From: Negativicoccus massiliensis
GTDB taxonomy: Bacteria; Bacillota; Negativicutes; Veillonellales; Negativicoccaceae
Length of the DNA stretch: 64,000 nt
Assembly: GCA_900155405.1 (NCBI GenBank)
Contig: LT700188.1
Location: 124,001 to 188,000 of the forward strand
Reading direction: 5' to 3'
Shown here: piece by piece, positions 1 to 64,000 of the stretch
Layout of the letters: each line of letters starts with the position of its first letter
Position numbering within the stretch: the stretch's first letter is position 1
Position numbers and translations under genes: made by a program
Notes under the pieces: model-generated
Seen by the model: only the letters and a program-made list of their open reading frames with translations
Database searches by the model: none
What the model was told of the DNA's origin: nothing

Positions 1-1
1 T

Positions 2-3000
2 TTTGATACAAAGTCCGATGAATACGGTGTTGCTCTCGGTGCAGCGTCTGAAGCCGGCAAGAGCGCGGTAGCTATCGGTAATAATGCGCTTGCCAGTGGA
101 GACGGCTCCATCGCGATTGGCACGTCAAAGCAGAAAGTAGAAGGATACCCGGATAAGGGATTACGCAAAGTCGACAGTGAAGATGCGATCGCTATCGGTA
201 CGGAAACCGCCGTTGACGGATCGTCCAAAAATGCGATGGCGGTCGGTCCTTACGCGGACATAGCAAACTCTAACTTCTCTACCGCATTGGGTAACTCCGC
301 GAAAGTGAAAGATGCGGCGTATGGGACCGCTTTGGGTAATTTCTCGCGAGTAGAAAACGCGGCGTTTGGAACCGCATTGGGCAATAATGCTGCAGTTATC
401 GACGCGCAAGGGGGCGTAGCCATCGGCGCTCATTCGGTCGCGAACCGCAACGGTTTCATGCCGGGGTATAACCCGACCGGAGAACAGTGGAGCAATTTCT
501 CGGATTACCTGGAAAAGACAGGACAAACGGATGCCTATAACCAGGCAGCAGCAGAATTGCAGGCCGCTCAACAGGCATTGCAAGCAGATGAAGATAATCC
601 AGAACTGCAAACCAAATTTAACGAAGCGAAGTCGAAATGGAATAAAATCTTTGGTACTTGGGCAGGTTCGCAAGGCGCGGTTTCTATCGGTGATGAACAA
701 GCAGGATTTACCCGCCAGTTGACAGGAGTAGCGGCGGGTACGCAAGACACCGATGCGGTGAACGTGGCACAGTTGAAGGCGTTGAAAGGCAAAGTCACGG
801 GTAATGAAGGAGACATCACAACCCTGCAAAAAGGCTGGACATTGGCAGATGCTAAGGCGGGCACGAAAGTCGTCAAAGCTGAAGACACCGTCAAAGTCAC
901 GGGCGATGACTACATTACGGCTACCGTGGATCCTGACGGACTGAAGCTCGGCATGGACACCACTAAGCTGAACTCGCAAATCGATAACCGGATCGACACA
1001 AGTACCACCGTCGCAAACAAGATGAACTCTTGGGTTCTGAAAGCGGCGACAACGGATAAAGATCCGGCTGCAAAGGGTCAAATTATTGACAATACCAACA
1101 ATGTTGCGACCTTTGATGTGGAAAAAGATCAGGGACTTACCGTCAAGCGAGAAGGCGCGACCATCAAGTACGGTGTGAATAACGCTCAACTGGTGAAAAA
1201 TATCAATAACGGCGGCGAGGAAATCACCAATATTTCCGCGAACTTCTCGATTAGCGGTGCAGATGCTACGACTAAAAAGGAATTGACCCTGAGCAAGACA
1301 TCCGCGCCGAACATCCAATTCCTCGGCACGGCGGGTGAAACCACCGTCAAGGTCGAGGGCAGTGAGATGGCTCCGACCGTTAAGGTAGGCTTGGATCCGA
1401 AGTTCAAGAAACAGGTAACGGATAACACTGAAAACATCAGCAAGAACGCTGAGAACATCGGTAAGAACACTGAAGCCATCGGTAAGAACACCGAAAACAT
1501 CGGTAAGAATACTGAAGCCATCGGTAAGAACACCGAAAACATCGGTAAGAACACTGAAGCCATCGGTAAGAACACTGAAGCCATCGGTAAGAACACCGAA
1601 AACATCGGTAAGAATACTGAAGCCATCGGTAAGAACACTGAAGCCATCGGTAAGAACACCGAAAACATCAGTAAGAACACCGAAAACATCAGCAAGAACA
1701 CTGAGAACATCAGAAAGAACACTGAGAACATCAGCAAAAACACTGAGAACATCAGTAAGAACACTGAGAACATCAGCAAGAACACTGAGAACATCAGCAA
1801 AAACACTGAGAACATCAGTAAGAACACTGAGAACATCAGTAAGAACACTGAGAATATCAGCAAGAACACTGAAAACATCGGTAAGAACGCTGAGAACATC
1901 GGTAAGAACACCGAAAACATCGGTAAGAACGCCGATGCGATTGCCGAAAACAAAACTGAAATTTCCAAGAAGATGACCTCGTGGAACTTGAAAGCCGAAG
2001 GCGTTGATGGGGAAGCGGAAATCACAAACGACGGTACTGTGACCTTTGGTGTAGTGGAAAAAGGTAAGGGACTTACCGTAGAAAGAAAAGGCTCGACCAT
2101 CAAGTACGGCATTAATGGTGAGAAGATCGATATTTCCAAAAACGCGACTGTCAATGAGCTTAAAGATGAAATTGAAAAGAGCAAGGTCACGGTCAAAGCA
2201 GGAGATGACAATATTTCCGTTAAGAAAGCGGACGGCAAAAACGAATACACGCTCACTCTCGCGGAAGACCTCAAAGGCTTGAAATCAATTTCCACCAAGA
2301 CCGTCAACGCAACGACCGTCAACGCAAGCGGCAAGGTCACTGTCGGCGATAACGTAACGATCAACAACGAAGGTCTTACCGTCAAAGAAGGCCCGTCTGT
2401 CACCACGAAAGGCATTGACGCGGGCAACAAGGCGATCGCCAACGTGGCGGACGGCAAAGCGGATACTGATGCGGTCAATGTAAGACAGCTCAATGCGATT
2501 GCGAACCGGAGCGATCAAAACATCGCCATTCTCGGCGGCAAAGTGAGTGAACTGGACGGCCGTATCGACAGAGTCGGCGCGGGAGCCGCGGCGCTCGCCG
2601 CCCTCCATCCGCTCGACTTCGATCCGGATGACAAATGGGACTTCGCGGCCGGCTACGGCAACTACAGCGGCGCGAACGCCGTCGCGATCGGCGCGTACTA
2701 CCGTCCGAATGAAGACACGATGTTCAGCGTCGGCGGTTCGTTCGGCGGCGGAGAAAACATGGTGAACGCGGGCGTTTCCGTGAAACTCGGACAGGGTAAC
2801 AACGTCACGACCTCCAAAATCGCTATGGCGAAAGAGATCAAAGATCTCCGCGCCGAAGTCGAAGTATTGCGACAGGCGATTGTCGGCGTCGGTCAGGGAC
2901 AGGAACTTGATCCGATGAAGATGAAACTCTTCCCGGACATCGAGAAAAACCACTGGGCCTATGAAGCGGTCGAAGAACTCGCGAAACAGGGATTGCTGGA

Positions 3001-3223
3001 AGGTTATCCGGACGGCACCTTCGGCGGCGATCGCATGATGACCCGCTATGAATTCGCGGAAGTCGTTTACCGAGCCATGCAAAAAGGCCTCAAGGTAAAC
3101 GAAAGACTGATTCAGGAATTCGAACCGGAATTGGAACGTTTCCGTATTGATGTCATCTCCCAAGACAAAGACGGAAATCCGGTCATCGAAAGAGTCCGCG
3201 CCAATCAGCAGAAAGCCAACTGA
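2..3223 (+). CDS. Trimeric autotransporter adhesin (YadA-like) with C-terminal SLH domain, 5' partial
   Basis: Surface adhesin that would trimerise and display a stalked head outside the outer membrane. The frame is open at the left edge; about 1,073 residues are visible, with signal peptide and start outside the window. In order: YadA head repeats with AVAIG/GIAIG-type motifs (to about base 450), a neck (DTDAVNVAQLKAL, bases 746-784), a stalk, 25 tandem heptads (1424-1948), more stalk, a last neck (DTDAVNVRQL, about 2464) and a YadA beta-barrel anchor (about 2575-2800, with HPLDFDPDDKWDFAAGYGNY). Beyond the anchor lie a short coiled coil (KEIKDLRAEVEVLRQAI) and one S-layer-homology domain (FPDIEKNHWAYEAVEELA, about 2932-3110). 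In Negativicutes, SLH domains of outer-membrane proteins bind peptidoglycan; here the tail would sit in the periplasm (inference). Family assignment is firm; the ligand is unknown. A second adhesin follows. Confidence 0.93.
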   Translation, partial: FDTKSDEYGVALGAASEAGKSAVAIGNNALASGDGSIAIGTSKQKVEGYPDKGLRKVDSEDAIAIGTETAVDGSSKNAMAVGPYADIANSNFSTALGNSAKVKDAAYGTALGNFSRVENAAFGTALGNNAAVIDAQGGVAIGAHSVANRNGFMPGYNPTGEQWSNFSDYLEKTGQTDAYNQAAAELQAAQQALQADEDNPELQTKFNEAKSKWNKIFGTWAGSQGAVSIGDEQAGFTRQLTGVAAGTQDTDAVNVAQLKALKGKVTGNEGDITTLQKGWTLADAKAGTKVVKAEDTVKVTGDDYITATVDPDGLKLGMDTTKLNSQIDNRIDTSTTVANKMNSWVLKAATTDKDPAAKGQIIDNTNNVATFDVEKDQGLTVKREGATIKYGVNNAQLVKNINNGGEEITNISANFSISGADATTKKELTLSKTSAPNIQFLGTAGETTVKVEGSEMAPTVKVGLDPKFKKQVTDNTENISKNAENIGKNTEAIGKNTENIGKNTEAIGKNTENIGKNTEAIGKNTEAIGKNTENIGKNTEAIGKNTEAIGKNTENISKNTENISKNTENIRKNTENISKNTENISKNTENISKNTENISKNTENISKNTENISKNTENISKNTENIGKNAENIGKNTENIGKNADAIAENKTEISKKMTSWNLKAEGVDGEAEITNDGTVTFGVVEKGKGLTVERKGSTIKYGINGEKIDISKNATVNELKDEIEKSKVTVKAGDDNISVKKADGKNEYTLTLAEDLKGLKSISTKTVNATTVNASGKVTVGDNVTINNEGLTVKEGPSVTTKGIDAGNKAIANVADGKADTDAVNVRQLNAIANRSDQNIAILGGKVSELDGRIDRVGAGAAALAALHPLDFDPDDKWDFAAGYGNYSGANAVAIGAYYRPNEDTMFSVGGSFGGGENMVNAGVSVKLGQGNNVTTSKIAMAKEIKDLRAEVEVLRQAIVGVGQGQELDPMKMKLFPDIEKNHWAYEAVEELAKQGLLEGYPDGTFGGDRMMTRYEFAEVVYRAMQKGLKVNERLIQEFEPELERFRIDVISQDKDGNPVIERVRANQQKAN
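1424..1948 (+). repeat. 25 tandem 21-bp units encoding heptads of the adhesin stalk
   Basis: Twenty-five consecutive 7-residue units of the form NTENISK, NTENIGK or NTEAIGK, the last (NADAIAE) degenerate. Each is 21 bp and many are near-identical at DNA level. The heptad spacing with Ile fits a trimeric left-handed coiled-coil stalk. Gain or loss of units would keep the reading frame and change stalk length in 7-residue steps (inference). Confidence 0.95.
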
Positions 3224-3256
3224 AACTTCATAAAACGGCACGATCGATGAACCAAG

Positions 3257-3288
3257 AAAAAGCCGAGGCGATAAGCCTCGGCTTTTTT
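3257..3288 (+). terminator. Rho-independent terminator of the SLH adhesin gene
   Basis: AGCCGAGGC at 3261-3269 pairs with GCCTCGGCT at 3275-3283 around a five-base loop, followed by a T run. It lies 34 bases after the stop codon. Confidence 0.9.
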
Positions 3289-3798
3289 CATGCGTTGCGT
3301 CGAGACATAAAACGCAAACCGTCATACACCGTCAGCCGGATGAAAGAAATCACTCACGGCAAAATCGCGCCGCTTCGAGTCGGAAACGGAAGCGCGACGA
3401 AACCGGTAAGCATGAGCAAAACATGAAAATTTGATAAAAAAGGAGAAAATAATAAAAAAATATAAGCGCGCGTGTCAAAAAAATAAAATAGAGCGATCGC
3501 GCGAAAATGAAATTGCATCGCAAAACGGATGAAAAGCATGGAAACGGGAGGAATGGTCAAAAACGAACCTGTGACAAATAAAGAATCCGGCGAATAAAGT
3601 AATTTACATGGAAACAAAGAAATAGAACGACTAAACGACAAGCAGATCCATTTGACTTGGCGAAAATGATTAGCCGGTGATAAAACTTTATTTAATTACA
3701 GATTGTGTTAAAATGACATAAAGGACAGTTAATAGAAACAATAAAGTTATTTTATTTTGATGTGGTGTTTCGGTGTTAAAAAGAAAAGGAGCGTATGT
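3289..3798. other. A-rich intergenic region between the two adhesin genes
   Basis: About 500 bases, very A-rich on the plus strand, with no convincing gene. Reading frames on the minus strand here are low-complexity Phe/Leu/Ser strings without a ribosome site. The only signal I can support is a likely promoter near its right end. Confidence 0.6.
3706..3714 (+). promoter_or_regulatory. Probable extended -10 promoter of the second adhesin
   Basis: TGTTAAAAT matches an extended -10 element (TGnTAnAAT). No clear -35 box is present. It would give a 5' leader of about 75 bases ahead of the start at 3799. Confidence 0.4.
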
Positions 3799-6700
3799 AT
3801 GAACAAAATTTACAAACTTGTCTGGAGCAAAGTAAGAAGCGCCTGGGTGGTGACTTCTGAAATCGCCAAAGGACACGGGAAAGATTCCTCGTCCGGAAGA
3901 AACAGAAAACTGTTGCGGTCCGGAGTCGTCATGGCGCTACTGGGCGGCTTCATGACCGCGGGCATTTCCCCCGTTGCCGCTGAATTGACGCAGGATCAGC
4001 AGGCTGTGTATGACGCTGTCATGGCAAATCTCGTAAAAAAGATGAATATCAGGTTAAACGACAACAACATTGTAGCCGGTCGGGATATAGAGGTTTATGG
4101 CGGCCATAACGCGGTATTTGGCACGGATTACATGAACGGGGATAATAAGCTGACCAAAGTGGCTGGCAATAATAATACCGTCATCGGCGTAGGAAACCTT
4201 GTCGGTTATACAGCGATACTCGATGAGACGGATAATAAGACATGGATTTATAAGAAGAGAAATTTCAGAGAGGACCAGAACGTAGCCGTCGGTATGAACA
4301 ATACGGTTAACGGGGGCGGCATTGCCATCGGAACCAGCTCGGAAGTAAAGTCGTTAGGCACCTCCGTCGGACATGGCAATGAGATCATCAGCCAAGCTGA
4401 TTATGGTCTCGCTTTAGGCAACTACCTGAAGGTGGACGGTGATCGGGCGATTGCCGTTGGCTCGGAATCAAAAGCGACAGCGAGTCGGGCGACAGCGATT
4501 GGACAGGAAGCCATGGCCAAAGCGAATTATACGACGGCGATCGGACAGGAAGTTATTGCAGAAGAAGCGGGTTCAGTCGCTATTGGAATGGAAACTAAAG
4601 CAATAACCATAAACGGAGTGGCGCTCGGTTCATACAGCGTTGCCGACAGGGCAAAGGGCGCCATCGGCTATTTAGCGGGAGATAAGACATCAAAAGCTTG
4701 GAAATCCAATGTAGGAGCTCTCTCTATCGGTGGCGGAGAATATGATGTTACCCGCCAGATCACAGGCGTCTCTGCAGGCAGTGAAGACACCGACGCGGTC
4801 AACGTAGCCCAGTTGAAAGCATTGAATACTAAAGTGAACAACGGCGCGATTCATTATTTCTCCGTAAAATCGGATGACAGCGCAAATCCCGACGGAACGA
4901 ACTGGAAGAACGACGGCGCGACGGGTGAAGACGCGATCGCGATCGGGAAAAAAGCCGTGTCGGAAGGAGATGGTTCCATTGCCATCGGCAGAGGGTCGAA
5001 GGTCTTTAATGTCAATCAAAATCTTGGAATGGCCATCGGTGATGAGGCTGAGTCTTCCTTCGGAAGTATCGTGATCGGGAAAGGCGCCAAAGACTATGAT
5101 ACCGATCCGAAAAACGGCGCCTTCGGTGTTTATATCGGAAGAGAAGCAAAAAGTTTCGGCGGCTCGTCACAGACTGTTATCGGTAATTACGGACAGGCGA
5201 AAGGAGAAGACTCGACCGCGATCGGGACTCGCGCACAGGCTCTTGGCGGAGAATCTCTGGCAGTCGGGTCGAGTGCAAAATCATTGGGTCAGGGGGCTGC
5301 ATCTTTCGGTACGGACAGCATCGCCGAATTTGATGACTCTACCGCGCTCGGTTCTTATGCCAATGGACGGGGAAATCGATCGGTTGCCTCCGGAAACAAA
5401 AGTGTTGCGGCGGGACATAATTCAGTCGCCATCGGATACCAAACCTTTGCCTATAACGGATTTATAGGTGAAGATGAGTATAAAGCGCTTTCTCCGGAAG
5501 AACAGAAAAAATACTTTGAAGCCAGCGGAATGAACGCCTATTTCCTGAAAGATGCGGCCGACGGAAACGATGCAAAGAAAATAGGAGACACCTATTTAAA
5601 TACAGCTGTCGGTTCTTATTCCAGAGCGTATAAGCAAGGCACCACGCTCGGCGGAATGACATCTGCGCAAGAAGAAGGAACGGCGATAGGTACGTATGCC
5701 AAAGCATATAAGAAAGGCGCGGCAAGTCTCGGCTACAAGGCACAGAGCAATGCAGAAAACGGAGTAGCCCTCGGCGCATACTCTTTCGCAGACCGTGAAA
5801 AAGGAGAAATAGGCTATGCTTTAGGCGCCGACAACAGCACACTGGAAAAAGTGCTGGAAATCACCGGACAAAAAGCAAAATATGACGAACTTACGGGCAA
5901 GATTGATCCTTTGAAAGATGAACATAACGGACTGTTGAAGGCCTATCAAGACGCACCGGCTAAGTCAGCAGAAGAAACAACGGCGAAACAAAAATTAGAT
6001 GAATGGAAAGCCGCGCATCCGGATTTCCTCCCTGCCGTAAAAGAAAAACAACAGATGATTGCCGCTTGGCAATCGGGTAATGGAGCGGTATCTGTAGGAA
6101 CTGCAGATGCAAGCCGTCAGATTACCAATGTAGCCGCCGGCACGCAAGACACCGACGCGGTGAACGTCGCGCAGCTGAAAGCACTGAACACCAAAGTGGA
6201 CCAAGGCGCGATTCATTACTATTCCGTAACGAGTGACAAAAAAGCGGCCGGCTCCAACTATGACAATGACGGAGCGAAAGCGGATGACAGCATGGTCATC
6301 GGCATCGGTTCGACCTCGGAAGTCATAAACAGCACCGTAATCGGCAACAATAATACATTGAAAAATACATTGAAAGTCGGTCAAATAGATCGAGACGGTG
6401 TTATGAGAAATAACAGTATCGTTGCCGGTGAGAACATTGAAGTAGACGGTACACGCAATGCAGTGTTTGCTACCGACTACAAAGAGGGTGAGCATAAGCT
6501 GACCAAAGTGGCGGGCAAACATAATACGGTCATCGGTGTAGGAAACCTTGTCGGCTATACAGCCAAAGCAGACCCGAACAATCGAAATGAATTTATATAT
6601 GAAAAAATAGATGTGGCCAGCAGTCATGCCAATGTGGTCGTCGGTATGACAAATACCGTTAAGGGAAGCAGTGTGGTTGTCGGAATGAATTCCGAAATCA

Positions 6701-9700
6701 AGGACGGCGCGCAGCTGGGCACTTCTGTCGGACATGCCAATACGATACAAGGTAGTGAGGAGTATGGTCTTGCTTTGGGAAATAAATTGCTTGTAGAAGG
6801 CTATGGAGCCATTGCGGTAGGCACAGAGTCCAAAGCGACAGCGAACGACGCGACAGCAATCGGCACGGAAGCGGTGGCGGAACAAGCGGGATCCATCGCC
6901 TTCGGTCATGAGGCTGAGGCGAAAAACGAATATTCCATCGCCTTCGGCCTATTTGCGAAAGCGAAAGCGAGAAGCGGCGTCGCGATCGGCTCTTCCAGCC
7001 TGGCGGACAGAGAAAGAGGATCCATTGGCTATTTAGCGGGAGAAAACACATCCGAAGTCTGGAAAGCGACGAAGGGCGCGATTTCCGTAGGCAATAAGGA
7101 AAAGAAACATACCCGTCAAATCACAGGTGTAGCAGCCGGTACGGAAGACACCGACGCGGTGAACGTGGCCCAGTTGAAAGCATTGAATACTAAAGTGGAC
7201 CAAGGTGCGATTCACTACGTATCTGTTACTCCTATCGACAAAGCGCAGACAGCGGATTCCAACTATTTCAATGACGGCGCGAAGGGCGACGGCGGTATCG
7301 CTATCGGTCAAAACGCCGCAAGTCAGGGGCGCGGCATTGCAATAGGCTACAAGTCTAACGCAACGCCGAAAGAAGGAGCGACGCTGAATCTTAATTCTTT
7401 CGAAGGTATTGCAATCGGTCAAGAAGCACATATGGAAGTCCCCGGCGGCATTGCGCTCGGACTTCGCTCGAAAGTGGAAGGTACATTAAATACGCAAGAT
7501 GGCAATGTCAATGAACAGGGAACAGTCGCTTTAGGCACAGATGCCTATGCGAAAGGCAACGGAGCGGCGGCCTTCGGGTGGCTAGCAAAGGGCATCGGCG
7601 AAGGTGCCATGGCATTCGGTCAGGAAACAAAAGCCGGCATGGCGGGCGCTGCATTCGGCGGACATGCCAATGCGGCGGCAGGCGCTGTGGCAATGGGCTG
7701 GCAGGCGAATGCCCATAATTCGTGGGCAACGTCTATCGGCACAAGCAGTGATGCCAAGGGAGAATCTTCGACCGCACTCGGCGGCGCAACTACTGCGATA
7801 GAAGAAGGTAGCGTTGCTTTAGGCGCTAAAGCTGTGGCGAACACGAAAGCAGGCGCAGTCGGCTACATCGCGACAGGCGGCAGTGCGACCTTTGAAGAAG
7901 CTCTAGCAACGCTGGATAAAAAGGAAGACTATGACAAGTGGACCGCTACGGTCAATGCCTCAAAAGCGGAATACGATAACTTAACGAAGGCGTTTAACGA
8001 TGCTCCTAAAGGTAAAAAAGACGAAGCGAAACAAGCTCTTGATGAATGGAAAAAAGAACATGCGGACTTCGTAGAAGCTTTGACGGAGAAGGAGAAACTC
8101 GAAGCGACATGGAAAGCAACCGAAGCGGCAGTCAGTGTAGGCGCGGACGCAGACAATAAGGCAGGAAACAGAGTTATTAAGAGCCGCCAGATTACCAATG
8201 TAGCCGCTGGCACGGCTGACACCGACGCGGTGAATGTGGCGCAGCTAAAAGCACTCGCCACGGCGCCGATGAATTTCTACTTCGGTGGTAAGAAAAATGA
8301 TAAAGGTGTCTACACGCCGGGGACGACAAACTGGAGCATGTCGCTCAATGAATTCCGCATGGATTTCGGCGACGGTCTGAAAGCGGAACAAGTGACCGAC
8401 CAAGACGGCAAGAAATACACACTCGTTACGCTCAATAAAGACAGCTTGAAAAATGATCCTGCTTTCAAAGGTGACACAGGCGAAAAAGGCGCGGACGGTA
8501 AGTCGGCTTATGAAGTCTGGAAAGGCTTGGACGGCAACGACGGTAAGAGTGAACAAGAATTCATTAACTCCTTGAAGGGTAAAGACGGTCAAGACGGCGC
8601 CAAAGGCGCTGACGGCAAATCCGCCTACGACATCTGGAAAGAAAAGCCGGGCAACGACGGTAAATCCGAAGACGACTTCATGAAATCCTTGAAAGGCGAC
8701 AAAGGCGACAAAGGTGAAGACGGCGCTGACGGCACGAACGGTGCAGACGGCAAGTCGGCTTATGACACCTGGAAAGAACAGCCGGGCAATGAAGACAAGA
8801 CAGAAAAAGACTTCCTTGACGGTTTGAAAGGCGACAAGGGCGATAAAGGTGAAGACGGCGCTGACGGTACGAACGGTGCAGACGGCAAGTCGGCTTATGA
8901 AGTTTGGAAAGATCACACAGAAGATGACGGCACTCAACCGAACAAGGACAAATCGGAAAAAGACTTCCTTGATTCCTTGAAAGGTAAAGACGGTGCGGAC
9001 GGTGCCGGTGGTACGGACTTTACGGTGACGGCGGACGGCCCGAAAGCGGACTCCGAGTTTAAAGTTGACGCGGATCATGCGCAACTGAACATCGTCGGTG
9101 ACAAGACGAATATCACCACGTCGATTGAAGCTGACAACACCGTAAAAGTGGCGTTGAACAAAGACATCAAGGTGGACTCCGTAGAAGTCGGCAGCAAAGA
9201 CGGCAAGCCGGGCGTGAAGATTGACGGCGACGGCATCAACATGAACGGCAAGAAGATTGAAAACCTGGCACCGGGTACGGCGGCCAATGACGCGGCGACA
9301 GTCGGTCAGCTCCATGAAGTACGGGATGAAAGCCGCGAAGGCGATGCGATGAACGCGGCGCTCGCGGCGCTCAAACCGCTCGATTTCGACCCGTACAACC
9401 GCAGTCAGGTCATGGCCGGCGTATCGACTTACAAGGGTAAACAGGCGGTCGCGGTCGGCTTGGCGCACTACTCGAACGAAGACACGCTCGTACATGCGGG
9501 TATCGCGTACGGCGGCAGTTCGGATCTGATGGCGAACGCGGGCATCAGCTGGCGCTTTGGCGACAAGGACGATCGCGACGCGAAAGCGGAACGTGATGCG
9601 CGCTTGCCGCAGTATGCGGATGGTCCGATCAGCTCCGTCTATGTGATGCAGGATGAAATGGCGGCATTGCGAGCGGAAAATCAGGAACTTAAGCAACAGG

Positions 9701-9738
9701 TGGAAATGCTCATGAAGCATGCCGGTCTGAAAGCGTAA
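3799..9738 (+). CDS. Trimeric autotransporter adhesin (YadA-like) with ESPR leader and collagen-like stalk
   Basis: Very large (1,979 residues) surface adhesin. The ATG at 3799 is chosen because AAAAGGAG lies 7 bases upstream and the protein then begins MNKIYKLVWSKVRSAWVVTS, a typical extended signal peptide region of large autotransporters. A hydrophobic segment (GVVMALLGGFMTAGISPVAA) follows. The passenger alternates YadA head repeats and necks (DTDAVNVAQLKAL near 4790, 6150, 7150 and 8220), with two helical inserts containing EWKxxHxDF (near 6000 and 8050). From about 8470 to 9010 come Gly-rich collagen-like runs (GDKGDKGEDGADG) alternating with a GKSAYxxWK module. The last neck (about 9240-9320) leads to a YadA anchor (LKPLDFDPYNRSQVMAGVST). 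It ends in a coiled coil (MAALRAENQELKQQVEML) with no SLH domain, unlike its upstream neighbour. Confidence 0.94.
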   Translation: MNKIYKLVWSKVRSAWVVTSEIAKGHGKDSSSGRNRKLLRSGVVMALLGGFMTAGISPVAAELTQDQQAVYDAVMANLVKKMNIRLNDNNIVAGRDIEVYGGHNAVFGTDYMNGDNKLTKVAGNNNTVIGVGNLVGYTAILDETDNKTWIYKKRNFREDQNVAVGMNNTVNGGGIAIGTSSEVKSLGTSVGHGNEIISQADYGLALGNYLKVDGDRAIAVGSESKATASRATAIGQEAMAKANYTTAIGQEVIAEEAGSVAIGMETKAITINGVALGSYSVADRAKGAIGYLAGDKTSKAWKSNVGALSIGGGEYDVTRQITGVSAGSEDTDAVNVAQLKALNTKVNNGAIHYFSVKSDDSANPDGTNWKNDGATGEDAIAIGKKAVSEGDGSIAIGRGSKVFNVNQNLGMAIGDEAESSFGSIVIGKGAKDYDTDPKNGAFGVYIGREAKSFGGSSQTVIGNYGQAKGEDSTAIGTRAQALGGESLAVGSSAKSLGQGAASFGTDSIAEFDDSTALGSYANGRGNRSVASGNKSVAAGHNSVAIGYQTFAYNGFIGEDEYKALSPEEQKKYFEASGMNAYFLKDAADGNDAKKIGDTYLNTAVGSYSRAYKQGTTLGGMTSAQEEGTAIGTYAKAYKKGAASLGYKAQSNAENGVALGAYSFADREKGEIGYALGADNSTLEKVLEITGQKAKYDELTGKIDPLKDEHNGLLKAYQDAPAKSAEETTAKQKLDEWKAAHPDFLPAVKEKQQMIAAWQSGNGAVSVGTADASRQITNVAAGTQDTDAVNVAQLKALNTKVDQGAIHYYSVTSDKKAAGSNYDNDGAKADDSMVIGIGSTSEVINSTVIGNNNTLKNTLKVGQIDRDGVMRNNSIVAGENIEVDGTRNAVFATDYKEGEHKLTKVAGKHNTVIGVGNLVGYTAKADPNNRNEFIYEKIDVASSHANVVVGMTNTVKGSSVVVGMNSEIKDGAQLGTSVGHANTIQGSEEYGLALGNKLLVEGYGAIAVGTESKATANDATAIGTEAVAEQAGSIAFGHEAEAKNEYSIAFGLFAKAKARSGVAIGSSSLADRERGSIGYLAGENTSEVWKATKGAISVGNKEKKHTRQITGVAAGTEDTDAVNVAQLKALNTKVDQGAIHYVSVTPIDKAQTADSNYFNDGAKGDGGIAIGQNAASQGRGIAIGYKSNATPKEGATLNLNSFEGIAIGQEAHMEVPGGIALGLRSKVEGTLNTQDGNVNEQGTVALGTDAYAKGNGAAAFGWLAKGIGEGAMAFGQETKAGMAGAAFGGHANAAAGAVAMGWQANAHNSWATSIGTSSDAKGESSTALGGATTAIEEGSVALGAKAVANTKAGAVGYIATGGSATFEEALATLDKKEDYDKWTATVNASKAEYDNLTKAFNDAPKGKKDEAKQALDEWKKEHADFVEALTEKEKLEATWKATEAAVSVGADADNKAGNRVIKSRQITNVAAGTADTDAVNVAQLKALATAPMNFYFGGKKNDKGVYTPGTTNWSMSLNEFRMDFGDGLKAEQVTDQDGKKYTLVTLNKDSLKNDPAFKGDTGEKGADGKSAYEVWKGLDGNDGKSEQEFINSLKGKDGQDGAKGADGKSAYDIWKEKPGNDGKSEDDFMKSLKGDKGDKGEDGADGTNGADGKSAYDTWKEQPGNEDKTEKDFLDGLKGDKGDKGEDGADGTNGADGKSAYEVWKDHTEDDGTQPNKDKSEKDFLDSLKGKDGADGAGGTDFTVTADGPKADSEFKVDADHAQLNIVGDKTNITTSIEADNTVKVALNKDIKVDSVEVGSKDGKPGVKIDGDGINMNGKKIENLAPGTAANDAATVGQLHEVRDESREGDAMNAALAALKPLDFDPYNRSQVMAGVSTYKGKQAVAVGLAHYSNEDTLVHAGIAYGGSSDLMANAGISWRFGDKDDRDAKAERDARLPQYADGPISSVYVMQDEMAALRAENQELKQQVEMLMKHAGLKA
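8470..9010 (+). repeat. Collagen-like/GKSAYxxWK modules in the second adhesin
   Basis: At least four modules of the form GADGKSAY(E/D)xWK...(E)xxFxxSLKG alternate with short Gly-X-Y runs such as GDKGDKGEDGADGTNGADG. Similar modules occur in phage tail fibres and bacterial collagen-like proteins. Parts are nearly identical at DNA level (around 8700-8760 and 8830-8890), indicating recent duplication. Confidence 0.85.
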
Positions 9739-9802
9739 ACGATCAGCGATGCAGGCAGCAAAATAAAGAATCATCACCGAAAGGGAGATTCTTTCGAAAC
9801 AG

Positions 9803-9838
9803 AAAAAGGTCACGGCGTATAAGCGCCGTGACCTTTTT
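9803..9838 (+). terminator. Terminator of the second adhesin
   Basis: AAAAAGGTCACGGCG and CGCCGTGACCTTTTT form a long stem with a six-base loop, 65 bases after the stop codon. A on one side and T on the other let it act in both directions. Confidence 0.9.
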
Positions 9839-10258
9839 CGCATGAAGAAATGTGTTGACCCGTGGCGTACCGGCAGGATCAGTTGCTCCGCGTGCGAAAA
9901 GAGATAAATGACATCGGGAAACAAATGTATAAAAATAAAAATAATGACGCATCGTATCTATTTGCTTTCGCCTGTCAGCGGTCGTGTCCGAAGCAATCAG
10001 TGATAGCGAAAGGCGAGGGAGTGAAAATAAAAGAGACGGGCAGAGCGTTTTGATTTATATACGGTTAAAAAGCAAGATGGCAGCAGCGGCTTGTTATGGC
10101 AATTACTTCATTGAGCGATTTTTTTCTGAGGGCAAAATTTTCGTATTATCCGAGAAAGAACAGGTAGGATTATTTTTCCGCGCCGAAAAGTGCCCGCACG
10201 CGTGCGCTAACGTGTATAATGAATGAAAAGTGACGAAATCAGATGATGGAGGCAAGGG
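9839..10258. other. Intergenic region before the folate operon
   Basis: About 420 bases with no supported gene; a 63-codon GTG frame here has no ribosome site and no recognisable sequence. CTTTCGC and GCGAAAG near 9968-10012 could pair. A TATAAT at 10215-10220, 44 bases before folE, is the likely folate-operon -10; its -35 is poor. Confidence 0.5.
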
Positions 10259-10849
10259 ATGAATGAAAAGGCGGCGCGAGCGTATCGCGCGTTTTTGGAA
10301 GCGTACGGATTGGATTTGCAAGCGCTCGGAATGGAAAAAACGCCGACGCGGGTAGCGGAACTGTATGAGGTGTTGTTGGCCGGCGTCGGGCGAGGAAGCA
10401 AAGAGATTTGGGGCGAAGTTTTCGCGTCGGATTACCACGGACTTTTGACGGTGACGGGCTTGCGTTTTCATTCGCTTTGCGAGCATCATATGCTGCCGTT
10501 TTTCGGCACGGCGGATATTATTTACGATCCGCGCGAAGGCATGGTGGCGGGCCTTTCCAAAATGGAAAAATTGGTGCAGATGTTGTCGCGTCGTCCGCAG
10601 TTGCAGGAACGGTTGACGGAAGAAATCGCCCGCGCGGTGATGGACGATCTGCGCGCGCGGGGCGTATTCGTCCGCGTTAGCGCGGCGCATTTGTGTATGA
10701 CGATGAAGGGCGACAGTTCGCCCGATACTAAGATTACGACGGTGCGCGGCTTGGGCACATTGGCGCCGGGCGGTCAAAATGAAGCGCGCGTTTTGGCGCT
10801 TTTGGGAGGAACGGATGGCGGAACAACGGACGTATGTACTGAAGAATAA
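10259..10849 (+). CDS. folE: GTP cyclohydrolase I
   Basis: Converts GTP to 7,8-dihydroneopterin triphosphate, the first step of folate synthesis; cytoplasmic. 196 residues, normal length. Zinc and active-site motifs are visible: FHSLCEHHMLPFFG gives Cys74 and His77, GLSKMEKLV follows, and AAHLCMTMKG gives Cys146 as third zinc ligand. The start has GGAGG at 10248-10252. First gene of folE-folP-folB-folK; its last 35 bases overlap folP. Identification is firm. Confidence 0.95.
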   Translation: MNEKAARAYRAFLEAYGLDLQALGMEKTPTRVAELYEVLLAGVGRGSKEIWGEVFASDYHGLLTVTGLRFHSLCEHHMLPFFGTADIIYDPREGMVAGLSKMEKLVQMLSRRPQLQERLTEEIARAVMDDLRARGVFVRVSAAHLCMTMKGDSSPDTKITTVRGLGTLAPGGQNEARVLALLGGTDGGTTDVCTEE

Positions 10850-11666
10850 TCGCAGCTGGACGCTCGGCGACGCGACACAGGTGATGGGGATCTTGAATTT
10901 GACGCCGGATTCATTTTCCGACGGCGGGCAATGGTTCGATTTGGATCGGGCGCTGGCGCATGTGACGGAAATGGAAGAAGCGGGCGCGGATCTGATCGAT
11001 ATCGGCGGCGAATCATCGCACCCGGGTTTCGTGCCGGTGGGCGCGGATGAAGAGATCGCGCGCTTGGAGCCGCTTCTCGCGCCGGTGTTGGCGCGCGCGA
11101 CGGTGCCGACGTCGATTGACACGTTCAAGGCGAAAACGGCGGATTGGGCGTTGCGTCAAGGCGTGGATATGATCAATGATATTTGGGGATTGCAGTACGA
11201 TCCGGAAATGGCGGCGGTGGCGGCGTACCACCAATGTCCGATGATCGTGATGCATAACCAAGACGGCACGGACTATGAAGGCGATATTCTGGATGCGATG
11301 ACGGAATTTTTTGAACATTCGCTGAGTCTCGCGCAAAACGCGGGCGTGAAAGAAGAAAATATGATTCTCGATCCGGGCATCGGCTTCGGCAAGACGGCAC
11401 TCCAAAATATGGAAGTGCTGCGCCGTTTACCGGAACTGATCGAACGGTTACCGTATCCGTGGCTTTTGGGCACGAGCCGCAAAGGTTTCATCGGCCAGGC
11501 GCTGGATTTGCCGGTGACGGAACGGATGGAAGGCACGGCGGCGACCTGCCTTTACGGACAAATGGCGGGGTGCAAGATTTTGCGCGTGCATGATGTGGCG
11601 CCGATCGTGCGCATGACGAAGATGATGGACATGATTACAGGGAAGCGACCGTATGGATCAAATTGA
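10815..11666 (+). CDS. folP: Dihydropteroate synthase
   Basis: Joins 6-hydroxymethyl-dihydropterin pyrophosphate to p-aminobenzoate; the sulfonamide target. I use the ATG at 10815 (MAEQRTYVLK) because GGGAGG precedes it; an in-frame ATG 36 bases upstream lacks such a site. 283 residues. Motifs: GILNLTPDSFSDGG near the N terminus, SIDTFKA, INDIWG, MHNQDG, ILDPGIGFGKT and LLGTSRKGFIG, covering the pterin and phosphate sites. It overlaps folE by 35 bases and folB by 14, so translation is probably coupled. Confidence 0.95.
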   Translation: MAEQRTYVLKNNRSWTLGDATQVMGILNLTPDSFSDGGQWFDLDRALAHVTEMEEAGADLIDIGGESSHPGFVPVGADEEIARLEPLLAPVLARATVPTSIDTFKAKTADWALRQGVDMINDIWGLQYDPEMAAVAAYHQCPMIVMHNQDGTDYEGDILDAMTEFFEHSLSLAQNAGVKEENMILDPGIGFGKTALQNMEVLRRLPELIERLPYPWLLGTSRKGFIGQALDLPVTERMEGTAATCLYGQMAGCKILRVHDVAPIVRMTKMMDMITGKRPYGSN

Positions 11667-12012
11667 AATTAAAGGCATCGTGGCATTCGGCTACCACGGC
11701 GTGTTGCCGCAGGAACGGGAACTCGGCCAGCGTTTTTATGCCGATATTACGCTCGAAACGGATATGACGGCGATCGGACGGAGCGACGAGATCGCGGACG
11801 GCGTGAATTACGCGGAGGTGTATCAGACAGCGCAGAAGATTTTGACGGGCGCGCCGGTCAACACTTTGGAAGCGCTGGTGACGAACATCAACGCGGCGAT
11901 TTTACGCGCGTATCCTTTGGTCAGCGCGGTCACGACGACGGTGTACAAGCCGTCGGCGCCGGTGCCGGGACCGCTGACGCATGTGGCGGTGACGCGGCGG
12001 GAGGAACGATGA
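11653..12012 (+). CDS. folB: Dihydroneopterin aldolase
   Basis: Cleaves 7,8-dihydroneopterin to 6-hydroxymethyl-dihydropterin and glycolaldehyde. 119 residues, the usual length. FGYHGVLPQERELGQRFY is the conserved N-terminal block and DGVNYAEVY the substrate-binding Tyr/Glu region. It overlaps folP by 14 bases and folK by 4 (ATGA). Its position between folP and folK matches its pathway role. Confidence 0.94.
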   Translation: MDQIEIKGIVAFGYHGVLPQERELGQRFYADITLETDMTAIGRSDEIADGVNYAEVYQTAQKILTGAPVNTLEALVTNINAAILRAYPLVSAVTTTVYKPSAPVPGPLTHVAVTRREER

Positions 12013-12491
12013 GCCGGTACTATGTCGCGCTCGGTTCCAATATGGGCGATCGTCTGGCGTATTTGCGCGCGGCGTTGCGCGAACTGAAGGAAAGCGGCGC
12101 GACGGTGGTGCGCGCCTCGGCGGTCTACGAGACGCCGCCATGGGGCAAGACGGATCAACCGGCGTTTTTGAATGCGGTGGCGTTGGTGGAGAGCGATCTC
12201 GCGCCGGTGGATTTTTTGGCGTTGTTGCAGACGATTGAAGCGGCTAACGAGCGCACACGCGAGGTGCATTGGGGCCCGCGCACGTTGGATTTGGATATAA
12301 TTTACGCTGAGGGCGTGCAATGCGATTCGGCGTATTTGACTTTGCCGCATCCTTATTTTTGGGAGCGCGCTTTCGTGCTGGTACCGCTGCGCGATGTGGC
12401 GGCGGATTTTACCTATCGGGGCGAAACGATCGCGCGCCGTATCGCGGCGCTGCCCGATGCGGCGGCGATACGCGAAGTAGCGACCTTGTGA
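12009..12491 (+). CDS. folK: 2-amino-4-hydroxy-6-hydroxymethyldihydropteridine pyrophosphokinase
   Basis: Transfers pyrophosphate from ATP to 6-hydroxymethyl-dihydropterin, making the folP substrate. 160 residues, typical. Signature elements: YVALGSNMGDR at the N terminus, GPRTLDLDIIY (magnesium-binding Asp pair) and LPHPYFWERAFVLVPL. Last gene of the folate cluster; a terminator-like hairpin follows. Confidence 0.95.
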   Translation: MSRYYVALGSNMGDRLAYLRAALRELKESGATVVRASAVYETPPWGKTDQPAFLNAVALVESDLAPVDFLALLQTIEAANERTREVHWGPRTLDLDIIYAEGVQCDSAYLTLPHPYFWERAFVLVPLRDVAADFTYRGETIARRIAALPDAAAIREVATL

Positions 12492-12493
12492 TG

Positions 12494-12502
12494 TGGTATA
12501 AT
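12494..12502 (+). promoter_or_regulatory. Extended -10 promoter ahead of mfd
   Basis: TGGTATAAT starts three bases after the folK stop and is an ideal extended -10. There is no good -35. A hairpin with T tract lies between it and the mfd start. Confidence 0.5.
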
Positions 12503-12520
12503 AAACTTAATTTGAATACC

Positions 12521-12547
12521 TCGGCTTCGCGTGGCGAAGCCCTTTTT
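12521..12547 (+). terminator. Terminator/attenuator between folK and mfd
   Basis: GGCTTCGC at 12523-12530 pairs with GCGAAGCC at 12534-12541 over a three-base loop, followed by CTTTTTG. It can end folate-operon transcription, but also lies downstream of the TATAAT that should drive mfd, so it may attenuate mfd. Confidence 0.65.
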
Positions 12548-12562
12548 GCGTGAAGTGATACT

Positions 12563-15500
12563 ATGAAATCCGGATTTTGGCAAAAAATAAAAAACTCCGC
12601 GCGCTTGCAGGAGCTTTTGACCGCGTTTCAGACGCGCGGCGCGCAGCTGATCCACGGCGGGAGCACGGCGCAGGAGGCGGCGCTGGTGGCGGCCGCCATG
12701 CAAGGCGGTTTGCGGCACGCGGTGATCATCGTGGAAGACGCGTCGACGCGACAGAAATGGGAAGATGATTTGCGCTTTTTCGCGCCCGAAATTCCCGTTT
12801 ACGAATTTCCGTGGGTCGAACCCGCGCCGCAACACGTGGCGGCGCAAAGCACGGAGACGCGGGCCTTGCGCACACGCGCGCTGGCGGCGTTGCAAAATGA
12901 CGAGCCGGCCGCGATCATCGCGACGATTCGTGAAGCGAGCGCTAAAATCGCCGCGCCGTCAGATCTCACCAAGCAAATGACGACGCTTTCCTTAGGCGAC
13001 GCGCGGGATCGGGAAACCTGGTTCGCGCGTTTGGTGGCGCAAGGCTACGCGCGTGAGGAACAGGTGGAAAGTTGCGGCGAATTCGCGGTACGCGGCGATA
13101 TCGTCGATATTTACGCGCCGAATTACGAGTATCCGTTGCGGCTGGAATTTTTCGGCGATGAAATTGACAGCATTCGCAGTTTTGATCCGGTGACGCAACG
13201 TTCCGTCAGTACCTACGAGACGGTGACATTAGCGCCGTTTACGTTGCCTGAAGGCGCGAGCAGTTTGTTGGCGTACTTGGCGGACGGGGCGCTGATTTGC
13301 GATGAACCGAGCCGCACGGCGGAAGCGTTGCGCGCGCTGCGCAAAGAAGACGCGGGGAAAAGAAAACGTCACTGGTCGTGGACGGAACTTTTACGCGACT
13401 CGCAAGCGCGCAGCACGGTTTTCTTCGCGCTGATTTCGTTGCGCGTGCCGGGGGCGGAGGTTCATGCGCGCTATCCGCTGGACGGCCGACCGGCGCCCAC
13501 ATTTCGTAACCAATGGCCGCATTTTGTGCAGTCGGTGCAAAAATGGTCGCGGCAAGGCTACGCGACGATTATCGCGGCGGCGGATGAAACGAAACGGGCG
13601 ACGTTGGAAACGACCCTGCGCGAGGCGGGCATTTTCCCGACGGACGAAGTGGCGGCGGGCATGGTTACGATCATCGCGGAAAATGTCGATACCGGTTTTA
13701 TGTGGCCGCAGGAAAAAGTGGTTGTGCTCGCCACCGCGGATATTTTCGGCACGCAGAAAAAACGGCGGCGCAAGCAGGTTCGTCACGGCAACGAGATCCG
13801 CTATTTCTCGGATCTGACGGAAGGCGATTACGTGGTGCATCAGGTGCACGGCATCGGTCGCTATACGGGTCTGGAAACGATCACGCTGAACGGCGCGAAC
13901 CGCGATTATTTGCGGATCGAATACGCGGGCGAGGATCGGCTGTTTTTGCCGGTCGAGCGCATTCAGCAGCTGGAAAAATATATCGCGCCGGACGGAACGG
14001 TGCCGACGCTGCACAAAATGGGCGGCGCGCAATGGACGAAAGCAAAGGCCCGCGCGCAAAAATCGATTGATGATTTGGCGGATAAACTGGTGGCGCTGTA
14101 CGCCGAGCGCGAAGTGGAGCCGGGTTTCGCGTTCCCGCCGGACACGCCCTGGCAACGTGAATTTGAAGACGCCTTTATGTACGAAGAAACGCCCGATCAG
14201 TTGCAGGCCTCGGCCGAGATCAAAGCGTCAATGGAAAAGCCGCAGCCGATGGATCGATTGCTTTGCGGCGATGTCGGCTTCGGCAAGACGGAAGTCGCGA
14301 TGCGGGCCGTTTTTAAGGCAGTTATGGCGAATAAACAAGTCGCCGTCTTGGTACCTACGACCGTGCTTTCGCAGCAGCATTATCGCACGTTTAGCGCGCG
14401 TTTGGGCCCGTTCGGCGTCAATGTGGCGGTATTAAATCGGTTCCGCAGCGCGGCGGAGAAAAAAGAAATTTTGCGCGGCGTCAAAAACGGCACGATTGAT
14501 GTGTTGATCGGCACGCACGCGCTGTTGAATAAAGCGGTGCAATTCCGCGATTTGGGACTTTTGGTAGTCGATGAAGAGCAACGGTTCGGCGTCGCGCAAA
14601 AGGAAAAGTGGAAAGCGCGCAACACGATGGTGGATGTGCTCACGCTTTCGGCGACGCCAATCCCGCGCACGCTGCATATGTCGCTTGCCGGCGTGCGCGA
14701 GCTTTCGGTGATGTATACGGCGCCGGCGGATCGTCAGCCGGTGCAAACGTATGTGGTGGAAACCTCGGACGCGATTTTGCGCGACGCGATTTTGGCGGAA
14801 GTGCAGCGCGGCGGGCAGGTTTATTTCGTGTACAATCGGATCGCGACGATTCGCGACATGGTGCGCAAGCTGGAAACGCTCGTCGGACCGTCGGTCATGT
14901 TTGATATCGCGCACGGCGCGATGTCCGGCGAAGAGTTGGAACGGGTCATGGCGGATTTTTACGCGGGTGATTTTGATGTGCTCGTCTGCACCAGCCTGAT
15001 TGAAAACGGATTGGACCAACCGAACGCCAATACTATTATCGTGTACGACGCGGACCGCCTCGGCCTTTCGCAGCTGTACCAGATGCGCGGGCGCGTGGGG
15101 CGCTCGGAGCGCAACGCGTTCGCGTATTTTCTGTACCGTCCGGATCAGATTATGAATGAGGCGGCGGAAAAGCGTCTGTACGCGATTCGGGAATTTACCG
15201 AACTCGGCGCCGGGTTCAAAATCGCGATGCGTGATTTGGAAATTCGCGGCGCAGGCAATTTGCTCGGCAGTGAGCAGCACGGCAATATGGTAGGCGTCGG
15301 TTTCACCACGTATACGACGATGCTCGATGAGGCGATCGCCGCCCGACAGGGCAAGCGCGCGCCGCGTAAATCGGTGGCGGCGCCGCTCTTGGAGTTGACC
15401 GCGGAAGCGTATATTCCGGATCGTTACATTGAAGATCCGGTGCAAAAACTTGAAATGTATCGGCGTTTGGCGGAAGTGGATACGGCGGCTGAAGTGTCCG

Positions 15501-15841
15501 ACCTGATCGACGAATTGGTGGACCGGTTCGGCACGCCGCCCGCGCCTGTGGAACAATTGCTGCGCGTGGCGCAGTTGCGCGTGCTCGCAGCGAAAGCCGG
15601 CATCGGGAGCATTCGCGAGTTGCAAAACACGGTGGAGATCACGTGGAACCGACCGGAAGCGATGGCGACTTGGGATGTTTCCAAGGTGCCCGCGAAAGTA
15701 ATGAAAAGTTTACGCTTTTTGCCAGGTGAGGTGCCGCGTGCTACAATAAATAAGTTACAGTGGAGTCATTCCGCGGTAGACTTTTTGCCGGAAATATTAG
15801 CGGCTTTTTTACAGGAAGATATTGCGCAAAGCAAGGAGTAA
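12563..15841 (+). CDS. mfd: Transcription-repair coupling factor Mfd
   Basis: Displaces RNA polymerase stalled at DNA lesions and recruits UvrA. 1,092 residues, slightly shorter than most (about 1,150). The N terminus is UvrB-like. The RNAP-interacting domain is seen as GDYVVHQVHGIGRYTGLETI. The translocase motor starts with Walker A GDVGFGKTE (about residue 569), with DEEQRFG (about 670), LSATPIPRTLHMSL and GRVGRSERNAFAYF. The C-terminal UvrA-binding region follows. The ribosome site is weak (GAAGTGA). Identification is firm. Confidence 0.97.
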   Translation: MKSGFWQKIKNSARLQELLTAFQTRGAQLIHGGSTAQEAALVAAAMQGGLRHAVIIVEDASTRQKWEDDLRFFAPEIPVYEFPWVEPAPQHVAAQSTETRALRTRALAALQNDEPAAIIATIREASAKIAAPSDLTKQMTTLSLGDARDRETWFARLVAQGYAREEQVESCGEFAVRGDIVDIYAPNYEYPLRLEFFGDEIDSIRSFDPVTQRSVSTYETVTLAPFTLPEGASSLLAYLADGALICDEPSRTAEALRALRKEDAGKRKRHWSWTELLRDSQARSTVFFALISLRVPGAEVHARYPLDGRPAPTFRNQWPHFVQSVQKWSRQGYATIIAAADETKRATLETTLREAGIFPTDEVAAGMVTIIAENVDTGFMWPQEKVVVLATADIFGTQKKRRRKQVRHGNEIRYFSDLTEGDYVVHQVHGIGRYTGLETITLNGANRDYLRIEYAGEDRLFLPVERIQQLEKYIAPDGTVPTLHKMGGAQWTKAKARAQKSIDDLADKLVALYAEREVEPGFAFPPDTPWQREFEDAFMYEETPDQLQASAEIKASMEKPQPMDRLLCGDVGFGKTEVAMRAVFKAVMANKQVAVLVPTTVLSQQHYRTFSARLGPFGVNVAVLNRFRSAAEKKEILRGVKNGTIDVLIGTHALLNKAVQFRDLGLLVVDEEQRFGVAQKEKWKARNTMVDVLTLSATPIPRTLHMSLAGVRELSVMYTAPADRQPVQTYVVETSDAILRDAILAEVQRGGQVYFVYNRIATIRDMVRKLETLVGPSVMFDIAHGAMSGEELERVMADFYAGDFDVLVCTSLIENGLDQPNANTIIVYDADRLGLSQLYQMRGRVGRSERNAFAYFLYRPDQIMNEAAEKRLYAIREFTELGAGFKIAMRDLEIRGAGNLLGSEQHGNMVGVGFTTYTTMLDEAIAARQGKRAPRKSVAAPLLELTAEAYIPDRYIEDPVQKLEMYRRLAEVDTAAEVSDLIDELVDRFGTPPAPVEQLLRVAQLRVLAAKAGIGSIRELQNTVEITWNRPEAMATWDVSKVPAKVMKSLRFLPGEVPRATINKLQWSHSAVDFLPEILAAFLQEDIAQSKE

Positions 15842-15844
15842 TGT

Positions 15845-17443
15845 GTGAGTAAAGATACATTTATTCGCGGGGCGATGATTTTAACGATCGCGGGCATCAT
15901 CGTGAAAATCATCGGCGCGGTCAACCGTATTTTGTTATCCCGCTTACTGGGCGGCGAAGGCATCGGCTTATACCAGATGGCCTACCCGATTTATTTATTG
16001 GCCTTAAGCATTTCGTCGGCGGGTTTGCCGGTGGCGATCTCGATCATGGTGGCGGAAAAGAACGCGATCCGCGACTACATCGGCGCGCAACGAGTATTTA
16101 AGATCTCGTCGTTGGCGCTGACCGTCACGGGCTTTGTTTTCAGTCTGCTTTTATACGCGGGAGCGCATTGGCTGGTCGATACGGGACTGGTGCGGGATCC
16201 GCGCGCGTACTGGGCGCTGGTCGCGCTTTCGCCGGCGATTTTTATCGTTACGATTGTTTCCTGTCTGCGCGGCTATTTCCAAGGCTTGCAGGAAATGAAA
16301 CCGACCGCGATCAGTCAAATTTTGGAACAGTTGTTCCGCGTCGTGACCATGATCGCGTTCGCCGTTTTGCTGTTGCCGTACGGTTTGGAATACGCGGCGG
16401 CGGGGGCGACGTTCGGCGCGTTTCCGGGCGCGTTGATCGCGCTCGTGGCGCTGGGAATATTCTATTACCGCGATCGTCATGAACGTCGGCGTATGTTGGC
16501 CGATCAGGATACGACATTGCCGCGCGAGTCGCTTAAAACGATTTTGAAACGTTTATTGGTGTTGGCGTTGCCGGTTTCTTTGGCGAATATCATGCTGCCG
16601 GTAGTGGCCAATATCGATTTATTTGTCGTGCCGCACCGTTTGGCGGTGGCGGGGTATTCGGTCGAGGAATCGACCGAACTTTTCGGGTATCTGACGGGGA
16701 TGGCGACCTCGCTCGTGAACTTGCCGACCATTTTAACGGCATCGCTCGCCGCCAGCCTCGTGCCGGCGATTTCGGCGGCGTACATGGTGCATGACCGCGC
16801 GCAGATTTTCCGCCGCACGGATGTCGCCATGCGGATCGCCAACATTTTAACCATTCCTTCGTTTGTCGGTCTTTGCGTCATCGCAACGCCGATTTCGCTC
16901 ATGCTCTACGCCACGCCGAACGCGGGATCGTCGATTCAGATCATGAGTTTCGGCATCTTTCTGCTGGGGGTACAGCAGGTGACGACAGGCATTTTACAAG
17001 GCATGGGGCGGACGGCGATTCCGCTCATCAATATGGTCGTGAGCGCCGTCGTAAAATTTGTTTTGAACTGGACATTGACGGCGATGCCGGCGCTCGGCAT
17101 TCAAGGCGCCGCATGGGCGACTAACGCCGATTTCGGTGTCGCGGCATTGTTGAATCTTTACTTCCTGCATAAATATCTTGATTACCGCATGGATTGGCAG
17201 CATACCGCGCGCATTTTCGCCGCCGCCATCGGCATGGGCGTCTTTACGTACTTCGGCTATACGAGCCTGCTGGCGGCCGTGCACAGCAATACGCTGGCGA
17301 CGCTGGGCGCGATCATCATCGGCATGATCGTCTATACGGTCGGTTTGATTTTGGCGAAAGGCGTCTCTTCGAAAGATGTCGCCATGCTGCCTAAAGTCGG
17401 CCCGAAACTCGCGACCATAATCGCTCGCTGGGAGCATCGCTGA
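15845..17443 (+). CDS. Polysaccharide/lipid II flippase family membrane protein (SpoVB/MurJ-like)
   Basis: 532 residues with many hydrophobic segments (I estimate 12-14) of the MOP flippase superfamily. The N-terminal block (KDTFIRGAMILTIAGIIVK, then GGEGIGLYQMAYPIYLLAL) is typical of the SpoVB/YtgP branch that moves undecaprenyl-linked wall precursors. The start is GTG at 15845 with AAGGAG at 15833-15838, three bases after mfd. Order mfd-flippase-mazG resembles the mfd-spoVB-mazG neighbourhood of many Firmicutes. Whether it carries lipid II or another lipid cannot be told from sequence. Confidence 0.85.
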   Translation: MSKDTFIRGAMILTIAGIIVKIIGAVNRILLSRLLGGEGIGLYQMAYPIYLLALSISSAGLPVAISIMVAEKNAIRDYIGAQRVFKISSLALTVTGFVFSLLLYAGAHWLVDTGLVRDPRAYWALVALSPAIFIVTIVSCLRGYFQGLQEMKPTAISQILEQLFRVVTMIAFAVLLLPYGLEYAAAGATFGAFPGALIALVALGIFYYRDRHERRRMLADQDTTLPRESLKTILKRLLVLALPVSLANIMLPVVANIDLFVVPHRLAVAGYSVEESTELFGYLTGMATSLVNLPTILTASLAASLVPAISAAYMVHDRAQIFRRTDVAMRIANILTIPSFVGLCVIATPISLMLYATPNAGSSIQIMSFGIFLLGVQQVTTGILQGMGRTAIPLINMVVSAVVKFVLNWTLTAMPALGIQGAAWATNADFGVAALLNLYFLHKYLDYRMDWQHTARIFAAAIGMGVFTYFGYTSLLAAVHSNTLATLGAIIIGMIVYTVGLILAKGVSSKDVAMLPKVGPKLATIIARWEHR

Positions 17444-18486
17444 TGCGACACGAGCAGTGGTTGCGGGAGCTGGGGTGGGATCCCGCTGACGGGTATCGCG
17501 TTTGCGATGAGATTCCCGCCGAACGCGTGTTGCCGATTATATTGACAGAGGAAGCGATTTCACAACTCGCCGGCGCGCGCATTGACGGCGAGTTCCGCGC
17601 GTATCGCGACGGCGTGTGGGAAACACATGTTGACGCGCCGCTGCCGGCGGACAGTGAAGCCGTGGTATTGGCGCCGCGCGCGGCCGTCGCGGCGGAAGTG
17701 CTCGCGCTCTACCGCATTATGAAAACATTACGCAGCGAAACGGGTTGCCCTTGGGATCGCAAGCAAACGCATGACAGCCTGCGCCGTTACCTGATCGAAG
17801 AAACGCATGAAGTGTTGGACGCTATCGATCGGTGTGATATGAAACTCTTGCAAGAGGAGCTGGGCGACGTTTTGTTGCAGGTCGTTTTTCACAGCGAACT
17901 GGCGGCGGAGCGCGGAGAATTTAATTTCGCCGATGTCGCGCGCGGCATCGCGCATAAAATGACGGTTCGTCATCCGCATGTTTTTGGCGATGCGGACGGC
18001 CGAAAAGCCGATTTTTCTAATTTTGACTGGGAAAAACAGAAAAAAATTCAGAAAAAACGGCAAAATATCCTTGACGGCGTGCCTAAAGGCTTGCCAAGTC
18101 TTTTGTTAGCGTGTAAAATACAAGAGAAAACAGCACGTGTCGGCTTTGATTGGCCGTCGATTGGTCCCGCATTGGAAAAATTGACAGAAGAATGGCAGGA
18201 AGTCCGTGAAGCTCTTTCTGAAGAAAGCCCAACTCATTTAGAAGAAGAGTGCGGCGATGTCCTCTTTGCGACTGTCAATGTTCTCCGTCATCTGGGAGTA
18301 GAGCCCGAAACCGCATTGCGGCGGGCGAACGCCAAATATGCTGAACGCTTTCATTTCATTGAAGAGCGGCTTCGTAAGATGAACAAATCTTGGGACTCAA
18401 CGACTCCGGAAGAGTTGAATGCGTACTGGAATGACGCCAAAGCGCAATTGGCGCAGCGTGGCGTAACGGGTTCACCGTTCGAGTGA
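17443..18486 (+). CDS. mazG: MazG-family nucleoside triphosphate pyrophosphohydrolase with N-terminal extension
   Basis: Hydrolyses (d)NTPs to monophosphates, housecleaning of abnormal nucleotides. 347 residues. The first MazG domain begins near residue 88 (LYRIMKTLRSETGCPWDRKQ) with the metal-binding EETHEVLDAID and ELGDVLLQ; a second lies near the C terminus (LTEEWQEVREAL, EEECGDVLFATVNV). The first 85 residues are not part of standard MazG (about 260 residues) and are too short to be the SAM-methylase domain of YabN-type fusions; I do not recognise them. The start codon shares one base with the preceding stop (TGATG). Confidence 0.9.
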   Translation: MRHEQWLRELGWDPADGYRVCDEIPAERVLPIILTEEAISQLAGARIDGEFRAYRDGVWETHVDAPLPADSEAVVLAPRAAVAAEVLALYRIMKTLRSETGCPWDRKQTHDSLRRYLIEETHEVLDAIDRCDMKLLQEELGDVLLQVVFHSELAAERGEFNFADVARGIAHKMTVRHPHVFGDADGRKADFSNFDWEKQKKIQKKRQNILDGVPKGLPSLLLACKIQEKTARVGFDWPSIGPALEKLTEEWQEVREALSEESPTHLEEECGDVLFATVNVLRHLGVEPETALRRANAKYAERFHFIEERLRKMNKSWDSTTPEELNAYWNDAKAQLAQRGVTGSPFE

Positions 18487-18524
18487 GTTCGCAAAGCGGA
18501 CTCTAATCAAGAGGAGGGTTCATA

Positions 18525-18830
18525 ATGAACAAAACAGAATTGATTGCTAATGTTGCAGAGATGTCCGAAATTACGAAAAAGGACGCCGAAAAAGTCGTAA
18601 AAGCGATGTTTGAATGCATCAGCGAAACCTTGGCTAAAGGCGAAAAAGTTCAGATCATCGGTTTCGGTACATTCGAAGTTCGCGAACGTAAAGCTCGTGA
18701 AGGTCACAACCCGTCGAATCCGACGCAGAAAATTAAAATTCCGGCTTCCAAGAGCCCGGCTTTCAAAGCTGGTAAACAGCTCAAAGAACGCGTTAACGTA
18801 AAACCGGCTAAAAAAGCTCGCAGAAAATAA
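18525..18830 (+). CDS. hup: HU-family nucleoid protein
   Basis: Small basic DNA-bending protein. 101 residues, slightly longer than HU (about 90) owing to a Lys/Arg tail ([10 protein letters not shown]). [20 protein letters not shown] is the HU N terminus, [20 protein letters not shown] the beta-arm entry, and [15 protein letters not shown] the second half. Strong ribosome site (AGAGGAGGG) upstream and a strong terminator after it. Confidence 0.96.
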
Positions 18831-18856
18831 GATACGTTCATAAAATAACGTATGAA

Positions 18857-18888
18857 ATAACTCCCCGACAATGCTCGGGGAGTTATTT
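18857..18888 (+). terminator. Terminator of the HU gene
   Basis: AACTCCCCGA and TCGGGGAGTT pair around a six-base loop, followed by ATTTAG. The T tract is short but the stem is strong. Confidence 0.75.
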
Positions 18889-18952
18889 AGTATATAAAGT
18901 CGGTCACTATATAAAAAATAATGATTAAGGTGTGAATGGATACGATTTACAT

Positions 18953-18981
18953 TTGACACTCGGTTTTACCTGTGCTACTAT
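18953..18981 (+). promoter_or_regulatory. Promoter of the cobalamin riboswitch transcript
   Basis: TTGACA (18953-18958), 17 bases, TACTAT (18976-18981), with TG one base before the -10. A near-consensus sigma-70 promoter with predicted start near 18988, just before the riboswitch. Confidence 0.85.
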
Positions 18982-18989
18982 ATACACAA

Positions 18990-19219
18990 GTTCAAATTGA
19001 TCTATAGGTGCCGAAAGGCCATAGAGGGAAGCCGGTGCGAATCCGGCACGGTCCCGCCACTGTAAAGCGGAGCGAGTTCCAAAAGCCACTGGGAAACCGG
19101 GAAGGCGGAGCAAGCGATGATGCGAAGTCAGGAGACCTGTCCATATGCAGCACCCGTCAGACTCACGAGCGATGAGAAGGGGAGATTTGTTCTCTTCGCG
19201 TTGTGAGAGAACATTTTTT
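18990..19219 (+). promoter_or_regulatory. Cobalamin (B12) riboswitch with terminator, no downstream coding gene
   Basis: Conserved cobalamin aptamer elements are present in order: GCCGGTGCGAATCCGGCACG, GGTCCCGCCACTGTAA and the B12 box GAAGTCAGGAGACCTG. The aptamer spans about 18995-19160. It is followed by a hairpin (GTTCTC at 19189-19194, GAGAAC at 19207-19212) and a T run at 19214-19219, as expected of a transcription-terminating switch. The next plus-strand gene is a tRNA 390 bases on, behind a second terminator, and the next CDS is convergent. No cobalamin gene is adjacent. Aptamer identity is firm; the regulated output is unknown. Confidence 0.93.
19189..19219 (+). terminator. Expression-platform terminator of the B12 riboswitch
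   Basis: GTTCTC/GAGAAC stem with a 12-base loop, then ATTTTTTC. It begins about 30 bases after the aptamer. Confidence 0.75.
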
Positions 19220-19427
19220 CTTGGTAACTTGCTCTTAGGGGCAGTTATATAAAAGGATCTCAGGATCCGGTAACAAGATATATTGGCCTATGTTTTGTTA
19301 CATCCATCTCCTTGTGAAGAGGATACTGACAGGGAACAGTATTCTCTTCCCTCCTTTGTTAATCATGTCATGTGTATAATGATGATTCATCCCCCCACCC
19401 GGCAGAGAAAACTCTGCCTCTTTTTTT
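19220..19427 (+). ncRNA. Possible B12-controlled structured noncoding RNA
   Basis: Read-through of the riboswitch terminator gives about 200 nucleotides ending at a strong terminator (GGCAGAG at 19401-19407, CTCTGCC at 19412-19418, TCTTTTTTT). I find no start codon with a good ribosome site. The RNA can fold: GTAACAA near 19270 with TTGTTAC near 19295, and a 13-bp stem GAAGAGGATACTG (19316-19328) with CAGTATTCTCTTC (19337-19349) and loop ACAGGGAA. The long stem and lack of a gene suggest a functional RNA. This is inference. Confidence 0.4.
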
Positions 19428-19605
19428 GTCATATTATAGAGAAGTAAAAGAGATGATTTTTATTGCTATGCGATATAAAAAGCAAATGCGGAAGATACGA
19501 TAGAGGATTGAACGGCTTGGAAACCCCAAATATTGACGAATGATGAATTCGTAGTATACAATAATCGCATACCCTTTGAACGCGGTTTATTTCCGCGAAA
19601 TGCTT

Positions 19606-19689
19606 GCGAGAGTGGCGGAATGGCAGACGCACCAGATTTAGGATCTGGCGCCTTCGGGCGTGGGGGTTCAAGTCCCTTCTCTCGCACCA
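19606..19689 (+). tRNA. tRNA-Leu (anticodon UAG)
   Basis: 84 bases with an encoded CCA. Acceptor GCGAGAG pairs with CTCTCGC; the anticodon stem CCAGA/TCTGG closes loop TTTAGGA, giving UAG. The variable arm GCGCCTTCGGGCGT is long, as in class II tRNAs, and the T loop is TTCAAGT. Confidence 0.97.
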
Positions 19690-19907
19690 TCTTTTTATAT
19701 AGGTTTCCGTAGGTTTTTACAAGCGTTCAAAATAGGTATAATCGCCGTAACAATAACGTTTGCGGCGGTTTTTTAATTTCCTTTAGTTTTCGTAAGTTTG
19801 CACGAGCTTGCCCTTTTTTTTGCCCTTTTTTGTTTTTCGCTGATTTTTTATCCACTTTTGCAGATCAAAATATGAGAAAGCCTTTAGGTATAACATTTTT
19901 GCCAACA

Positions 19908-19939
19908 AAAAAGAGGCAGCATCTGCTGCCTCTTTTTAT
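19908..19939. terminator. Bidirectional terminator
   Basis: AAAAAAGAGGCAGC and GCTGCCTCTTTTT with a four-base loop. It ends both the rightward tRNA-Leu transcript and the leftward gene that stops at 19941. Confidence 0.9.
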
Positions 19940-19940
19940 T

Positions 19941-20402
19941 TTATTGCGGTTTGACTAAGACGCCGAACGGGGTTTCTTTATAGACGGTGGTGTCCAGCAC
20001 TTCGGTCGCGTAGCGATCATAATCGAAATGTTTGTATATATATTCCAATGTTTCTTTATCGTCGGGATCTTTCACCAAGGATGTTTTTGGCATTTCCTGT
20101 AAAATATTGTACGCGGCGCCGTCTAAAGTGCTTTTGTAGAAGAAATCGAAAAGACAGGTGACCATCATGTCATCCGCTTCGGCGGGGTCCATGTCCTCAT
20201 CGGGATAGATGTGCAGGTAGGCCAGCCATTCGGCGAGCAGGCGATCATCGGTGAGCAGCGCTTCCGACAAGTGCTCCTTATGCGTTTCACGGTAGGCGGC
20301 AAGCGCTTTCATCAGGTTGGTCTCGTCGACGGTGAGATCGTGTTCGGGAACGGTGTCTTGCACGTACTTACGAGCGAGTTCGGTCAGATTATCTTGGTTC
20401 AT
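19941..20402 (-). CDS. Acidic protein of unknown function
   Basis: 153 residues; I do not recognise the family. It is strongly acidic, with no signal peptide, membrane segment or cysteine-rich motif apart from one Cys in DDMMVTCLFDFFYKSTLDG. The predicted fold is mostly helical. The start is well supported by AAAGGAGG seven bases upstream on the minus strand. An extended -10 (TGTTATAAT) lies on the minus strand at 20472-20480. It stands alone between a tRNA and pyc, with a terminator at its end, so it is probably a real monocistronic gene. Confidence 0.8.
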   Translation of the reverse strand: MNQDNLTELARKYVQDTVPEHDLTVDETNLMKALAAYRETHKEHLSEALLTDDRLLAEWLAYLHIYPDEDMDPAEADDMMVTCLFDFFYKSTLDGAAYNILQEMPKTSLVKDPDDKETLEYIYKHFDYDRYATEVLDTTVYKETPFGVLVKPQ

Positions 20403-20590
20403 GGCGGCCTCCTTTACGGAAACAAGTAATGATGAAGCGATGCGAACGATCTTACATATTTCTATAAATATATTATAACACTATTTCTCAATTTTGCCCG
20501 TCACAAGGTTCTATCAATAAAGCGCACGGCGCATTTCATCGGCATAACGGCATAAGGGCAGGATGTATACATTACACATGGCGTTGACGG

Positions 20591-20619
20591 TTGTGTTTTG
20601 GGGGAAGATTCTTTACAAT
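20591..20619 (+). promoter_or_regulatory. Promoter of pyc
   Basis: TTGTGT, 17 bases, TACAAT at 20614-20619, about 30 bases before the start codon. Confidence 0.6.
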
Positions 20620-20648
20620 AGACTTAATCATTTGGAGGAGGGAACGAT

Positions 20649-23600
20649 ATGACGCAACAGCAGGAGACGATTCGTAAATTTAAAAGCGTACTGGTCGCCA
20701 ATCGCGGTGAAATTGCGATTCGTGTCTTTCGCGCATGTAATGAGCTGGGCATTCGCACGGTCGCGATCTACTCGAAAGAGGACTCGCTTTCCCTGCATCG
20801 CAATCGCGCCGATGAGGCGTACTTGGTAGGGAAAGATAAATCGGCGATTGACGCGTACCTGGATATCGAAGATATTATACGCGTCGCTAAAGAACAGGAA
20901 GTCGACGCGATTCATCCGGGCTACGGCTTTTTAGCGGAAAACCCTGAATTCGCACGGCGTTGCGAGGCGGAAGGGATTCGTTTTATCGGTCCGCGTCCGG
21001 AGCATTTGGAAATGTTCGGCGACAAGATCAATGCGCGCAAGCAGGCTGAGGCCGCCGGCATCAAAATGGTGCCGGGGAGCAACGGTCCGGTAGAAAGCGC
21101 GGAGGACGTCAAGGCGTTCGCGGAAAAAGTCGGTTTGCCGATCATCATCAAAGCGGTCTACGGCGGCGGCGGGCGCGGCATGCGCGTTGTCGAACGTTTG
21201 GAAGATATTGAGGAAGCGTTTGAACGCTCGACGTCGGAGGCGCAAATCAGCTTCGGTAACGGCGCGGTGTATCTCGAAAAGTACATTCGCAATCCGAAGC
21301 ATATTGAGGTTCAAATCTTAGGCGACAACAAAGGTAATGTCGTGCATTTGTTTGAACGTGACTGCTCGATCCAGCGCCGCCATCAGAAAGTGGTGGAAAT
21401 CGCTCCGGCTTTCGCGTTGCCGTTGGAGTTGCGCGAGAAGATCTGCGAAGCGGCCGTGCGGTTGATGAAAAATGTCAATTACGTCAATTCGGGTACGGTG
21501 GAATTTTTGGTCGCGCCCGAAGGTGAATTTTATTTCATCGAAGTCAACCCGCGTATCCAGGTCGAGCATACCGTGACGGAAATGATCACGGATATCGACA
21601 TCGTTCAGACGCAAATTATGATTGCGGAAGGATACAATTTCGCCGATCCGGAAATCGGGATTCCCGAGCAGGATAAAATCGAGCATCACGGTAATGCCAT
21701 TCAATGCCGGATCACGACGGAAGATCCGGAAAATCATTTCTTCCCGGATACGGGTAAAATTATCGCTTACCGCAGCGGCGGCGGCTTCGGCATTCGGCTG
21801 GATGCCGGCACGGCATACACCGGCGCGGTCATCACGCCGTACTATGATTCGCTGTTGGTGAAAGCGACCACGCATGCGCTGACGCATGCGCTGGCTGTGA
21901 AAAAGATGGCGCGCGTACTGCGGGAGTTCCGCGTGCGCGGTGTGAAAACGAATATTTATTTCCTGCTGAATTTGCTGGCGGCTCCTGAATTTTTAGACGG
22001 AACGTATGATGTGAATTTCCTTGATTCTCATCCGGAACTGTTCGAGTTGCCGAAACCGAAAGATCGCGGCACGAAGTTGTTGCGCTACATCGCGGATACG
22101 GCGGTCAACGGTTACGCGCATGAAGGGCCGCAAAACAAACCGGATTTCCCCGAACTCGCGTTTCCGGAAGCGAAGGGGCCTGCGCCGCGCGGCACAAAGC
22201 AGCTGCTCGATGAAATGGGACCCGAGAAATTCGCTAAATGGGTACAGGAGCAAAAGGAAGTATTCTTTACGGATACCACGTATCGTGACGCGCACCAGTC
22301 GCTGTTCGCGACGCGTTTGCGCAGCTACGATATTTTAGGCGCGATCGGCGCGACGGCGCGTCGTCTGCCGCAACTGTTTTCCTTTGAGAATTGGGGCGGC
22401 GCGACGTTTGATGTGGCGTATCGTTTCTTGGATGAAAGTCCCTGGGATCGTTTGCGTCGCATGCGCGAAGCGGCGCCGAATATTTTATTCCAGATGCTGA
22501 CCCGCGGCGCGAATACGGTAGGCTATACGAATTATGACGAAACCGTTATTCGTCACTTCATCGCGCAGGCGGCGGAACACGGCGTCGATGTTTTCCGTAT
22601 CTTTGACTGCCTGAACAATCTGGATCATATGACGATCACGATTGATGAAGTGCGCAAGCAAAATAAACTCGCGGAAGTGGCGCTTTGCTACACGGGCGAC
22701 CTGCTCGATAAAAAACGGCAGAAATACGATCTCGCTTACTATGTGAAAATGGCGAAAGAATGCGCGGCCGCCGGCGCGCACATGATCGCCATTAAAGATA
22801 TGGCGGGGCTCATTAAGCCGGAAGCCGCTTACGCGTTGACGGCGGCGATCAAAGACGCGGTCGATTTACCGCTGCACCTGCATTCGCATGAGGGCGCGGG
22901 GAATATGATTTATTCCTACGCGAAAGCGGTTGACGCGGGCGTGGATATCATCGATCTCGCGATGCCGGCATTTTCCAACGGCACGAGCCAGCCTTCGATG
23001 TCCACCATGTGGTATGCGTTGTCCGATCATCCGCGGCAACCGAAGCTGGATATTCGCGCGGTGGAAGAATTGAACCAGTATTGGGAAGGAGTACGACCGT
23101 ACTATCGCGGCGTCGATCATACCTCGCCGTATCCGAACACTACGGTTTACATGCATGAAATGCCGGGCGGCCAGTTCTCGAACTTGCGTCAGCAGGCGGC
23201 GGCCGTCGGTCTCGGTGATCGCTGGAACGAGGTTTGTGAACGGTACGCCGAAGTGAACATGATGTTCGGCGATATCATCAAAGTTACGCCGTCGTCGAAA
23301 GTCGTCGGTGATATGGCGTTATTCATGGTACAGAACGGTTTGCATGAACAGGATATTTACGAGCGCGGCAACACGCTGAGTTATCCGAAGTCGGTTATCG
23401 AATTTTTCGAAGGCAAATTGGGCACGCCGTACGGCGGTTTCCCGGAAAAATTACGCAACGTGATTCTGCGCGGCCGCGTGCCGGAAGGCGAACCGGTGCC
23501 GGCTCCGGTCGATTTGGCGAAAGTCAAAGCAGAGATGACGGAAAAAGGTTTGCCGACGCGACCGGAAGATGTTTCGGCCTATACCATTTATCCTGATGTC

Positions 23601-24089
23601 TTCAGCCAATACGCCGAACGTTATGAAAAATACGGCGACTTGTCCGTTTTGGATACGCCGACGTTCTTCTTCGGCATGACCCGCGGCGAAGAAATTCGCA
23701 CGACGATTGAAAAAGGCAAGACGCTGGTCATTCGGCTGATGAGTATTCATCAACCGGACGAACAAGGCAATCGCGTGGTGCAGTTTGAGTTGAACGGCAT
23801 GCCGCGTGAAGTCGTCGTTCATGATAACAATCTGGAAACGACAATGACGGGCGGGCGCAAAGCCGAAAAATCCAATCCGGGCGAAGTCGGCGCGACGCTT
23901 TCCGGTTCGGTTGTTAAAGTTCTTGTGAACTTGGGTGATGCCGTGGAAAAAGGCGATCCTTTGGTCGTTACCGAAGCGATGAAGATGGAAACGAGCATTA
24001 CCGCGCCGATCAGCGGCAATGTGGGCGACATCCTTGTCAAAGCGGGTTCGCGTATCGAATCCGGCGATTTACTGCTTGTAATTGAATAA
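20649..24089 (+). CDS. pyc: Pyruvate carboxylase
   Basis: ATP- and biotin-dependent carboxylation of pyruvate to oxaloacetate, feeding the C4 pathway. 1,146 residues, the full single-chain length. The biotin carboxylase domain (about 1-460) has the ATP-grasp glycine loop KAVYGGGGRGMRVV and FIEVNPRIQVEHTVTE. The carboxyltransferase domain (about 535-1000) has FTDTTYRDAHQSLFATR, FRIFDCLNNLD and HLHSHEGAGN. The biotin carrier domain at the C terminus has EAMKMET with biotinyl-Lys at about 1112. Start has GGAGGAGGG upstream. Monocistronic between its promoter and terminator. Confidence 0.97.
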   Translation: MTQQQETIRKFKSVLVANRGEIAIRVFRACNELGIRTVAIYSKEDSLSLHRNRADEAYLVGKDKSAIDAYLDIEDIIRVAKEQEVDAIHPGYGFLAENPEFARRCEAEGIRFIGPRPEHLEMFGDKINARKQAEAAGIKMVPGSNGPVESAEDVKAFAEKVGLPIIIKAVYGGGGRGMRVVERLEDIEEAFERSTSEAQISFGNGAVYLEKYIRNPKHIEVQILGDNKGNVVHLFERDCSIQRRHQKVVEIAPAFALPLELREKICEAAVRLMKNVNYVNSGTVEFLVAPEGEFYFIEVNPRIQVEHTVTEMITDIDIVQTQIMIAEGYNFADPEIGIPEQDKIEHHGNAIQCRITTEDPENHFFPDTGKIIAYRSGGGFGIRLDAGTAYTGAVITPYYDSLLVKATTHALTHALAVKKMARVLREFRVRGVKTNIYFLLNLLAAPEFLDGTYDVNFLDSHPELFELPKPKDRGTKLLRYIADTAVNGYAHEGPQNKPDFPELAFPEAKGPAPRGTKQLLDEMGPEKFAKWVQEQKEVFFTDTTYRDAHQSLFATRLRSYDILGAIGATARRLPQLFSFENWGGATFDVAYRFLDESPWDRLRRMREAAPNILFQMLTRGANTVGYTNYDETVIRHFIAQAAEHGVDVFRIFDCLNNLDHMTITIDEVRKQNKLAEVALCYTGDLLDKKRQKYDLAYYVKMAKECAAAGAHMIAIKDMAGLIKPEAAYALTAAIKDAVDLPLHLHSHEGAGNMIYSYAKAVDAGVDIIDLAMPAFSNGTSQPSMSTMWYALSDHPRQPKLDIRAVEELNQYWEGVRPYYRGVDHTSPYPNTTVYMHEMPGGQFSNLRQQAAAVGLGDRWNEVCERYAEVNMMFGDIIKVTPSSKVVGDMALFMVQNGLHEQDIYERGNTLSYPKSVIEFFEGKLGTPYGGFPEKLRNVILRGRVPEGEPVPAPVDLAKVKAEMTEKGLPTRPEDVSAYTIYPDVFSQYAERYEKYGDLSVLDTPTFFFGMTRGEEIRTTIEKGKTLVIRLMSIHQPDEQGNRVVQFELNGMPREVVVHDNNLETTMTGGRKAEKSNPGEVGATLSGSVVKVLVNLGDAVEKGDPLVVTEAMKMETSITAPISGNVGDILVKAGSRIESGDLLLVIE

Positions 24090-24127
24090 AAAAAGAGTGT
24101 CAAGCAAAAAGCTTGACACTCTTTTTT
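24090..24127 (+). terminator. Terminator of pyc
   Basis: AAAAGAGTGTCAAGC and GCTTGACACTCTTTT with an AAAAA loop, immediately after the pyc stop. The right arm contains TTGACA, the -35 box of the next promoter. Confidence 0.92.
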
Positions 24128-24141
24128 CCTCTTGCTATAAT
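24113..24141 (+). promoter_or_regulatory. Consensus promoter of ylxM-ffh embedded in the pyc terminator
   Basis: TTGACA (24113-24118), exactly 17 bases, TATAAT (24136-24141), with an extended -10 TG. Perfect match to the housekeeping consensus; the -35 is part of the terminator stem. Confidence 0.9.
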
Positions 24142-24163
24142 AAGCGGGTAAGAGAGGGCTGCG

Positions 24164-24514
24164 ATGGAACTCAAAAAACTCGTTTGGCATGGGGAATTAC
24201 TTGCCACTTACGGCGCATTGCTCGCCGAACGTCCCCGTCAATGTATGGAATTATATTATAACGATGACTATACGCTGGCTGAGATTGCGGACCGTTTAGG
24301 CGTGTCGCGGCAGGCGGTGCATGATAATTTGCAGCGCGCGTTGCGCGATTTGGAGCAATACGAAGCGGCGCTGAAACTGGTCGAAGACCAAAAGCGGCGG
24401 CGCGAAGTCATGGCGCGCATGGAAGGTGATTTACCCACGGCGTTTCTGCAAAAATGGCAGACGGAGTGGAAGATATTGAGCGGAAAGGAGAGCACATGGC
24501 ATTTGAAGGTTTAG
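24164..24514 (+). CDS. ylxM: YlxM-family helix-turn-helix protein
   Basis: 116 residues. YlxM proteins are small sigma-like HTH proteins encoded just before ffh and linked to SRP function. The HTH is visible as YTLAEIADRLGVSRQAVHDN (about residues 36-55), preceded by RPRQCMELYYNDD and followed by a charged coiled region. It overlaps ffh by 19 bases. Start ATG follows AGAGAGGG. It begins the transcript from the consensus promoter just upstream. Confidence 0.9.
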   Translation: MELKKLVWHGELLATYGALLAERPRQCMELYYNDDYTLAEIADRLGVSRQAVHDNLQRALRDLEQYEAALKLVEDQKRRREVMARMEGDLPTAFLQKWQTEWKILSGKESTWHLKV

Positions 24515-25851
24515 GCGAAAAGCTGCAACAGGCATTTGCGGATTTGCGCGGCAAGGGAAAACTTTCCGAACGCGATATCGACGCGGCTCTGCGTGAGATA
24601 CGACGTGCCCTCTTGGAAGCGGACGTCAATTTCAAAGTCGCTAAAGATTTTATCGCCAACGTTCGCACCAAAGCGATGGGTGAGGAAGTATTCGGCAGTT
24701 TGAAGCCGGATCAGACGGTGATCAAAATCGTTCGCGATGAATTGACCGAGCTTTTGGGCGGCACCAGCAGTAAGCTGATGTTGAGTTCCAACGGCGTGAC
24801 GGTCATCATGCTTGTCGGCTTGCAAGGCGCCGGTAAGACGACGACCGCCGGTAAGCTCGCGCTCATGCTCAAGAAAAAAGGGCGCAAGCCGTTATTGGCC
24901 GCCTGCGACGTGTACCGTCCGGCCGCGATCAAACAGCTGCAGGTACTCGGTGAACAGATCGATATCCCGGTTTTCCGCATGGATGAGAAAGTCGATCCCG
25001 TACGGATTGCCAAGTACGCTTTGCAAACGGCGAAATCGTACGGTCAGGACGTATTGATTTTGGATACGGCGGGCCGCTTACATATTGATGAAAAATTGAT
25101 GGCCGAGCTGCAAAATATTAAAGCGGAAGTACATCCGCACGAAATTTTGCTCGTGCTCGACTCCATGACCGGTCAAGACGCGGTCACGACGGCGCAGGCG
25201 TTCGATGAAACGCTCGGCATCGACGGCACCATTCTGACGAAGATGGACGGCGATGCGCGCGGCGGCGCGGCGTTGTCCATCAAGGCGGTCACCGGCAAAC
25301 CGATCAAATTGATCGGCGTCAGCGAAAAACTCGCCGACGGTTTGGAAGAATTTTATCCGGATCGCATGGCGGGACGCATTTTGGATCTCGGCGATTTGCA
25401 GAGTCTGCTCGAAAAAGCGCAACGCGAATTCGATGAAGACGAAGCCAAACGCATGCAGGAACAAATGGTCGCCGGCCAGTTCACAATGGATGATTTCCTC
25501 AATCAGCTGAATCAGATTCGGCGTCTCGGCTCGTTCCAGAGTATTCTCGGCATGATCCCGGGCATGGGGAAATTTAAAGACCAACTGAAAGATGTGGATT
25601 TGGAAGGTGGCGAGATCAAAAAGATCGAAGCCATCATTCAGTCCATGACATTGAAAGAACGACAAGAACCGGGCATTTTGAACGGCAGCCGCCGTAAACG
25701 CATCGCGCAAGGCTCGGGAACGCGTGTGCAAGATGTCAATCGTTTCGTGAAGCAGTTCATGGAAATGCGCAAGATGATGAAGCGGATGAAGCGTTTCAAT
25801 AAAAATAAGAATACAAAAGGCGGGTTCAACTTGCCTTTTATGCCTAAATAA
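24496..25851 (+). CDS. ffh: Signal recognition particle protein Ffh
   Basis: GTPase that binds signal peptides and SRP RNA for co-translational targeting. The ATG at 24496 ([14 protein letters not shown]) has AAAGGAG upstream and matches the family N terminus; an upstream in-frame start is unlikely. 451 residues. The N domain is helical; the G domain has [20 protein letters not shown] and [10 protein letters not shown]. The Met-rich M domain has [13 protein letters not shown] and the basic RNA-binding stretch [13 protein letters not shown], ending [13 protein letters not shown]. No ftsY is in the window. Confidence 0.97.
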
Positions 25852-25880
25852 GATTACTTCACAAGGAGGTGAAAGAACAG

Positions 25881-26144
25881 ATGTTAAAAATTCGTTTAAC
25901 CCGTCGCGGCGCGAAAAAAGTCCCGTTCTACCGTATTGTAGTTATGGAATCTTCGCTCCCGCAGAGTGGTCGTCCGGCCGACACGATCGGTTACTACGAC
26001 TCGGTCAAACAACCGGCGGAACTCAAAATTGACGAAGAAAAAGCGTTGGCATGGCTTGCCAAAGGCGCCCAGCCGACGGATACCGTACGCACATTGTTCC
26101 GGCAACAAGGCATCATGGCTAAATTTGCCGAACTGAAAAAGTAA
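25881..26144 (+). CDS. rpsP: 30S ribosomal protein S16
   Basis: 87 residues, the usual length. [20 protein letters not shown] is the conserved N terminus, then [21 protein letters not shown] take the ATG at 25881 because AAGGAGGTGA lies ideally upstream; an in-frame GTG at 25869 is inside that ribosome site. It begins the ribosome-maturation run with the KH gene, ylqD, rimM and trmD. Confidence 0.97.
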
Positions 26145-26158
26145 GCGAGGCGATTAGC

Positions 26159-26386
26159 ATGCAAGAATTGGTCACGGTAATTGCCAAAGCGCTGGTTCGC
26201 AATCCCGACGCTGTGCGCGTTGACGTTGTCACTAAAGGAGATCTCGAAGTGTATAAATTGCACGTCGCTCCCGAAGATATGGGCAAAGTCATCGGTCGTC
26301 AGGGTCGGATTGCCAAGGCGCTGCGCACGGTAGTGCGCGCAGGTGCCATTAAGGAAAACAAAAAAGTTACAGTTGATATCGTCTAG
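26159..26386 (+). CDS. khpA: KH-domain RNA-binding protein KhpA (YlqC)
   Basis: 75-residue single KH domain. The GxxG signature appears as IGRQGRIAKALRTVV near residues 44-58, after KLHVAPEDMGKVI. In Firmicutes KhpA pairs with KhpB/Jag and binds many RNAs. Its place between rpsP and rimM is the standard one. Ribosome site GCGAGGCG is modest. Confidence 0.94.
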   Translation: MQELVTVIAKALVRNPDAVRVDVVTKGDLEVYKLHVAPEDMGKVIGRQGRIAKALRTVVRAGAIKENKKVTVDIV

Positions 26387-26394
26387 GAGGCAAC

Positions 26395-26802
26395 ATGGAA
26401 GAAATGATTCTTCGCTGCCCCGTTTTGATCAAGTCCAAGGTTACGCAGGCATTGAAAGACAATATGCTGCGCGAAGTGCAAACCAATTTGGACCAAGTCG
26501 AACAAGAATTGCAGCAGATCGAATTTCAGGCTAAACGCCTGTTAACCGAGCAGGCTCGCATTGATGCACAGGGTCTGATCAATTTGCGCGCGCAGATTGA
26601 ACAGAATAAAGATAAACTGATGCAGATGAAAGCGAAGCTTACCGAAGAGCAAAAACGCATCAACGAGCTCGAAATGGGCGCGGAAATTCCGCGCGGCCAA
26701 ATGGAGCAGACCGTTACTGTCAAAGTCGGCGACGATTTGAACAAGTACATGGGAGCAGAAATTTTGCTGGAAGACGGCAAAATTATCGCATTTCGCAACT
26801 GA
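26395..26802 (+). CDS. ylqD: YlqD-family coiled-coil protein
   Basis: 135 residues. YlqD is a conserved Firmicute protein of unknown function found between the KH gene and rimM. The middle (about residues 25-90) is a heptad-rich helix with many Gln, Glu and Lys (DQVEQELQQIEFQAKRLLTE). The C-terminal part (TVKVGDDLNKYMGAEILLED) looks like a small beta domain. AGGAGG precedes the ATG. The rimM start overlaps its stop codon by one base. Confidence 0.85.
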   Translation: MEEMILRCPVLIKSKVTQALKDNMLREVQTNLDQVEQELQQIEFQAKRLLTEQARIDAQGLINLRAQIEQNKDKLMQMKAKLTEEQKRINELEMGAEIPRGQMEQTVTVKVGDDLNKYMGAEILLEDGKIIAFRN

Positions 26803-27308
26803 TGTCTACGGATATGCTGGTGGTGGGCCGGATCGTCGCCGCGCATGGAGTGCGCGGTGAGGTACGGCTGAAACCGGACACGGACCGACCGGGGATGTTG
26901 ACGGCGTTGCCGCATCTTTACTTGGGCGGCAACCGTTACCAAATCCAAAGTGCGCGTTTTCATAAACAAATGCTGATTGTGCAGTTCAAAGGCATCGCTG
27001 ACCGCAATGCGGCCGATGCGTTAATCGGCCTTTGGGCGGAGCTTCCTCGCGAAGAACTGCCGCCGCGCGCGCAAGGACAATTTTATATTGTCGATTTGGT
27101 CGGCATGGAAGTCGTCACCGAAAGCGGCACCGTACTCGGTACCTTGCAGGAGGTTTTACAGCCGGGAGCCAACGACGTGTTTGTCGTGCGCGATGAACGC
27201 GAAGAAATTCTCGTTCCGGCGCTGAAACGCGTTGTGAGTGACATCGATCTCGATGCCAAACGACTCACGGTGACCGACGAGTTCTGGGCGAACTATCATG
27301 AAAATTGA
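26802..27308 (+). CDS. rimM: Ribosome maturation factor RimM
   Basis: Binds S19 and helps mature the 30S head. 168 residues. The N-terminal barrel opens with [20 protein letters not shown]; the PRC-barrel half has [34 protein letters not shown] and ILVPAL. It overlaps ylqD by one base and trmD by 11. A decayed copy of bases 26841-26913 occurs at 33866-33938. Confidence 0.95.
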
Positions 27309-28026
27309 TATTGTCACGCTCTTTCCGGAATTTGCCGATGCTTTTTTTTCTCATAGCATTATTTCGCGAGCCCGCCAAGCGGGCTATTTGACGTTAGGTA
27401 CAGTCAATCCGCGCGATTTCACGGACAATAAATTCCGGCACGTCGATGATACGCCATACGGCGGAGGTAACGGCATGCTATTGCAAGCCGAGCCGATCTT
27501 CAAGGCGGTCGAGAGCGTCTTGCCGCAAAAAAGGCCTGACGCCCGCGTGATTTTACTCAGTCCGACCGGCGCGCCTTTTACGCAAAAGAAGGCGAGCGAA
27601 CTGACGCGATACGAGCACTTGGTACTCGTCTGCGGTCATTATGAAGGCATTGACGCGCGCGTGGAAGATCATCTGGTCGACGAAAGCATTTCCATCGGCG
27701 ACTACGTGCTCACGGGCGGAGAATTGCCCGCGTTCATTGTGGCGGACGCCGTGGCGCGTTTGCTGCCGGGAGTCCTCGGTACACACGCCAGCGCGTTTGA
27801 TGAATCGTTCATCGAGGGCACGTTGGAATATCCGCAGTATACGAAACCGGCGGAATTTCGCGGGTATAAAGTACCGGAAATATTGCTGTCGGGTCATCAC
27901 GCCAATATCGCGCGGTGGCGTCGCAAGCAATCATTGTTGCGCACGCGTGAGCGCCGTCCCGATTTATGGCGAAAACTGGTATTAAGCGATACCGACCGAA
28001 AATTACTGGCAGAGGAAGATACTTGA
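27298..28026 (+). CDS. trmD: tRNA (guanine-37-N1)-methyltransferase
   Basis: Makes m1G37 in tRNAs to prevent +1 frameshifting. 242 residues. Trefoil-knot motifs include [33 protein letters not shown] and [14 protein letters not shown]; the C-terminal domain has [19 protein letters not shown]-like sequence (here [11 protein letters not shown]). It overlaps rimM by 11 bases and shares one base with the next start (TGATG). Confidence 0.97.
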
Positions 28027-28598
28027 TGGCGCATTTTTCTATCGGACTTGTCCATTATCCTATTTATAATAAACACGGCGACATCATCACAACGGCGCTG
28101 ACCAACTATGATATTCACGACTTGGCGCGGTCGGCGACGACTTACGGCGTGGAAAATTATTATATTATCCATCCGAATTTCGCCCAGCGCAAGCTGGCCG
28201 AGGAAATCATGGAGCATTGGCAGACCGGATTCGGCAGTACCTATAATCCGGATCGCAAAGACGCCTTCGCTCATGTTAAGCTTCGTGAAAAGCTCGCGCA
28301 AGTACGGGAAGAAATTCATCGCGAAACGGGGCATCCGCCGCAAATCATTACCACGGATGCGCGCACTTACCCCAATACCGTCACATATCGGCAGGTACGG
28401 GAATGGTTGAAAACCACCGACAACTCATACTTGCTGCTTTTCGGTACGGGGTACGGCATGACGAAAGAAGCCATGCAATCGTTCGATTATATTTTAGAGC
28501 CGATTTACGGTGCCGGCGCTTACAATCATTTGAGCGTACGGTCCGCGGCCGCTATCATGTTGGACCGCCTTTGCGGAACCGAATGGTGGCAAGCATAA
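28026..28598 (+). CDS. SPOUT-like RNA methyltransferase (TM1570-type)
   Basis: 190 residues from the ATG at 28026 that overlaps the trmD stop. The sequence (HFSIGLVHYPIYNKHGDIIT near the N terminus, LLFGTGYGMTKEAM and YNHLSVRSAAAIMLDRL near the C terminus) fits the SAM-dependent RNA methyltransferase family typified by Thermotoga TM1570, which also lies after trmD. The GTGYGM loop and the NHLSVRSAAAI helix match the cofactor-binding knot. The RNA target is unknown. rplS, the usual neighbour of trmD, is not here. Confidence 0.8.
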   Translation: MAHFSIGLVHYPIYNKHGDIITTALTNYDIHDLARSATTYGVENYYIIHPNFAQRKLAEEIMEHWQTGFGSTYNPDRKDAFAHVKLREKLAQVREEIHRETGHPPQIITTDARTYPNTVTYRQVREWLKTTDNSYLLLFGTGYGMTKEAMQSFDYILEPIYGAGAYNHLSVRSAAAIMLDRLCGTEWWQA

Positions 28599-28610
28599 GG
28601 GGGAATTTTC

Positions 28611-29351
28611 ATGTCCGGACACTCTAAATGGTCCAACATTAAACATAAAAAAGGTAAAAACGACGCTATTCGCGCTAAAATCACGACGAAAATCGGTAAG
28701 GAAATTACCGTAGCCGCTCGCTTGGGCGGCGCCGATCCGACCGGTAACATGCGTTTGAAGCTCGCCTTGCAGAAGGCGCGTGAAAACAACGTTCCGAAAG
28801 ACAACATTCAGCGCGCCATCCAAAAAGGGATCGGCGCCACCGACGGCGGAGACTACGAAGAAATTACCTACGAAGGTTACGGCCCGTCCGGCGTCGCTCT
28901 TGTGGTTGAAGTCATGACCGATAATCGCAACCGCGCGGCGGCTGACGTGCGCCATGCCTTTTCTAAGCACGGCGGAAACCTCGGTGAATCCGGCAGCGTC
29001 ACCTGGATGTTTAAACGTAAAGGCGTGTTCGTTCTCCCGGGCGATGCCGGTGACGAGGAAGAACTCATGATGATGGCGCTTGACGCCGGCGCGGAAGACT
29101 TCAAAAATGATGATGACGACTATGAAGTCTTGACGACTCCGGAAAATTACGATGCTGTCGAAAAAGCCTTCCAAGACGCCGATATTGAAATGACGATCAG
29201 CAAAATCACCATGGTGCCCGACACCACCATCGCCTTAGACGGCGATGACGCCCGCAAAATGCAAAATCTGCTGGACGCGTTGGATGATCTTGACGATGTC
29301 AAAGACGTTTACAGCAACGCGGAACTTCCCGACGACGAAGAGGAAGAATAA
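28611..29351 (+). CDS. yebC: YebC/PmpR-family protein
   Basis: 246 residues, full length. SGHSKWSNIKHKKGKNDAIR is the hallmark N terminus, followed by GGADPTGNMRLKLALQKARE and YEGYGPSGVALVVEVMTDN. Family members act as transcription regulators or as translation factors at polyproline stalls; sequence does not decide which. AAGGGGGAA precedes the ATG. A strong terminator follows, and beyond it a tracrRNA-like sequence on the minus strand. Confidence 0.95.
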   Translation: MSGHSKWSNIKHKKGKNDAIRAKITTKIGKEITVAARLGGADPTGNMRLKLALQKARENNVPKDNIQRAIQKGIGATDGGDYEEITYEGYGPSGVALVVEVMTDNRNRAAADVRHAFSKHGGNLGESGSVTWMFKRKGVFVLPGDAGDEEELMMMALDAGAEDFKNDDDDYEVLTTPENYDAVEKAFQDADIEMTISKITMVPDTTIALDGDDARKMQNLLDALDDLDDVKDVYSNAELPDDEEEE

Positions 29352-29357
29352 TAGAAG

Positions 29358-29391
29358 CAAAAAAGACGATGCGAACGCATCGTCTTTTTTA
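29358..29391 (+). terminator. Terminator of the trmD-yebC operon (copy 1)
   Basis: AAAAAAGACGATGC and GCATCGTCTTTTTT around GAAC. An identical sequence occurs at 33953-33985 next to the true tracrRNA. Confidence 0.92.
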
Positions 29392-29540
29392 TTTTGAAAA
29401 ATAAATTGGTAACTGTAGTAAAGCAAGTCAAATGTAAAAAATAAAATGCAAGCACTAAAAAAACACTCCGAAGAGTGCTTTTAGACTACATAGGCAGAGC
29501 CCCGAAGGGCGATGTGGATAAATTTTTATTTGTACTCATA
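29358..29540. repeat. Segmental duplication, copy 1 (yebC terminator plus tracrRNA body)
   Basis: About 183 bases matching 33953-34136 in the same orientation with a few substitutions and one single-base indel. The first 38 bases are identical. The match fades inside the anti-repeat, near 29537. Confidence 0.92.
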
Positions 29541-29551
29541 GTACCATGCAT
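29457..29551 (-). ncRNA. Second tracrRNA-like sequence with diverged anti-repeat
   Basis: Minus-strand copy of the tracrRNA body at 34053-34147. The hairpin with GCCCTTCGGGGC and the terminator GCACTCTTCGGAGTG plus seven Ts are preserved with two changes. The 5' anti-repeat (bases 29528-29549) differs from the cas-side copy but can still pair with the CRISPR repeat start through several G-U pairs, with one A-A mismatch in the lower stem. No good -35 box is present on the minus strand, unlike the cas-side copy. It could be a weak second tracrRNA, a decoy, or a dead remnant. Confidence 0.55.
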
Positions 29552-29871
29552 ATAAAACAGTTGAAAGGCAAAAAAATGAAGATGCTGGTCAGGAAGAAAA
29601 GTATCTTCACTTTATCAGATGAGAAAATGTATGTACACGGGAAAATCTATCGACCAACTTTCCTTATTGTGTGATACCGACAATAGCATCTGCTCTACGT
29701 ACCCTATCTGCCCGGGGCGTACACTTCAAAGGGACGTTTTGACAATACCGTACTATGCAGGTAGTTGGTAATAGCATATGTCGAGTATTGCTTGTTCCGC
29801 TCGCAACCGATTTCGTGTGCAGCTTTGACGAGAATACAATTGAGTTTGGAAATAAAAGCATACAAACGTTA
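29552..29871. other. Intergenic region before the metal transporter
   Basis: About 320 bases without a supportable gene. A minus-strand frame (about 29863 to a stop at 29704) has protein-like composition (LVKAAHEIGCERNKQYSTYA) but no start with a ribosome site and no recognised family; it may be a gene remnant. Confidence 0.4.
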
Positions 29872-29900
29872 TTGAAAATCATTTTCATAAATGGTATAAT
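29872..29900 (+). promoter_or_regulatory. Promoter of the metal ABC transporter operon
   Basis: TTGAAA (29872-29877), 17 bases, TATAAT (29895-29900), with an extended -10 TGG. Predicted start near 29907 gives a leader of about 118 bases. Confidence 0.8.
29873..29887 (+). promoter_or_regulatory. Fur-type operator (7-1-7 inverted repeat)
   Basis: TGAAAAT, C, ATTTTCA is a perfect 7-1-7 palindrome like the minimal Fur-family box. It covers most of the -35 element, so a bound metallorepressor would block transcription. The regulator could be Fur, Zur or an MntR-like protein; none is encoded nearby. Confidence 0.65.
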
Positions 29901-29929
29901 ATGCAAGAATCAGTTCTGAACTCGAGCAA

Positions 29930-30010
29930 AGGTCGGTTGTATTATATCCTTACCTCTCTCAAACTATCGCCGCAAGGCGGGGCGGACTTTGCTCTGACGT
30001 TCGGGAAAAT
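29930..30010 (+). promoter_or_regulatory. Structured leader of the metal transporter operon
   Basis: GAGCAAAG near 29929 can pair with CTTTGCTC near 29988, enclosing an inner CGCC-GCAA-GGCG hairpin. I do not recognise a described metal riboswitch in it. It may simply be a structured 5' leader. Confidence 0.35.
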
Positions 30011-30024
30011 AAAGGAGGACATGT

Positions 30025-30975
30025 ATGAAAATTAGTTGGAAACAGATCGCGACAGGTATGCTTGCGGTGATGGTGATGGTGTTGGTCGGTTGTGGCGGTA
30101 CCAAAGATGATACGCATGCGGCCGCTCCGGGCAAATTAAAAGTGGTAGCGACGACGACGATGCTCGCGGATTTGAGCCGTCAGATCGGTGGCGATGCGGT
30201 AGAAGTAACCGGCTTAATGGGGCCGGGGGTGGATCCGCATTTGTATCAAGCCAGCGCCGGGGATGTCAAAGTGATGACGGATGCCGACGTCGTTGTATAT
30301 AACGGCTTGCATTTGGAAGGTAAGATGGGTGAAATCTTCAGTAAGCTGAAACAGGATAAAAAGGCTACTATTTGTGTAGCAAACAACTTAGATCCGTCGA
30401 CATTGCTTCAATATGAAGATGATGACGGAGTGCAGGCTACCGACCCGCATATCTGGTTTGACGTGAAGAACTGGATGCTGGCGGCGGAAGAAGTGTGCAA
30501 AGGATTGGCCGCGAAAGATCCGGCACACAAAGATTTGTACAAAGCCAATTATGAAAAATATTTGGCAGAGCTGAAAAAAGCGGACGAATATGTGGCCAAA
30601 CGTGCCGCGGAAATCCCGCAGGAGCGTCGCGTTCTCGTCACGGCACATGACGCATTCCAATACTTTGCTCGGGCGTACGGATTTACGGTCAAAGGTTTAC
30701 AGGGGGTCAGCACGGAAGCGGAAGCAGGCGCGATTGACGTTCGTGAACTGTCCGACTTCATCGTGACGCACCAGATCCGTTCGATTTTCGTCGAATCATC
30801 CGTTCCGCATAAAACCATTGAGGCGGTGCAGGAAGCTTGCAAGGCAAAAGGTTGGGACGTAAAGATCGGCGGCGAATTGTATTCCGATTCGTGCGGCGCG
30901 CCTGGTACTCCGGGTGGCGATTATATCGGTATGGTCAAAGAAAATATCGATACTATTGTTACGGGCCTGAAATAA
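30025..30975 (+). CDS. Metal ABC transporter substrate-binding lipoprotein (TroA/MntC-like)
   Basis: Captures Mn2+ or Fe2+ (possibly Zn2+) for import. 316 residues. The N terminus is a lipoprotein signal ending in LVGCG. Cluster A-I ligands can be read as His in DPHLYQ, His in DPHIWFD, Glu in STEAEAGA and Asp in LYSDSCG. A His-His-Glu-Asp set is typical of Mn/Fe-binding members, while Zn-binders usually have a third His and a His-rich loop, absent here. AAGGAGG precedes the ATG. First gene of a four-gene operon under a Fur-type operator; a hairpin separates it from the ATPase gene. Confidence 0.93.
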   Translation: MKISWKQIATGMLAVMVMVLVGCGGTKDDTHAAAPGKLKVVATTTMLADLSRQIGGDAVEVTGLMGPGVDPHLYQASAGDVKVMTDADVVVYNGLHLEGKMGEIFSKLKQDKKATICVANNLDPSTLLQYEDDDGVQATDPHIWFDVKNWMLAAEEVCKGLAAKDPAHKDLYKANYEKYLAELKKADEYVAKRAAEIPQERRVLVTAHDAFQYFARAYGFTVKGLQGVSTEAEAGAIDVRELSDFIVTHQIRSIFVESSVPHKTIEAVQEACKAKGWDVKIGGELYSDSCGAPGTPGGDYIGMVKENIDTIVTGLK

Positions 30976-30982
30976 TATCGAC

Positions 30983-31012
30983 GGCGGGTGCGGAGAGAGC
31001 GCCCGCCTTTTT
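30983..31012 (+). terminator. Intra-operon terminator after the binding-protein gene
   Basis: GGCGGGTGC and GCGCCCGCC with a seven-base loop, then TTTTT. It probably allows partial read-through so the binding protein is made in excess over the membrane components. Confidence 0.8.
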
Positions 31013-31041
31013 GTTATTAAGATACATGAAGGGGGATTCAT

Positions 31042-31806
31042 ATGGAGTGGGCGGTAGAAGTCGAGGACATGACCGTTGCCTATGATGAACGACCGGTTCT
31101 TTGGGATGTGGACATGAAGATTCCGAAAGGATCGCTCGCGGCGATTGTCGGACCGAACGGCGCAGGGAAATCGACATTGATCAAGGCGATGTTGGGATTG
31201 TTGACGAAAATTTCCGGTTCGGTCAAATTCTATTTGGACGGTCGATTGGCCGTGTCGCGCGATGATTTTAAACGGATTGCTTATGTGCCGCAGAGCGGAA
31301 GTGTAGACTGGGATTTTCCGACAACGGTGCTGGACGTTGTGCTAATGGGACGTTACGGTCATCTCGGCTGGTTTAAACGACCGGGTGCGGCGGAGCGGGA
31401 GATGGCGATGGATGTGTTGCGGAAAACGGGCATGGAAGCTTACGTTGACCGCCAAATCAGTCGTCTATCGGGCGGCCAGCAGCAGCGTGTGTTTTTAGCG
31501 CGCGCATTGATTCAGGAAGCGGATATTTATTTTATGGACGAGCCGTTTAAGGGGGTCGACGCCAAAACGGAAAAGGCGATTGTCGCTTTGTTGCAAGAGA
31601 TGAAATCACGCGGCAAAACGGTCATTGTTGTGCATCACGATTTGGCGACGGTGGCGGAATATTTTGACTGGGTTACGATGATTAACTTGCGTCGTATTGC
31701 GATGGGGCCCGTGGAAGAAGTGTTTACGAGCGAGCACATCGAAGCGGCTTATAATGCCCGCAATCCGTTGCGGCGGGAGGGGCTCCATGCTGTCGCCGCT
31801 GAGTGA
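31042..31806 (+). CDS. Metal ABC transporter ATP-binding protein
   Basis: 254 residues. Walker A GPNGAGKST, Q-loop YVPQSGSVDWDFP, ABC signature LSGGQQQRVFLARAL, Walker B IYFMDEP and switch His in VVHHD. It fits the TroB/MntB branch (SVDWDFP is typical). AGGGGGATT precedes the ATG. It overlaps the first permease by 20 bases. Confidence 0.95.
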   Translation: MEWAVEVEDMTVAYDERPVLWDVDMKIPKGSLAAIVGPNGAGKSTLIKAMLGLLTKISGSVKFYLDGRLAVSRDDFKRIAYVPQSGSVDWDFPTTVLDVVLMGRYGHLGWFKRPGAAEREMAMDVLRKTGMEAYVDRQISRLSGGQQQRVFLARALIQEADIYFMDEPFKGVDAKTEKAIVALLQEMKSRGKTVIVVHHDLATVAEYFDWVTMINLRRIAMGPVEEVFTSEHIEAAYNARNPLRREGLHAVAAE

Positions 31807-32695
31807 TTATACCTTCCAGATCGTGGCGGCGGGGACCATGCTGTTGGGATTAGCGAGCGGCGTTACGGGAACGTTTGCCGTATTGCGCAAGGAAAGTCTC
31901 ATCGGAGACGGATTGCCGCATGCGTCGTTTCCGGGCGTGGTAGCGGCCTTCATGTTTTTGGCGGTGAAAGATTTGGAAGTGTTGCTGACCGGTGCGGCGG
32001 TCGCATCCTTGCTGTGCATGGCGGCGATTGCCTTGACGGTACGGTATACTAAGGTCAAGTTTGATGCCGCATTGGCGACATTTCTTGCCGCTTTTTTCGG
32101 CGTCGGCATGATGCTGATGACGTATGTGCAGCATACGGACAACCCCAATCAGGCGGGGTTGTCGAAGTTTATTTTCGGACAGGCGGCCACTATGCTGGCG
32201 CGCGACGTGGAAATTACCGCGGCGGTGGCGGCAATGATTTTACTGCTGGCAGTCATTTTTTGGAAAGAATTAAAACTGGTGGCGTTTGATGCCGATTTCG
32301 CGCGCAGTTTACAGCTGCCCGTCAGAATGGCGCAATTGGTGTACGGTTTGATGCTGGTGGCCTCGATTATCATCGGATTACAGTCTGTCGGTGCTATTTT
32401 GATGAGCTCGTTGCTCATCGCTCCGGCGGTGGCGGCACGGCAATGGACGGATAATCTCGGCACCATGGCGGTACTGGCAGGGGGTATCGGGGCGCTGTCT
32501 TGCGGTATCGGTACGTATGCCAGTGCGATCGTGAAAGGTTTGCCGACGGGGCCGGCGATCGTCGTTGCCGCCTCAATCGTGGTACTGCTCAGCTTGCTGT
32601 TTGCGCCCGGAAGGGGCATCATTGCACGTTACCGGGTGCATCGGGAGGCACGCCGGCGTTGGAAGGAGGGCGATATCAATGTCCGCCCAAACTGA
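31787..32695 (+). CDS. Metal ABC transporter permease (TroC-like)
   Basis: 302 residues with about eight or nine hydrophobic segments of the ABC-3 family. Start at 31787 is supported by GGGAGGGG; longer in-frame starts lie within the ATPase gene. Family features: FAVLRKESLIGDGLPHASFP near the N terminus and VGAILMSSLLIAPAVAARQW toward the C terminus. It pairs with the next gene as a heterodimeric membrane channel. Overlaps both neighbours. Confidence 0.93.
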   Translation: MLSPLSDYTFQIVAAGTMLLGLASGVTGTFAVLRKESLIGDGLPHASFPGVVAAFMFLAVKDLEVLLTGAAVASLLCMAAIALTVRYTKVKFDAALATFLAAFFGVGMMLMTYVQHTDNPNQAGLSKFIFGQAATMLARDVEITAAVAAMILLLAVIFWKELKLVAFDADFARSLQLPVRMAQLVYGLMLVASIIIGLQSVGAILMSSLLIAPAVAARQWTDNLGTMAVLAGGIGALSCGIGTYASAIVKGLPTGPAIVVAASIVVLLSLLFAPGRGIIARYRVHREARRRWKEGDINVRPN

Positions 32696-33800
32696 GATTA
32701 TTCTTATCGCGATGTTGGCGGCATTCGCGTGTGCTTTGCCAGGGGTGTTTCTGGTACTGCGCAAAATGTCCATGGTCGCCGACGCTATCACACATACCGT
32801 ATTCTTGGGAATCGTCATTGCATTTTTTGCAACGGAAAATTTAAACTCGCCCTGGCTGCTCATCGGAGCAACGCTCATGGGATGCTTTACCGTGTGGTGT
32901 ACTGAAAGCCTGCAACGAACCCGGCTGGTCAGCGAAGATGCATCCATCGGAATTGTATTTCCGCTATTATTCTCCATCGGCTTGATCTTGGTCAATCTAT
33001 ACGGTAGTAATGTTCATCTGGATACGGACTCCGTCCTGCTCGGGGAACTCGCCTTTGCGCCCTTTGACCGCGTGCGTGTGAATGGTGCCGATTGGGGCGC
33101 TGTGTCCATGTGGGTGTTGACAGGAATTTGTTTGCTTAATACCGTAGTCATTGTGGCGGTATTCAAAGAATGGAAACTGGTTACCTTTGATGCGTTATTG
33201 GCGGCCATGTACGGATTTTCGCCGATATGGATGCACTATTTGCTGATGACACTCGTCTCCGTGACCGTTGTTGCTTCATTCCAAGCGGTCGGCGCCATCC
33301 TCGTTATCGGATTGATGATCGGACCGGCCGCGACGGCCTACTTGCTTACCAAAGATTTGCGGAAAATGCTTATTTTGGCGGCGAGCATCGGTGCCCTATC
33401 CGCGTGGCTCGGTACGGAGATTGCTTTTTGGCTGGATGTTTCGATTGCAGGCGCGATTGCGGGAACAATAGGAGGAGTATTTTTATTGACGGTGATCGCG
33501 ACACCCAAATCGGGTATTATTGCCCGGTATCGGCGTTTAAAACGTCTGCGCTTACAGTATGGAGAAGAAACGGTTTTGTTCCATTTGTTGACTCATGAAG
33601 GCACGGCTGTACAGGCGCAAGAGGCGGGAGTCGGTACACTTTATGAGCATTTGCGCTGGAAACCGGAATTTGCCGATCTCATTTGTCGTCGTCTCGAAGC
33701 GGGGCATTTTGTACGTATTCATCGTGGCATGGTGCACTTGACCGAGAGCGGGCGCGCACGTGCTTATCGCGTTTCAGAAACGCTTTTTGCGGAGCAATAA
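32679..33800 (+). CDS. Metal ABC transporter permease with C-terminal winged-helix-like domain (TroD-like)
   Basis: 373 residues. The start at 32679 has GGAAGGAGGG upstream and overlaps the previous gene by 17 bases. Residues 1 to about 285 are an ABC-3 permease (LPGVFLVLRKMSMVADAITH, VGAILVIGLMIGPAATAYLL). The last 85 residues (RRLKRLRLQYGEETVLFHLL, then LYEHLRWKPEFADLICRRLE and a HLTESGRARAY wing) look like the DNA-binding/wing region of DtxR/MntR-type regulators. TroD-type permeases are known to be longer than TroC-type; the role of this tail is not clear. Confidence 0.9.
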   Translation: MSAQTEIILIAMLAAFACALPGVFLVLRKMSMVADAITHTVFLGIVIAFFATENLNSPWLLIGATLMGCFTVWCTESLQRTRLVSEDASIGIVFPLLFSIGLILVNLYGSNVHLDTDSVLLGELAFAPFDRVRVNGADWGAVSMWVLTGICLLNTVVIVAVFKEWKLVTFDALLAAMYGFSPIWMHYLLMTLVSVTVVASFQAVGAILVIGLMIGPAATAYLLTKDLRKMLILAASIGALSAWLGTEIAFWLDVSIAGAIAGTIGGVFLLTVIATPKSGIIARYRRLKRLRLQYGEETVLFHLLTHEGTAVQAQEAGVGTLYEHLRWKPEFADLICRRLEAGHFVRIHRGMVHLTESGRARAYRVSETLFAEQ

Positions 33801-33865
33801 TGATTGAAAAATCTCTCATAGGAGAAATCTTTCTTGTGTGAATTGTGTTAGTCATGTGAGATGGA
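33801..33865. other. Short gap after the metal transporter operon
   Basis: About 65 bases with no strong terminator; a weak inverted repeat (ATCTCTCATAGGAGA) is the only structure. It leads into the rimM remnant. Confidence 0.4.
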
Positions 33866-33938
33866 ACGCATGGAGTGTGCCGTGAGGTACGACTGAACCT
33901 GTACGCGGACCGACCGGAGATGTTGGCGGTGCTGCCGC
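33866..33938 (+). pseudogene. Decayed fragment of rimM
   Basis: 73 bases aligning without gaps to rimM bases 26841-26913, with 12 mismatches by my count (about 84% identity). It is the segment just after the rimM start (from HGVRGEV to MLTALP). It has no start, an in-frame stop (TGA in the copied GTACGACTGAAC region depends on frame) and no continuation. Immediately afterwards comes the copy of the yebC terminator, so sequence between rimM and the yebC end is missing. Confidence 0.85.
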
Positions 33939-33952
33939 TTCCGAAAGGAAGA

Positions 33953-34136
33953 CAAAAAAGACGATGCGAACGCATCGTCTTTTTTATTTTGAAAAATAGA
34001 TTGGTAACTATAATAAAGGGCATCAAGATATGAAAAATAAAATGCGAGCACTAAAAAAACACTCCGAAGAGTGCTTTTAGTCTACATAGGTAGAGCCCCG
34101 AAGGGCGATGTGGATAAATCTTAATTTGAACTCGTA
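33953..34136. repeat. Segmental duplication, copy 2 (yebC-type terminator plus tracrRNA body)
   Basis: Direct copy of 29358-29540, 4.6 kb downstream and just before cas9. The leading terminator hairpin is identical to that of yebC, although no yebC gene stands in front of it. Confidence 0.92.
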
Positions 34137-34147
34137 GTGCATATCCT
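34053..34147 (-). ncRNA. tracrRNA of the type II-A CRISPR system
   Basis: On the minus strand, 5' GGATATGCACTACGAG (from about 34147) is an anti-repeat. It pairs with the repeat start: a seven-pair lower stem against GTTTGAG, a bulge of A opposite GAG, then GTAGTG/CACTAC and ATATCC/GGATAT. The body has a GCCC-TTCG-GGGC hairpin flanked by ACAT/ATGT, and ends in GCACTCTTCGGAGTG plus seven Ts. Expected length is about 95 nucleotides. A consensus minus-strand promoter lies at 34154-34182. Divergent to cas9. Confidence 0.9.
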
Positions 34148-34153
34148 GCCTAT

Positions 34154-34182
34154 ATAATAGCGATAAAAAAATAGTGTGTCAA
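34154..34182 (-). promoter_or_regulatory. tracrRNA promoter
   Basis: On the minus strand TTGACA (34182-34177), 17 bases, TATTAT (34159-34154). The predicted start falls at the first base of the anti-repeat. Confidence 0.88.
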
Positions 34183-34281
34183 GTTTATTTCACTCAAAAA
34201 TTATCAATAAAAATTAATGCGATTATTTTAGCGCATAACGCATTGCGACGCTTTTTGCATATGGAATCTAATGATTTCGTA

Positions 34282-34290
34282 TGCTATATT
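34282..34290 (+). promoter_or_regulatory. Probable extended -10 promoter of cas9
   Basis: TGCTATATT is a good extended -10; no -35 at normal spacing (TTGCAT is 24 bases upstream). It would leave a leader of about 138 bases before cas9. Confidence 0.45.
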
Positions 34291-34434
34291 TAATTTATCA
34301 GAGTAACAGATCAAAGCGGAGCGTCATTGATGGAATAGCGTGTCAGCGCGAGCAATATTATGGCAGTGATATAAAAATCTGCAGAAATTTTTTATTCTTT
34401 TAATCCGGCTGCGACGATGAGGAGGACTTTCGCA

Positions 34435-37400
34435 ATGAAGAAAAACAACGATTACTATATCGGTTTGGACATGGGAACCAATTCCGTCGGTTGGGCAGTT
34501 ACCGACACCAAGGGGCGTTTGCAGCGGTTCAATAAAAAAGACATGTGGGGCTCACGCCTTTTTGAGGAAGCGAAAACAGCCGCTGAGCGACGTACCTTCA
34601 GAACGTCGCGGCGTCGGTATGATCGCGTGAGACAACGCATCGAATTTTTGCAGGATATTTTCGCGCCGATCATCGCTAAAAAGGATTTTGAATTTTTTAT
34701 GCGTCTGAACGAAAGTAAATTTTATCCCGAAGACAAGAAGACGGATGGCCGCTTCGCCCTTTTTAATGATGCGGATTTTACCGACGTGGAATACTTTAAA
34801 CTATATCCCACGATTTACCATTTGCGCGCGGCGTTGCTTAAACCGAATCACATTACCGATCCGCGGTTATTGTACTTAGCCATTCATCATATTGTTAAAA
34901 ACCGCGGACATTTCCTGTTCGCCATCACAGATATGGAAAGTATTCGCAGCTTTCAAATGATCTATACGCAACTTTCCGAGCATTTGAAACGTATCAATCC
35001 GGATTTTGAATTGCCGGTGGATGTGCAAGATAAATTTGCCGCGATCTTACTGAATGAAGAACTGAACAAGCGGGACAAGAAAAAACAACTGAAGGAACTT
35101 TGCCCGCATGAGGATAAACGCTTGGAATACGCCTTTAAAGCGATTATCGGTGATAAAGCCAACTTGAAAGATATATTTGGCGTGGAAGAATATGATGAAG
35201 GCACGAAAAAAGAAGTCAACTTTGAAAAAGCGGACTACGACGCAGATAAAGACGAGATTGAGAGCGTAATCAAAGAAAATATCCATGTGCTTAACGCGTT
35301 GAAAGCGGTCTATGACTGGACTGTTTTGACGAAAATTTTAGGCGACTATGCGTATATTTCGGATTCGCAGGTCGCGCTTTATGATGCGCATGCAAAGGAT
35401 TTACGCATTCTGAAAAGCCTCATCAAAAAATATGCCAAATCGCAGTATGCGGACGCTTTCCGGCATGAGAACGTCAAGGGTAACTACGCCAACTATGTCG
35501 GCAGCACCAACTATGACAATAAACAACCGGTCATTGACAATCCGTCGGTAACGCAAGAAGACATAAATAAATATTTTGCAGCTATCCTTTCGGACATTAC
35601 TCCGGACGAAAGCGATAGAGAGAGTTATCAATATATCGCTGAGCGCTTAGATAAAGAAGAAGCGCTGCCCAAATTGCGCACGAAAGCTAACAGCGTGTTG
35701 CCGCACCAAATTCACAAAATCGAATTGGAAAAAATTCTGGCCAACGCCGCAATGAATTTTCCGTTCTTGCAGGAGAAAGATAGTAGCGGCTATACCGCAG
35801 CGCAAAAAATCGTCAAGATTATGACGTTCCGAATTCCGTACTATGTCGGACCGCTCAACACGTATCATCATGTCGATCAGGGCGGCCATGCATGGATGGT
35901 GCGCAAAGCGGAGGGGAAAATTACGCCTTGGAACTTTGACGAAAAAGTGGACAGAGAGGCTTCAGCGGAAAAATTTATCCGCAACATGACCAACAAATGC
36001 ACCTACTTGATCGGCAAGGACGTTATCCCCAAACAATCGCTGCTGTACAGCAGGTACAAAGTCCTTAACGAATTAAATAACTTAAAAGTTAACGGCGTGC
36101 CGATTTCGGTCGAGCTGAAACAGAAGATTTACGAAGAACTGTTCAAGAAACAAGTCAACGTCACATTCAAGCAACTCAAAACTTTTCTCAAAACGCAAGG
36201 GGAAGATGCTGACGAAATCATTTTAAGCGGTGTTGATGAAGCCGCGCATAAATTTACCAATAATCTTCAGACGTACCATAAATTCCAAGCGATATTTGGC
36301 GATACAATTGAATTTGAGCCGCAACGCTCCATGGTCGAAGATATTATTCGCTGGAAATGCCTGATGGGCGATGATATTGCCATGTGGAAACACAAGATCG
36401 AAAAAGAATATGGCGATCAGCTCAGCGATGAGCAATTGAAGCAAATCACGCGACTTAACTTCAACGGTTGGTCCCGTTTGTCACAAGAGTTTCTTACCGA
36501 TGTACCGGGCGTTGATATCGAATCCGGCGAGGTATACTCGGGGATTATGGACGCTTTGTGGAAAACGAATGAAAACGTTATGCAATTATTGAGTTCCCGT
36601 TTCACGTTTGCGGAAAAAGTAAAAAAACAAAACCAGGGTACCGGGCAGATCACAAAAATCACGTATGATGAAGTCATGAAAGATACTTACCTGTCGCCGG
36701 CGGTAAAACGCTCCGTTTGGCAGGCGATTACTTTAGTCGAAGAGATCCGCAAAATTCGCAAAGCGGATCCGAAACGCATTTTTGTCGAAATGACGCGCCA
36801 GCCGGACGTGATAAAGGAGCGCAAACTGTCTCGCCGTACGCAACTTTTAAGGACATATATAGCGATCGGAAACGACATTGCGGAATATGAAAAGGAACAT
36901 GTATCCACACTCATAAAGCAACTGGAAAGCAAAAAAGATGAAGATTTGCGGCAGAAAAAACTGTATCTTTATTTCACACAGATGGGACGTTGCATGTATA
37001 CGGGAGAGCGTATCGATCTTTCTTCCTTATTGCATGATACCAACAGTAACATCTACGATATAGATCATATCTACCCGCGTTCTCTTACGAAAGATGACAG
37101 TCTTGACAATACAGTCTTATGTAAGAAGGAGATTAACCTACAGAAAGGTAATAAGTATCTACATCAAGCTTTCACGGCAAAAGAACTCGAAAAGCAATAC
37201 GGATACTGGAAGGCGCTCAAAGAGAAAAAGCTGATCAGTGAAAGGAAATTTTCACGGCTCATGCGCACTACCGATCTCACCGCCGACGAATTGGCCGGAT
37301 TTATCAGTCGGCAATTGGTGGAAACCAGCCAAATGGTCAAAGCCACGGCGGATATTTTGGAAAAAATCTATCCGAATGTCACGATCGTTTACGTGAAAGC

Positions 37401-38610
37401 GCGGACTGTAAGTGACTTCCGTCATGATTATGATTTGCCGAAAGTGCGCGCCTTGAATGATTGTCACCATGCCCATGATGCGTACTTGAATATTGTCGTG
37501 GGGAATGTCTACTACGAAAAATTCACTAAAAGCCCGTTCCGCTTTATTCAAAACCAAAAGGGAAAGGGAGAAATCAAATACAATCTTTATCGCCTGTTTG
37601 ATAGAGACGTTAAAGTCGGCGATCGCATTATTTGGAACACCAAAGAAGATTTAGCGCACGTCAAAGCAACCCTCGAACGGGATACGGTAAATGTTGTACT
37701 CATGCCGGTAGAACGACACGGAAAGTTTTATGACGCAACCATTCAAAAGAAGAGCACCACAAAAGAAACAATGGTCCTGCCATTGAAAGGTTCTGATGAA
37801 CGCTTACAAGATATTTCCAAATACGGGTATTATCGCAGTCCATCCGGTATGTCATTTATGGTAGTTCAACACGAGGTTAAAGGTAAGAAACGAGTCACCA
37901 TCGAACAGGCTTTGCTGGTTTACAAAAATAAGTTAAAAAGCGAAAAAGATTACGCAAAATATTGCGAAGATTTTTTGAAGTTACAGAAACCGAAAGTATT
38001 ATTTAAAAACATAAAATTTGGCAGTAAGATTTTATTCGATGGATACCCATACCTTTTGAAAGGGCGAACGGGAAAGAAGATTACATTGGCGGATGCGCAA
38101 TCCCTATTTCTTTCCAACCGGGAGCTAAACATACTAAAAAGAGTTACCAAAATTTCCGATGATATTGATCACAAAGTGAAGAGTCGAGTGAAAATAACCG
38201 ATGAAGAGTGGGCTACACTGTGGAAGTCCGTGGTGGAGCAAAACGTTAAGGGTAAGTTTCGTGATCGCCTGGGAACTTTAAATGGAATACTAAAAGGTAG
38301 ACAAATTAAATTATCAGAAGATGAGCAAAAGAGAGTAAACGAACTGGATTCGAAGGATCAGGAAGAATATTTGAGCCAAATTTTATTAGAACGGTTTTTG
38401 CGATTCACCACAGAAGAAAAGACCCGGCTCTTACTTCAAGTGATTTCATTTAGCAGTAATACAAGAGGAGTGAACCTTTGCCTGATTGGCGGCAGTGAGA
38501 GAACGGGAACTATTGCGATCAGCAACAATATTACGGATCATTCGGTCATTTTGATTAATGAATCGCCCACCGGTCTCTTTACCAATCGTACTGTTTTGAA
38601 TCAGCCATGA
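34435..38610 (+). CDS. cas9: CRISPR-associated endonuclease Cas9 (type II-A)
   Basis: RNA-guided DNA nuclease. ATG at 34435 is chosen because GAGGAGGA lies 9 bases upstream and the protein begins MKKNNDYYIGLDMGTNSVGW; an ATG 18 bases earlier overlaps that site. 1,391 residues. RuvC-I Asp12; Arg-rich bridge helix ERRTFRTSRRRYDRVRQRIE; RuvC-II Glu785 (FVEMTRQPD); HNH His878 (YDIDHIYPRS); RuvC-III HHAHDAYLN with Asp1015. All nuclease residues are present, so it should be active. The C terminus (SPTGLFTNR) aligns with the end of S. pyogenes Cas9, but the Arg-x-Arg PAM-reading pair is not visible there. It overlaps cas1 by four bases. Confidence 0.98.
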   Translation: MKKNNDYYIGLDMGTNSVGWAVTDTKGRLQRFNKKDMWGSRLFEEAKTAAERRTFRTSRRRYDRVRQRIEFLQDIFAPIIAKKDFEFFMRLNESKFYPEDKKTDGRFALFNDADFTDVEYFKLYPTIYHLRAALLKPNHITDPRLLYLAIHHIVKNRGHFLFAITDMESIRSFQMIYTQLSEHLKRINPDFELPVDVQDKFAAILLNEELNKRDKKKQLKELCPHEDKRLEYAFKAIIGDKANLKDIFGVEEYDEGTKKEVNFEKADYDADKDEIESVIKENIHVLNALKAVYDWTVLTKILGDYAYISDSQVALYDAHAKDLRILKSLIKKYAKSQYADAFRHENVKGNYANYVGSTNYDNKQPVIDNPSVTQEDINKYFAAILSDITPDESDRESYQYIAERLDKEEALPKLRTKANSVLPHQIHKIELEKILANAAMNFPFLQEKDSSGYTAAQKIVKIMTFRIPYYVGPLNTYHHVDQGGHAWMVRKAEGKITPWNFDEKVDREASAEKFIRNMTNKCTYLIGKDVIPKQSLLYSRYKVLNELNNLKVNGVPISVELKQKIYEELFKKQVNVTFKQLKTFLKTQGEDADEIILSGVDEAAHKFTNNLQTYHKFQAIFGDTIEFEPQRSMVEDIIRWKCLMGDDIAMWKHKIEKEYGDQLSDEQLKQITRLNFNGWSRLSQEFLTDVPGVDIESGEVYSGIMDALWKTNENVMQLLSSRFTFAEKVKKQNQGTGQITKITYDEVMKDTYLSPAVKRSVWQAITLVEEIRKIRKADPKRIFVEMTRQPDVIKERKLSRRTQLLRTYIAIGNDIAEYEKEHVSTLIKQLESKKDEDLRQKKLYLYFTQMGRCMYTGERIDLSSLLHDTNSNIYDIDHIYPRSLTKDDSLDNTVLCKKEINLQKGNKYLHQAFTAKELEKQYGYWKALKEKKLISERKFSRLMRTTDLTADELAGFISRQLVETSQMVKATADILEKIYPNVTIVYVKARTVSDFRHDYDLPKVRALNDCHHAHDAYLNIVVGNVYYEKFTKSPFRFIQNQKGKGEIKYNLYRLFDRDVKVGDRIIWNTKEDLAHVKATLERDTVNVVLMPVERHGKFYDATIQKKSTTKETMVLPLKGSDERLQDISKYGYYRSPSGMSFMVVQHEVKGKKRVTIEQALLVYKNKLKSEKDYAKYCEDFLKLQKPKVLFKNIKFGSKILFDGYPYLLKGRTGKKITLADAQSLFLSNRELNILKRVTKISDDIDHKVKSRVKITDEEWATLWKSVVEQNVKGKFRDRLGTLNGILKGRQIKLSEDEQKRVNELDSKDQEEYLSQILLERFLRFTTEEKTRLLLQVISFSSNTRGVNLCLIGGSERTGTIAISNNITDHSVILINESPTGLFTNRTVLNQP

Positions 38611-39491
38611 GCTGGCGTACAGTTGTCATCACGAAACCTGCCAAACTCGAATTGCGTTTGAACTACTTGGTTGTTCGCAGCATCGACCATGTGGAAAAGA
38701 TAAGCCTGACGGAATTGGGAGCACTGGTGATCGAAACGCTGCAAGTGTCGATTACCAGCTCTCTCATCAGCGCGCTTTTGGCACAAGAAATCAGGATTAT
38801 CATTTGCGATGAACATCATGATCCGCAAGGGGAAATCCTACCTTACTACGGATGCCATGATTGCTCTCGCAAAATACAGATGCAAATGGGTTGGCAGGAG
38901 ACGACAAAGAAGCTTTTATGGCAACAAATTGTCCGACAAAAGATTATGAACCAACGGAAAACATTAGAATATTTTTGTTCGGATGCGACCGATGTGGTGG
39001 CGAAGCTGGCGCAGTATGAGACGCAAGTTGAAATCGGCGACGCCACTCATCGGGAAAGTCTCGTCGCCAAAGAATACTTTCCCGCGCTTTTGGGAAAAGG
39101 ATTTACGCGCGCTGCCGAGACGGCGCAAAATGCCGCATTGAACTACGGTTACCAAATTATCATTTCCATTTTTTCCCGTGAAATCAAAATTGCCGGTTAC
39201 CTTACCGAATTGGGAGTTTTTCATGACAGTCAGCATAATCATTTCAATTTGTCATCCGATCTTATGGAGCCGTGGCGACCGGTTGTAGACGCATTTGTCA
39301 GAGAAAAAGAATGGGAACAATTTGCCGTGGAGGAAAAACATATGATGCAACGTCTCGTGACGCAGGAAGTAACCTTTCGCGGGCAAAAGCAAAGCGTGCC
39401 TAACGCCATTCGCATGTACGTGAATTCGGTGTTTCAGGCGCTGAATCATAATGACATTTCGCAAGTGCATTTTTTCAACCATGAGTTATAG
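38607..39491 (+). CDS. cas1: CRISPR integrase Cas1 (type II-A)
   Basis: Catalytic subunit of the spacer integrase. 294 residues, typical of type II. MSWRTVVITKPAKLELRLNY is the family N terminus. Metal ligands can be read as Glu in HRESLVAKEYFPALL, His in SQHNHFNLSSDLM and Asp in DLMEPWRPVVD. Start overlaps the cas9 stop (ATGA). It works with Cas2 and Csn2 encoded next. Confidence 0.97.
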   Translation: MSWRTVVITKPAKLELRLNYLVVRSIDHVEKISLTELGALVIETLQVSITSSLISALLAQEIRIIICDEHHDPQGEILPYYGCHDCSRKIQMQMGWQETTKKLLWQQIVRQKIMNQRKTLEYFCSDATDVVAKLAQYETQVEIGDATHRESLVAKEYFPALLGKGFTRAAETAQNAALNYGYQIIISIFSREIKIAGYLTELGVFHDSQHNHFNLSSDLMEPWRPVVDAFVREKEWEQFAVEEKHMMQRLVTQEVTFRGQKQSVPNAIRMYVNSVFQALNHNDISQVHFFNHEL

Positions 39492-39801
39492 ATTTATGCG
39501 TATTTTAGTGCTCTTCGACCTGCCGACGGAAACGTCGCTGGATTTACGGGAATACAGACGGTTTCGCAAAATATTGCTGGAAATGGGATTTATTATGCTG
39601 CAGGAATCGGTCTATACGAAAATTGCGCTAACGACAACCATTTCCGAGCAAATTACCAATCGTCTGCGGCATGAAAAGCCGGCGAACGGATTGGTACAGA
39701 TATTGCGCGTGACGGAAAAACAATTTGAAAACATGGAAACGTTGGTAGGGGAATATAACAGCAACGTGATTGATACCGATGAAAAGGTGGTCATCCTATG
39801 A
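39481..39801 (+). CDS. cas2: CRISPR-associated Cas2
   Basis: Structural partner of Cas1. 106 residues from the ATG at 39481, which overlaps the cas1 end by 11 bases; MSYRFMRILVLFDLPTETSL matches type II-A Cas2 starts. An ATG at 39496 is the alternative. The ferredoxin-like fold shows as LVLFDLP and FRKILLEMGFIMLQESVYTK. Its stop overlaps csn2 (ATGA). No ribosome site is obvious, which suggests coupled translation. Confidence 0.95.
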   Translation: MSYRFMRILVLFDLPTETSLDLREYRRFRKILLEMGFIMLQESVYTKIALTTTISEQITNRLRHEKPANGLVQILRVTEKQFENMETLVGEYNSNVIDTDEKVVIL

Positions 39802-40463
39802 TCTTAAGCCACCCGGTTTTCGATGCGCCGATCGATCTTGCCCATAATAATCTCGTCGTTTTGGAACATCCGCTTCTGTACCGCGCATTGGTAGCGGAAT
39901 TAATTGCGCAAAGTGAAGGTGAAACGGGACGATTTCTTTTAATGGAAAATTATGAAGAAAAGTCGATTGGAAAATACCTTTCAATCATTCATAATCCATT
40001 TCGGCTATGCGAGAATGATCATAAAATGCGCACCGCCTTGTATAAATTACTTGAAAAAGAAGTACAGACGCTAGACTTTGAATATTACAAAGAAGTGGAA
40101 TCCAAGATACTTCAATTTTTGCAGCATGTAAGTATGCAATCCGCATATCCGCTCACGATGACAGATTCTATCAGCATGACAGATATCTTCAAACTGGGTC
40201 AATTGCAACTGGAATTAACCAAAGACTCCGTGCCGGAGCGTCTCTATGAATACATCCGCGCGTTGCACCGCTTGGCAGGCGCGCAATGCGTGGTTATGTA
40301 TAATGTAAGAAACATATTTACCGATACGGAAGCGGAGGTGTTTTTAAAAGAAATTAGCGAACAGGAATTATCTGTTTTGTTTTTGGAAAGGAGTGTGCCG
40401 CCTATCGTCACAAAATACGAGAAACTATATATAGTGGATCAGGATTTGTGTGAAATCAGCTAA
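39798..40463 (+). CDS. csn2: CRISPR adaptation protein Csn2
   Basis: Forms a ring on DNA ends during spacer acquisition and defines subtype II-A. 221 residues, the short Csn2 form. Recognisable pieces: MILSHPVFDAPIDLAHNNLV at the N terminus, LLMENYEEKSIGKYLSIIHN, KLLEKEVQTLDFEYYKEVES and YIRALHRLAGAQCVVMYNVR near the C terminus. The CRISPR array starts only 24 bases after its stop. Confidence 0.93.
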   Translation: MILSHPVFDAPIDLAHNNLVVLEHPLLYRALVAELIAQSEGETGRFLLMENYEEKSIGKYLSIIHNPFRLCENDHKMRTALYKLLEKEVQTLDFEYYKEVESKILQFLQHVSMQSAYPLTMTDSISMTDIFKLGQLQLELTKDSVPERLYEYIRALHRLAGAQCVVMYNVRNIFTDTEAEVFLKEISEQELSVLFLERSVPPIVTKYEKLYIVDQDLCEIS

Positions 40464-40487
40464 TGGTATAAATTAAACACAACATTA
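40464..40487 (+). promoter_or_regulatory. CRISPR leader with extended -10
   Basis: Only 24 bases separate the csn2 stop from the first repeat. TGGTATAAA at 40464-40472 is an extended -10 placing the start near 40479, just before the first repeat; TTGTGT lies 15 bases upstream inside csn2. The leader for spacer integration must extend into csn2. Confidence 0.55.
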
Positions 40488-41117
40488 GTTTGAGAGTAGT
40501 GTCATATCCAATCCATCTCAAACCGAAAGAATTAGCGGACAGAAAAATCGACAGTTTGAGAGTAGTGTCATATCCAATCCATCTCAAACTAAGGCGGAGA
40601 AAAAGGACTTTACCCACCAGTTTGAGAGTAGTGTCATATCCAATCCATCTCAAACCTCTCTCCCTGCTTTCTGACTAAAGTATAAGTTTGAGAGTAGTGT
40701 CATATCCAATCCATCTCAAACGGCGGCAGCAGATTTTAGCGAAGATTAACGGTTTGAGAGTAGTGTCATATCCAATCCATCTCAAACGGCGGCAGCAGAT
40801 TTTAGCGAAGATTAACGGTTTGAGAGTAGTGTCATATCCAATCCATCTCAAACGGCGGCAGCAGATTTTAGCGAAGATTAACGGTTTGAGAGTAGTGTCA
40901 TATCCAATCCATCTCAAACGGCGGCAGCAGATTTTAGCGAAGATTAGCGGTTTGAGAGTAGTGTCATATCCAATCCATCTCAAACAGTTGCGGTCACCGG
41001 AGCGACCACCGAGGTGTTTGAGAGTAGTGTCATATCCAATCCATCTCAAACCTTCCAGCCGTGCTGTTTGGCAAGCATGAAGTTTGAGAGTAGTGTCATA
41101 TCCAATCCATCTCAAGC
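40488..41117 (+). CRISPR. Type II-A CRISPR array: 10 repeats of 36 bp, 9 spacers of 30 bp
   Basis: Repeats start GTTTGAGAGTAGTGTCATAT and end CCAATCCATCTCAAAC, at 40488, 40554, 40620, 40686, 40752, 40818, 40884, 40950, 41016 and 41082. The last ends CTCAAGC instead of CTCAAAC, so it is the distal end and the leader is on the csn2 side. All spacers are 30 bp. Spacers 4, 5 and 6 are identical and spacer 7 differs by one base (GATTAGCG for GATTAACG). The first and last eight bases of the repeat are inverted (GTTTGAGA/TCTCAAAC). Orientation agrees with tracrRNA pairing. Confidence 0.98.
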
Positions 41118-41470
41118 AACGATGACAACGTCGGACAAACTCACAAAAAATGAAATCGCCAATGCGCACCGGCGAGGCGTTTTTTGTTCAAATATTTATT
41201 TGTCAATTAAGACGCCTGTGGCGTCTTTTTTATTTGCTTTCAGCATGACGGCACAAAATAGCATGCTCGGAGAGCGGCGAGATAGTTTGCGTGCAGCGTC
41301 ATATTTTCGTTGTGCCGCAAGGCGAAAGAGGTAGCGCTTTTTTACATACGCAGTCCACGTTGTCGATTGGGGATCATTTTTTACTGTCTGTTAATATTTC
41401 ATTGCGTATCTCTTTCACGGCGACATGCTATACTTATACTAATCGGAAAAGCAGTTTATAAAGGAGAAAC
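41118..41470. other. Intergenic region after the CRISPR array
   Basis: No gene seen. It holds two terminator-like hairpins (one ending in GGCGTTTTTTG near 41185, one at 41209-41231) and an extended -10 (TGCTATACT, 41426-41434) that should drive the glycosyltransferase gene. Confidence 0.6.
41209..41231. terminator. Terminator downstream of the CRISPR array
   Basis: AAGACGCC/GGCGTCTT stem with a TGT loop and T run. Confidence 0.88.
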
Positions 41471-42565
41471 ATGAAGTATAAACCGAAAGTTTGTCTTCTT
41501 TCCGCGTCGATCGGGCAAGGGCACGTACAGGCGGCGCGCGCGGTGGCGGAAGCGTTGAAACGGCATCCTACGGGATATCGCGTGCAATCGTTGGATTTTT
41601 TGTCGCGTGATATGATATCGCTTGATTATTGGATGCGCGAGACATATATCAAGATGATCGATTTATTTCCGCTGATTTATGATCTTTTATACCATCAATC
41701 GCAACGTCGGCACGGCGGTAAACAGGTTCGCAGTCTGCTGGCGCGCACGTTTCGCAGTCGCATGCGGCATTTATTGGAAGTGCTCTCACCGGACGCGTTG
41801 GTGTTGACGCATCCGTTTCCCGCGGCAGCGGCCGCTAAGCTGGTGGAAAAAGGCGAGCTTCATATCCCGATTGTGACGGTGATTACGGACTTTGATTTAC
41901 ACCAACTATGGGTGTATAAAAACATCACGGCGTACTGCGTACCGTCGGTGCAGGTGCGTGACGAACTGATCGCGGCGGGCATTGAAAAAGAACGCGTGTT
42001 TGTAACGGGCATCCCGATTATGCAGCGGTTTTACGAGATGAAAAAAGCCTCTCTGCGCGAACCGGGGACCGTGTTAATCATGGGGGGCGGCACTGGTCTG
42101 GGGTCGGTGAAGGATATTTTATGGCGCCTGACGCAAGTGGAAGCGGTGCAACGCGTTATCGTTGTGACGGGACAAAATCTCACGCTGTTTGATGAAATTC
42201 AGGAAATGCGAGATGAGTTGCGTGTGCCGTTGGAGTTGTACGGATACACGAATGAAATCCCGCGACTGATGGCTCGCGCGTCATTATTGGTGACGAAGCC
42301 GGGAGCGTTGACCACGACGGAAGCGATGACCATGCATTTGCCGATGTTATTGGTGGACGCTATTCCGGGGCAAGAGGAAGCGAACGCGGCGCACTTGGAA
42401 AAGATCGGCTGCGCAAAATGGATTTTACGGGAGCAGCTGGTGCCGGTCACACGCGAATTTTTTGCCGGGGAAGCGACTTGGTATACAGGTGATCAACAAA
42501 AAACGCAGCACAGCGCCCAACTTGTCGCCGATATTATCGACTCGTTGGTAACTTTTGAAAATTGA
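41471..42565 (+). CDS. GT28-family glycosyltransferase (MGDG synthase/UgtP-like)
   Basis: Probably transfers a sugar from a UDP-sugar to diacylglycerol, making membrane glycolipids. 364 residues. The N-terminal MGDG-synthase half has VCLLSASIGQGHVQAARAVA (the GxGH loop) and VLTHPFPAAAA; the C-terminal GT28 half has VLIMGGGTGLGSVKDI, YGYTNEIPRLMARASLLVTK and PGALTTTEAM, which bind the nucleotide sugar. AAAGGAG precedes the ATG. The acceptor lipid cannot be told from sequence. Followed by a terminator and a convergent gene. Confidence 0.88.
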   Translation: MKYKPKVCLLSASIGQGHVQAARAVAEALKRHPTGYRVQSLDFLSRDMISLDYWMRETYIKMIDLFPLIYDLLYHQSQRRHGGKQVRSLLARTFRSRMRHLLEVLSPDALVLTHPFPAAAAAKLVEKGELHIPIVTVITDFDLHQLWVYKNITAYCVPSVQVRDELIAAGIEKERVFVTGIPIMQRFYEMKKASLREPGTVLIMGGGTGLGSVKDILWRLTQVEAVQRVIVVTGQNLTLFDEIQEMRDELRVPLELYGYTNEIPRLMARASLLVTKPGALTTTEAMTMHLPMLLVDAIPGQEEANAAHLEKIGCAKWILREQLVPVTREFFAGEATWYTGDQQKTQHSAQLVADIIDSLVTFEN

Positions 42566-42571
42566 GCCACA

Positions 42572-42597
42572 AAAAAAGAGCCCTGAGGCTCTTTTTT
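42572..42597. terminator. Bidirectional terminator between convergent genes
   Basis: AAAAAGAGCC and GGCTCTTTTTT around CTGA. It serves the glycosyltransferase gene on the plus strand and touches the stop of the minus-strand DUF2939-like gene. Confidence 0.88.
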
Positions 42598-43225
42598 ATT
42601 TTGAGGGTACCGGCGCGGCGGGCAATAATGTGGCACCGCTGATTTGACGATACGCATCATAGACTTCGGCGGCATTTTGCAAACGTTTAATGCGCCAAAA
42701 CCCGGTGGAATCTTTCACCAGCGACAAATGCAACGGGATGTACCGGTCACGATTAATTTCGCGGAGACGGACAAGGACTTCCGCGTTCGTGTCTTCCGAT
42801 GTCAGCGTTTGGATGTCGGTGACTTCGTAATTGGACGGCGGCGCTTCCTTTTCGTTCGTAACCAACGGAATGGAAATGATCGGCGCGGAGTTTTTCTGTT
42901 CGACTTGCGAGCGCAAGGCGTGGCTCAGAGCCTGAATAAAAATGGGCCGCATGGCGTACATCAGTGCCGCCGGCATGCTTGTACCGGCGTTGGCGCTGTC
43001 GCGAAAGACGTCATCGAAACCGTCTTGCACCAGCGTATCAATATCGACGCGCCGTTCAAAGCGAGTCAGATTGTGCTCGCGCGCCGCATCGGCCGCGTCC
43101 ATGACCGCATATTTAGGAGTGCGAATATAGTAGCCGTAATAAAATAAAAGGACGCCGGCCACCAAAATAAGGGCGGCGAGAAGTACATACCACCAACGAT
43201 TTTTTTGTCCAGTTGAAGTGTTCAC
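42596..43225 (-). CDS. Membrane-anchored DUF2939-like protein
   Basis: 209 residues from a GTG at 43225, chosen because AAGGAGG lies five bases upstream; the next in-frame ATG is further upstream without such a site. One transmembrane helix (WWYVLLAALILVAGVLLFYY) is followed by a soluble domain starting YYIRTPKYAVMDAADAAREH and RFERRVDIDTLV, which resembles DUF2939. The domain would lie on the outer face of the inner membrane. Function unknown. Confidence 0.8.
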   Translation of the reverse strand: MNTSTGQKNRWWYVLLAALILVAGVLLFYYGYYIRTPKYAVMDAADAAREHNLTRFERRVDIDTLVQDGFDDVFRDSANAGTSMPAALMYAMRPIFIQALSHALRSQVEQKNSAPIISIPLVTNEKEAPPSNYEVTDIQTLTSEDTNAEVLVRLREINRDRYIPLHLSLVKDSTGFWRIKRLQNAAEVYDAYRQISGATLLPAAPVPSK

Positions 43226-43363
43226 GGAGACCTCCTTACCAGTTGATAAATCTATTTTGACAGGCAACGAAATGATTGTCAAACAAACTGATTTTTACAA
43301 AATGCATAAAAAATATTGACGAGTGCGGGTGAAGTATGGTAGTATTGTCACATTGAAAGACGT

Positions 43364-43447
43364 GCCGGAGTGGCGGAATGGCAGACGCACCTGACTCAAA
43401 ATCAGGCGGGTAAAACCGTGGGGGTTCAAGTCCCTTCTCCGGCACCA
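43364..43447 (+). tRNA. tRNA-Leu (anticodon CAA)
   Basis: 84 bases with encoded CCA. Acceptor GCCGGAG/CTCCGGC; anticodon stem CCTGA/TCAGG with loop CTCAAAA, giving CAA. Long variable arm and TTCAAGT T loop. D arm and T arm are nearly identical to the tRNA-Leu(UAG) at 19606. Confidence 0.97.
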
Positions 43448-43468
43448 TAATTTTCACATATTGACACG

Positions 43469-43501
43469 AAAAGCCGAGTGACGAAGTCATTTGGCTTTTT
43501 T
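43469..43501 (+). terminator. Terminator after tRNA-Leu(CAA)
   Basis: AAAAGCCGA with TTGGCTTTTTT, with an inner TGAC/GTCA stem. Confidence 0.82.
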
Positions 43502-43560
43502 ATTTGCGCAAACGACGGGCCAAGCTATAATAAAAGCAAGAGCACAAAGGGGGAATGTAC

Positions 43561-44034
43561 ATGTTTAGCGGCGAACTGAGTTTATTGCGGAAGTATCAGG
43601 ATCATCTACATGAACGCGTCTACAAATATTTGGAGATGCTTCGCAATGCGAATTGGGACGAAATGACAGATGGGCGGATGGAGCTGTATGACGGCGATTA
43701 TATGAATATTGAAACGGGCATGACGAAGCCTGTGGAAGAATGTCGCTGGGAAGCGCATCGCCGCCATCTCGATATCCAGTATGTAGTTACCGGCGCGGAA
43801 AATGTGGAGTGGGCGCCGCTGCTTTTGGGAAAGGTAGAGGAAGACCGCCCGGATGACGATGTGTACTTCTATGCGGCGGAGTCGATTGCCGCGGGCGCGA
43901 CGATTCATCATCAAGCGGGACGTTTCAGTATTTTCACACCGGAGGATTTGCATCGACCTTTGCTGGCGCCGCAAGACCCCGCTTCAATTCGTAAAGCGGT
44001 AGTTAAAGTAAGCTTGAAAAATTTACATAAATGA
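43561..44034 (+). CDS. YhcH/YjgK/YiaL-family protein (EbgC-like)
   Basis: 157 residues. I use the ATG at 43561, eight bases after AAAGGGGGA; an ATG six bases upstream is too close to it. The family is a cupin-like sugar-processing protein of poorly defined role, linked to sialic acid and beta-galactoside use. Conserved pieces: EAHRRHLDIQYVVTGAENVE and FSIFTPEDLHRPLL, whose His and Glu residues form the metal site. A TATAAT at 43526-43531 is the likely -10. Monocistronic. Confidence 0.88.
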   Translation: MFSGELSLLRKYQDHLHERVYKYLEMLRNANWDEMTDGRMELYDGDYMNIETGMTKPVEECRWEAHRRHLDIQYVVTGAENVEWAPLLLGKVEEDRPDDDVYFYAAESIAAGATIHHQAGRFSIFTPEDLHRPLLAPQDPASIRKAVVKVSLKNLHK

Positions 44035-44046
44035 ATGAAAAATTCG

Positions 44047-44079
44047 CAAATAGGCGGCTAATCATTAGCCGCCTATTTG
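44047..44079. terminator. Terminator after the YhcH-like gene
   Basis: AATAGGCGGCTAAT and ATTAGCCGCCTATT form a 14-bp near-perfect stem. The TTGACA of the next promoter starts two bases beyond it. Confidence 0.85.
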
Positions 44080-44080
44080 A

Positions 44081-44110
44081 TTGACATTGACTCATAAAGC
44101 TTGTTACAAT
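44081..44110 (+). promoter_or_regulatory. Promoter of the TetR-RND operon
   Basis: TTGACA, 18 bases, TACAAT (44105-44110) with an extended -10 TGT. As a TetR-type gene is first in the operon, autorepression here is likely; I see no clear palindrome besides the terminator stem. Confidence 0.72.
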
Positions 44111-44155
44111 AAACTGGTACTGAAAAAATGATTTAGTTTTCAAACAGAGGAAGTA

Positions 44156-44713
44156 ATGAAAGACAAAATTTTAAAAACGGCAGAAAAAGTAATTACCCGC
44201 CGCGGCACCAAGTTTACGATGGATGAGCTGGCCGCGGCGCTCAATATGAGCAAGCGCACATTGTATGAACAATTTGCCTCAAAGGAAGAGTTAATTGAGA
44301 CGATTTTTTTGGTGCGCATGGATCGGTGGGAAGAATACCACCACAAATTAATGGAGGATGCGGAGATCCCGGTGGAAAGGTTTTTGCATGATTATTTTAT
44401 TCCGTCGTCTAAAGATTACCTGATTGTAACCAGTGAACTGCTCGGTTTACTGTTGCATCATTATCCGAATGTCAAAGAAAAATTGATTGCGCGTTCGGAA
44501 AATGAGTGGAAGCGTTTGGAAGCATATCTTACGCGGCAAAAAGCGGCAGGGAATATTGCGACACCGGATGTTCAGGTGTTGATTTTTATCTTACAATCGC
44601 TCATGGTGTTCGCGACGAGCAAGTATGTAGAAAATAACGATGCGAAACAATATATGAAATCTCTGGAAGACAGTATCGCAGTCGTACTTACCGGCATTTT
44701 GCCGAAGAAATGA
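44156..44713 (+). CDS. TetR/AcrR-family transcription regulator
   Basis: 185 residues. N-terminal HTH (ILKTAEKVITRRGTKFTMDE, then LAAALNMSKRTLYEQFASKE) followed by a ligand-binding helical domain with no recognised ligand. It heads an operon with an RND adaptor and pump, so it probably represses efflux until an inducer binds. Its stop overlaps an alternative start of the next gene (ATGA). Ribosome site GAGGAAG. Confidence 0.92.
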   Translation: MKDKILKTAEKVITRRGTKFTMDELAAALNMSKRTLYEQFASKEELIETIFLVRMDRWEEYHHKLMEDAEIPVERFLHDYFIPSSKDYLIVTSELLGLLLHHYPNVKEKLIARSENEWKRLEAYLTRQKAAGNIATPDVQVLIFILQSLMVFATSKYVENNDAKQYMKSLEDSIAVVLTGILPKK

Positions 44714-44721
44714 GGGACATG

Positions 44722-45909
44722 ATGAAACGTAAGCATATTTGGATGGCGCTCGGCGCGGTAGTGATCCTGGCGTTGCTTTTTTTGGGTTATAGCGCATACC
44801 AGAAAAAAGCCGCCGGCGCGGCAGCGCGCCAACAGCCGCCGACGCTTGTGAATGCGTTCACCGCATTCCAGTCGGATACGCCTCTTTTGCAGCAATATAG
44901 CGGCCATGTGGAAGCCCAGCAAAAGGTGCCGGTACAAGCGCGCGTGACGGGCTATATTGTCGAAAAATATGTGCAGGGCGGTCAGCAGGTAACGGCAGGG
45001 CAGGCGCTTTACCGCATTGATGCGCGTCAATACCAATCATCGTTGGCCGCGGCGCAGGCCAATACGGCGCAAGCTCGCGCGAACTATGAAAGCGCCGTGC
45101 AGGATTTGGAGCGGTACCGCACATTGATTGCGCAAGGCGCGATTTCCGATCAGCAATTTACGCGGCAACAGGCGCTGGTAGAACAATATCGCGCTGTGGT
45201 GGAAGCCAACGAAGCGCAGGCCTCCATTGCCGGCGATAATGTCGCCGATACGGTGGTGCGCGCGCCGTTCAGCGGCACGCTCGGTGTCGATGATTTGCCG
45301 GTGGGGAATTTTGTTGCGGCGGGTCAAACACCGTTGGTGACGATTTCATCCACGGATCCGATTTTCGTTACCTTTGATCTGACGGAAGCCGAATATTTAA
45401 AAATGACGCAGCGGCAAAATTCGTCCGGCGCGTGGGGACAGGATTTGAAATTGCAGCTCGCCGACGGTTCGCAGTACGACGAAACCGGTCAGGTGGTTGT
45501 AATCGATCAAGACATGTCGGGCGGCGGCGGTCAATTCACCGTCAAAGCAAGCTTTACGAATCCGCAACAAATACTGCGTCAGGGTATGTTTGTACATGTT
45601 GTTTCCGACACGGAAATCGCGCGCAACAGTATTTTAATTCCGGCGCAAGCGGTACAACCTTTATTGGATAAGAAAATCGTGACCGTGGTGGATGCGGAAC
45701 ACAAAGTGTCGCAACGCCCGGTGGAAGTGGGCGCGACGTACGGTCCGTATGTCGTCATTACCTCCGGTATTGTCGCCGGTGATACGGTCGTAGTTGAAGG
45801 ACAGGCCAAAGTACGTAACGGTCAGGCGGTCCAAGTGAAAATGCTCTCGCGCGATGAAGTAGAACATCCGCAGACGAAACAGGCAGCTCCTGCTGCCGGC
45901 AAGCAGTAA
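44722..45909 (+). CDS. RND efflux periplasmic adaptor (membrane fusion protein)
   Basis: About 396 residues. Starts at 44710, 44719 and 44722 are all possible; GAGGGA at 44712-44717 favours the later ones. An N-terminal hydrophobic helix (IWMALGAVVILALLFLGYSA) anchors it; there is no lipobox Cys. Order: beta-barrel/lipoyl half (VEAQQKVPVQARVTGYIVEK), helical hairpin (AQANTAQARANYESAVQDLE), second lipoyl half (VVRAPFSGTLGVDDLPVGNF), barrel and membrane-proximal domain. It links the inner-membrane pump to an outer-membrane channel. No TolC-like gene is adjacent. Confidence 0.93.
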   Translation: MKRKHIWMALGAVVILALLFLGYSAYQKKAAGAAARQQPPTLVNAFTAFQSDTPLLQQYSGHVEAQQKVPVQARVTGYIVEKYVQGGQQVTAGQALYRIDARQYQSSLAAAQANTAQARANYESAVQDLERYRTLIAQGAISDQQFTRQQALVEQYRAVVEANEAQASIAGDNVADTVVRAPFSGTLGVDDLPVGNFVAAGQTPLVTISSTDPIFVTFDLTEAEYLKMTQRQNSSGAWGQDLKLQLADGSQYDETGQVVVIDQDMSGGGGQFTVKASFTNPQQILRQGMFVHVVSDTEIARNSILIPAQAVQPLLDKKIVTVVDAEHKVSQRPVEVGATYGPYVVITSGIVAGDTVVVEGQAKVRNGQAVQVKMLSRDEVEHPQTKQAAPAAGKQ

Positions 45910-45919
45910 GGAGGAAATT

Positions 45920-48900
45920 GTGGCAAGATTTTTTATTGACCGACCGATTTTTGCCATCGTTATCGCCCTGGTAATCTCGATCGTCGGCGGTTTGGCGATG
46001 TTCGGTTTGCCGGTGGACCGGTACCCGGTCATTGCGCCGCCGAAAGTACAGGTTAGCGCGATGTATCCCGGCGCGAGCTCCCAGGTATTGAGTGAATCGG
46101 TAGCGGAAGCGATTGAAAAGCAAATTATCGGAGTGGATGATTTTGACAGCATGGTGTCGTCAAGTTCGTCTATCGGTATGTATTCATTATCCGTTCAATT
46201 TGAAACGGGTACGGACGCCGACTTCGCTTCCGTTCAGGTGCAAAACCGAGTGGCGCAGGCGGAAGCCATGCTGCCGGATATCGTGCGGCAATTGGGCTTA
46301 AACGTCAGAAAATCAACGAGCGATATGGCCTTGGTCATCAATTTGACCAGTCCGAACGGCACCTATGATCCGACGTTCCTGAAGAACTATTTCAGTTTGA
46401 ACTACATGGATACGTTGAAATCGATCCCCGGGGTCGGCAATGTTCAGGAGTTCGGCTCCGATTATGCAATGCGCGTATGGCTAAATCCGGCGCGCATGGC
46501 GCAATATAAAATTAACGCGAGCGATATCGCCGCGGCCGTGCGGATGCAAAACCAGGAAGCGTCGGCCGGTTCTATCGGTTTAAACCCTTCGCCGGAAACC
46601 CAACAGTTTCAATACCAGATTACGGTGGACGGGCGGTTGACGGACCCGCAGCAATTTGAAGAAATTGTACTCCGCTCAAACCCGGACGGCAGCGTGGTGC
46701 ATTTGAAAGATGTGGCGCGCGTCGAACTCGATGCCGCGGATTATAACTTTATCGCTCGCGCGGACGGGAAACCTACCGCCGGCATCGCCTTTTCGCTGAC
46801 GAGCGACGCGAACGCGCTGGAAACGATCAATGCGATTAAGGCGGAACTGGCGAAAGCGCAGGAAACGTTCCCCGATGACATGACCTATAATATCGTCATC
46901 GACAATACAGATTTCGTTTCGGCCTCTTTGGAAGCCGTATTGCATACTTTCGTGGAAGCGTTGATTTTAGTATTGATCATCGTCTACTTGTTCTTGCAGA
47001 ACTGGCATTCGACATTGATTCCTATGATCGCCGTGCCGGTATCGTTGCTGGGGACATTTGCCGCCTTTACGGTGCTGGGTTTTACGGTCAATACGTTGAC
47101 GCTTTTTGCGATGGTGCTTGCGATCGGCCTGGTTGTCGACGACGCGATCGTCGTCGTGGAAGCGGTCGAGTATGAAATGCGGTACAATCATAAATCACCG
47201 CGGGAAGCAACGATTCTTGCGATGGAAAAAGTCCAGGGCCCGGTTATCGGCGTCGCGGTTGTTTTGATCGCGGTATTCGTACCGGTTGCTTTTATGGGCG
47301 GCATTATGGGCGTACTGTATAAGCAGTTCGCGTTGACGATTGCCGTTTCCGTCGGGATTTCCGCTTTTGTCGCGTTGACTTTGACGCCGGCTCTGTGCGC
47401 GATGTTGCTGACGGAAAATGACAATTTGAATCAAGAAACTTTCCATGATCGCTTCTTCCATGCCTTTAACGAGAAGTTTGATCGACTCGTCGAATCGTAC
47501 GGAAACGCGTTGGACAGCTTCGTACATAAACTCGGCGTGGCGATTTTAAGTCTGGCAGCAGTGACAATCGTTGGACTGTTCTTCTTCACGCAAATGCCGA
47601 GCGCATTCGTACCGAATGAAGATAACGGCTATTTCATTACTTCGATATCACTTCCCGAGGGGGCTACCTCGCAACGTACCGATGCAGTCGTGCAAAAGTA
47701 TATGGACTATATGATGCAACAGCCGGGCGTGGAACACGTCATGGGGGTTACAGGATTTGATATTTTGTCCGGCGGTTTGAAGCAAAACAGCAGCATGGCA
47801 TTTGTCAAATTGAAGCACTGGGATGAACGTACCGGCGACGATCAGAGTGTTCAAGCGCTCGTTGGTAAAGCGTTCGGCTTCGGATTCCAAACGCCGGAAG
47901 CCAATGTGATCGCCATGAACCCGCCACCGGTTCCGGGACTGGGGGCGACCGGCGGTTTTACGATGTACTTGCAAAATCGCAGCGGCGACAGTACAGAGAA
48001 AATGTTTGAAGTCGCGCAGCAATTTTTAGCCAAAGTTAATCAACGACCGGAAATCGCTTCAGCATATACGACGTTCCGCATGGATACGCCGGCGTACCAC
48101 TTTAATGTCGATCGTGATAAAGCGGCACGCTCCGGCGTTAACGTTTCCGACATCAATACGGCGCTTTCCATGTTCTACGGCGGCACGCAGATTAACGATT
48201 TTTCCGCATTCGGTAAGAGTTACAAAGTCATCGCGCAAGCGGATCAGGAATTCAGAATGTCGCCGAATGCTAACCGTGAATTGACGGTACGCAATCAGCA
48301 AGGTGAAATGCTGCCGTTGAGTTCGTTTATTACGCCGGAACAACGCGGGTCGGTCGCTATTTTGACTCGCTATAACAATTTCCCGGCAATCAAAGTGGGC
48401 GGTAACGCGGCGAACGGCTACAGTTCCGGCCAAGCGCTCCAAGCGTTGCAGGAAGTAGCGGTGGAAGTCTTACCCTCCGGCTACGGGTTTGAATTTGCGG
48501 ATCAGTCGGCACAGGAAATCAAAGCGGGCAACCAAATGCTGTACGTTATGTCATTGGCACTGCTGTTCGTATTTCTTTCGCTGGCCGCTTTGTACGAAAG
48601 CTGGAAAATTCCGTTTTCCGTACTTCTTTCGGTACCGGCCGGATTCTTGGGAGTGGCTTTCTTCGGCTGGCTCTTTAACATCAACAACGACATTTACTTC
48701 CAGATCGGTCTGCTGACGATTATCGGATTGGCTGCGAAAAACGCGATTTTGATCGTGGAGTACGCCAAAATCCGCGTGGATCACGGCATGGATCACGTCA
48801 AAGCAGCCATCGAGGCTTCCAAAATTCGTTTGCGTCCGATCTTGATGACTTCATTGGCATTTATTTTGGGCTGCTTACCGTTGGCGCTTTCCACCGGCGC

Positions 48901-49042
48901 GGGCAGCGTTTCGCGCAGTGAAATGGGCACGACAGTCGTCTTCGGCATGTTGACGGCGACGGCGTTGGGAATCTTTATGATCCCGATGCTCTTCGTTGCG
49001 ATTGAAAGCATCGGTAACGACAGCAAAAAAAGCAAGGAATAA
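45920..49042 (+). CDS. RND multidrug efflux pump, HAE1 family (AcrB/MexB-like)
   Basis: Proton-driven exporter of hydrophobic compounds. 1,040 residues, as for AcrB. GTG start at 45920 with AAGGAGG six bases upstream; MARFFIDRPIFAIVIALVIS is the canonical N terminus. The proton-relay Asp pair is in GLVVDDAIVVVEAVE and the relay Lys in IGLAAKNAILIVEYAK. Porter-domain sequences such as IGVDDFDSMVSSSSSIGMYS match HAE1. Last gene of the TetR operon, followed by a terminator. Substrate range is unknown. Confidence 0.96.
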   Translation: MARFFIDRPIFAIVIALVISIVGGLAMFGLPVDRYPVIAPPKVQVSAMYPGASSQVLSESVAEAIEKQIIGVDDFDSMVSSSSSIGMYSLSVQFETGTDADFASVQVQNRVAQAEAMLPDIVRQLGLNVRKSTSDMALVINLTSPNGTYDPTFLKNYFSLNYMDTLKSIPGVGNVQEFGSDYAMRVWLNPARMAQYKINASDIAAAVRMQNQEASAGSIGLNPSPETQQFQYQITVDGRLTDPQQFEEIVLRSNPDGSVVHLKDVARVELDAADYNFIARADGKPTAGIAFSLTSDANALETINAIKAELAKAQETFPDDMTYNIVIDNTDFVSASLEAVLHTFVEALILVLIIVYLFLQNWHSTLIPMIAVPVSLLGTFAAFTVLGFTVNTLTLFAMVLAIGLVVDDAIVVVEAVEYEMRYNHKSPREATILAMEKVQGPVIGVAVVLIAVFVPVAFMGGIMGVLYKQFALTIAVSVGISAFVALTLTPALCAMLLTENDNLNQETFHDRFFHAFNEKFDRLVESYGNALDSFVHKLGVAILSLAAVTIVGLFFFTQMPSAFVPNEDNGYFITSISLPEGATSQRTDAVVQKYMDYMMQQPGVEHVMGVTGFDILSGGLKQNSSMAFVKLKHWDERTGDDQSVQALVGKAFGFGFQTPEANVIAMNPPPVPGLGATGGFTMYLQNRSGDSTEKMFEVAQQFLAKVNQRPEIASAYTTFRMDTPAYHFNVDRDKAARSGVNVSDINTALSMFYGGTQINDFSAFGKSYKVIAQADQEFRMSPNANRELTVRNQQGEMLPLSSFITPEQRGSVAILTRYNNFPAIKVGGNAANGYSSGQALQALQEVAVEVLPSGYGFEFADQSAQEIKAGNQMLYVMSLALLFVFLSLAALYESWKIPFSVLLSVPAGFLGVAFFGWLFNINNDIYFQIGLLTIIGLAAKNAILIVEYAKIRVDHGMDHVKAAIEASKIRLRPILMTSLAFILGCLPLALSTGAGSVSRSEMGTTVVFGMLTATALGIFMIPMLFVAIESIGNDSKKSKE

Positions 49043-49043
49043 G

Positions 49044-49077
49044 AAAAAAGAGCCGGTCATTTGACGGGCTCTTTTTC
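49044..49077 (+). terminator. Terminator of the RND operon
   Basis: AAAAAGAGCC and GGGCTCTTTTT with an inner GTCA/TGAC pair. Confidence 0.88.
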
Positions 49078-49096
49078 TGAATGCAAACGTGCTTCA

Positions 49097-49105
49097 TGGT
49101 ATAAT
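49097..49105 (+). promoter_or_regulatory. Extended -10 promoter of ppaC
   Basis: TGGTATAAT, 41 bases before the ppaC start, without a -35 at normal spacing. Confidence 0.55.
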
Positions 49106-49145
49106 AAATAGCAGAGTATTTTAATTCAAATGATGAGGTGACAAA

Positions 49146-50069
49146 ATGGCAGAAATGATTTTAGTGTCGGGCCATAAGAGTCCGGATACGGATACGATCT
49201 GTTCCGCATTGGTTTGCGCTCACTGGTTACGGGCGCAGGGGAAAGAAGCTAAAGCGATTCGCGCCGGCGAAATCAATAAAGAAACGGCATTTGCATTGGA
49301 TTACTTCGGCAGCGAAGCGCCGGAGTTGGTGACGCGGGTAGAGGCCGGTCAGCCGATGTATTTAGTCGATCACAATGAAAGCAAACAAGCCGTAGACGGC
49401 ATGACTGACGCGGATGTACAGGGCTTGATTGACCACCATCGTCTCGGCGATTTCACGACGGATCAACCGATTTTGATCCGCATTGAACCGGTCGGCTGCA
49501 CGGGGACGATTTTATATTCGCTATATCAGCAGTGCGGCATTGAAATTCCGCGGCAAATGGCAGGCCTGATGCTGTCGGCGATTATTTCCGACACCTTGTT
49601 GTTCCGTTCGCCGACGTGCACGGAACGGGACCGTAAAGCGGTGCAAGAATTGGCGCAAATCGCCGACGTCGATTATGAAAAATACGGTATGGACATGCTC
49701 AAAGCCGGTGCCGATCTTTCCGACAAAACGGCAGCGGAATTGGTCCTGACCGATAAAAAAGAATTTGACGGCAAAAAGGGGACATTCAGTATTGCCCAGC
49801 TTTCCGTCATGGATACGCAACCGATTTTGGCGCAACGCGACGATCTTTTACGTTTGCTGGAAGAAGATCGCGCCGCCCATAATTATGAGGCATCCTTTTT
49901 GATGGTCACGGATATTTTAGAGGAATCGACGGATCTGCTGTACACCAGTCAGGTGGAAACCGCGATCGAAGCGGCGTTTCAGGTCAAAGGCAACGCGCAA
50001 ACATTGCATTTGCCGGGGGTGATGTCGCGCAAAAAACAGGTCGCTCCGCCACTGCTGGGGGCATTATAA
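49146..50069 (+). CDS. ppaC: Manganese-dependent inorganic pyrophosphatase (family II)
   Basis: Hydrolyses pyrophosphate to phosphate, pulling biosynthetic reactions forward. 307 residues, no CBS insert. DHH-superfamily metal ligands are seen in VSGHKSPDTDTICSALV, LVDHNES and IDHHRLGDF; the C-terminal DHHA2 domain ends with GVMSRKKQVAPPL. GAGGTGA precedes the ATG. Monocistronic. Its Mn need fits the Mn/Fe importer elsewhere in the window. Confidence 0.96.
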   Translation: MAEMILVSGHKSPDTDTICSALVCAHWLRAQGKEAKAIRAGEINKETAFALDYFGSEAPELVTRVEAGQPMYLVDHNESKQAVDGMTDADVQGLIDHHRLGDFTTDQPILIRIEPVGCTGTILYSLYQQCGIEIPRQMAGLMLSAIISDTLLFRSPTCTERDRKAVQELAQIADVDYEKYGMDMLKAGADLSDKTAAELVLTDKKEFDGKKGTFSIAQLSVMDTQPILAQRDDLLRLLEEDRAAHNYEASFLMVTDILEESTDLLYTSQVETAIEAAFQVKGNAQTLHLPGVMSRKKQVAPPLLGAL

Positions 50070-50096
50070 AAAGGTTGCTCCGGCAACCTTTTTTTC
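50068..50096 (+). terminator. Terminator of ppaC
   Basis: AAAAAGGTTGC and GGCAACCTTTTTTT around TCC, directly at the ppaC stop and 13 bases before pcrA. Confidence 0.9.
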
Positions 50097-50108
50097 TTGG
50101 GAGAACGG

Positions 50109-52310
50109 ATGATAGATTACTTTACTTCATTGAACGACAAGCAGCGCGAAGGCGTGCAAACGATTCAAGGTCCGGTTCTGATCTTGGCGGGCGCCGGTTC
50201 GGGCAAAACCAAAGCCTTGACCAGTCGTATTGCGTACATGCTGGAGCAGGGGATTTCGCCGCAGGAAATTTTGGCGATTACCTTTACCAATAAAGCGGCG
50301 AAGGAAATGAAAGAGCGTGTGAAAAAATTAGTGGGAGCGTCAGCGGATCATATGTGGATCAGCACTTTCCACTCGTTTGGCGCGCGCTTTTTACGGCGCG
50401 AAATCGATGTCATACCGCCGTATACTCGCCAATTCACGATCTATGATGCGCAAGACAGCCAACAGGTCGTCAAAGGCATTTTAAAAGAGATGAACCTCGA
50501 CGATAAGCAGTTTGCGCCCAATGCGCTACAAGCGCGCATTTCCAATGCGAAAAATAATTTGCAAAACGCGCGTGCGGCGCAAGAGGCGGCGGACGATTTC
50601 TTTGCGGAAAAAGCCGCTGAAGTTTACGCTCGCTATGAAGCGATATTGCAAGCCAACAATGCGTTGGATTTCGATGATCTGTTGCTGCTGCCGGCGGTTA
50701 TTTTGCAACGTCATGCGGATGTGCGCAAGGCGTATCAGAACCGCTTTCGTTATATTTTGATCGATGAGTATCAGGATACCAACCACGCGCAATACGTTCT
50801 GACTCAAATGCTGGTCGGTCCCGAGCAAAATCTTTGCGTGGTCGGCGATGTGGACCAGAGTATTTACTCATGGCGCGGCGCCGATGTGCAGAATATTATT
50901 GATTTTCAGAGAGATTATCCGCGGGCGAAAGTGTTGAAGCTTGAGCAGAATTATCGCTCGACGCAGACGATTTTGAATGCGGCTAATCATGTCATTGAAA
51001 ATAATGAGCACCGCCCCAGCAAAAATCTTTGGACGGATCAGGCGAATGGCGAGCCGATTTACTACTACGAAGCGGTTTCCGAAACGGACGAAGCGCAGTT
51101 TTGCGCCGGTGAAATGCAGCGTCTGGTGAGTGAAACTCCCGCGAAATACGGCGATATGGCGGTGTTGTACCGCACCAATGCGCAGTCGCGCGCTATGGAA
51201 GAAGCATTGGTACGACGCGGTATCGCCTATACCATTGTCGGCGGGACGCGCTTTTACGATCGCCAGGAAATCAAAGATGTGTTGGCGTATTTAAAAGTGC
51301 TGCAAAATCCGCGCGACGATGTCAGCGTGGAGCGCATTATCAATGTTCCAAAACGCGGTATCGGCACCACTACGGTGAGTCGCGTTAAGGACGCCGCGCG
51401 GTTACAGGGCGTGTCATTGTTTGAAATGATTATGGCCGCGGACGGAATTGAGTCGTTAAATGCCGGTACGCGCAAAAAGCTGAGTGCTTTCAGTGTTTTG
51501 ATGTTGGAATTGATGAATACGGCGACGACCGAAAGCGTTACCGATCTGTTGGAAGCGGTGTTGGCGCATACCGAATTGATTACCAGCCTGTTGAATGATA
51601 CGGATCCGCGCGCGCAAAGCCGCGTCGAGAACATCGGCGAATTGGTGTCCGTTGCCAAAACCTACGAAGATGAAACGGAAGAGCCCACGTTGCAAGGCTT
51701 TTTGGAACAGGTCGCGCTGGTAAATGACGTCGATACATTTGAAGAAAGTAGCGAAAAGGTTACCTTGATGACGTTGCACAGCGCCAAAGGTTTGGAATTT
51801 CCCATCGTCTTTTTGATTGGTATGGATGAAGGACTTTTCCCGCATGCGCGGACGCTTTTCGCGCCGGATGAACTGGAAGAAGAGAGGCGCTTATGCTACG
51901 TCGGGATCACGCGTGCGGAAAAAATTTTATATTTGACGCACGCCAGCTCCCGCACCGTGTTCGGCAGCACCAATCCGTACTTGGTGAGTCGCTTTGTCGG
52001 TGAAATCCCTGAAGATCTGGTGGAGAAGAAAGAAAATAAAAACCGTATCCGTTGGGGACAGGCCGACCGTGCGAAACGAACCGGCCAACGTGTAGTCAGC
52101 AATGCTTCTGTCGGTGTCACCGCGCCGAAAGGCAAGGTTAACGCCCGCTATGACTGGCGGGTCGGCGATCGGGCGCGCCATACGAAGTGGGGGCTCGGTA
52201 CGGTGGTGGAAGTGCGCGGTGAAGGCGAACGCATGCAATTAAAATTAGAATTTCCGGGCCGGCAGGTGCGCCTGGTAATGGTAAAATTCGCACCTTTAAC
52301 AAAGGAGTAA
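50109..52310 (+). CDS. pcrA: ATP-dependent DNA helicase PcrA/UvrD
   Basis: 3'-5' superfamily 1A helicase for repair and replication. ATG at 50109 (MIDYFTSLNDKQREGV) has GGGAGAACGG upstream. 733 residues. Motifs: LILAGAGSGKTKALTSRIAY (Walker A), ITFTNKAAKEMKERV, LIDEYQDTN (Walker B), VGDVDQSIYSWRGAD, TLMTLHSAKGLEFPIVFLIG and VGITRAEKILYLTHA. The C-terminal tail (VGDRARHTKWGLGTVVEV) is the Tudor-like RNA polymerase-binding domain. ligA starts three bases after it, the usual Firmicute pair. Confidence 0.97.
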   Translation: MIDYFTSLNDKQREGVQTIQGPVLILAGAGSGKTKALTSRIAYMLEQGISPQEILAITFTNKAAKEMKERVKKLVGASADHMWISTFHSFGARFLRREIDVIPPYTRQFTIYDAQDSQQVVKGILKEMNLDDKQFAPNALQARISNAKNNLQNARAAQEAADDFFAEKAAEVYARYEAILQANNALDFDDLLLLPAVILQRHADVRKAYQNRFRYILIDEYQDTNHAQYVLTQMLVGPEQNLCVVGDVDQSIYSWRGADVQNIIDFQRDYPRAKVLKLEQNYRSTQTILNAANHVIENNEHRPSKNLWTDQANGEPIYYYEAVSETDEAQFCAGEMQRLVSETPAKYGDMAVLYRTNAQSRAMEEALVRRGIAYTIVGGTRFYDRQEIKDVLAYLKVLQNPRDDVSVERIINVPKRGIGTTTVSRVKDAARLQGVSLFEMIMAADGIESLNAGTRKKLSAFSVLMLELMNTATTESVTDLLEAVLAHTELITSLLNDTDPRAQSRVENIGELVSVAKTYEDETEEPTLQGFLEQVALVNDVDTFEESSEKVTLMTLHSAKGLEFPIVFLIGMDEGLFPHARTLFAPDELEEERRLCYVGITRAEKILYLTHASSRTVFGSTNPYLVSRFVGEIPEDLVEKKENKNRIRWGQADRAKRTGQRVVSNASVGVTAPKGKVNARYDWRVGDRARHTKWGLGTVVEVRGEGERMQLKLEFPGRQVRLVMVKFAPLTKE

Positions 52311-54326
<2,016 letters not shown>

Positions 54327-54353
54327 TTTTACCCGCGATATCAATAACAGCTA

Positions 54354-54362
54354 TGCTATAAT
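54354..54362 (+). promoter_or_regulatory. Extended -10 promoter of gatCAB
   Basis: TGCTATAAT, 26 bases before the gatC start, in the gap after ligA. Confidence 0.6.
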
Positions 54363-54387
54363 AAAGCCATTATGAGGAGGGAATGCC

Positions 54388-54672
54388 ATGGAATTAACAG
54401 CGGCAGAAATGGTTAAGGTGGCGCACCTTGCGCGTTTGGAATGGGATCCGAAACGGGCGGCGACACTGGGACAGTCGTTGAATACGATTTTAACCTATAT
54501 GGAAGAACTCAATGAATTGGACACGTCGAATGTTCCGCCGACTGTACATGCGGTGGAATTGACCAATGTGTGGCGGGAGGATGTTCCGCAACCGTCTCTG
54601 GATCATGAAAAGGCTTTGCAGAACGCTCCGGAACGTGACGGACGTTATTTCAAAGTACCGAAACTTATGTAG
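54388..54672 (+). CDS. gatC: Aspartyl/glutamyl-tRNA amidotransferase subunit C
   Basis: Small stabilising subunit of GatCAB. 94 residues. EMVKVAHLARLEWDPK and the C-terminal RDGRYFKVPKLM are conserved. GAGGAGGGA precedes the ATG. First gene of gatC-gatA-gatB. Confidence 0.95.
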   Translation: MELTAAEMVKVAHLARLEWDPKRAATLGQSLNTILTYMEELNELDTSNVPPTVHAVELTNVWREDVPQPSLDHEKALQNAPERDGRYFKVPKLM

Positions 54673-54687
54673 GGATGGAGGATTATT

Positions 54688-56148
54688 GTGAACGCGTGGA
54701 CCATACATGAAAGTCATCGCCGTCTGCTTGCCAAAGAGATCTCGGCGGTGGAATTAACAAAACAGATTATTCAGCATAAAGAAAAGGTGGAGCCGGAAAT
54801 TCACGCTTATCTGCACGATACGCATGAGCGTGCGCTGGCGGCCGCCCAAAAAGTCGATGATAAAATTGCCGCCGGCGAAACGATTGCTCCTCTCGCGGGC
54901 GTTCCGGGCGCACTCAAAGATAATCTTTGCAGTGACGGTGAACCGGTCAGCGCAGCGTCAAAAATTTTGGAACATTTTATCGCGCCTTACAATGCGACGG
55001 TCGTTGAAAAATTACAGGCGCAAGATTATGTATCCCTCGGCAAATTGAACATGGACGAATTCGCGATGGGCAGCTCAACGGAAAACTCGGCCTACGGCCC
55101 TTCCAAAAATCCGTGGAATACGGAATGCGTGCCCGGCGGCTCCAGCGGCGGCAGCGCGGCGGCGGTAGCGGCACGTTCGGCATTGTGGGCATTGGGCTCG
55201 GACACCGGCGGATCGATTCGTCAGCCGGCTTCCTATTGCGGTTTGGTCGGTTTGAAACCGACATACGGATTGGTTTCCCGCTATGGTCTGCTGGCATTTG
55301 CCTCTTCTCTCGACCAAATCGGACCGTTGACGCAGGATGTCACCGATTGCGCCATCGTCTTGAATGCGATCGCCGGACACGATCCGAAGGATTCGACGAG
55401 TATCGCAGGGGAGCGCCCCGACTATACGAACGCACTGCAAAGCGATGTCAAAGGTTTGCGCATCGGCGTACCGGCGGAATTCTTTACGGACGGTATTAAG
55501 CCGGAAGTGAAAAAAGCGGTCGAAGATGCGTTGAAGACGTATGAAGAATTGGGCGCGGAAATCGTTCCGGTTTCATTGCCGCGCGCTAAATATGCTATTT
55601 CCGCTTATTATATCGTGGCACCGGCGGAAGCCAGCTCCAACCTCGCCCGTTATGACGGCGTCGGTTTCGGGTTGCGCGTACCGGGCGAAAATTTGATTGA
55701 AATGTACAAAAAAACCCGTTCCGAAGGTTTCGGACCGGAAGTGCAGCGCCGTATTATGCTCGGCACGTATGTGCTGAGCGCCGGCTATTATGATGCCTAC
55801 TATATGAAGGCGTTGAAAGTGCGCACACTGATTAAAGAAGACTTCGCCAACGCGTTTTCCAAAGCGGATATTTTAGTTACGCCGACGGTGCCGGATACGG
55901 CATTCCGTTTCGGTGATAAAATCAATGATCCGCTGGAGATGTATATGGAAGACGTCTGCACGGTACCGGTCAATCTGGCGGGCATTCCGGCGCTCAGCAT
56001 GAATTGCGGATTTGCCGACGGCATGCCGATCGGGATGCAGTTGATCGGCCCCAACTTGAGTGAAGAACGGCTCTTACAAGCGGCCTATACATTTGAGCAG
56101 GCGCGGCCGGATACGCAAAAAGTAGCGGCTCTGGGAGAGGTGAAGTAA
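54688..56148 (+). CDS. gatA: Aspartyl/glutamyl-tRNA amidotransferase subunit A
   Basis: Amidase that releases ammonia from glutamine for tRNA-dependent Gln/Asn synthesis. 486 residues from a GTG start with GGATGGAGG upstream. The amidase signature triad appears in GVPGALKDN (Lys), [16 protein letters not shown] and [16 protein letters not shown] (Ser-cis-Ser). It overlaps gatB by one base. Confidence 0.97.
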
Positions 56149-57590
56149 TGAAGTACGAAAGTGTTATCGGCTTAGAAGTCCATACCGAATTAAAAACGGC
56201 AACAAAAATTTTCTGCGGCTGCAAAACCACATTCGGCGCGGAACCGAACTCGAATGTGTGCCCGGTTTGCTTGGGTCTGCCGGGAGTGCTGCCGGTCCTC
56301 AATAAAAAAGTCGTCGATTTTGCCATTCGTGCCGGCCTGGCATTGAACTGCAAAATTGCCAACTTCACAAAATTTGACCGTAAAAATTATTACTATCCCG
56401 ATTTGCCGAAAAATTTCCAAACTTCGCAATACGATTTGCCGATTTGTGAACACGGTTATTTGGATATCGAAGTGGACGGTGAAACACGCCGCATCGGCAT
56501 TACCCGTATCCATATGGAAGAAGACGCGGGGAAACTGGTGCACAGCGGCACAACCATTACGGATTCCGATTCATCCAATGTCGACTATAACCGTACCGGC
56601 GTACCGTTGTTGGAAATCGTGTCCGAACCGGATTTGCGCAGTGGTGCCGAAGCAGCCGCGTATATGGAAAAACTCCGCTCGATTTTGGAATATATCGCGG
56701 TTTCCGATGTCAAGATGGAAGAGGGCAGCCTGCGTTGCGATGCCAACGTTTCCGTTCGTCCGGTCGGAGAAACCAAACTCGGCACGAAAGTGGAAATGAA
56801 AAATATTAACTCGATTCGGGGCGTAGCACGCAGCATCGAGTATGAAGCCCAACGCCAGGCGGAAGCCTTGGAAGACGGCGAAAAAATTGTGCAGGAAACG
56901 CGTACCTGGGACGAAAGCAAAGGTACGACAGCCACGATGCGTGTCAAAGAAGAAGCGGACGATTATCGCTACTTCCCGGAACCGGACCTGGTACCGTTCA
57001 CGATTTCCGATGAATACATCGAAAGCGTTCGGCAGGCATTGCCGGAGCTTCCGGATGCACGCAAAGCCCGTTTAATGCAGGAACACGGACTTTCCGATTA
57101 TGATGCGGGCATCATTACCCTTTCGCGCTCGATGGCGGAATATTTTGACGAACTCGTAGCCGCCGGTGCGGATGCGAAAGAAGGCGCAAACTGGCTGATG
57201 GGTGATTTTTCGATGCTGCTGAACGAAGCCGGTAAAACCCCGGCTACGGCGCCGGTTCGTCCGCAGGGACTCGCGGGCATGCTGGCCAAGATCGCTGACG
57301 GAACCATTTCCGGTAAAATCGCTAAAACTGTTTTCCGCGATATGTGGGAACAGGGTAAATCGGCGGAGGAGATCATTGAAGCGAAAGGTTTGAAACAGAT
57401 CTCCGATACCAGTGAATTAACGCAGTTGATTCATGACGTGGTCGCCGCTAATCCGCAATCGGTGGAAGATTATCGTGCGGGCAAGAAAAAAGCGATCGGC
57501 TTTTTAGTCGGCCAGATCATGAAAAAAACGAAAGGCCGCGCTAATCCGCAGGTAGTGAACCAGCTCTTAGTCAAAGAATTGCAGGAGTAA
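56148..57590 (+). CDS. gatB: Aspartyl/glutamyl-tRNA amidotransferase subunit B
   Basis: Kinase/transamidase subunit that activates the misacylated tRNA. 480 residues. [20 protein letters not shown] is the N terminus; zinc-site Cys pairs lie in FCGCKTTFG and [29 protein letters not shown] is conserved. The YqeY-like tail domain ends [20 protein letters not shown]. Presence of GatCAB implies indirect Gln and/or Asn charging. Confidence 0.97.
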
Positions 57591-57593
57591 AAT

Positions 57594-57890
57594 ATGTGGC
57601 AGGAACAACATACGGAAAAAACAACCCGTGCGGATGAACCGCGCGTGATCAGCAAAAAAGAACGCGATGCCTTTCACGGCACGACCTTCGATGCCGAAGG
57701 AACCGCCGAAGATACGAAAAGCACACGCGTTATTGTACGACGTTGGGAAGATTTGCCGCTGCCTGTGAAACTGGCGGTGGCGGGAGCCGGTTTGTTATTT
57801 GGTATGGTGTTTTTGGGGTTTAGCGGTATTTTTATTGTGATCGCACTTGTGGCAGCTGCTCTTTCATGGGTAGGCAGCTTTTTGCAGTAA
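57594..57890 (+). CDS. Small membrane protein of unknown function
   Basis: 98 residues, three bases after gatB and before a terminator, so probably co-transcribed with gatCAB. The N-terminal half is hydrophilic and charged (TRADEPRVISKKERDAF); the C-terminal half has one long or two short hydrophobic segments (LAVAGAGLLFGMVFLGFSGI, then FIVIALVAAALSWVGSFL). The hydrophilic part would be cytoplasmic. I do not recognise the family. GGAGTAA gives a modest ribosome site. Confidence 0.78.
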   Translation: MWQEQHTEKTTRADEPRVISKKERDAFHGTTFDAEGTAEDTKSTRVIVRRWEDLPLPVKLAVAGAGLLFGMVFLGFSGIFIVIALVAAALSWVGSFLQ

Positions 57891-57891
57891 T

Positions 57892-57918
57892 AAAAAACGG
57901 GCTTTGGCCCGTTTTTTT
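57892..57918 (+). terminator. Terminator of the gatCAB operon
   Basis: CGGGC/GCCCG stem flanked by six As and seven Ts, two bases after the small membrane-protein gene. Confidence 0.9.
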
Positions 57919-57952
57919 ATTACTGTCATGTTTTCACGATATCTCACAGCAG

Positions 57953-57982
57953 TTGGCGTCTCGACAATAGATCAGATATAAT
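57953..57982 (+). promoter_or_regulatory. Promoter of the scpA operon
   Basis: TTGGCG, 18 bases, TATAAT (57977-57982), 28 bases before scpA. It should drive the run scpA to ispH-rpsA. Confidence 0.65.
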
Positions 57983-58009
57983 AAAGGCTATGAGATAAGG
58001 GTGTGACCT

Positions 58010-58729
58010 ATGGCAGTTAGTACGGTGCAATTTAATTTACCGGTGTTTAACGGACCGCTGGATTTATTATTGCACTTAATCCGCAAACAAAAAATTGATA
58101 TTTACGATATTCCGATCCAAACGGTGACGGTGCAATATATGGATTATTTAGCGCGCGCGGAAGCATTTAATTTGCAGTTGGGGACGGAATTTTTCCAAAT
58201 GGCCGCAACGCTCTTAGCGATCAAGGCGCGCAGTCTGCTGCCCAAAGCACCTGCGGAAGAAGAGGAAGAAGATCCGCGGCAAGAACTTGCCGAGAGACTG
58301 ATCGCATGGGAGCATATTCAAACGGTAAAAAATGAAATTGAAGTACGCTTGGCGGAGAATGCATTTTTTCTGGAAAAAGAGCCGACGCCCTTACAGGCTT
58401 CGGAGTATACGTTGCGCGTCAGTATGGAGCGATTAGCCGGTGTTTGGCAGCGTTTAATCCAAAAGGAAGAGCCGGCAGAGGCTGATTGGCAACCGATTCC
58501 GGAGTTGGATCCCAAACCGTTGCGAGAAGCATTTTTAAAAGCGATTCAACATGGCTCGGTGGATCTTATCCCATACTTTGAAAAACTGGCCAATCGTTGG
58601 GAACAACTGACGCTGTTTTTAGAAGTTTTAGAAATGATTTGGCAGGGAACGATTATGGTGCGGGAAATCGGTACAGGCATTTATGTGGAGAGATTAGGTT
58701 ATGGCAACGGAACAACTCGCAGCACTTGA
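58010..58729 (+). CDS. scpA: Segregation and condensation protein A
   Basis: Kleisin that bridges the SMC dimer. 239 residues. NLPVFNGPLDLLLHLIRKQK is the kleisin N terminus; KARSLLPKAPAEEEEEDPRQ follows, and the C-terminal winged helix has VTFLE-like LTLFLEVLEMIWQGTIMV. The ATG follows AAGGGTG. It overlaps scpB by 29 bases. Confidence 0.95.
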   Translation: MAVSTVQFNLPVFNGPLDLLLHLIRKQKIDIYDIPIQTVTVQYMDYLARAEAFNLQLGTEFFQMAATLLAIKARSLLPKAPAEEEEEDPRQELAERLIAWEHIQTVKNEIEVRLAENAFFLEKEPTPLQASEYTLRVSMERLAGVWQRLIQKEEPAEADWQPIPELDPKPLREAFLKAIQHGSVDLIPYFEKLANRWEQLTLFLEVLEMIWQGTIMVREIGTGIYVERLGYGNGTTRST

Positions 58730-59234
58730 AGCGCTGCTCTTTATTGCCGGTGAACCGGTGTCGACGACGCAAGCAGCAGAAGTGCTGAACGTCGGTACGA
58801 GTGAAGCGACGAAACTTTGTCAGGAGCTTGCCGATCGATACGCTGCCCGATCGCAGTCAGGTCTGCTGGTACAGGAGACTGCGGGAGGTTGGCGCTTATG
58901 TACGCGACCGGAGTACGGTAAGCTGTTGGCCGAACGTTACGCGCCGCCGCTCCATTTGAGTAAAGCGGCGTTGGAAGTGCTGGCCATTGTGGCGTTGCAA
59001 GCACCCGTGACGCGGCAGCAAATCGACGGTTTGCGTGGAGTTTCAAGCGAACGGACGCTCGCGAATTTACTGGAAAAGAATTTAATTATGGAGATCGGCC
59101 GCGCCGAATTGCCGGGACGACCGATTTTATATGATGTCACGCCGTATTTTAAGCGCAAAACAAATTGGCAGGACTATTATCAGAAGCAGGGAGTACACGA
59201 AAACGATGAAGGAACGTCTTCAAAAATTGATTAG
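58701..59234 (+). CDS. scpB: Segregation and condensation protein B
   Basis: Dimeric winged-helix partner of ScpA and SMC. 177 residues. LEALLFIAGEPVSTTQAAEV and ALEVLAIVALQAPVTRQQID are the two conserved winged helices, then RGVSSERTLANLLEKNLI and GRPILYDVTPYF. It overlaps scpA and rluB by 29 bases each. Confidence 0.95.
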   Translation: MATEQLAALEALLFIAGEPVSTTQAAEVLNVGTSEATKLCQELADRYAARSQSGLLVQETAGGWRLCTRPEYGKLLAERYAPPLHLSKAALEVLAIVALQAPVTRQQIDGLRGVSSERTLANLLEKNLIMEIGRAELPGRPILYDVTPYFKRKTNWQDYYQKQGVHENDEGTSSKID

Positions 59235-59934
59235 CCAAGCGGGGTTGGCATCCCGTCGGGCGGCCGAAACTATGATTGCCGAAGGACGAGTTAAAGTAAA
59301 CGGTAAAGTGGTGACCGAACTGGGTCAAAAAGCGGATCTTACACGCGACACGATTATTGTCGATGGCAAGAAAATTGAACGAGAACCGCTGCACTATTTT
59401 CTGTTTAATAAACCCAAAGGGGTCATCACTACTTTAAGCGATCCCGAGGGGCGGACAACAGTATTGGAATATTTCAAAAAAGAAAAAGTCCGATTGTATC
59501 CGGTCGGTCGATTGGATCTGAACACGGAGGGCTTACTGCTCCTGACCAATGACGGTGACCTGACCAACCGGTTAGAACACCCGTCGTCAGAAGTGGAAAA
59601 GGAATACGAAATTAAAATTAAAGGCCGAGTACCGGATAAAATGCTTATGGCATTTCGCGAAGGTGTGCCGCTGGAAGACGGCATAACCGCTCCCGCAAAA
59701 GTAAGCGAGGCCGTTTTTGATGTCAAGACAGGGCTTTCGACTCTTGCCCTCATTATTCACGAAGGCCGCAACCGCCAAGTGCGCCGGATGTGCGAACACT
59801 TCGGTTTTCGCGTGCATAATTTAAAGCGCACGCGCTATGCGACATTGACTTTGCAAGGCGTCAAGCGCGGCAGCTATCGGGCGTTGACAGCCAATGAAAT
59901 AAGCGATCTTAAAGCGCAGGTTACGCATGCGTAA
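59206..59934 (+). CDS. rluB: Large-subunit pseudouridine synthase RluB family
   Basis: Makes pseudouridine in 23S rRNA. 242 residues from the ATG at 59206 (MKERLQKLISQAGLASRR). S4 domain at the N terminus; catalytic Asp in GRLDLNTEGLLLLTNDGDL; RNRQVRRMCEHFGFRV near the C terminus. The next gene overlaps by eight bases. It follows scpB in many Firmicutes. The exact target position is not certain from sequence. Confidence 0.93.
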   Translation: MKERLQKLISQAGLASRRAAETMIAEGRVKVNGKVVTELGQKADLTRDTIIVDGKKIEREPLHYFLFNKPKGVITTLSDPEGRTTVLEYFKKEKVRLYPVGRLDLNTEGLLLLTNDGDLTNRLEHPSSEVEKEYEIKIKGRVPDKMLMAFREGVPLEDGITAPAKVSEAVFDVKTGLSTLALIIHEGRNRQVRRMCEHFGFRVHNLKRTRYATLTLQGVKRGSYRALTANEISDLKAQVTHA

Positions 59935-61171
59935 TATCGTCGTGATCGGCGGCGGCTGCGCCGGCCAAATGGCGGCGTATGCCGCCCAAACGGCAGGCGC
60001 ACGAGTGATTTTGTTGGAGAAAATGCCGCAACTCGGCCTTAAAATGGGGATCACCGGCAAAGGACGCTGCAATCTGACGAACGCCGCGCCTATGGAGGAA
60101 CTCATTCGACAAACACCGGGCAACGGTAAGTTTTTATACAGCGCATACCATACTTTTACCAACACGGATTTGCTTTCGCTACTTGCGTCATGGGGCGTAA
60201 AAACGAAGGTGGAACGAGGCGGACGTGTATTTCCCGAATCCGACTCCGCACAGGAAGTCCGTCGCGCGTTTCGTACGGCGCTTACCAAAGCGGGAGTGGA
60301 AATTCATACGGAAGCATCTGTGCGCGAAATTCACCGAGAGGGTGCCGCGTTTGAAGTGATAACCGCGGAACGCACCTGGCCGGCGGCGGCTGTGATTATG
60401 ACAACGGGAGGCGCTTCGTATCCGCAAACCGGTTCCGACGGTAGCGGACATGCATTGGCGAAAGGATTGGGGCACACTTTAATACCGCTACGTCCTTCTC
60501 TGATTCCGCTTGTCTGTGAAGAAGCATGGTGCAAAGCATTGCAGGGACTTTCGTTGCGTAACGTCGAACTCACATTGCAAATTGACGGTAAAGCGAAACA
60601 GACTTTGCGCGGCGAAATGCTTTTTACGCATTTTGGCGTATCGGGACCGATTGTCTTGCGTTTAAGTGATGCGGCTTCGCGGGCGTTGCAAAAGAACAGG
60701 AAAGTAACGCTCTCTTTGAATGTAAAGCCGGCGCTTGCACCCGAGGTGTTGGATGCCCGACTACGGCGAGATTTGGGAAAAAATCATTTGCAGCAGATGA
60801 GCAATGCCTTGCGCGATTTATTGCCGCAGCGTTTGATTGCACCGATGTTGCAAGCAGCTGAGATTGAAAACGACGTTAAGGCGGCGGAGCTTTCCCGTGC
60901 GCAACGGTTGCGTTTGGGGCAAGCGTTGCAGAATCTGTCGTTGACAGTGACGGGCACACGCCCGTTACGTGAAGCAATTGTAACAGCGGGGGGCATCAGT
61001 ACCAAAGAAGTCAATCCCAAAACAATGGAATCGAAAATTGTGCCGGGCATTTATTTTGCCGGCGAGATCTTGGATGTCCACGCGTTTACGGGAGGATATA
61101 ATTTACAGGCAGCGTTTTCTACCGGCTATCTTGCCGGCATTAGCGCAGCGGGAATGGAGTCGGAGCAATGA
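59927..61171 (+). CDS. HI0933/YhiN-family flavoprotein
   Basis: 414 residues. FAD-binding Rossmann motif IGGGCAGQMAAYAAQTAGA at the N terminus, then GLKMGITGKGRCNLTNAAP (the family signature) and GGISTKEVNPKTMESKIVPG with GEILDVHAFTGGYNLQAAFS at the C terminus. Family members are FAD-dependent oxidoreductases without agreed substrate; a gut relative (BaiN) acts in bile-acid dehydroxylation. Here it sits between rluB and cmk, a housekeeping context. It overlaps cmk by four bases. Confidence 0.92.
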   Translation: MRNIVVIGGGCAGQMAAYAAQTAGARVILLEKMPQLGLKMGITGKGRCNLTNAAPMEELIRQTPGNGKFLYSAYHTFTNTDLLSLLASWGVKTKVERGGRVFPESDSAQEVRRAFRTALTKAGVEIHTEASVREIHREGAAFEVITAERTWPAAAVIMTTGGASYPQTGSDGSGHALAKGLGHTLIPLRPSLIPLVCEEAWCKALQGLSLRNVELTLQIDGKAKQTLRGEMLFTHFGVSGPIVLRLSDAASRALQKNRKVTLSLNVKPALAPEVLDARLRRDLGKNHLQQMSNALRDLLPQRLIAPMLQAAEIENDVKAAELSRAQRLRLGQALQNLSLTVTGTRPLREAIVTAGGISTKEVNPKTMESKIVPGIYFAGEILDVHAFTGGYNLQAAFSTGYLAGISAAGMESEQ

Positions 61172-61845
61172 AGAAAATTGCGGTTGCGATTGATGGCCCC
61201 GCGGGGGCCGGTAAAAGTACGGTCGCTAAAGAGTTGGCGAAACGACTGGGGTATGTATACCTGGATACCGGTTCAATGTACCGAGCGTTGACTTGCGAAT
61301 TACTGCACCTAGGCGTTCCGGTGGATCAGGAAGAGAAAGTCTGCTCCGTCGTCCAAAATTTAACGGTAGAATTAAAAGGCTATCAGGAAGAACCGATAGT
61401 GACGGTGAATGATCGTGATGTTTCCGCTCATATCCGTCGTCCGGAGGTATCGGCCCGTGTTTCACAAGTCGCCGCATATGCCTGCGTGCGCCAACACTTA
61501 GTCAAAGAGCAGCAGCGCCTTGCCGAAAACGGCGGTATCGTCATGGACGGACGGGATATCGGCACGGTGGTGCTGCCGCACGCCGAGCTGAAGGTGTTTT
61601 TAACGGCTTCTGTAGAAGAACGAGCTCGCCGGCGTTTGGTACAATGGAATGAAACACACCCTGATGAACCGCAGACAATGGCGCAAATTGTGCAAAATAT
61701 TCAAGAGCGCGATCGCAAGGATACGGAACGCGCCATTTCTCCTCTGCGGCAGGCGGAAGATGCCATTTTGTTGGATACCACTTGTTTAACGAGGGAAGAA
61801 ACAATCGACGCACTTACGGCTATGGTAAAGAAGGTGACGGCATGA
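61168..61845 (+). CDS. cmk: Cytidylate kinase
   Basis: Phosphorylates CMP and dCMP. 225 residues. IDGPAGAGKSTVAKELAKRL (P-loop), YLDTGSMYRALT, GRDIGTVVLPHAELKVFLTA and the lid RDRKDTERAISPLRQAEDAI are all present. Overlaps both neighbours by four bases, which points to coupled translation. Confidence 0.97.
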   Translation: MKKIAVAIDGPAGAGKSTVAKELAKRLGYVYLDTGSMYRALTCELLHLGVPVDQEEKVCSVVQNLTVELKGYQEEPIVTVNDRDVSAHIRRPEVSARVSQVAAYACVRQHLVKEQQRLAENGGIVMDGRDIGTVVLPHAELKVFLTASVEERARRRLVQWNETHPDEPQTMAQIVQNIQERDRKDTERAISPLRQAEDAILLDTTCLTREETIDALTAMVKKVTA

Positions 61846-62429
61846 TTAAAAAATTTCTCCACTTGCTTGCAAAATTTTTATTTATTTTCTTGGGCGGCGC
61901 GAAAATAATCGGACAGGAGAATGTCCCGAAAGAAGGTGGGGTTATTATCGCGTCTAATCATAAAAGCAACTGGGATCCGCCGATCGTTTTTGCGGCGATG
62001 CCGAGGCAGGTATATTTTTTGGCAAAAGAAGAATTATTTCATAATTTCTTTCTGCGCAAATTTTTGAATGCTTTAGAAATGGTTCCTTTGCACCGCGGTA
62101 AAGTGGATCGCACGGCGATGCGAAAATCATTTGCGATTATTCGGCGCGGTGAGCTGCTTGGAATTTTCCCTGAAGGAACGAGAATTCGGCATGAAGGTTT
62201 GGGCCCTTTTCACACCGGCATGGCATCGCTGGCGTTACGTCTTGGTGTGCCGATCGTTCCCGTGGCCGCGATTCATACTATGCATCCGTGGAGCAAATCG
62301 GTACCGGTAGTGGCAATTGGTGAACCGGTCATGGTGGAGAAAAGTAAGCCGACGCCCGAGAAGATTATAGAACTTAATAATTTGATTAAAGAAAGAATAG
62401 AAAAGCTTTATGAAATGTACAAAGGTTGA
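61842..62429 (+). CDS. plsC: 1-acyl-glycerol-3-phosphate acyltransferase family
   Basis: Second acylation step in phospholipid synthesis. 195 residues from the ATG that overlaps the cmk stop. An N-terminal hydrophobic stretch (FLHLLAKFLFIFLGGAKIIG), catalytic His/Asp in ASNHKSNWDPP, MVPLHRGKVDR and the acceptor motif FPEGTRIR are visible. The order cmk-plsC-ispH-rpsA is common in Firmicutes. Confidence 0.93.
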   Translation: MIKKFLHLLAKFLFIFLGGAKIIGQENVPKEGGVIIASNHKSNWDPPIVFAAMPRQVYFLAKEELFHNFFLRKFLNALEMVPLHRGKVDRTAMRKSFAIIRRGELLGIFPEGTRIRHEGLGPFHTGMASLALRLGVPIVPVAAIHTMHPWSKSVPVVAIGEPVMVEKSKPTPEKIIELNNLIKERIEKLYEMYKG

Positions 62430-62432
62430 GAT

Positions 62433-64000
62433 ATGAAAATTATTGTAGCGAAAAAACTGGGCTTTTGCTATGGTGTAAAACGCGCCATGCAAATCGCGGA
62501 GGACCTATGTAAAACAGGGACTGACGCGGTTACGCTGGGGCCGATTATTCATAACAATCAAGTGGTGGAAGGACTGCGCTCCAAGGGGATCGACTATGTT
62601 GAATCGCTCGATGACGTCCCCGGAGAAACAGTAATTATTCGTTCTCACGGAGTAGGCCCGGCGTGTTATAATAGAGCTAATGAAAAAAATTTAAAGATTA
62701 TCGATGCGACCTGTCCGTACGTTGTACGGGCACAAAAAGAAGCCAATCGCTTAGTGAATGAAGGTAAGACGGTAATTATTTTCGGGGAAAAAGATCATCC
62801 GGAAGTCAAAAGCATTGCCGAATGGGCAATGGATCGCGCTATCGTTGCGGAAACACCCGCCGATTTAGCCAACCTGCCGCACCTCTCTGAAGCAAGCGTT
62901 GTATCGCAAACTACGTTTTCGCAGGCCTTGTTTCAAGAGATGCTTGCTCTCGTCAAAGATAAAGTGGATCATGTTGATGTCCATCGCACGATTTGCAATG
63001 TCACGGCGGAGCGGCAGAATGCGGTAGCGGAGTTGGCAGAGATAGCCGACGTAATCGTAGTCATTGGTGGCCGACACAGCGGTAATACACGCCGTCTGTA
63101 TGAACTTGCCAAAGCAAACGGCACTCCGGCATACCATATTGAAACGGCTGCAGAATTACGCTCGTCATGGTTTCAAAGTGATTGGACGGTTGGCATCACA
63201 GCCGGTGCATCCACACCGGACTGGATAATCGAGGAGGTATTGTTGGCAATGGATGATATGAAAACAACTTTTGAAGCGATGGACATGAATTATGATTTTC
63301 ACAAAGGAAGCATCGTAGAAGGCACGGTCGTTGATCTGACCGATGAAGAAGCCTATGTTTCGTTTGGTTACAAAACGGAAGCGGTGCTCCAAGCGCGTGA
63401 ATATTCATTTCCGGCTCCGGAATCCATGAAGGATGTACTGGCGGTCGGCGATACAGTCAAAGCGCAAATCACCAATGCGGTGAAAGAAGATGGTACGATC
63501 TACATCTCCAAAATCAAATTGGATCGTTTGGCGGACTGGGATATCGTCGAACAGGCATTGGCTAACGATGAACCTGTAGAAGTCGAAGGTATTGAAGCGA
63601 TTAAAGCAGGCCTTCTCGTTCAGATTAAATCGTTACGCGGTTTCATTCCGCTTTCCCAGGGGGACTTGCGTTTCGTGCGCTCGCTCTCATTCCTTGTCGG
63701 TACAAAATTCCAGGCGAAAGTACTGGAAGTGGACCGTTTGAAAAACCGTTTGGTTCTGAGCCGTAAAGCGATGCTCGAAATTCATCGCGAAGCGGAAATG
63801 GAAAACATGAAAGAGGCGTACGAACAGGGTACGCAACTGACCGGTATTGTGAAGAAAATTATGCCGTACGGTGCGTTCATTGACGTTAACGGCATTGAAG
63901 GTTTACTGCATATTTCCGATGTAGCCTGGAACAAAATTGACAAAGTCGAGGATGTTTTGGAACCGAATCAGGAAGTGGACGTTATCATCAAATCGTTCGA
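62433..64000 (+). CDS. ispH: Bifunctional HMBPP reductase/ribosomal protein S1 (IspH-RpsA fusion), 3' partial
   Basis: One frame joins IspH, the last step of the MEP isoprenoid pathway, to S1 RNA-binding domains. ATG at 62433 follows the plsC stop by three bases. The IspH half (about 1-275) has the three [4Fe-4S] Cys: Cys12 (GFCYGV), Cys94 (ATCPYV) and Cys188 (TICNVT). After a short linker come S1 domains: KGSIVEGTVVDLTDEEAYVS, a second with IKSLRGFIPLSQGDL, and a third with GIVKKIMPYGAFIDVNGIEG; the window ends inside the third. No stop occurs between halves. Such fusions are known in Negativicutes and Clostridia. Confidence 0.95.
   Translation, partial: MKIIVAKKLGFCYGVKRAMQIAEDLCKTGTDAVTLGPIIHNNQVVEGLRSKGIDYVESLDDVPGETVIIRSHGVGPACYNRANEKNLKIIDATCPYVVRAQKEANRLVNEGKTVIIFGEKDHPEVKSIAEWAMDRAIVAETPADLANLPHLSEASVVSQTTFSQALFQEMLALVKDKVDHVDVHRTICNVTAERQNAVAELAEIADVIVVIGGRHSGNTRRLYELAKANGTPAYHIETAAELRSSWFQSDWTVGITAGASTPDWIIEEVLLAMDDMKTTFEAMDMNYDFHKGSIVEGTVVDLTDEEAYVSFGYKTEAVLQAREYSFPAPESMKDVLAVGDTVKAQITNAVKEDGTIYISKIKLDRLADWDIVEQALANDEPVEVEGIEAIKAGLLVQIKSLRGFIPLSQGDLRFVRSLSFLVGTKFQAKVLEVDRLKNRLVLSRKAMLEIHREAEMENMKEAYEQGTQLTGIVKKIMPYGAFIDVNGIEGLLHISDVAWNKIDKVEDVLEPNQEVDVIIKSF

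Follow-up and report, generated by a model that had tools for sequence, protein, structure and literature searches.

A conserved structured RNA behind B12 riboswitches in Dialister and related bacteria, with the methylmalonyl-CoA mutase start as a predicted target

The only B12-switched regulatory RNAs known to us come from Listeria and Enterococcus, and the enterococcal EutX shares with the listerial Rli55 the plan of a noncoding RNA led by a B12 riboswitch. The RsaE/RoxS-type small RNAs of Firmicutes carry C-rich single-stranded stretches able to cover Shine-Dalgarno sites; we know of none with a B12 riboswitch. According to PMC8079631, Rli55 is a noncoding RNA behind a B12 riboswitch; it is produced when B12 is absent and prevents a B12-dependent pathway from being switched on. 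The same source describes AspocR of Listeria monocytogenes as an antisense RNA to pocR that is ended early by its B12 riboswitch, the full RNA formed without B12 repressing a B12-related function at the level of translation, apparently in trans. The target of ANTAR proteins is given in PMC3369931 as dual hairpins with hexaloops carrying A at position 1 and G at position 4. For Veillonella, PMC9600662 and PMC7160235 tie a cis-acting B12 riboswitch to the methylmalonyl-CoA mutase gene mutA. In a literature search with limited coverage of subscription papers, no publication turned up that describes noncoding RNAs led by B12 riboswitches in Dialister or its relatives.

The window, a 64-kb stretch of a single-contig genome of 1.36 Mb (G000), contains a locus that resembles Rli55 and EutX in that a noncoding RNA follows a B12 riboswitch. 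A full-length cobalamin aptamer (18989-19158, plus strand) passed the covariance model Rfam RF00174 with 102.1 bits (E 2.1e-24) against a curated score threshold of 31.5 bits; it is the sole B12 riboswitch detected in G000 and is predicted to bind B12 and to switch expression. A terminator scan placed terminator 1, the riboswitch expression platform, at 19188-19220 (stem 19188-19213, then a T-run) and terminator 2, the end of the noncoding RNA, at 19401-19428 (stem 19401-19418, then a T-run), both on the plus strand, with 4 terminator-like sites in the scan against 0.6 expected. Sequence reading revealed a possible antiterminator helix at 19176-19197 of the same strand, formed by GAAGGGGA (19176-19183) and TTCTCTTC (19190-19197); the latter is the 5' arm of terminator 1, and its pairing with GAAGGGGA would exclude that terminator. 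A helix resembling the antiterminator is also present in the relative G027 (locus L005). The noncoding RNA body, recognized by conservation and folding, comprises several hairpins at 19221-19418 (plus strand), and the stretch 19214-19420 folded better than 200 of 200 dinucleotide shuffles (z -3.7). The ORF list has no plus-strand ORF of at least 60 aa in 19160-19600; on the minus strand, three ORFs (62, 80 and 74 aa) overlap this area. Downstream of terminator 2 follow a tRNA-Leu (19606-19689) and a convergent CDS on the minus strand (19941-20402). The first-pass annotation, which had read here a full B12 aptamer with its terminator, about 200 structured bases with a second terminator and no gene, then a tRNA and a convergent CDS, was thus borne out on these points.

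Its further claim of a near-consensus promoter held in part. A site scan found a promoter-like TTGACA-17-TACTAT with TG at 18953-18981 (plus strand), and similar sites were read upstream of the riboswitch in relatives; however, since the scan gave only 3 promoter-like sites against 1.9 expected, it is position that supports the call. Upstream of the site lies a small gene read as HU (18525-18830), followed by a hairpin of its own. From this layout, and by analogy with known B12 riboswitches, B12 would switch the RNA off. The proposed arrangement is similar to that of AspocR in that a riboswitch-terminated noncoding RNA would in its full form, without B12, repress a B12-related function. AspocR differs in that a long stretch of it lies antisense to its target gene, whereas the RNA described here would reach distant genes through short segments and has repeated hairpin modules; in the ORF list no full-length gene lies opposite 19221-19418, and the short minus-strand ORFs only border it.

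Of 40 genomes searched with a 761-base query around the site, 27 gave a match, for the most part to the aptamer, and the downstream stretch was also matched in G001 (the sister species of the window species), G002 and G003. The region 19220-19400 is conserved in relatives, where a common plan was observed: one or more riboswitches with their terminators, an RNA of one or more modules, and a closing terminator. Each module combines small hairpins with a C/U-rich segment and a long hairpin whose loop ends in GGGAA or GGGAAA; a C-rich tail often follows. On the plus strand of the window, the C/U-rich segment lies at 19302-19315 (with CCATCTCCTT at 19304-19313) and is a candidate pairing site on the grounds of complementarity; it is followed by a 13-bp hairpin with the conserved GGGAA loop at 19316-19349 (loop ACAGGGAA at 19329-19336) and by the C-rich tail CCTCCTTTG at 19350-19358, a second candidate pairing site that fits the start of pyruvate carboxylase. 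Alignment of 24 of the 27 hairpin units (the second units of G002 and G003 and the second hairpin of G015 were omitted) displayed two-sided changes at 12 of 12 pairs and a covariation score of 0.709, compared with 0.267 in a shuffled control that is biased in favour of covariation, the hairpins having been selected as hairpins. In the four genomes of the window's own family (f1), aligned by sequence alone, conservation was highest from CATCTCCTT through the hairpin; two-sided changes occurred at 8 of 27 predicted pairs, part of the predicted structure falling in poorly aligned columns. None of the families of Rfam 15 reached its gathering score on the noncoding RNA of the window or of 12 relative loci searched at E up to 1. 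C-rich stretches are shared with RsaE/RoxS-type RNAs, but the RsaE model scored 16.5 bits on the window RNA, as opposed to a cut-off of 79.

A covariance model of the hairpin matched 13 of 61 genomes of the order, namely 4 of 4 in f1, 9 of 12 in a second family (f2) that includes the carrier Dialister succinatiphilus YIT 11850, 0 of 17 in f3 and 0 of 28 in f4. A search of 250 genomes of the class returned the same 13 carriers and no others. All 27 hairpin matches listed lie shortly downstream of B12 riboswitches at this locus, and no copy of the GGGAA hairpin was found elsewhere in the 61 genomes of the order or the 250 of the class. Two pattern matches, on a Flavobacteriales contig and a Tropicimonas contig, were put down to chance. 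Since the same layout recurs in 13 genomes, the observation itself goes beyond chance. Within f1 and f2, methylmalonyl-CoA mutase genes are present in 13 of 13 carriers, and all three non-carriers (G006, G009 and G024) have neither the mutase nor a B12 riboswitch. In f4, mutase and B12 riboswitch are found in 28 of 28 genomes but the noncoding RNA in none, and therefore mutase and riboswitch alone do not predict the RNA.

Two aptamers over the cut-off occupy the locus in 10 of the 13 carriers, and one in the window, G003 and G027. In the sister G001 the two aptamers stand in tandem; comparison showed that the 5' part of the window aptamer corresponds to copy 1 and its 3' part and terminator to copy 2. 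The window aptamer thus appears to be a fusion of two tandem aptamers like those of G001, one copy having probably been lost by recombination. Its outer stem, read by eye, may be mismatched. In G027 (L005), the aptamer over the cut-off is accompanied by a decayed second one, judged by eye, after the first riboswitch. By eye, the minus strand after the same tRNA-Leu in G001 (L032) is integrase-like, unlike that of the window, and this tRNA may be an insertion site.

B12 riboswitches usually precede genes, and this general rule, together with the loss of one aptamer in the window species, could speak for a remnant, that is, a leader whose former gene was lost and whose remainder decayed. On the other hand, the RNA is conserved, with covariation, across 13 genomes from two families and is closed by a terminator, and no B12-related gene, which would point to gene loss, comes after the second terminator in those relatives whose loci were read. 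The next gene 3' of that terminator varies (tRNA, glutathione peroxidase, a copper-amine-oxidase-N protein, a protein with an RNase PH domain or one without Pfam match), so that the RNA does not serve any single gene as its leader. We give the remnant hardly any credence.

Within the hairpin, GGGAA varies least: it is nearly invariant across modules and occurs up to several times per RNA. Its role may be to bind a protein, to protect the RNA or to give the neighbouring segment its shape; no partner was found for the loop (19329-19336 and its equivalents in relatives). A loop-to-segment pseudoknot (AAGGGA with UCCCUU), read by eye, was rejected, being confined to some modules and absent, for example, from G004, G000 and G002. 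The constancy and repetition of the loops would suit a trap for some protein that reads them, as CsrB traps CsrA, and we take ACAGGGA to resemble a CsrA site. However, CsrA was detected in 0 of 40 genomes, and the hairpin is not copied elsewhere in the genomes, which leaves no shared mRNA sites of that form; a protein trap of this kind is, in our judgement, quite unlikely.

The lack of further hairpin copies also bears on the proposal of the first-pass annotation that an orphan B12 riboswitch controls a noncoding RNA which, like Rli55 and EutX, traps an ANTAR antiterminator when B12 is absent. Such a sponge would share the B12 logic of the locus. Moreover, ANTAR-type proteins, which had been suggested as something to look for elsewhere in the genome, occur in 40 of 40 genomes, and G000 has a REC-ANTAR regulator (L076:3726-5749) adjoining a histidine kinase gene. 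Nevertheless, many of the genomes with ANTAR are without the RNA, and the dual hexaloops by which Rli55 and EutX trap the protein are missing from these RNAs: scanning for paired A1/G4 hexaloops yielded none in 13 of 13. We consider the sponge highly improbable. What stands of the proposal is the riboswitch-led RNA, conserved and structured in 13 genomes; the mechanism borrowed from Rli55 and EutX does not.

The data agree better with another remark of that annotation, that a C-rich stretch could pair with ribosome sites. In G000 one operon encodes succinate CoA-transferase (the first gene), the large and small subunits of methylmalonyl-CoA mutase, MeaB, an epimerase and methylmalonyl-CoA decarboxylase. 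The mutase large subunit has a distinctive start, which is AGGAGGAUGAUGAAC throughout f1 (four genomes) and AGGAGGAAGAUGAAC in those eight genomes of f2 that were read; the RNA segments beside the hairpins read UUCAUCUCC, UCAUCUUCC, UCAUUUUCCUCC or CAUCAUCCUCC. The mutase start was ranked by the duplex energy of contiguous helices along with 60 control starts of the window genome (61 in total) in 11 of the 13 carriers; of the other two, G001 hardly differs from G000, and a large-subunit gene of this type is missing from the G030 assembly. The target had been spotted before testing, after about nine genes had been viewed, and the segments were cut by eye. The mutase start ranked first of 61 in 8 of the 11 genomes (G003, G012, G021, G036, G004, G018, G027 and G033), second in G002, fourth in G015 and 21st in G000. 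Out of 1000 dinucleotide-shuffled segments, those that fitted as well numbered 7 in G002, 2 in G003, 3 in G012, 7 in G036, 2 in G015, 2 in G004, 14 in G021, 0 in G027, 4 in G018, 12 in G033 and 228 in G000; out of 302 pooled starts with good ribosome sites, the numbers as good were, in the same order, 6, 1, 1, 1, 5, 1, 4, 3, 3, 2 and 80. Complementarity to the mutase start was therefore above chance in 10 of the 11 genomes tested, related genomes that could count as no more than five or six independent cases, and was not so in the window's own G000.

Long unbroken matches to the mutase start span 11 pairs in G003, 12 in G004, G021 and G018, and 15 in G027. The paralogues mutA and mutB of G012 fitted worse (-15.8 and -15.3) than the mutase start (-22.8). 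When segments were swapped between genomes, the majority fitted the start of their own family better, the exceptions being G012 and G036, which fitted the f1 start better, and G018, which fitted the start of G003 slightly better. Predicted folding left 16 of 20 segments less paired than the average of their own RNA and 4 more paired; the mean unpaired probability of CATCTCCTT in the window was 0.68. The mutase start is similar in 13 f4 genomes read, all without the RNA, which suggests that the RNA came to fit a pre-existing mutase start.

C-rich segments that resemble the anti-Shine-Dalgarno sequence might pair with Shine-Dalgarno sites generally, the mutase being incidental or one of several targets, and in G000 the best fits are indeed to rpsP (15 pairs), adk and pyruvate carboxylase, all better than that to CoA-transferase. 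However, other genes of the mutase operon with good ribosome sites rank, as a rule, far below the mutase, and the mutase match recurs across genera, which the other top matches do not. A small RNA with other or many targets is in our view unlikely. Among the candidates discarded, CoA-transferase as a common target fits in f1 but ranks 8 to 34 of 61 in f2. The exact 11-mer AAGGGAGATGA, taken as a target in four f2 genomes, has 11 sites in three of the four, three of them at the RNA locus itself, and the 8 loci read included no convincing start of a known gene. Sites of AAAGGAGATG numbered 9 in G002 and 12 in G003.

Our preferred reading, which we hold with slightly better than even confidence, is that B12 controls a regulatory RNA whose pairing with mRNA silences the mutase, or in f1 also CoA-transferase, when B12 is low. 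With ample B12, the riboswitch would stop transcription at terminator 1; with little B12, read-through would give the full noncoding RNA. Its segments beside the GGGAA hairpins would then cover, by base pairing, the ribosome-binding site of the mutase large subunit, which depends on B12, or in f1 also pair with succinate CoA-transferase, and the resulting block of translation would prevent the enzyme from being made without its cofactor. In many relatives (e.g. G012, G003 and G025) a second mutase, mutAB, lies behind a B12 riboswitch of its own. At low B12, these relatives would switch mutAB on through that riboswitch, the other mutase being silenced by the RNA. The Veillonella mutA riboswitch acts in cis on its own gene, whereas here a second mutase without a riboswitch of its own would be controlled in trans. 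More tentatively, and with some doubt, we suggest that the RNAs form a new modular family behind tandem B12 riboswitches of Dialister-type and related bacteria, running an isozyme swap in which low B12 silences one mutase and turns mutAB on, and that the repeated modules could set its strength. Because the B12 riboswitches of G000 and G001 occur at this locus only, the window species would retain just the silencing arm, the swap being possible in relatives; with a sole B12 riboswitch found in the window species, all sensing of B12 by riboswitches of this class would pass through the RNA. If true, common anaerobes would join the bacteria with B12-switched RNAs; the RNA would be a different one, it would act in trans through short pairing, and its target would be direct, namely a cofactor-dependent enzyme of propionate formation. 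Furthermore, a riboswitch that turns transcription off with B12 would act in the opposite sense on the enzyme, which would be made only with the cofactor present.

In the window species the target is uncertain, and the mutase operon is our preferred guess. The segment of G000, ACAUCCAUCUCCUUG, pairs with the mutase start in three short helices, no better than chance, and fits the CoA-transferase start with 11 pairs (25 of 1000 shuffles and 20 of 302 starts being as good). In this genome, AAGGAGATGG occurs upstream of just two genes, adk and CoA-transferase. Only one B12-binding domain (PF02310) was detected in G000. A second mutase-like gene of 559 aa lies at G000:C1:675711-677246. The start of a small gene read as rpsP (25868-26144) can form the 15 unbroken pairs with the RNA, kept in G001 via a G-U pair. 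Finally, in both G000 and G001 the CoA-transferase operon has a leader (minus strand of L080, about 11181-11610) with a terminator-like hairpin and with the 11-mer TTCTCTTCCCT in common with the noncoding RNA.

Follow-up and report, generated by a model that had tools for sequence, protein, structure and literature searches.

A tracrRNA-like sequence downstream of yebC in Negativicoccus massiliensis as a probable relic of an older type II-A CRISPR-Cas locus

Introduction

In S. pyogenes, transcription of the tracrRNA gene from a second promoter yields tracr-L, a natural single guide, which carries a guide to the cas promoter and represses that promoter (PMC11417352). The scaRNA of Francisella novicida, a transcription unit in which an array repeat is partly preserved, has been proposed to derive from a remnant of a CRISPR array (PMC6199352). 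Our search of the open-access literature for duplicate or pseudogene tracrRNAs found nothing that matches directly.

Here, we describe a second tracrRNA-like copy (copy 2) in a 64,000-nucleotide stretch of the N. massiliensis genome (the window). Copy 2 resembles a type II-A locus (cas9-cas1-cas2-csn2 with a tracrRNA gene) in having a tracrRNA body and terminator placed head-to-head with cas9, but no promoter was found for it, its anti-repeat is truncated and mutated, its cas9 is reduced to ca. 210 nt, and cas1, cas2, csn2 and an array are missing. As with tracr-L of S. pyogenes, more than one tracrRNA form is encoded per genome; however, copy 2 has neither a second promoter of the same gene nor a guide to the cas promoter. 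It is like the scaRNA of F. novicida in being a probable remnant of a CRISPR locus outside the live array, but what survives is a tracrRNA, with no start that can be recognised. A duplicated tracrRNA whose anti-repeat seems new can thus be what a deleted CRISPR-Cas locus has left behind. Before proposing a second tracrRNA, it is advisable to inspect the flanks for cas remnants and to set pairing energies against those of random windows.

Results and Discussion

Copy 2 Adjoins a Decayed cas9 Fragment

The live type II-A locus of the window comprises a minus-strand tracrRNA gene (body and anti-repeat, 34028-34150), the plus-strand genes cas9, cas1, cas2 and csn2 (34417-40463, recognised by Pfam and NCBIfam, with cas9 at 34417-38610) and a plus-strand CRISPR array (40488-41117) with ten 36-nt repeats, of which the tenth is degenerate. 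A repeat search within the window paired 29432-29542 with 34028-34138 (92% identity over 111 nt). As the earlier note had proposed, the minus strand of 29457-29542 thus repeats the live tracrRNA with body and terminator nearly unchanged. The body, which consists of nexus-like hairpins and the terminator (29457-29528, minus strand), is identical to that of the live copy at 68 of 72 positions and folds into near-identical hairpins, and the hairpin and T-run are preserved. It is followed by what is left of the inner part of the anti-repeat (29529-29542, minus strand), which, as sequence comparison revealed, is mutated by a T-to-A change in the lower stem, at a position where the live copy has T in each of the four genomes compared.

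Directly upstream of copy 2, in the sense of the minus strand, lies a decayed fragment of cas9 that is absent from the earlier account. The repeat search paired 29616-29714 with 36979-37077, inside the live cas9, and tblastn matched Cas9 residues 855-893 and, in another frame, residues 828-903 to this stretch (best E value 6e-7, stops present). Local DNA alignment of the fragment gave a score of 157 against a shuffle maximum of 43. Its firm extent is 29552-29764 (plus strand), aligned with cas9 positions 36913-37128 in the HNH region, starting near codon 833 of the live gene, with 152 of 210 positions identical (72%) and six indels. The fragment contains stops, is frameshifted and has lost the DIDH motif of the HNH domain. 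Differences from the live cas9 are distributed as 22/15/21 over the three codon positions, whereas the live cas9 genes of the present genome and of a relative from another genus (G003) differ mostly at third positions (11/7/34). The even distribution in the fragment is the pattern of unconstrained (neutral) decay.

Between the two relics there is a joint (29543-29551) that boundary tests assign to neither side, and the outer bases of the copy 2 pairing described in the earlier note lie within it. The idea that the whole outer anti-repeat is cas9 sequence was dropped, since the boundary test makes cas9 homology firm only from 29552.

Copy 2 on the minus strand and the cas9 remnant on the plus strand reproduce the head-to-head layout of the live locus. 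A cas gene remnant (29552-29764) is therefore found in the position and orientation expected of a degenerate locus, with disabling lesions (indels, stops and loss of the DIDH motif) and neutral substitution. We therefore consider it highly probable that copy 2, located just downstream of yebC, is a non-functional remnant of the left end of an older type II-A CRISPR-Cas locus. The II-A label follows from the class of the live locus and from the cas9 similarity; neither csn2, the II-A marker, nor an array has left a detectable trace in the remnant itself (29765-30030), and no cas remnants are detectable to the right of 29765.

Pairing of Copy 2 with the CRISPR Repeat

The earlier note held that the altered anti-repeat of copy 2 still pairs with the CRISPR repeat. 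A 10-nt pairing with three G-U pairs is indeed present in register, with an A-A mismatch in the lower stem, but its strength is that of a random sequence. The copy 2 anti-repeat pairs with the repeat at -9.9 kcal/mol, which is the median (50th percentile) of 3200 random 36-mers drawn from the window, compared with -23.8 kcal/mol (0.3rd percentile) for the live anti-repeat. Shuffling only the 5′ part of copy 2 that is not common to the live tracrRNA gave a mean of -10.2 kcal/mol. Cognate repeat/anti-repeat pairs of the present genome and its relatives lie between -23.1 and -25.4 kcal/mol (first 24 nt). In a co-fold with the complete repeat, a kind of check that the note had proposed, copy 2 is left unpaired, because the repeat's own hairpin wins. 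With the CRISPR repeat of this genome, the anti-repeat of copy 2 thus pairs poorly.

A strict in-register match of the outer five bases is expected for only ca. 0.8% of random 5-mers, and these bases are therefore probably a relic of a true anti-repeat. They differ from the perfect complement at three positions, and all three differences are transitions at A or C. Since transitions of A or C in an anti-repeat automatically leave G-U pairs (three out of three differences leaving such pairs are expected by chance in 29% of cases), a changed anti-repeat with pairing kept, which had been put forward as the mark of interest of this copy, is not evidence of selection. Copy 2 could in principle be an alternative tracrRNA that serves the present repeat via this weaker 10-bp pairing, and the in-register match, unlikely for a random 5-mer, would fit such a role. 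This is, however, exceedingly improbable given a pairing energy at the random median, the outcome of the co-fold and the failure to find a promoter upstream of copy 2.

Transcription Signals and Possible Partners

The live tracrRNA is preceded on the minus strand by a σ70-like promoter-like site (34154-34182, TTGACA-17-TATTAT, 11/12 matches). A consensus scan, which covered σ70-like sites only, found none on the minus strand upstream of copy 2; the observation that the strong promoter of the cas-side copy has no counterpart here is thus confirmed. The identified neighbouring genes, yebC and znuA-C, are all located on the plus strand; therefore, there is no nearby source of read-through for the minus strand of copy 2. 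The relic would accordingly be expected to be untranscribed, and its RNA, if made, would match the current crRNA poorly. We see a slim prospect that a promoter unlike the consensus drives a small RNA in which the tracrRNA body is fused to cas9 sequence, and that this RNA binds Cas9 without crRNA. If this were true, a fossil CRISPR locus would tune its own successor. As it stands, the locus is most likely a fossil, a clean example and a useful caution, and its general interest is low unless RNA data reveal a transcript.

The genome (1.36 Mb, a single contig, 99.96% complete) contains one cas9 and one CRISPR array, and no site in it matches the repeat predicted to fit copy 2 with up to 3 mismatches. 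The anti-repeat of copy 2 does differ from that of the live copy, as would be expected if it served a different, unlinked array or Cas9 of the same genome, but the chance of such a partner is practically nil: the idea is refuted for the present genome, although it could be true for an ancestor. A search upstream of copy 2 for a tracr-L-like guide to the cas promoter gave a longest match of 9 nt, within the range of shuffles, and no repeat-like partner. No phage-borne tracrRNA copies were found among the viral contigs searched. A 28-nt match in contig C6 of G002, a genome from another genus, was rejected, as it covers only the terminator hairpin. The scan of genome contigs covered genera other than that of the window, and its matches came from the two other genera alone.

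Comparison with a Sister Species

Conservation between species was assessed with one congener, the sister species G001. It keeps both tracrRNA copies at the same places, and its copy 2 has the same junction and the same cas9 remnant. The check on relatives suggested in the earlier note thus bears out the persistence of two copies, but not selection on the second: between the present genome and this one congener, the copy 2 body has 1 change in 72 nt and the cas9 remnant 1 change in 213 nt, so that conservation of the body does not exceed that of the dead sequence adjacent to it.

One observation speaks against a fossil. The body of copy 2 is 94-96% identical to the live copy, compared with 72% for the cas9 remnant, and so looks less decayed. 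This gap could be explained by ectopic gene conversion between the copies, by slow evolution of the live body or by weak selection. The first of these is hinted at by the sequence comparison: beyond the body, identity is 77% and 83% at orthologous positions and 84% between paralogous copies within a genome, while the shared tail contains four genome-specific sites versus one site of the cross (control) pattern.

The lesser decay of the body would also be expected if copy 2 were transcribed and acted as a Cas9-binding sponge or regulator, in which an intact body binds Cas9 and a poor anti-repeat fails to load crRNA. The intact body and terminator hairpins and the retention of copy 2 in the sister species are in keeping with such a role. 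We nevertheless regard it as very unlikely, for there is no promoter-like site on the minus strand upstream, the plus-strand neighbours offer no read-through, and the body has been conserved between the species no better than the dead cas9 beside it. Among the options listed in the earlier note, the evidence (an adjoining decayed cas9, no promoter found, no matching array) points to a dead copy. An alternative tracrRNA, a decoy or a tracr-L-like regulator gains no support, as no promoter, matching array, match of a guide to the cas promoter or conservation beyond that of the cas9 pseudogene was found.

In both copies, the interval that separates the tracrRNA terminator from the yebC terminator (29395-29456 and 33990-34050) is far more diverged between the species than most of the surroundings.

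Flanking Duplications and Proposed Origin

The yebC terminator hairpin forms the left edge of a duplicated segment (29358-29395, by repeat search), and a duplicate of this terminator segment is present at 33953-34018 (95% identical to 29358-29423). Farther to the left of the live CRISPR locus, there is a 75-nt plus-strand fragment of rimM (33867-33941, 84% identical to rimM positions 26842-26916). In both species, this fragment separates the live CRISPR locus from the zinc-transporter genes. In the normal order, rimM lies 2.4 kb upstream of the yebC terminator; in front of the live locus, the rimM fragment is likewise followed by the yebC terminator duplicate. The two copies have the yebC terminator, the tracrRNA body and the tracrRNA terminator in common.

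This arrangement is most simply read as the duplication or import of a segment that reached from rimM through the cas locus, followed by a reciprocal reduction of the two copies, with opposite parts lost. The yebC-side copy would have lost the cas genes and the array. The other copy would have kept the cas genes and lost the part from rimM to yebC, leaving the 75-nt rimM fragment and the yebC terminator. On the yebC side, a deletion of ca. 2.8 kb fused the anti-repeat to cas9 at about codon 833. Codons 1 to about 832 of cas9 were lost in this way, together with the promoter and the outer anti-repeat; the remaining parts of the older locus have gone as well. The region would thus record how a type II-A locus of this lineage was duplicated locally and then underwent reciprocal loss. 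Related cas loci are present in G002 and G003, but the stretches fetched around these loci yielded neither yebC nor the zinc-transporter genes; these two genomes, therefore, do not settle the ancestral position.

The preserved hairpin and T-run of copy 2 might instead be all that has been retained, serving to terminate transcription between yebC and the zinc-transporter operon; a plus-strand terminator-like site has been reported for the equivalent hairpin of the live copy. We find this most improbable, since yebC already has its own strong terminator hairpin (29358-29391) and the nexus-like part would be needless.

A Probable Insertion in the Sister Species and Spacer Matches

The G001 sequence leaves homology with the present genome between the cas-side tracrRNA and cas9, with the breakpoint at 34285-34298 of the window, where there is a 14-bp overlap, ATATTTAATTTATC. 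In G001, cas9 is on another contig (L027:1-7348) than the tracrRNA (L020); the tracrRNA contig (L020:9711 onward) continues with a tyrosine-recombinase gene (L020:9850-10992, minus strand). Judging from this arrangement, a prophage has probably been inserted in front of cas9 in G001.

Spacers 4-7 of the live array (40722-40949) are one spacer present four times, one of the copies with one mismatch, i.e., a local array duplication. Spacer 3 (40656-40685), spacers 4-7 and spacer 9 (41052-41081) match the inserted DNA of G001 with 1-4 mismatches. The matching protospacers are followed by CGCAGT, CGCAGT and CACAGT, which suggests a possible PAM of the form CRCAGT.

Follow-up and report, generated by a model that had tools for sequence, protein, structure and literature searches.

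The window, a stretch of 64,000 nucleotides from Negativicoccus massiliensis, carries on its plus strand pyc, ylxM, ffh, rpsP, khpA, ylqD, rimM, trmD, an RNA methyltransferase gene and yebC. These are followed by a terminator, a first tracrRNA copy (t1), znuACBB, a fragment of rimM (rimM'), a copy of the terminator, a second tracrRNA copy (t2), cas9-cas1-cas2-csn2 and a CRISPR array. Intact rimM (26802-27308, plus strand) and the metal-uptake operon znuA, znuC, znuB, znuB (30025-33800, plus strand) were identified by Pfam. The cas genes (34435-40463, plus strand) form a type II-A gene set, in which Cas9 and Csn2 were recognized by Pfam, and cas1 and cas2 were assigned by their position and by collinear relatives. 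The array (40488-41117, plus strand) has 10 repeats of 36 nt. Names of the genes beyond those tested with Pfam were taken from the sequences and the gene order, and a search of positions 26500-41500 against Rfam at an E value of 0.1 returned no match. For comparison we used the only congeneric genome in the set, G001, a draft assembly, and two family members from other genera, G002 and G003, the latter a metagenome assembly; the present genome is G000.

Homology between the patch beside cas9 and the rimM-yebC region

A patch of approximately 270 bases beside the CRISPR-Cas9 genes is a genuine genomic scar. When the parent locus was aligned with this patch, as the first-pass annotation had proposed, two blocks of 75 and 191 nt were obtained, and both keep the parental order and strand. 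The first block confirms the reported repetition of a rimM fragment: positions 26842-26916 of rimM, the parent of the scar, and 33867-33941, a 5'-truncated relic on the plus strand which is the scar proper, are identical at 63 of 75 positions with no gaps (84%). This match has an E value of 6e-17 in a search of the whole genome (1.36 Mb), and its score was reached by none of 500 dinucleotide shuffles. The second block joins the yebC 3' flank to the tracrRNA, with 90.6% identity over 191 nt between 29354-29542 and 33948-34138 and a whole-genome E value of 2e-69. Its parent begins with the terminator directly 3' of yebC and a spacer (29354-29456, plus strand); terminators likewise follow the yebC stop codon in the relatives, but they are different ones. 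Together, the whole-genome E values and the shuffles exclude chance similarity as the source of the patch.

The terminator and the tracrRNA had both been described as an exact copy, which holds for the terminator, whose copies are identical, while the tracrRNA copies share 92% over 111 nt; the distance from the rimM fragment to the copied terminator block, given as 15 bases, is about 11 nt. The joint, the copied yebC terminator and its spacer occupy 33942-34052 on the plus strand. At the joint itself (33942-33952), a resemblance to the coding tail of yebC (CGAAAGGAAGA versus CGAAGAGGAAGA) was not significant. The rest of the parental interval, 26917-29353, was also sought within 29543-34440, and nothing recognizable was found; one match of 15 nt (E value of 0.035) was taken as chance.

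Next, rimM' was compared with the rimM genes of the four genomes. It shares 63 to 64 of 75 positions with rimM of G000 and G001 and 49 of 75 with that of G002 and G003, and is therefore a fragment of its own lineage; a foreign rimM from the other genera was excluded by the same comparison. The differences from rimM fall 6, 4 and 2 on the three codon positions, and this lack of a bias toward third positions is the expectation for a noncoding relic. No rimM-like relic lies beside the tracrRNA of G002 or G003, so that the case named beforehand as damaging to a duplication, a rimM-like piece next to a tracrRNA in genomes whose own rimM is distant and unrelated, was not encountered. A 30-nt match of the G002 methyltransferase gene, approximately 1.9 kb to the left of its tracrRNA, was rejected as a candidate, being isolated and not derived from rimM. 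Pattern scans of IMG/VR with the scar and with the body of t2 as queries found none.

The two tracrRNA copies

Both tracrRNA copies lie on the minus strand. The complete copy, t2 (34053-34147), has a strong anti-repeat at about 34121-34145, which pairs with the 5' end of the repeat (GTTTGAGAGTAGTGTCATATCC) at about -22 kcal/mol, similar to the -23 kcal/mol of the G002 and G003 tracrRNAs with their own repeats. A promoter-like site, TTGACA-17-TATTAT, is found at 34154-34182 on the minus strand, with 11 of 12 consensus bases. Together with a terminator and a nexus-like hairpin, these features are those of a type II-A tracrRNA, and t2 is predicted to serve Cas9. The locus resembles the type II-A loci of G002 and G003, in which the tracrRNA is divergent from cas9, in having cas9-cas1-cas2-csn2-array and a minus-strand tracrRNA, but differs from them in that a further tracrRNA copy, lacking a promoter, lies 4.6 kb away, just after yebC.

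This additional copy, t1 (29457-29542), is truncated and has a decayed anti-repeat. Its match to t2 ends at 29542, within the anti-repeat and short of the promoter, and no significant homology extends into the promoter region. The pairing of t1 with the repeat, -9.9 kcal/mol, was at the level of shuffled sequences (-10.3 kcal/mol), and a consensus scan of the minus strand upstream of t1 found no promoter-like site. Among the fixed differences between t1 and t2 in the tracrRNA body, those that could be polarized with G002 and G003 (three sites) mapped to t1, with one other site ambiguous. Since the polarized differences map to t1, its pairing is at shuffle level and a promoter-like site is missing, we read t1 as a decaying relic, which would be silent.

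The nexus and the terminator of t1 are intact, and G000 and G001 differ at just one of 86 nt, which could be taken to suggest a second working RNA, either a tracrRNA variant that pairs with another transcript or a regulatory decoy, and changed anti-repeats do redirect Cas9 in designed systems (PMC8224270). Nevertheless, this conservation carries little information, since t1 borders a tract in which G000 and G001 are nearly identical. In addition to the missing promoter-like site and the pairing at shuffle level, the genome contains no second set of repeats for t1, that is, no other repeat outside the array within 3 mismatches of the first 22 nt of the repeat. A working t1 thus appears very improbable, and we would give even less credence to a naturally retargeted tracrRNA, expressed from an unrecognized start, which would pair with a cellular RNA and direct Cas9 to a sequence of the host or of a phage.

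Small CRISPR-related sequences outside an array have a precedent in scaRNA, a repeat-like segment with the same transcriptional orientation as the array and with a predicted start site and terminator of its own (PMC6199352). By contrast, t1 is oriented as a tracrRNA and lacks a promoter-like site, and does not qualify as a scaRNA. We found no report of a duplicated tracrRNA gene in the literature; the nearest case is Streptococcus agalactiae, in which one tracrRNA has two transcript forms (PMC4448216).

The spacers between terminator and tracrRNA (29396-29456 and 33990-34052) contain two small clusters of differences that group by genome and not by copy. This pattern hints at gene conversion between the two spacer copies, to which we give little weight.

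The znu segment and the locus in related genomes

Between the two tracrRNA copies lies a segment (29543-33866, plus strand) made up of 281 nt, the znu operon and 66 nt. Its znu proteins share 91.4% identity with their G002 counterparts, versus 76.1% for the core proteins, and the znu genes therefore have a history different from that of their surroundings. There is no such excess with G003 (70.0% for znu versus 74.9% for the core). As judged from these identities, the comparison shows an exchange of znu with another genus. At the DNA level, homology to the G002 znu locus extends from 29824 to 33796. The truncated ends of the duplicated copies, 29542 in t1 and 33867 in rimM', enclose exactly the znu segment, and no significant homology extends beyond either of them. 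As 281 nt on the left lie beyond recognizable znu homology, the presumed extent of the foreign segment is taken from the ends of the duplicated copies. Among the relatives, this left stretch (29543-29823) is present only in G001, apart from a weak hit of 40 nt, and a short broken reading frame within it (MKMLVRKKSIFTLSDEKMYVHGKIYRPTFLIV) may be another relic.

The scar is carried by two genomes, G000 and G001, and in G001 the same arrangement is found throughout. As G001 was assembled separately, an assembly error in 29350-34150 is unlikely. The event therefore predates the split of these two genomes, a conclusion that also follows from the divergence of rimM', which is 16% from rimM and 4% between G000 and G001. 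In G002, yebC is directly followed by the counterpart of the gene located past the array in G000 (41471), and both znu and CRISPR are missing from that place. Two contig ends of G003 (C12 and C10) lie in the same CRISPR array and have three spacers in common; the contigs can therefore be joined, which places the array directly upstream of a 41471-type gene. CRISPR and that gene are therefore linked in more than one genus. The first-pass annotation had suggested comparing the interval between yebC and cas9 in relatives, and this comparison recovered the scar in G001 and no intact second copy. An order yebC-tracrRNA-cas9 without znu was likewise absent from all of the compared genomes, and the intermediate steps are unseen, which is the weak point of the history proposed below.

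Other differences between the two Negativicoccus genomes were observed along the locus. Between G000 and G001, cas9 (34435-38610) differs at 17.6% of fourfold sites (91% amino acid identity), versus only 2.5 to 9.3% for the genes from ffh to yebC, and the two halves of the locus may differ in their history of exchange. G001 also harbors a tailed-phage prophage between t2 and cas9, which splits the CRISPR locus and encodes an integrase, a CI-like repressor, an Abi-like protein, a terminase, a portal protein and a tail sheath protein. This prophage lies on two contigs of the draft assembly (C4 from 132425 and C1 1-27346), across which continuity is inferred, and its ends have a short AT-rich core in common with 34285-34298 of the window, which is attB-like.

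Spacer 3 (40656-40685), spacers 4 to 7 (40722-40949) and spacer 9 (41052-41081) of the G000 array match the G001 prophage with 1 to 4 mismatches. The 3' flanks of these matches, CGCAGT, CGCAGT and CACAGT, suggest a PAM of the NNCAG kind. The two spacers of G001 itself match its own prophage with 3 to 4 mismatches, and there the flanks are AGCAAA and GTCAAT. Within the G000 array, four consecutive repeat-spacer units (40686-40949) share one spacer sequence, with a single change in the last of them, and represent a tandem duplication.

Proposed history of the locus

The duplicated unit already has the yebC terminator beside the tracrRNA, and CRISPR therefore lay beside yebC before the event. Since the ends of the duplication are also the ends of the znu segment, and the history of znu differs from that of its neighbors, the scar most likely records the insertion of znu. 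The first-pass annotation had proposed a duplication followed by the loss of most of one copy, and that part remains the best reading; its further claim, that the scar records how the CRISPR locus arrived, is probably wrong, the arrival recorded being that of znu. We consider the patch, with a probability of roughly two in three, to be the right-hand scar of an insertion-duplication, in which an insertion of znu with duplication of the target was followed by a loss of approximately 2.4 kb.

Under this model, the ancestral order would have been rimM-trmD-methyltransferase gene-yebC-terminator-tracrRNA-cas9, with the tracrRNA on the minus strand. A foreign znuACBB segment would then have inserted between this housekeeping operon and CRISPR in such a way that it came to be flanked, left and right, by the stretch from within rimM (26842) to within the tracrRNA anti-repeat (29542). 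This could have occurred by a Campbell-type single crossover with a circle bearing znu together with a homologous piece, or by a template switch during replication that gave an equivalent result. The left copy would have retained the intact genes from rimM to yebC and a t1 cut off before its promoter, and the right copy would have started inside rimM and retained the complete t2 and cas9. Subsequently, the right copy, being redundant, would have shed about 2.4 kb, so that rimM', the copied terminator and t2 remained. The copied terminator now probably separates znu from the convergent tracrRNA.

As in known Campbell-type scars, the insert lies between direct copies of the target, each truncated at the end that faces it. 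The target copies on both sides have the same order and strand, the boundaries of the insert coincide with the truncated ends, and the insert has a different history. Unlike in those scars, most of one copy has been lost here, so that the right copy consists of short remnants only; the vector-like insert is a metabolic operon, and the mode of integration is deduced from the arrangement.

The same homologies and the same order could have arisen from a plain tandem duplication from rimM to the tracrRNA, with the second copy mostly deleted and znu arriving later and independently. Tandem duplications are common, but znu would have had to hit exactly the newly formed junction of t1 with rimM', which is one coincidence more than an insertion-duplication requires, and we regard this sequence of events as unlikely. 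Alternatively, the 2.7-kb duplication might never have existed. Template-switch repair is known to leave short templated patches at joints, and at the right end of znu it could have copied the 75-nt rimM patch and, separately, the 191-nt block, in agreement with the fact that just two short pieces are visible. However, independent switches need not keep the parental order and strand, as both pieces do, and this possibility seems to us distinctly unlikely, more so than a tandem origin. We therefore favor the insertion-duplication.

Overall, the patch is a piece of genome history and no new system, and it is of local interest only, beyond the order of events and the duplication of the tracrRNA. 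It would place the steps at one CRISPR locus in sequence, with CRISPR beside yebC first and znu placed between them later. It also provides a clear example of tracrRNA gene duplication, in which the copy bearing the promoter kept its anti-repeat and the other one decayed, and advises care in annotating tracrRNA copies from similarity.
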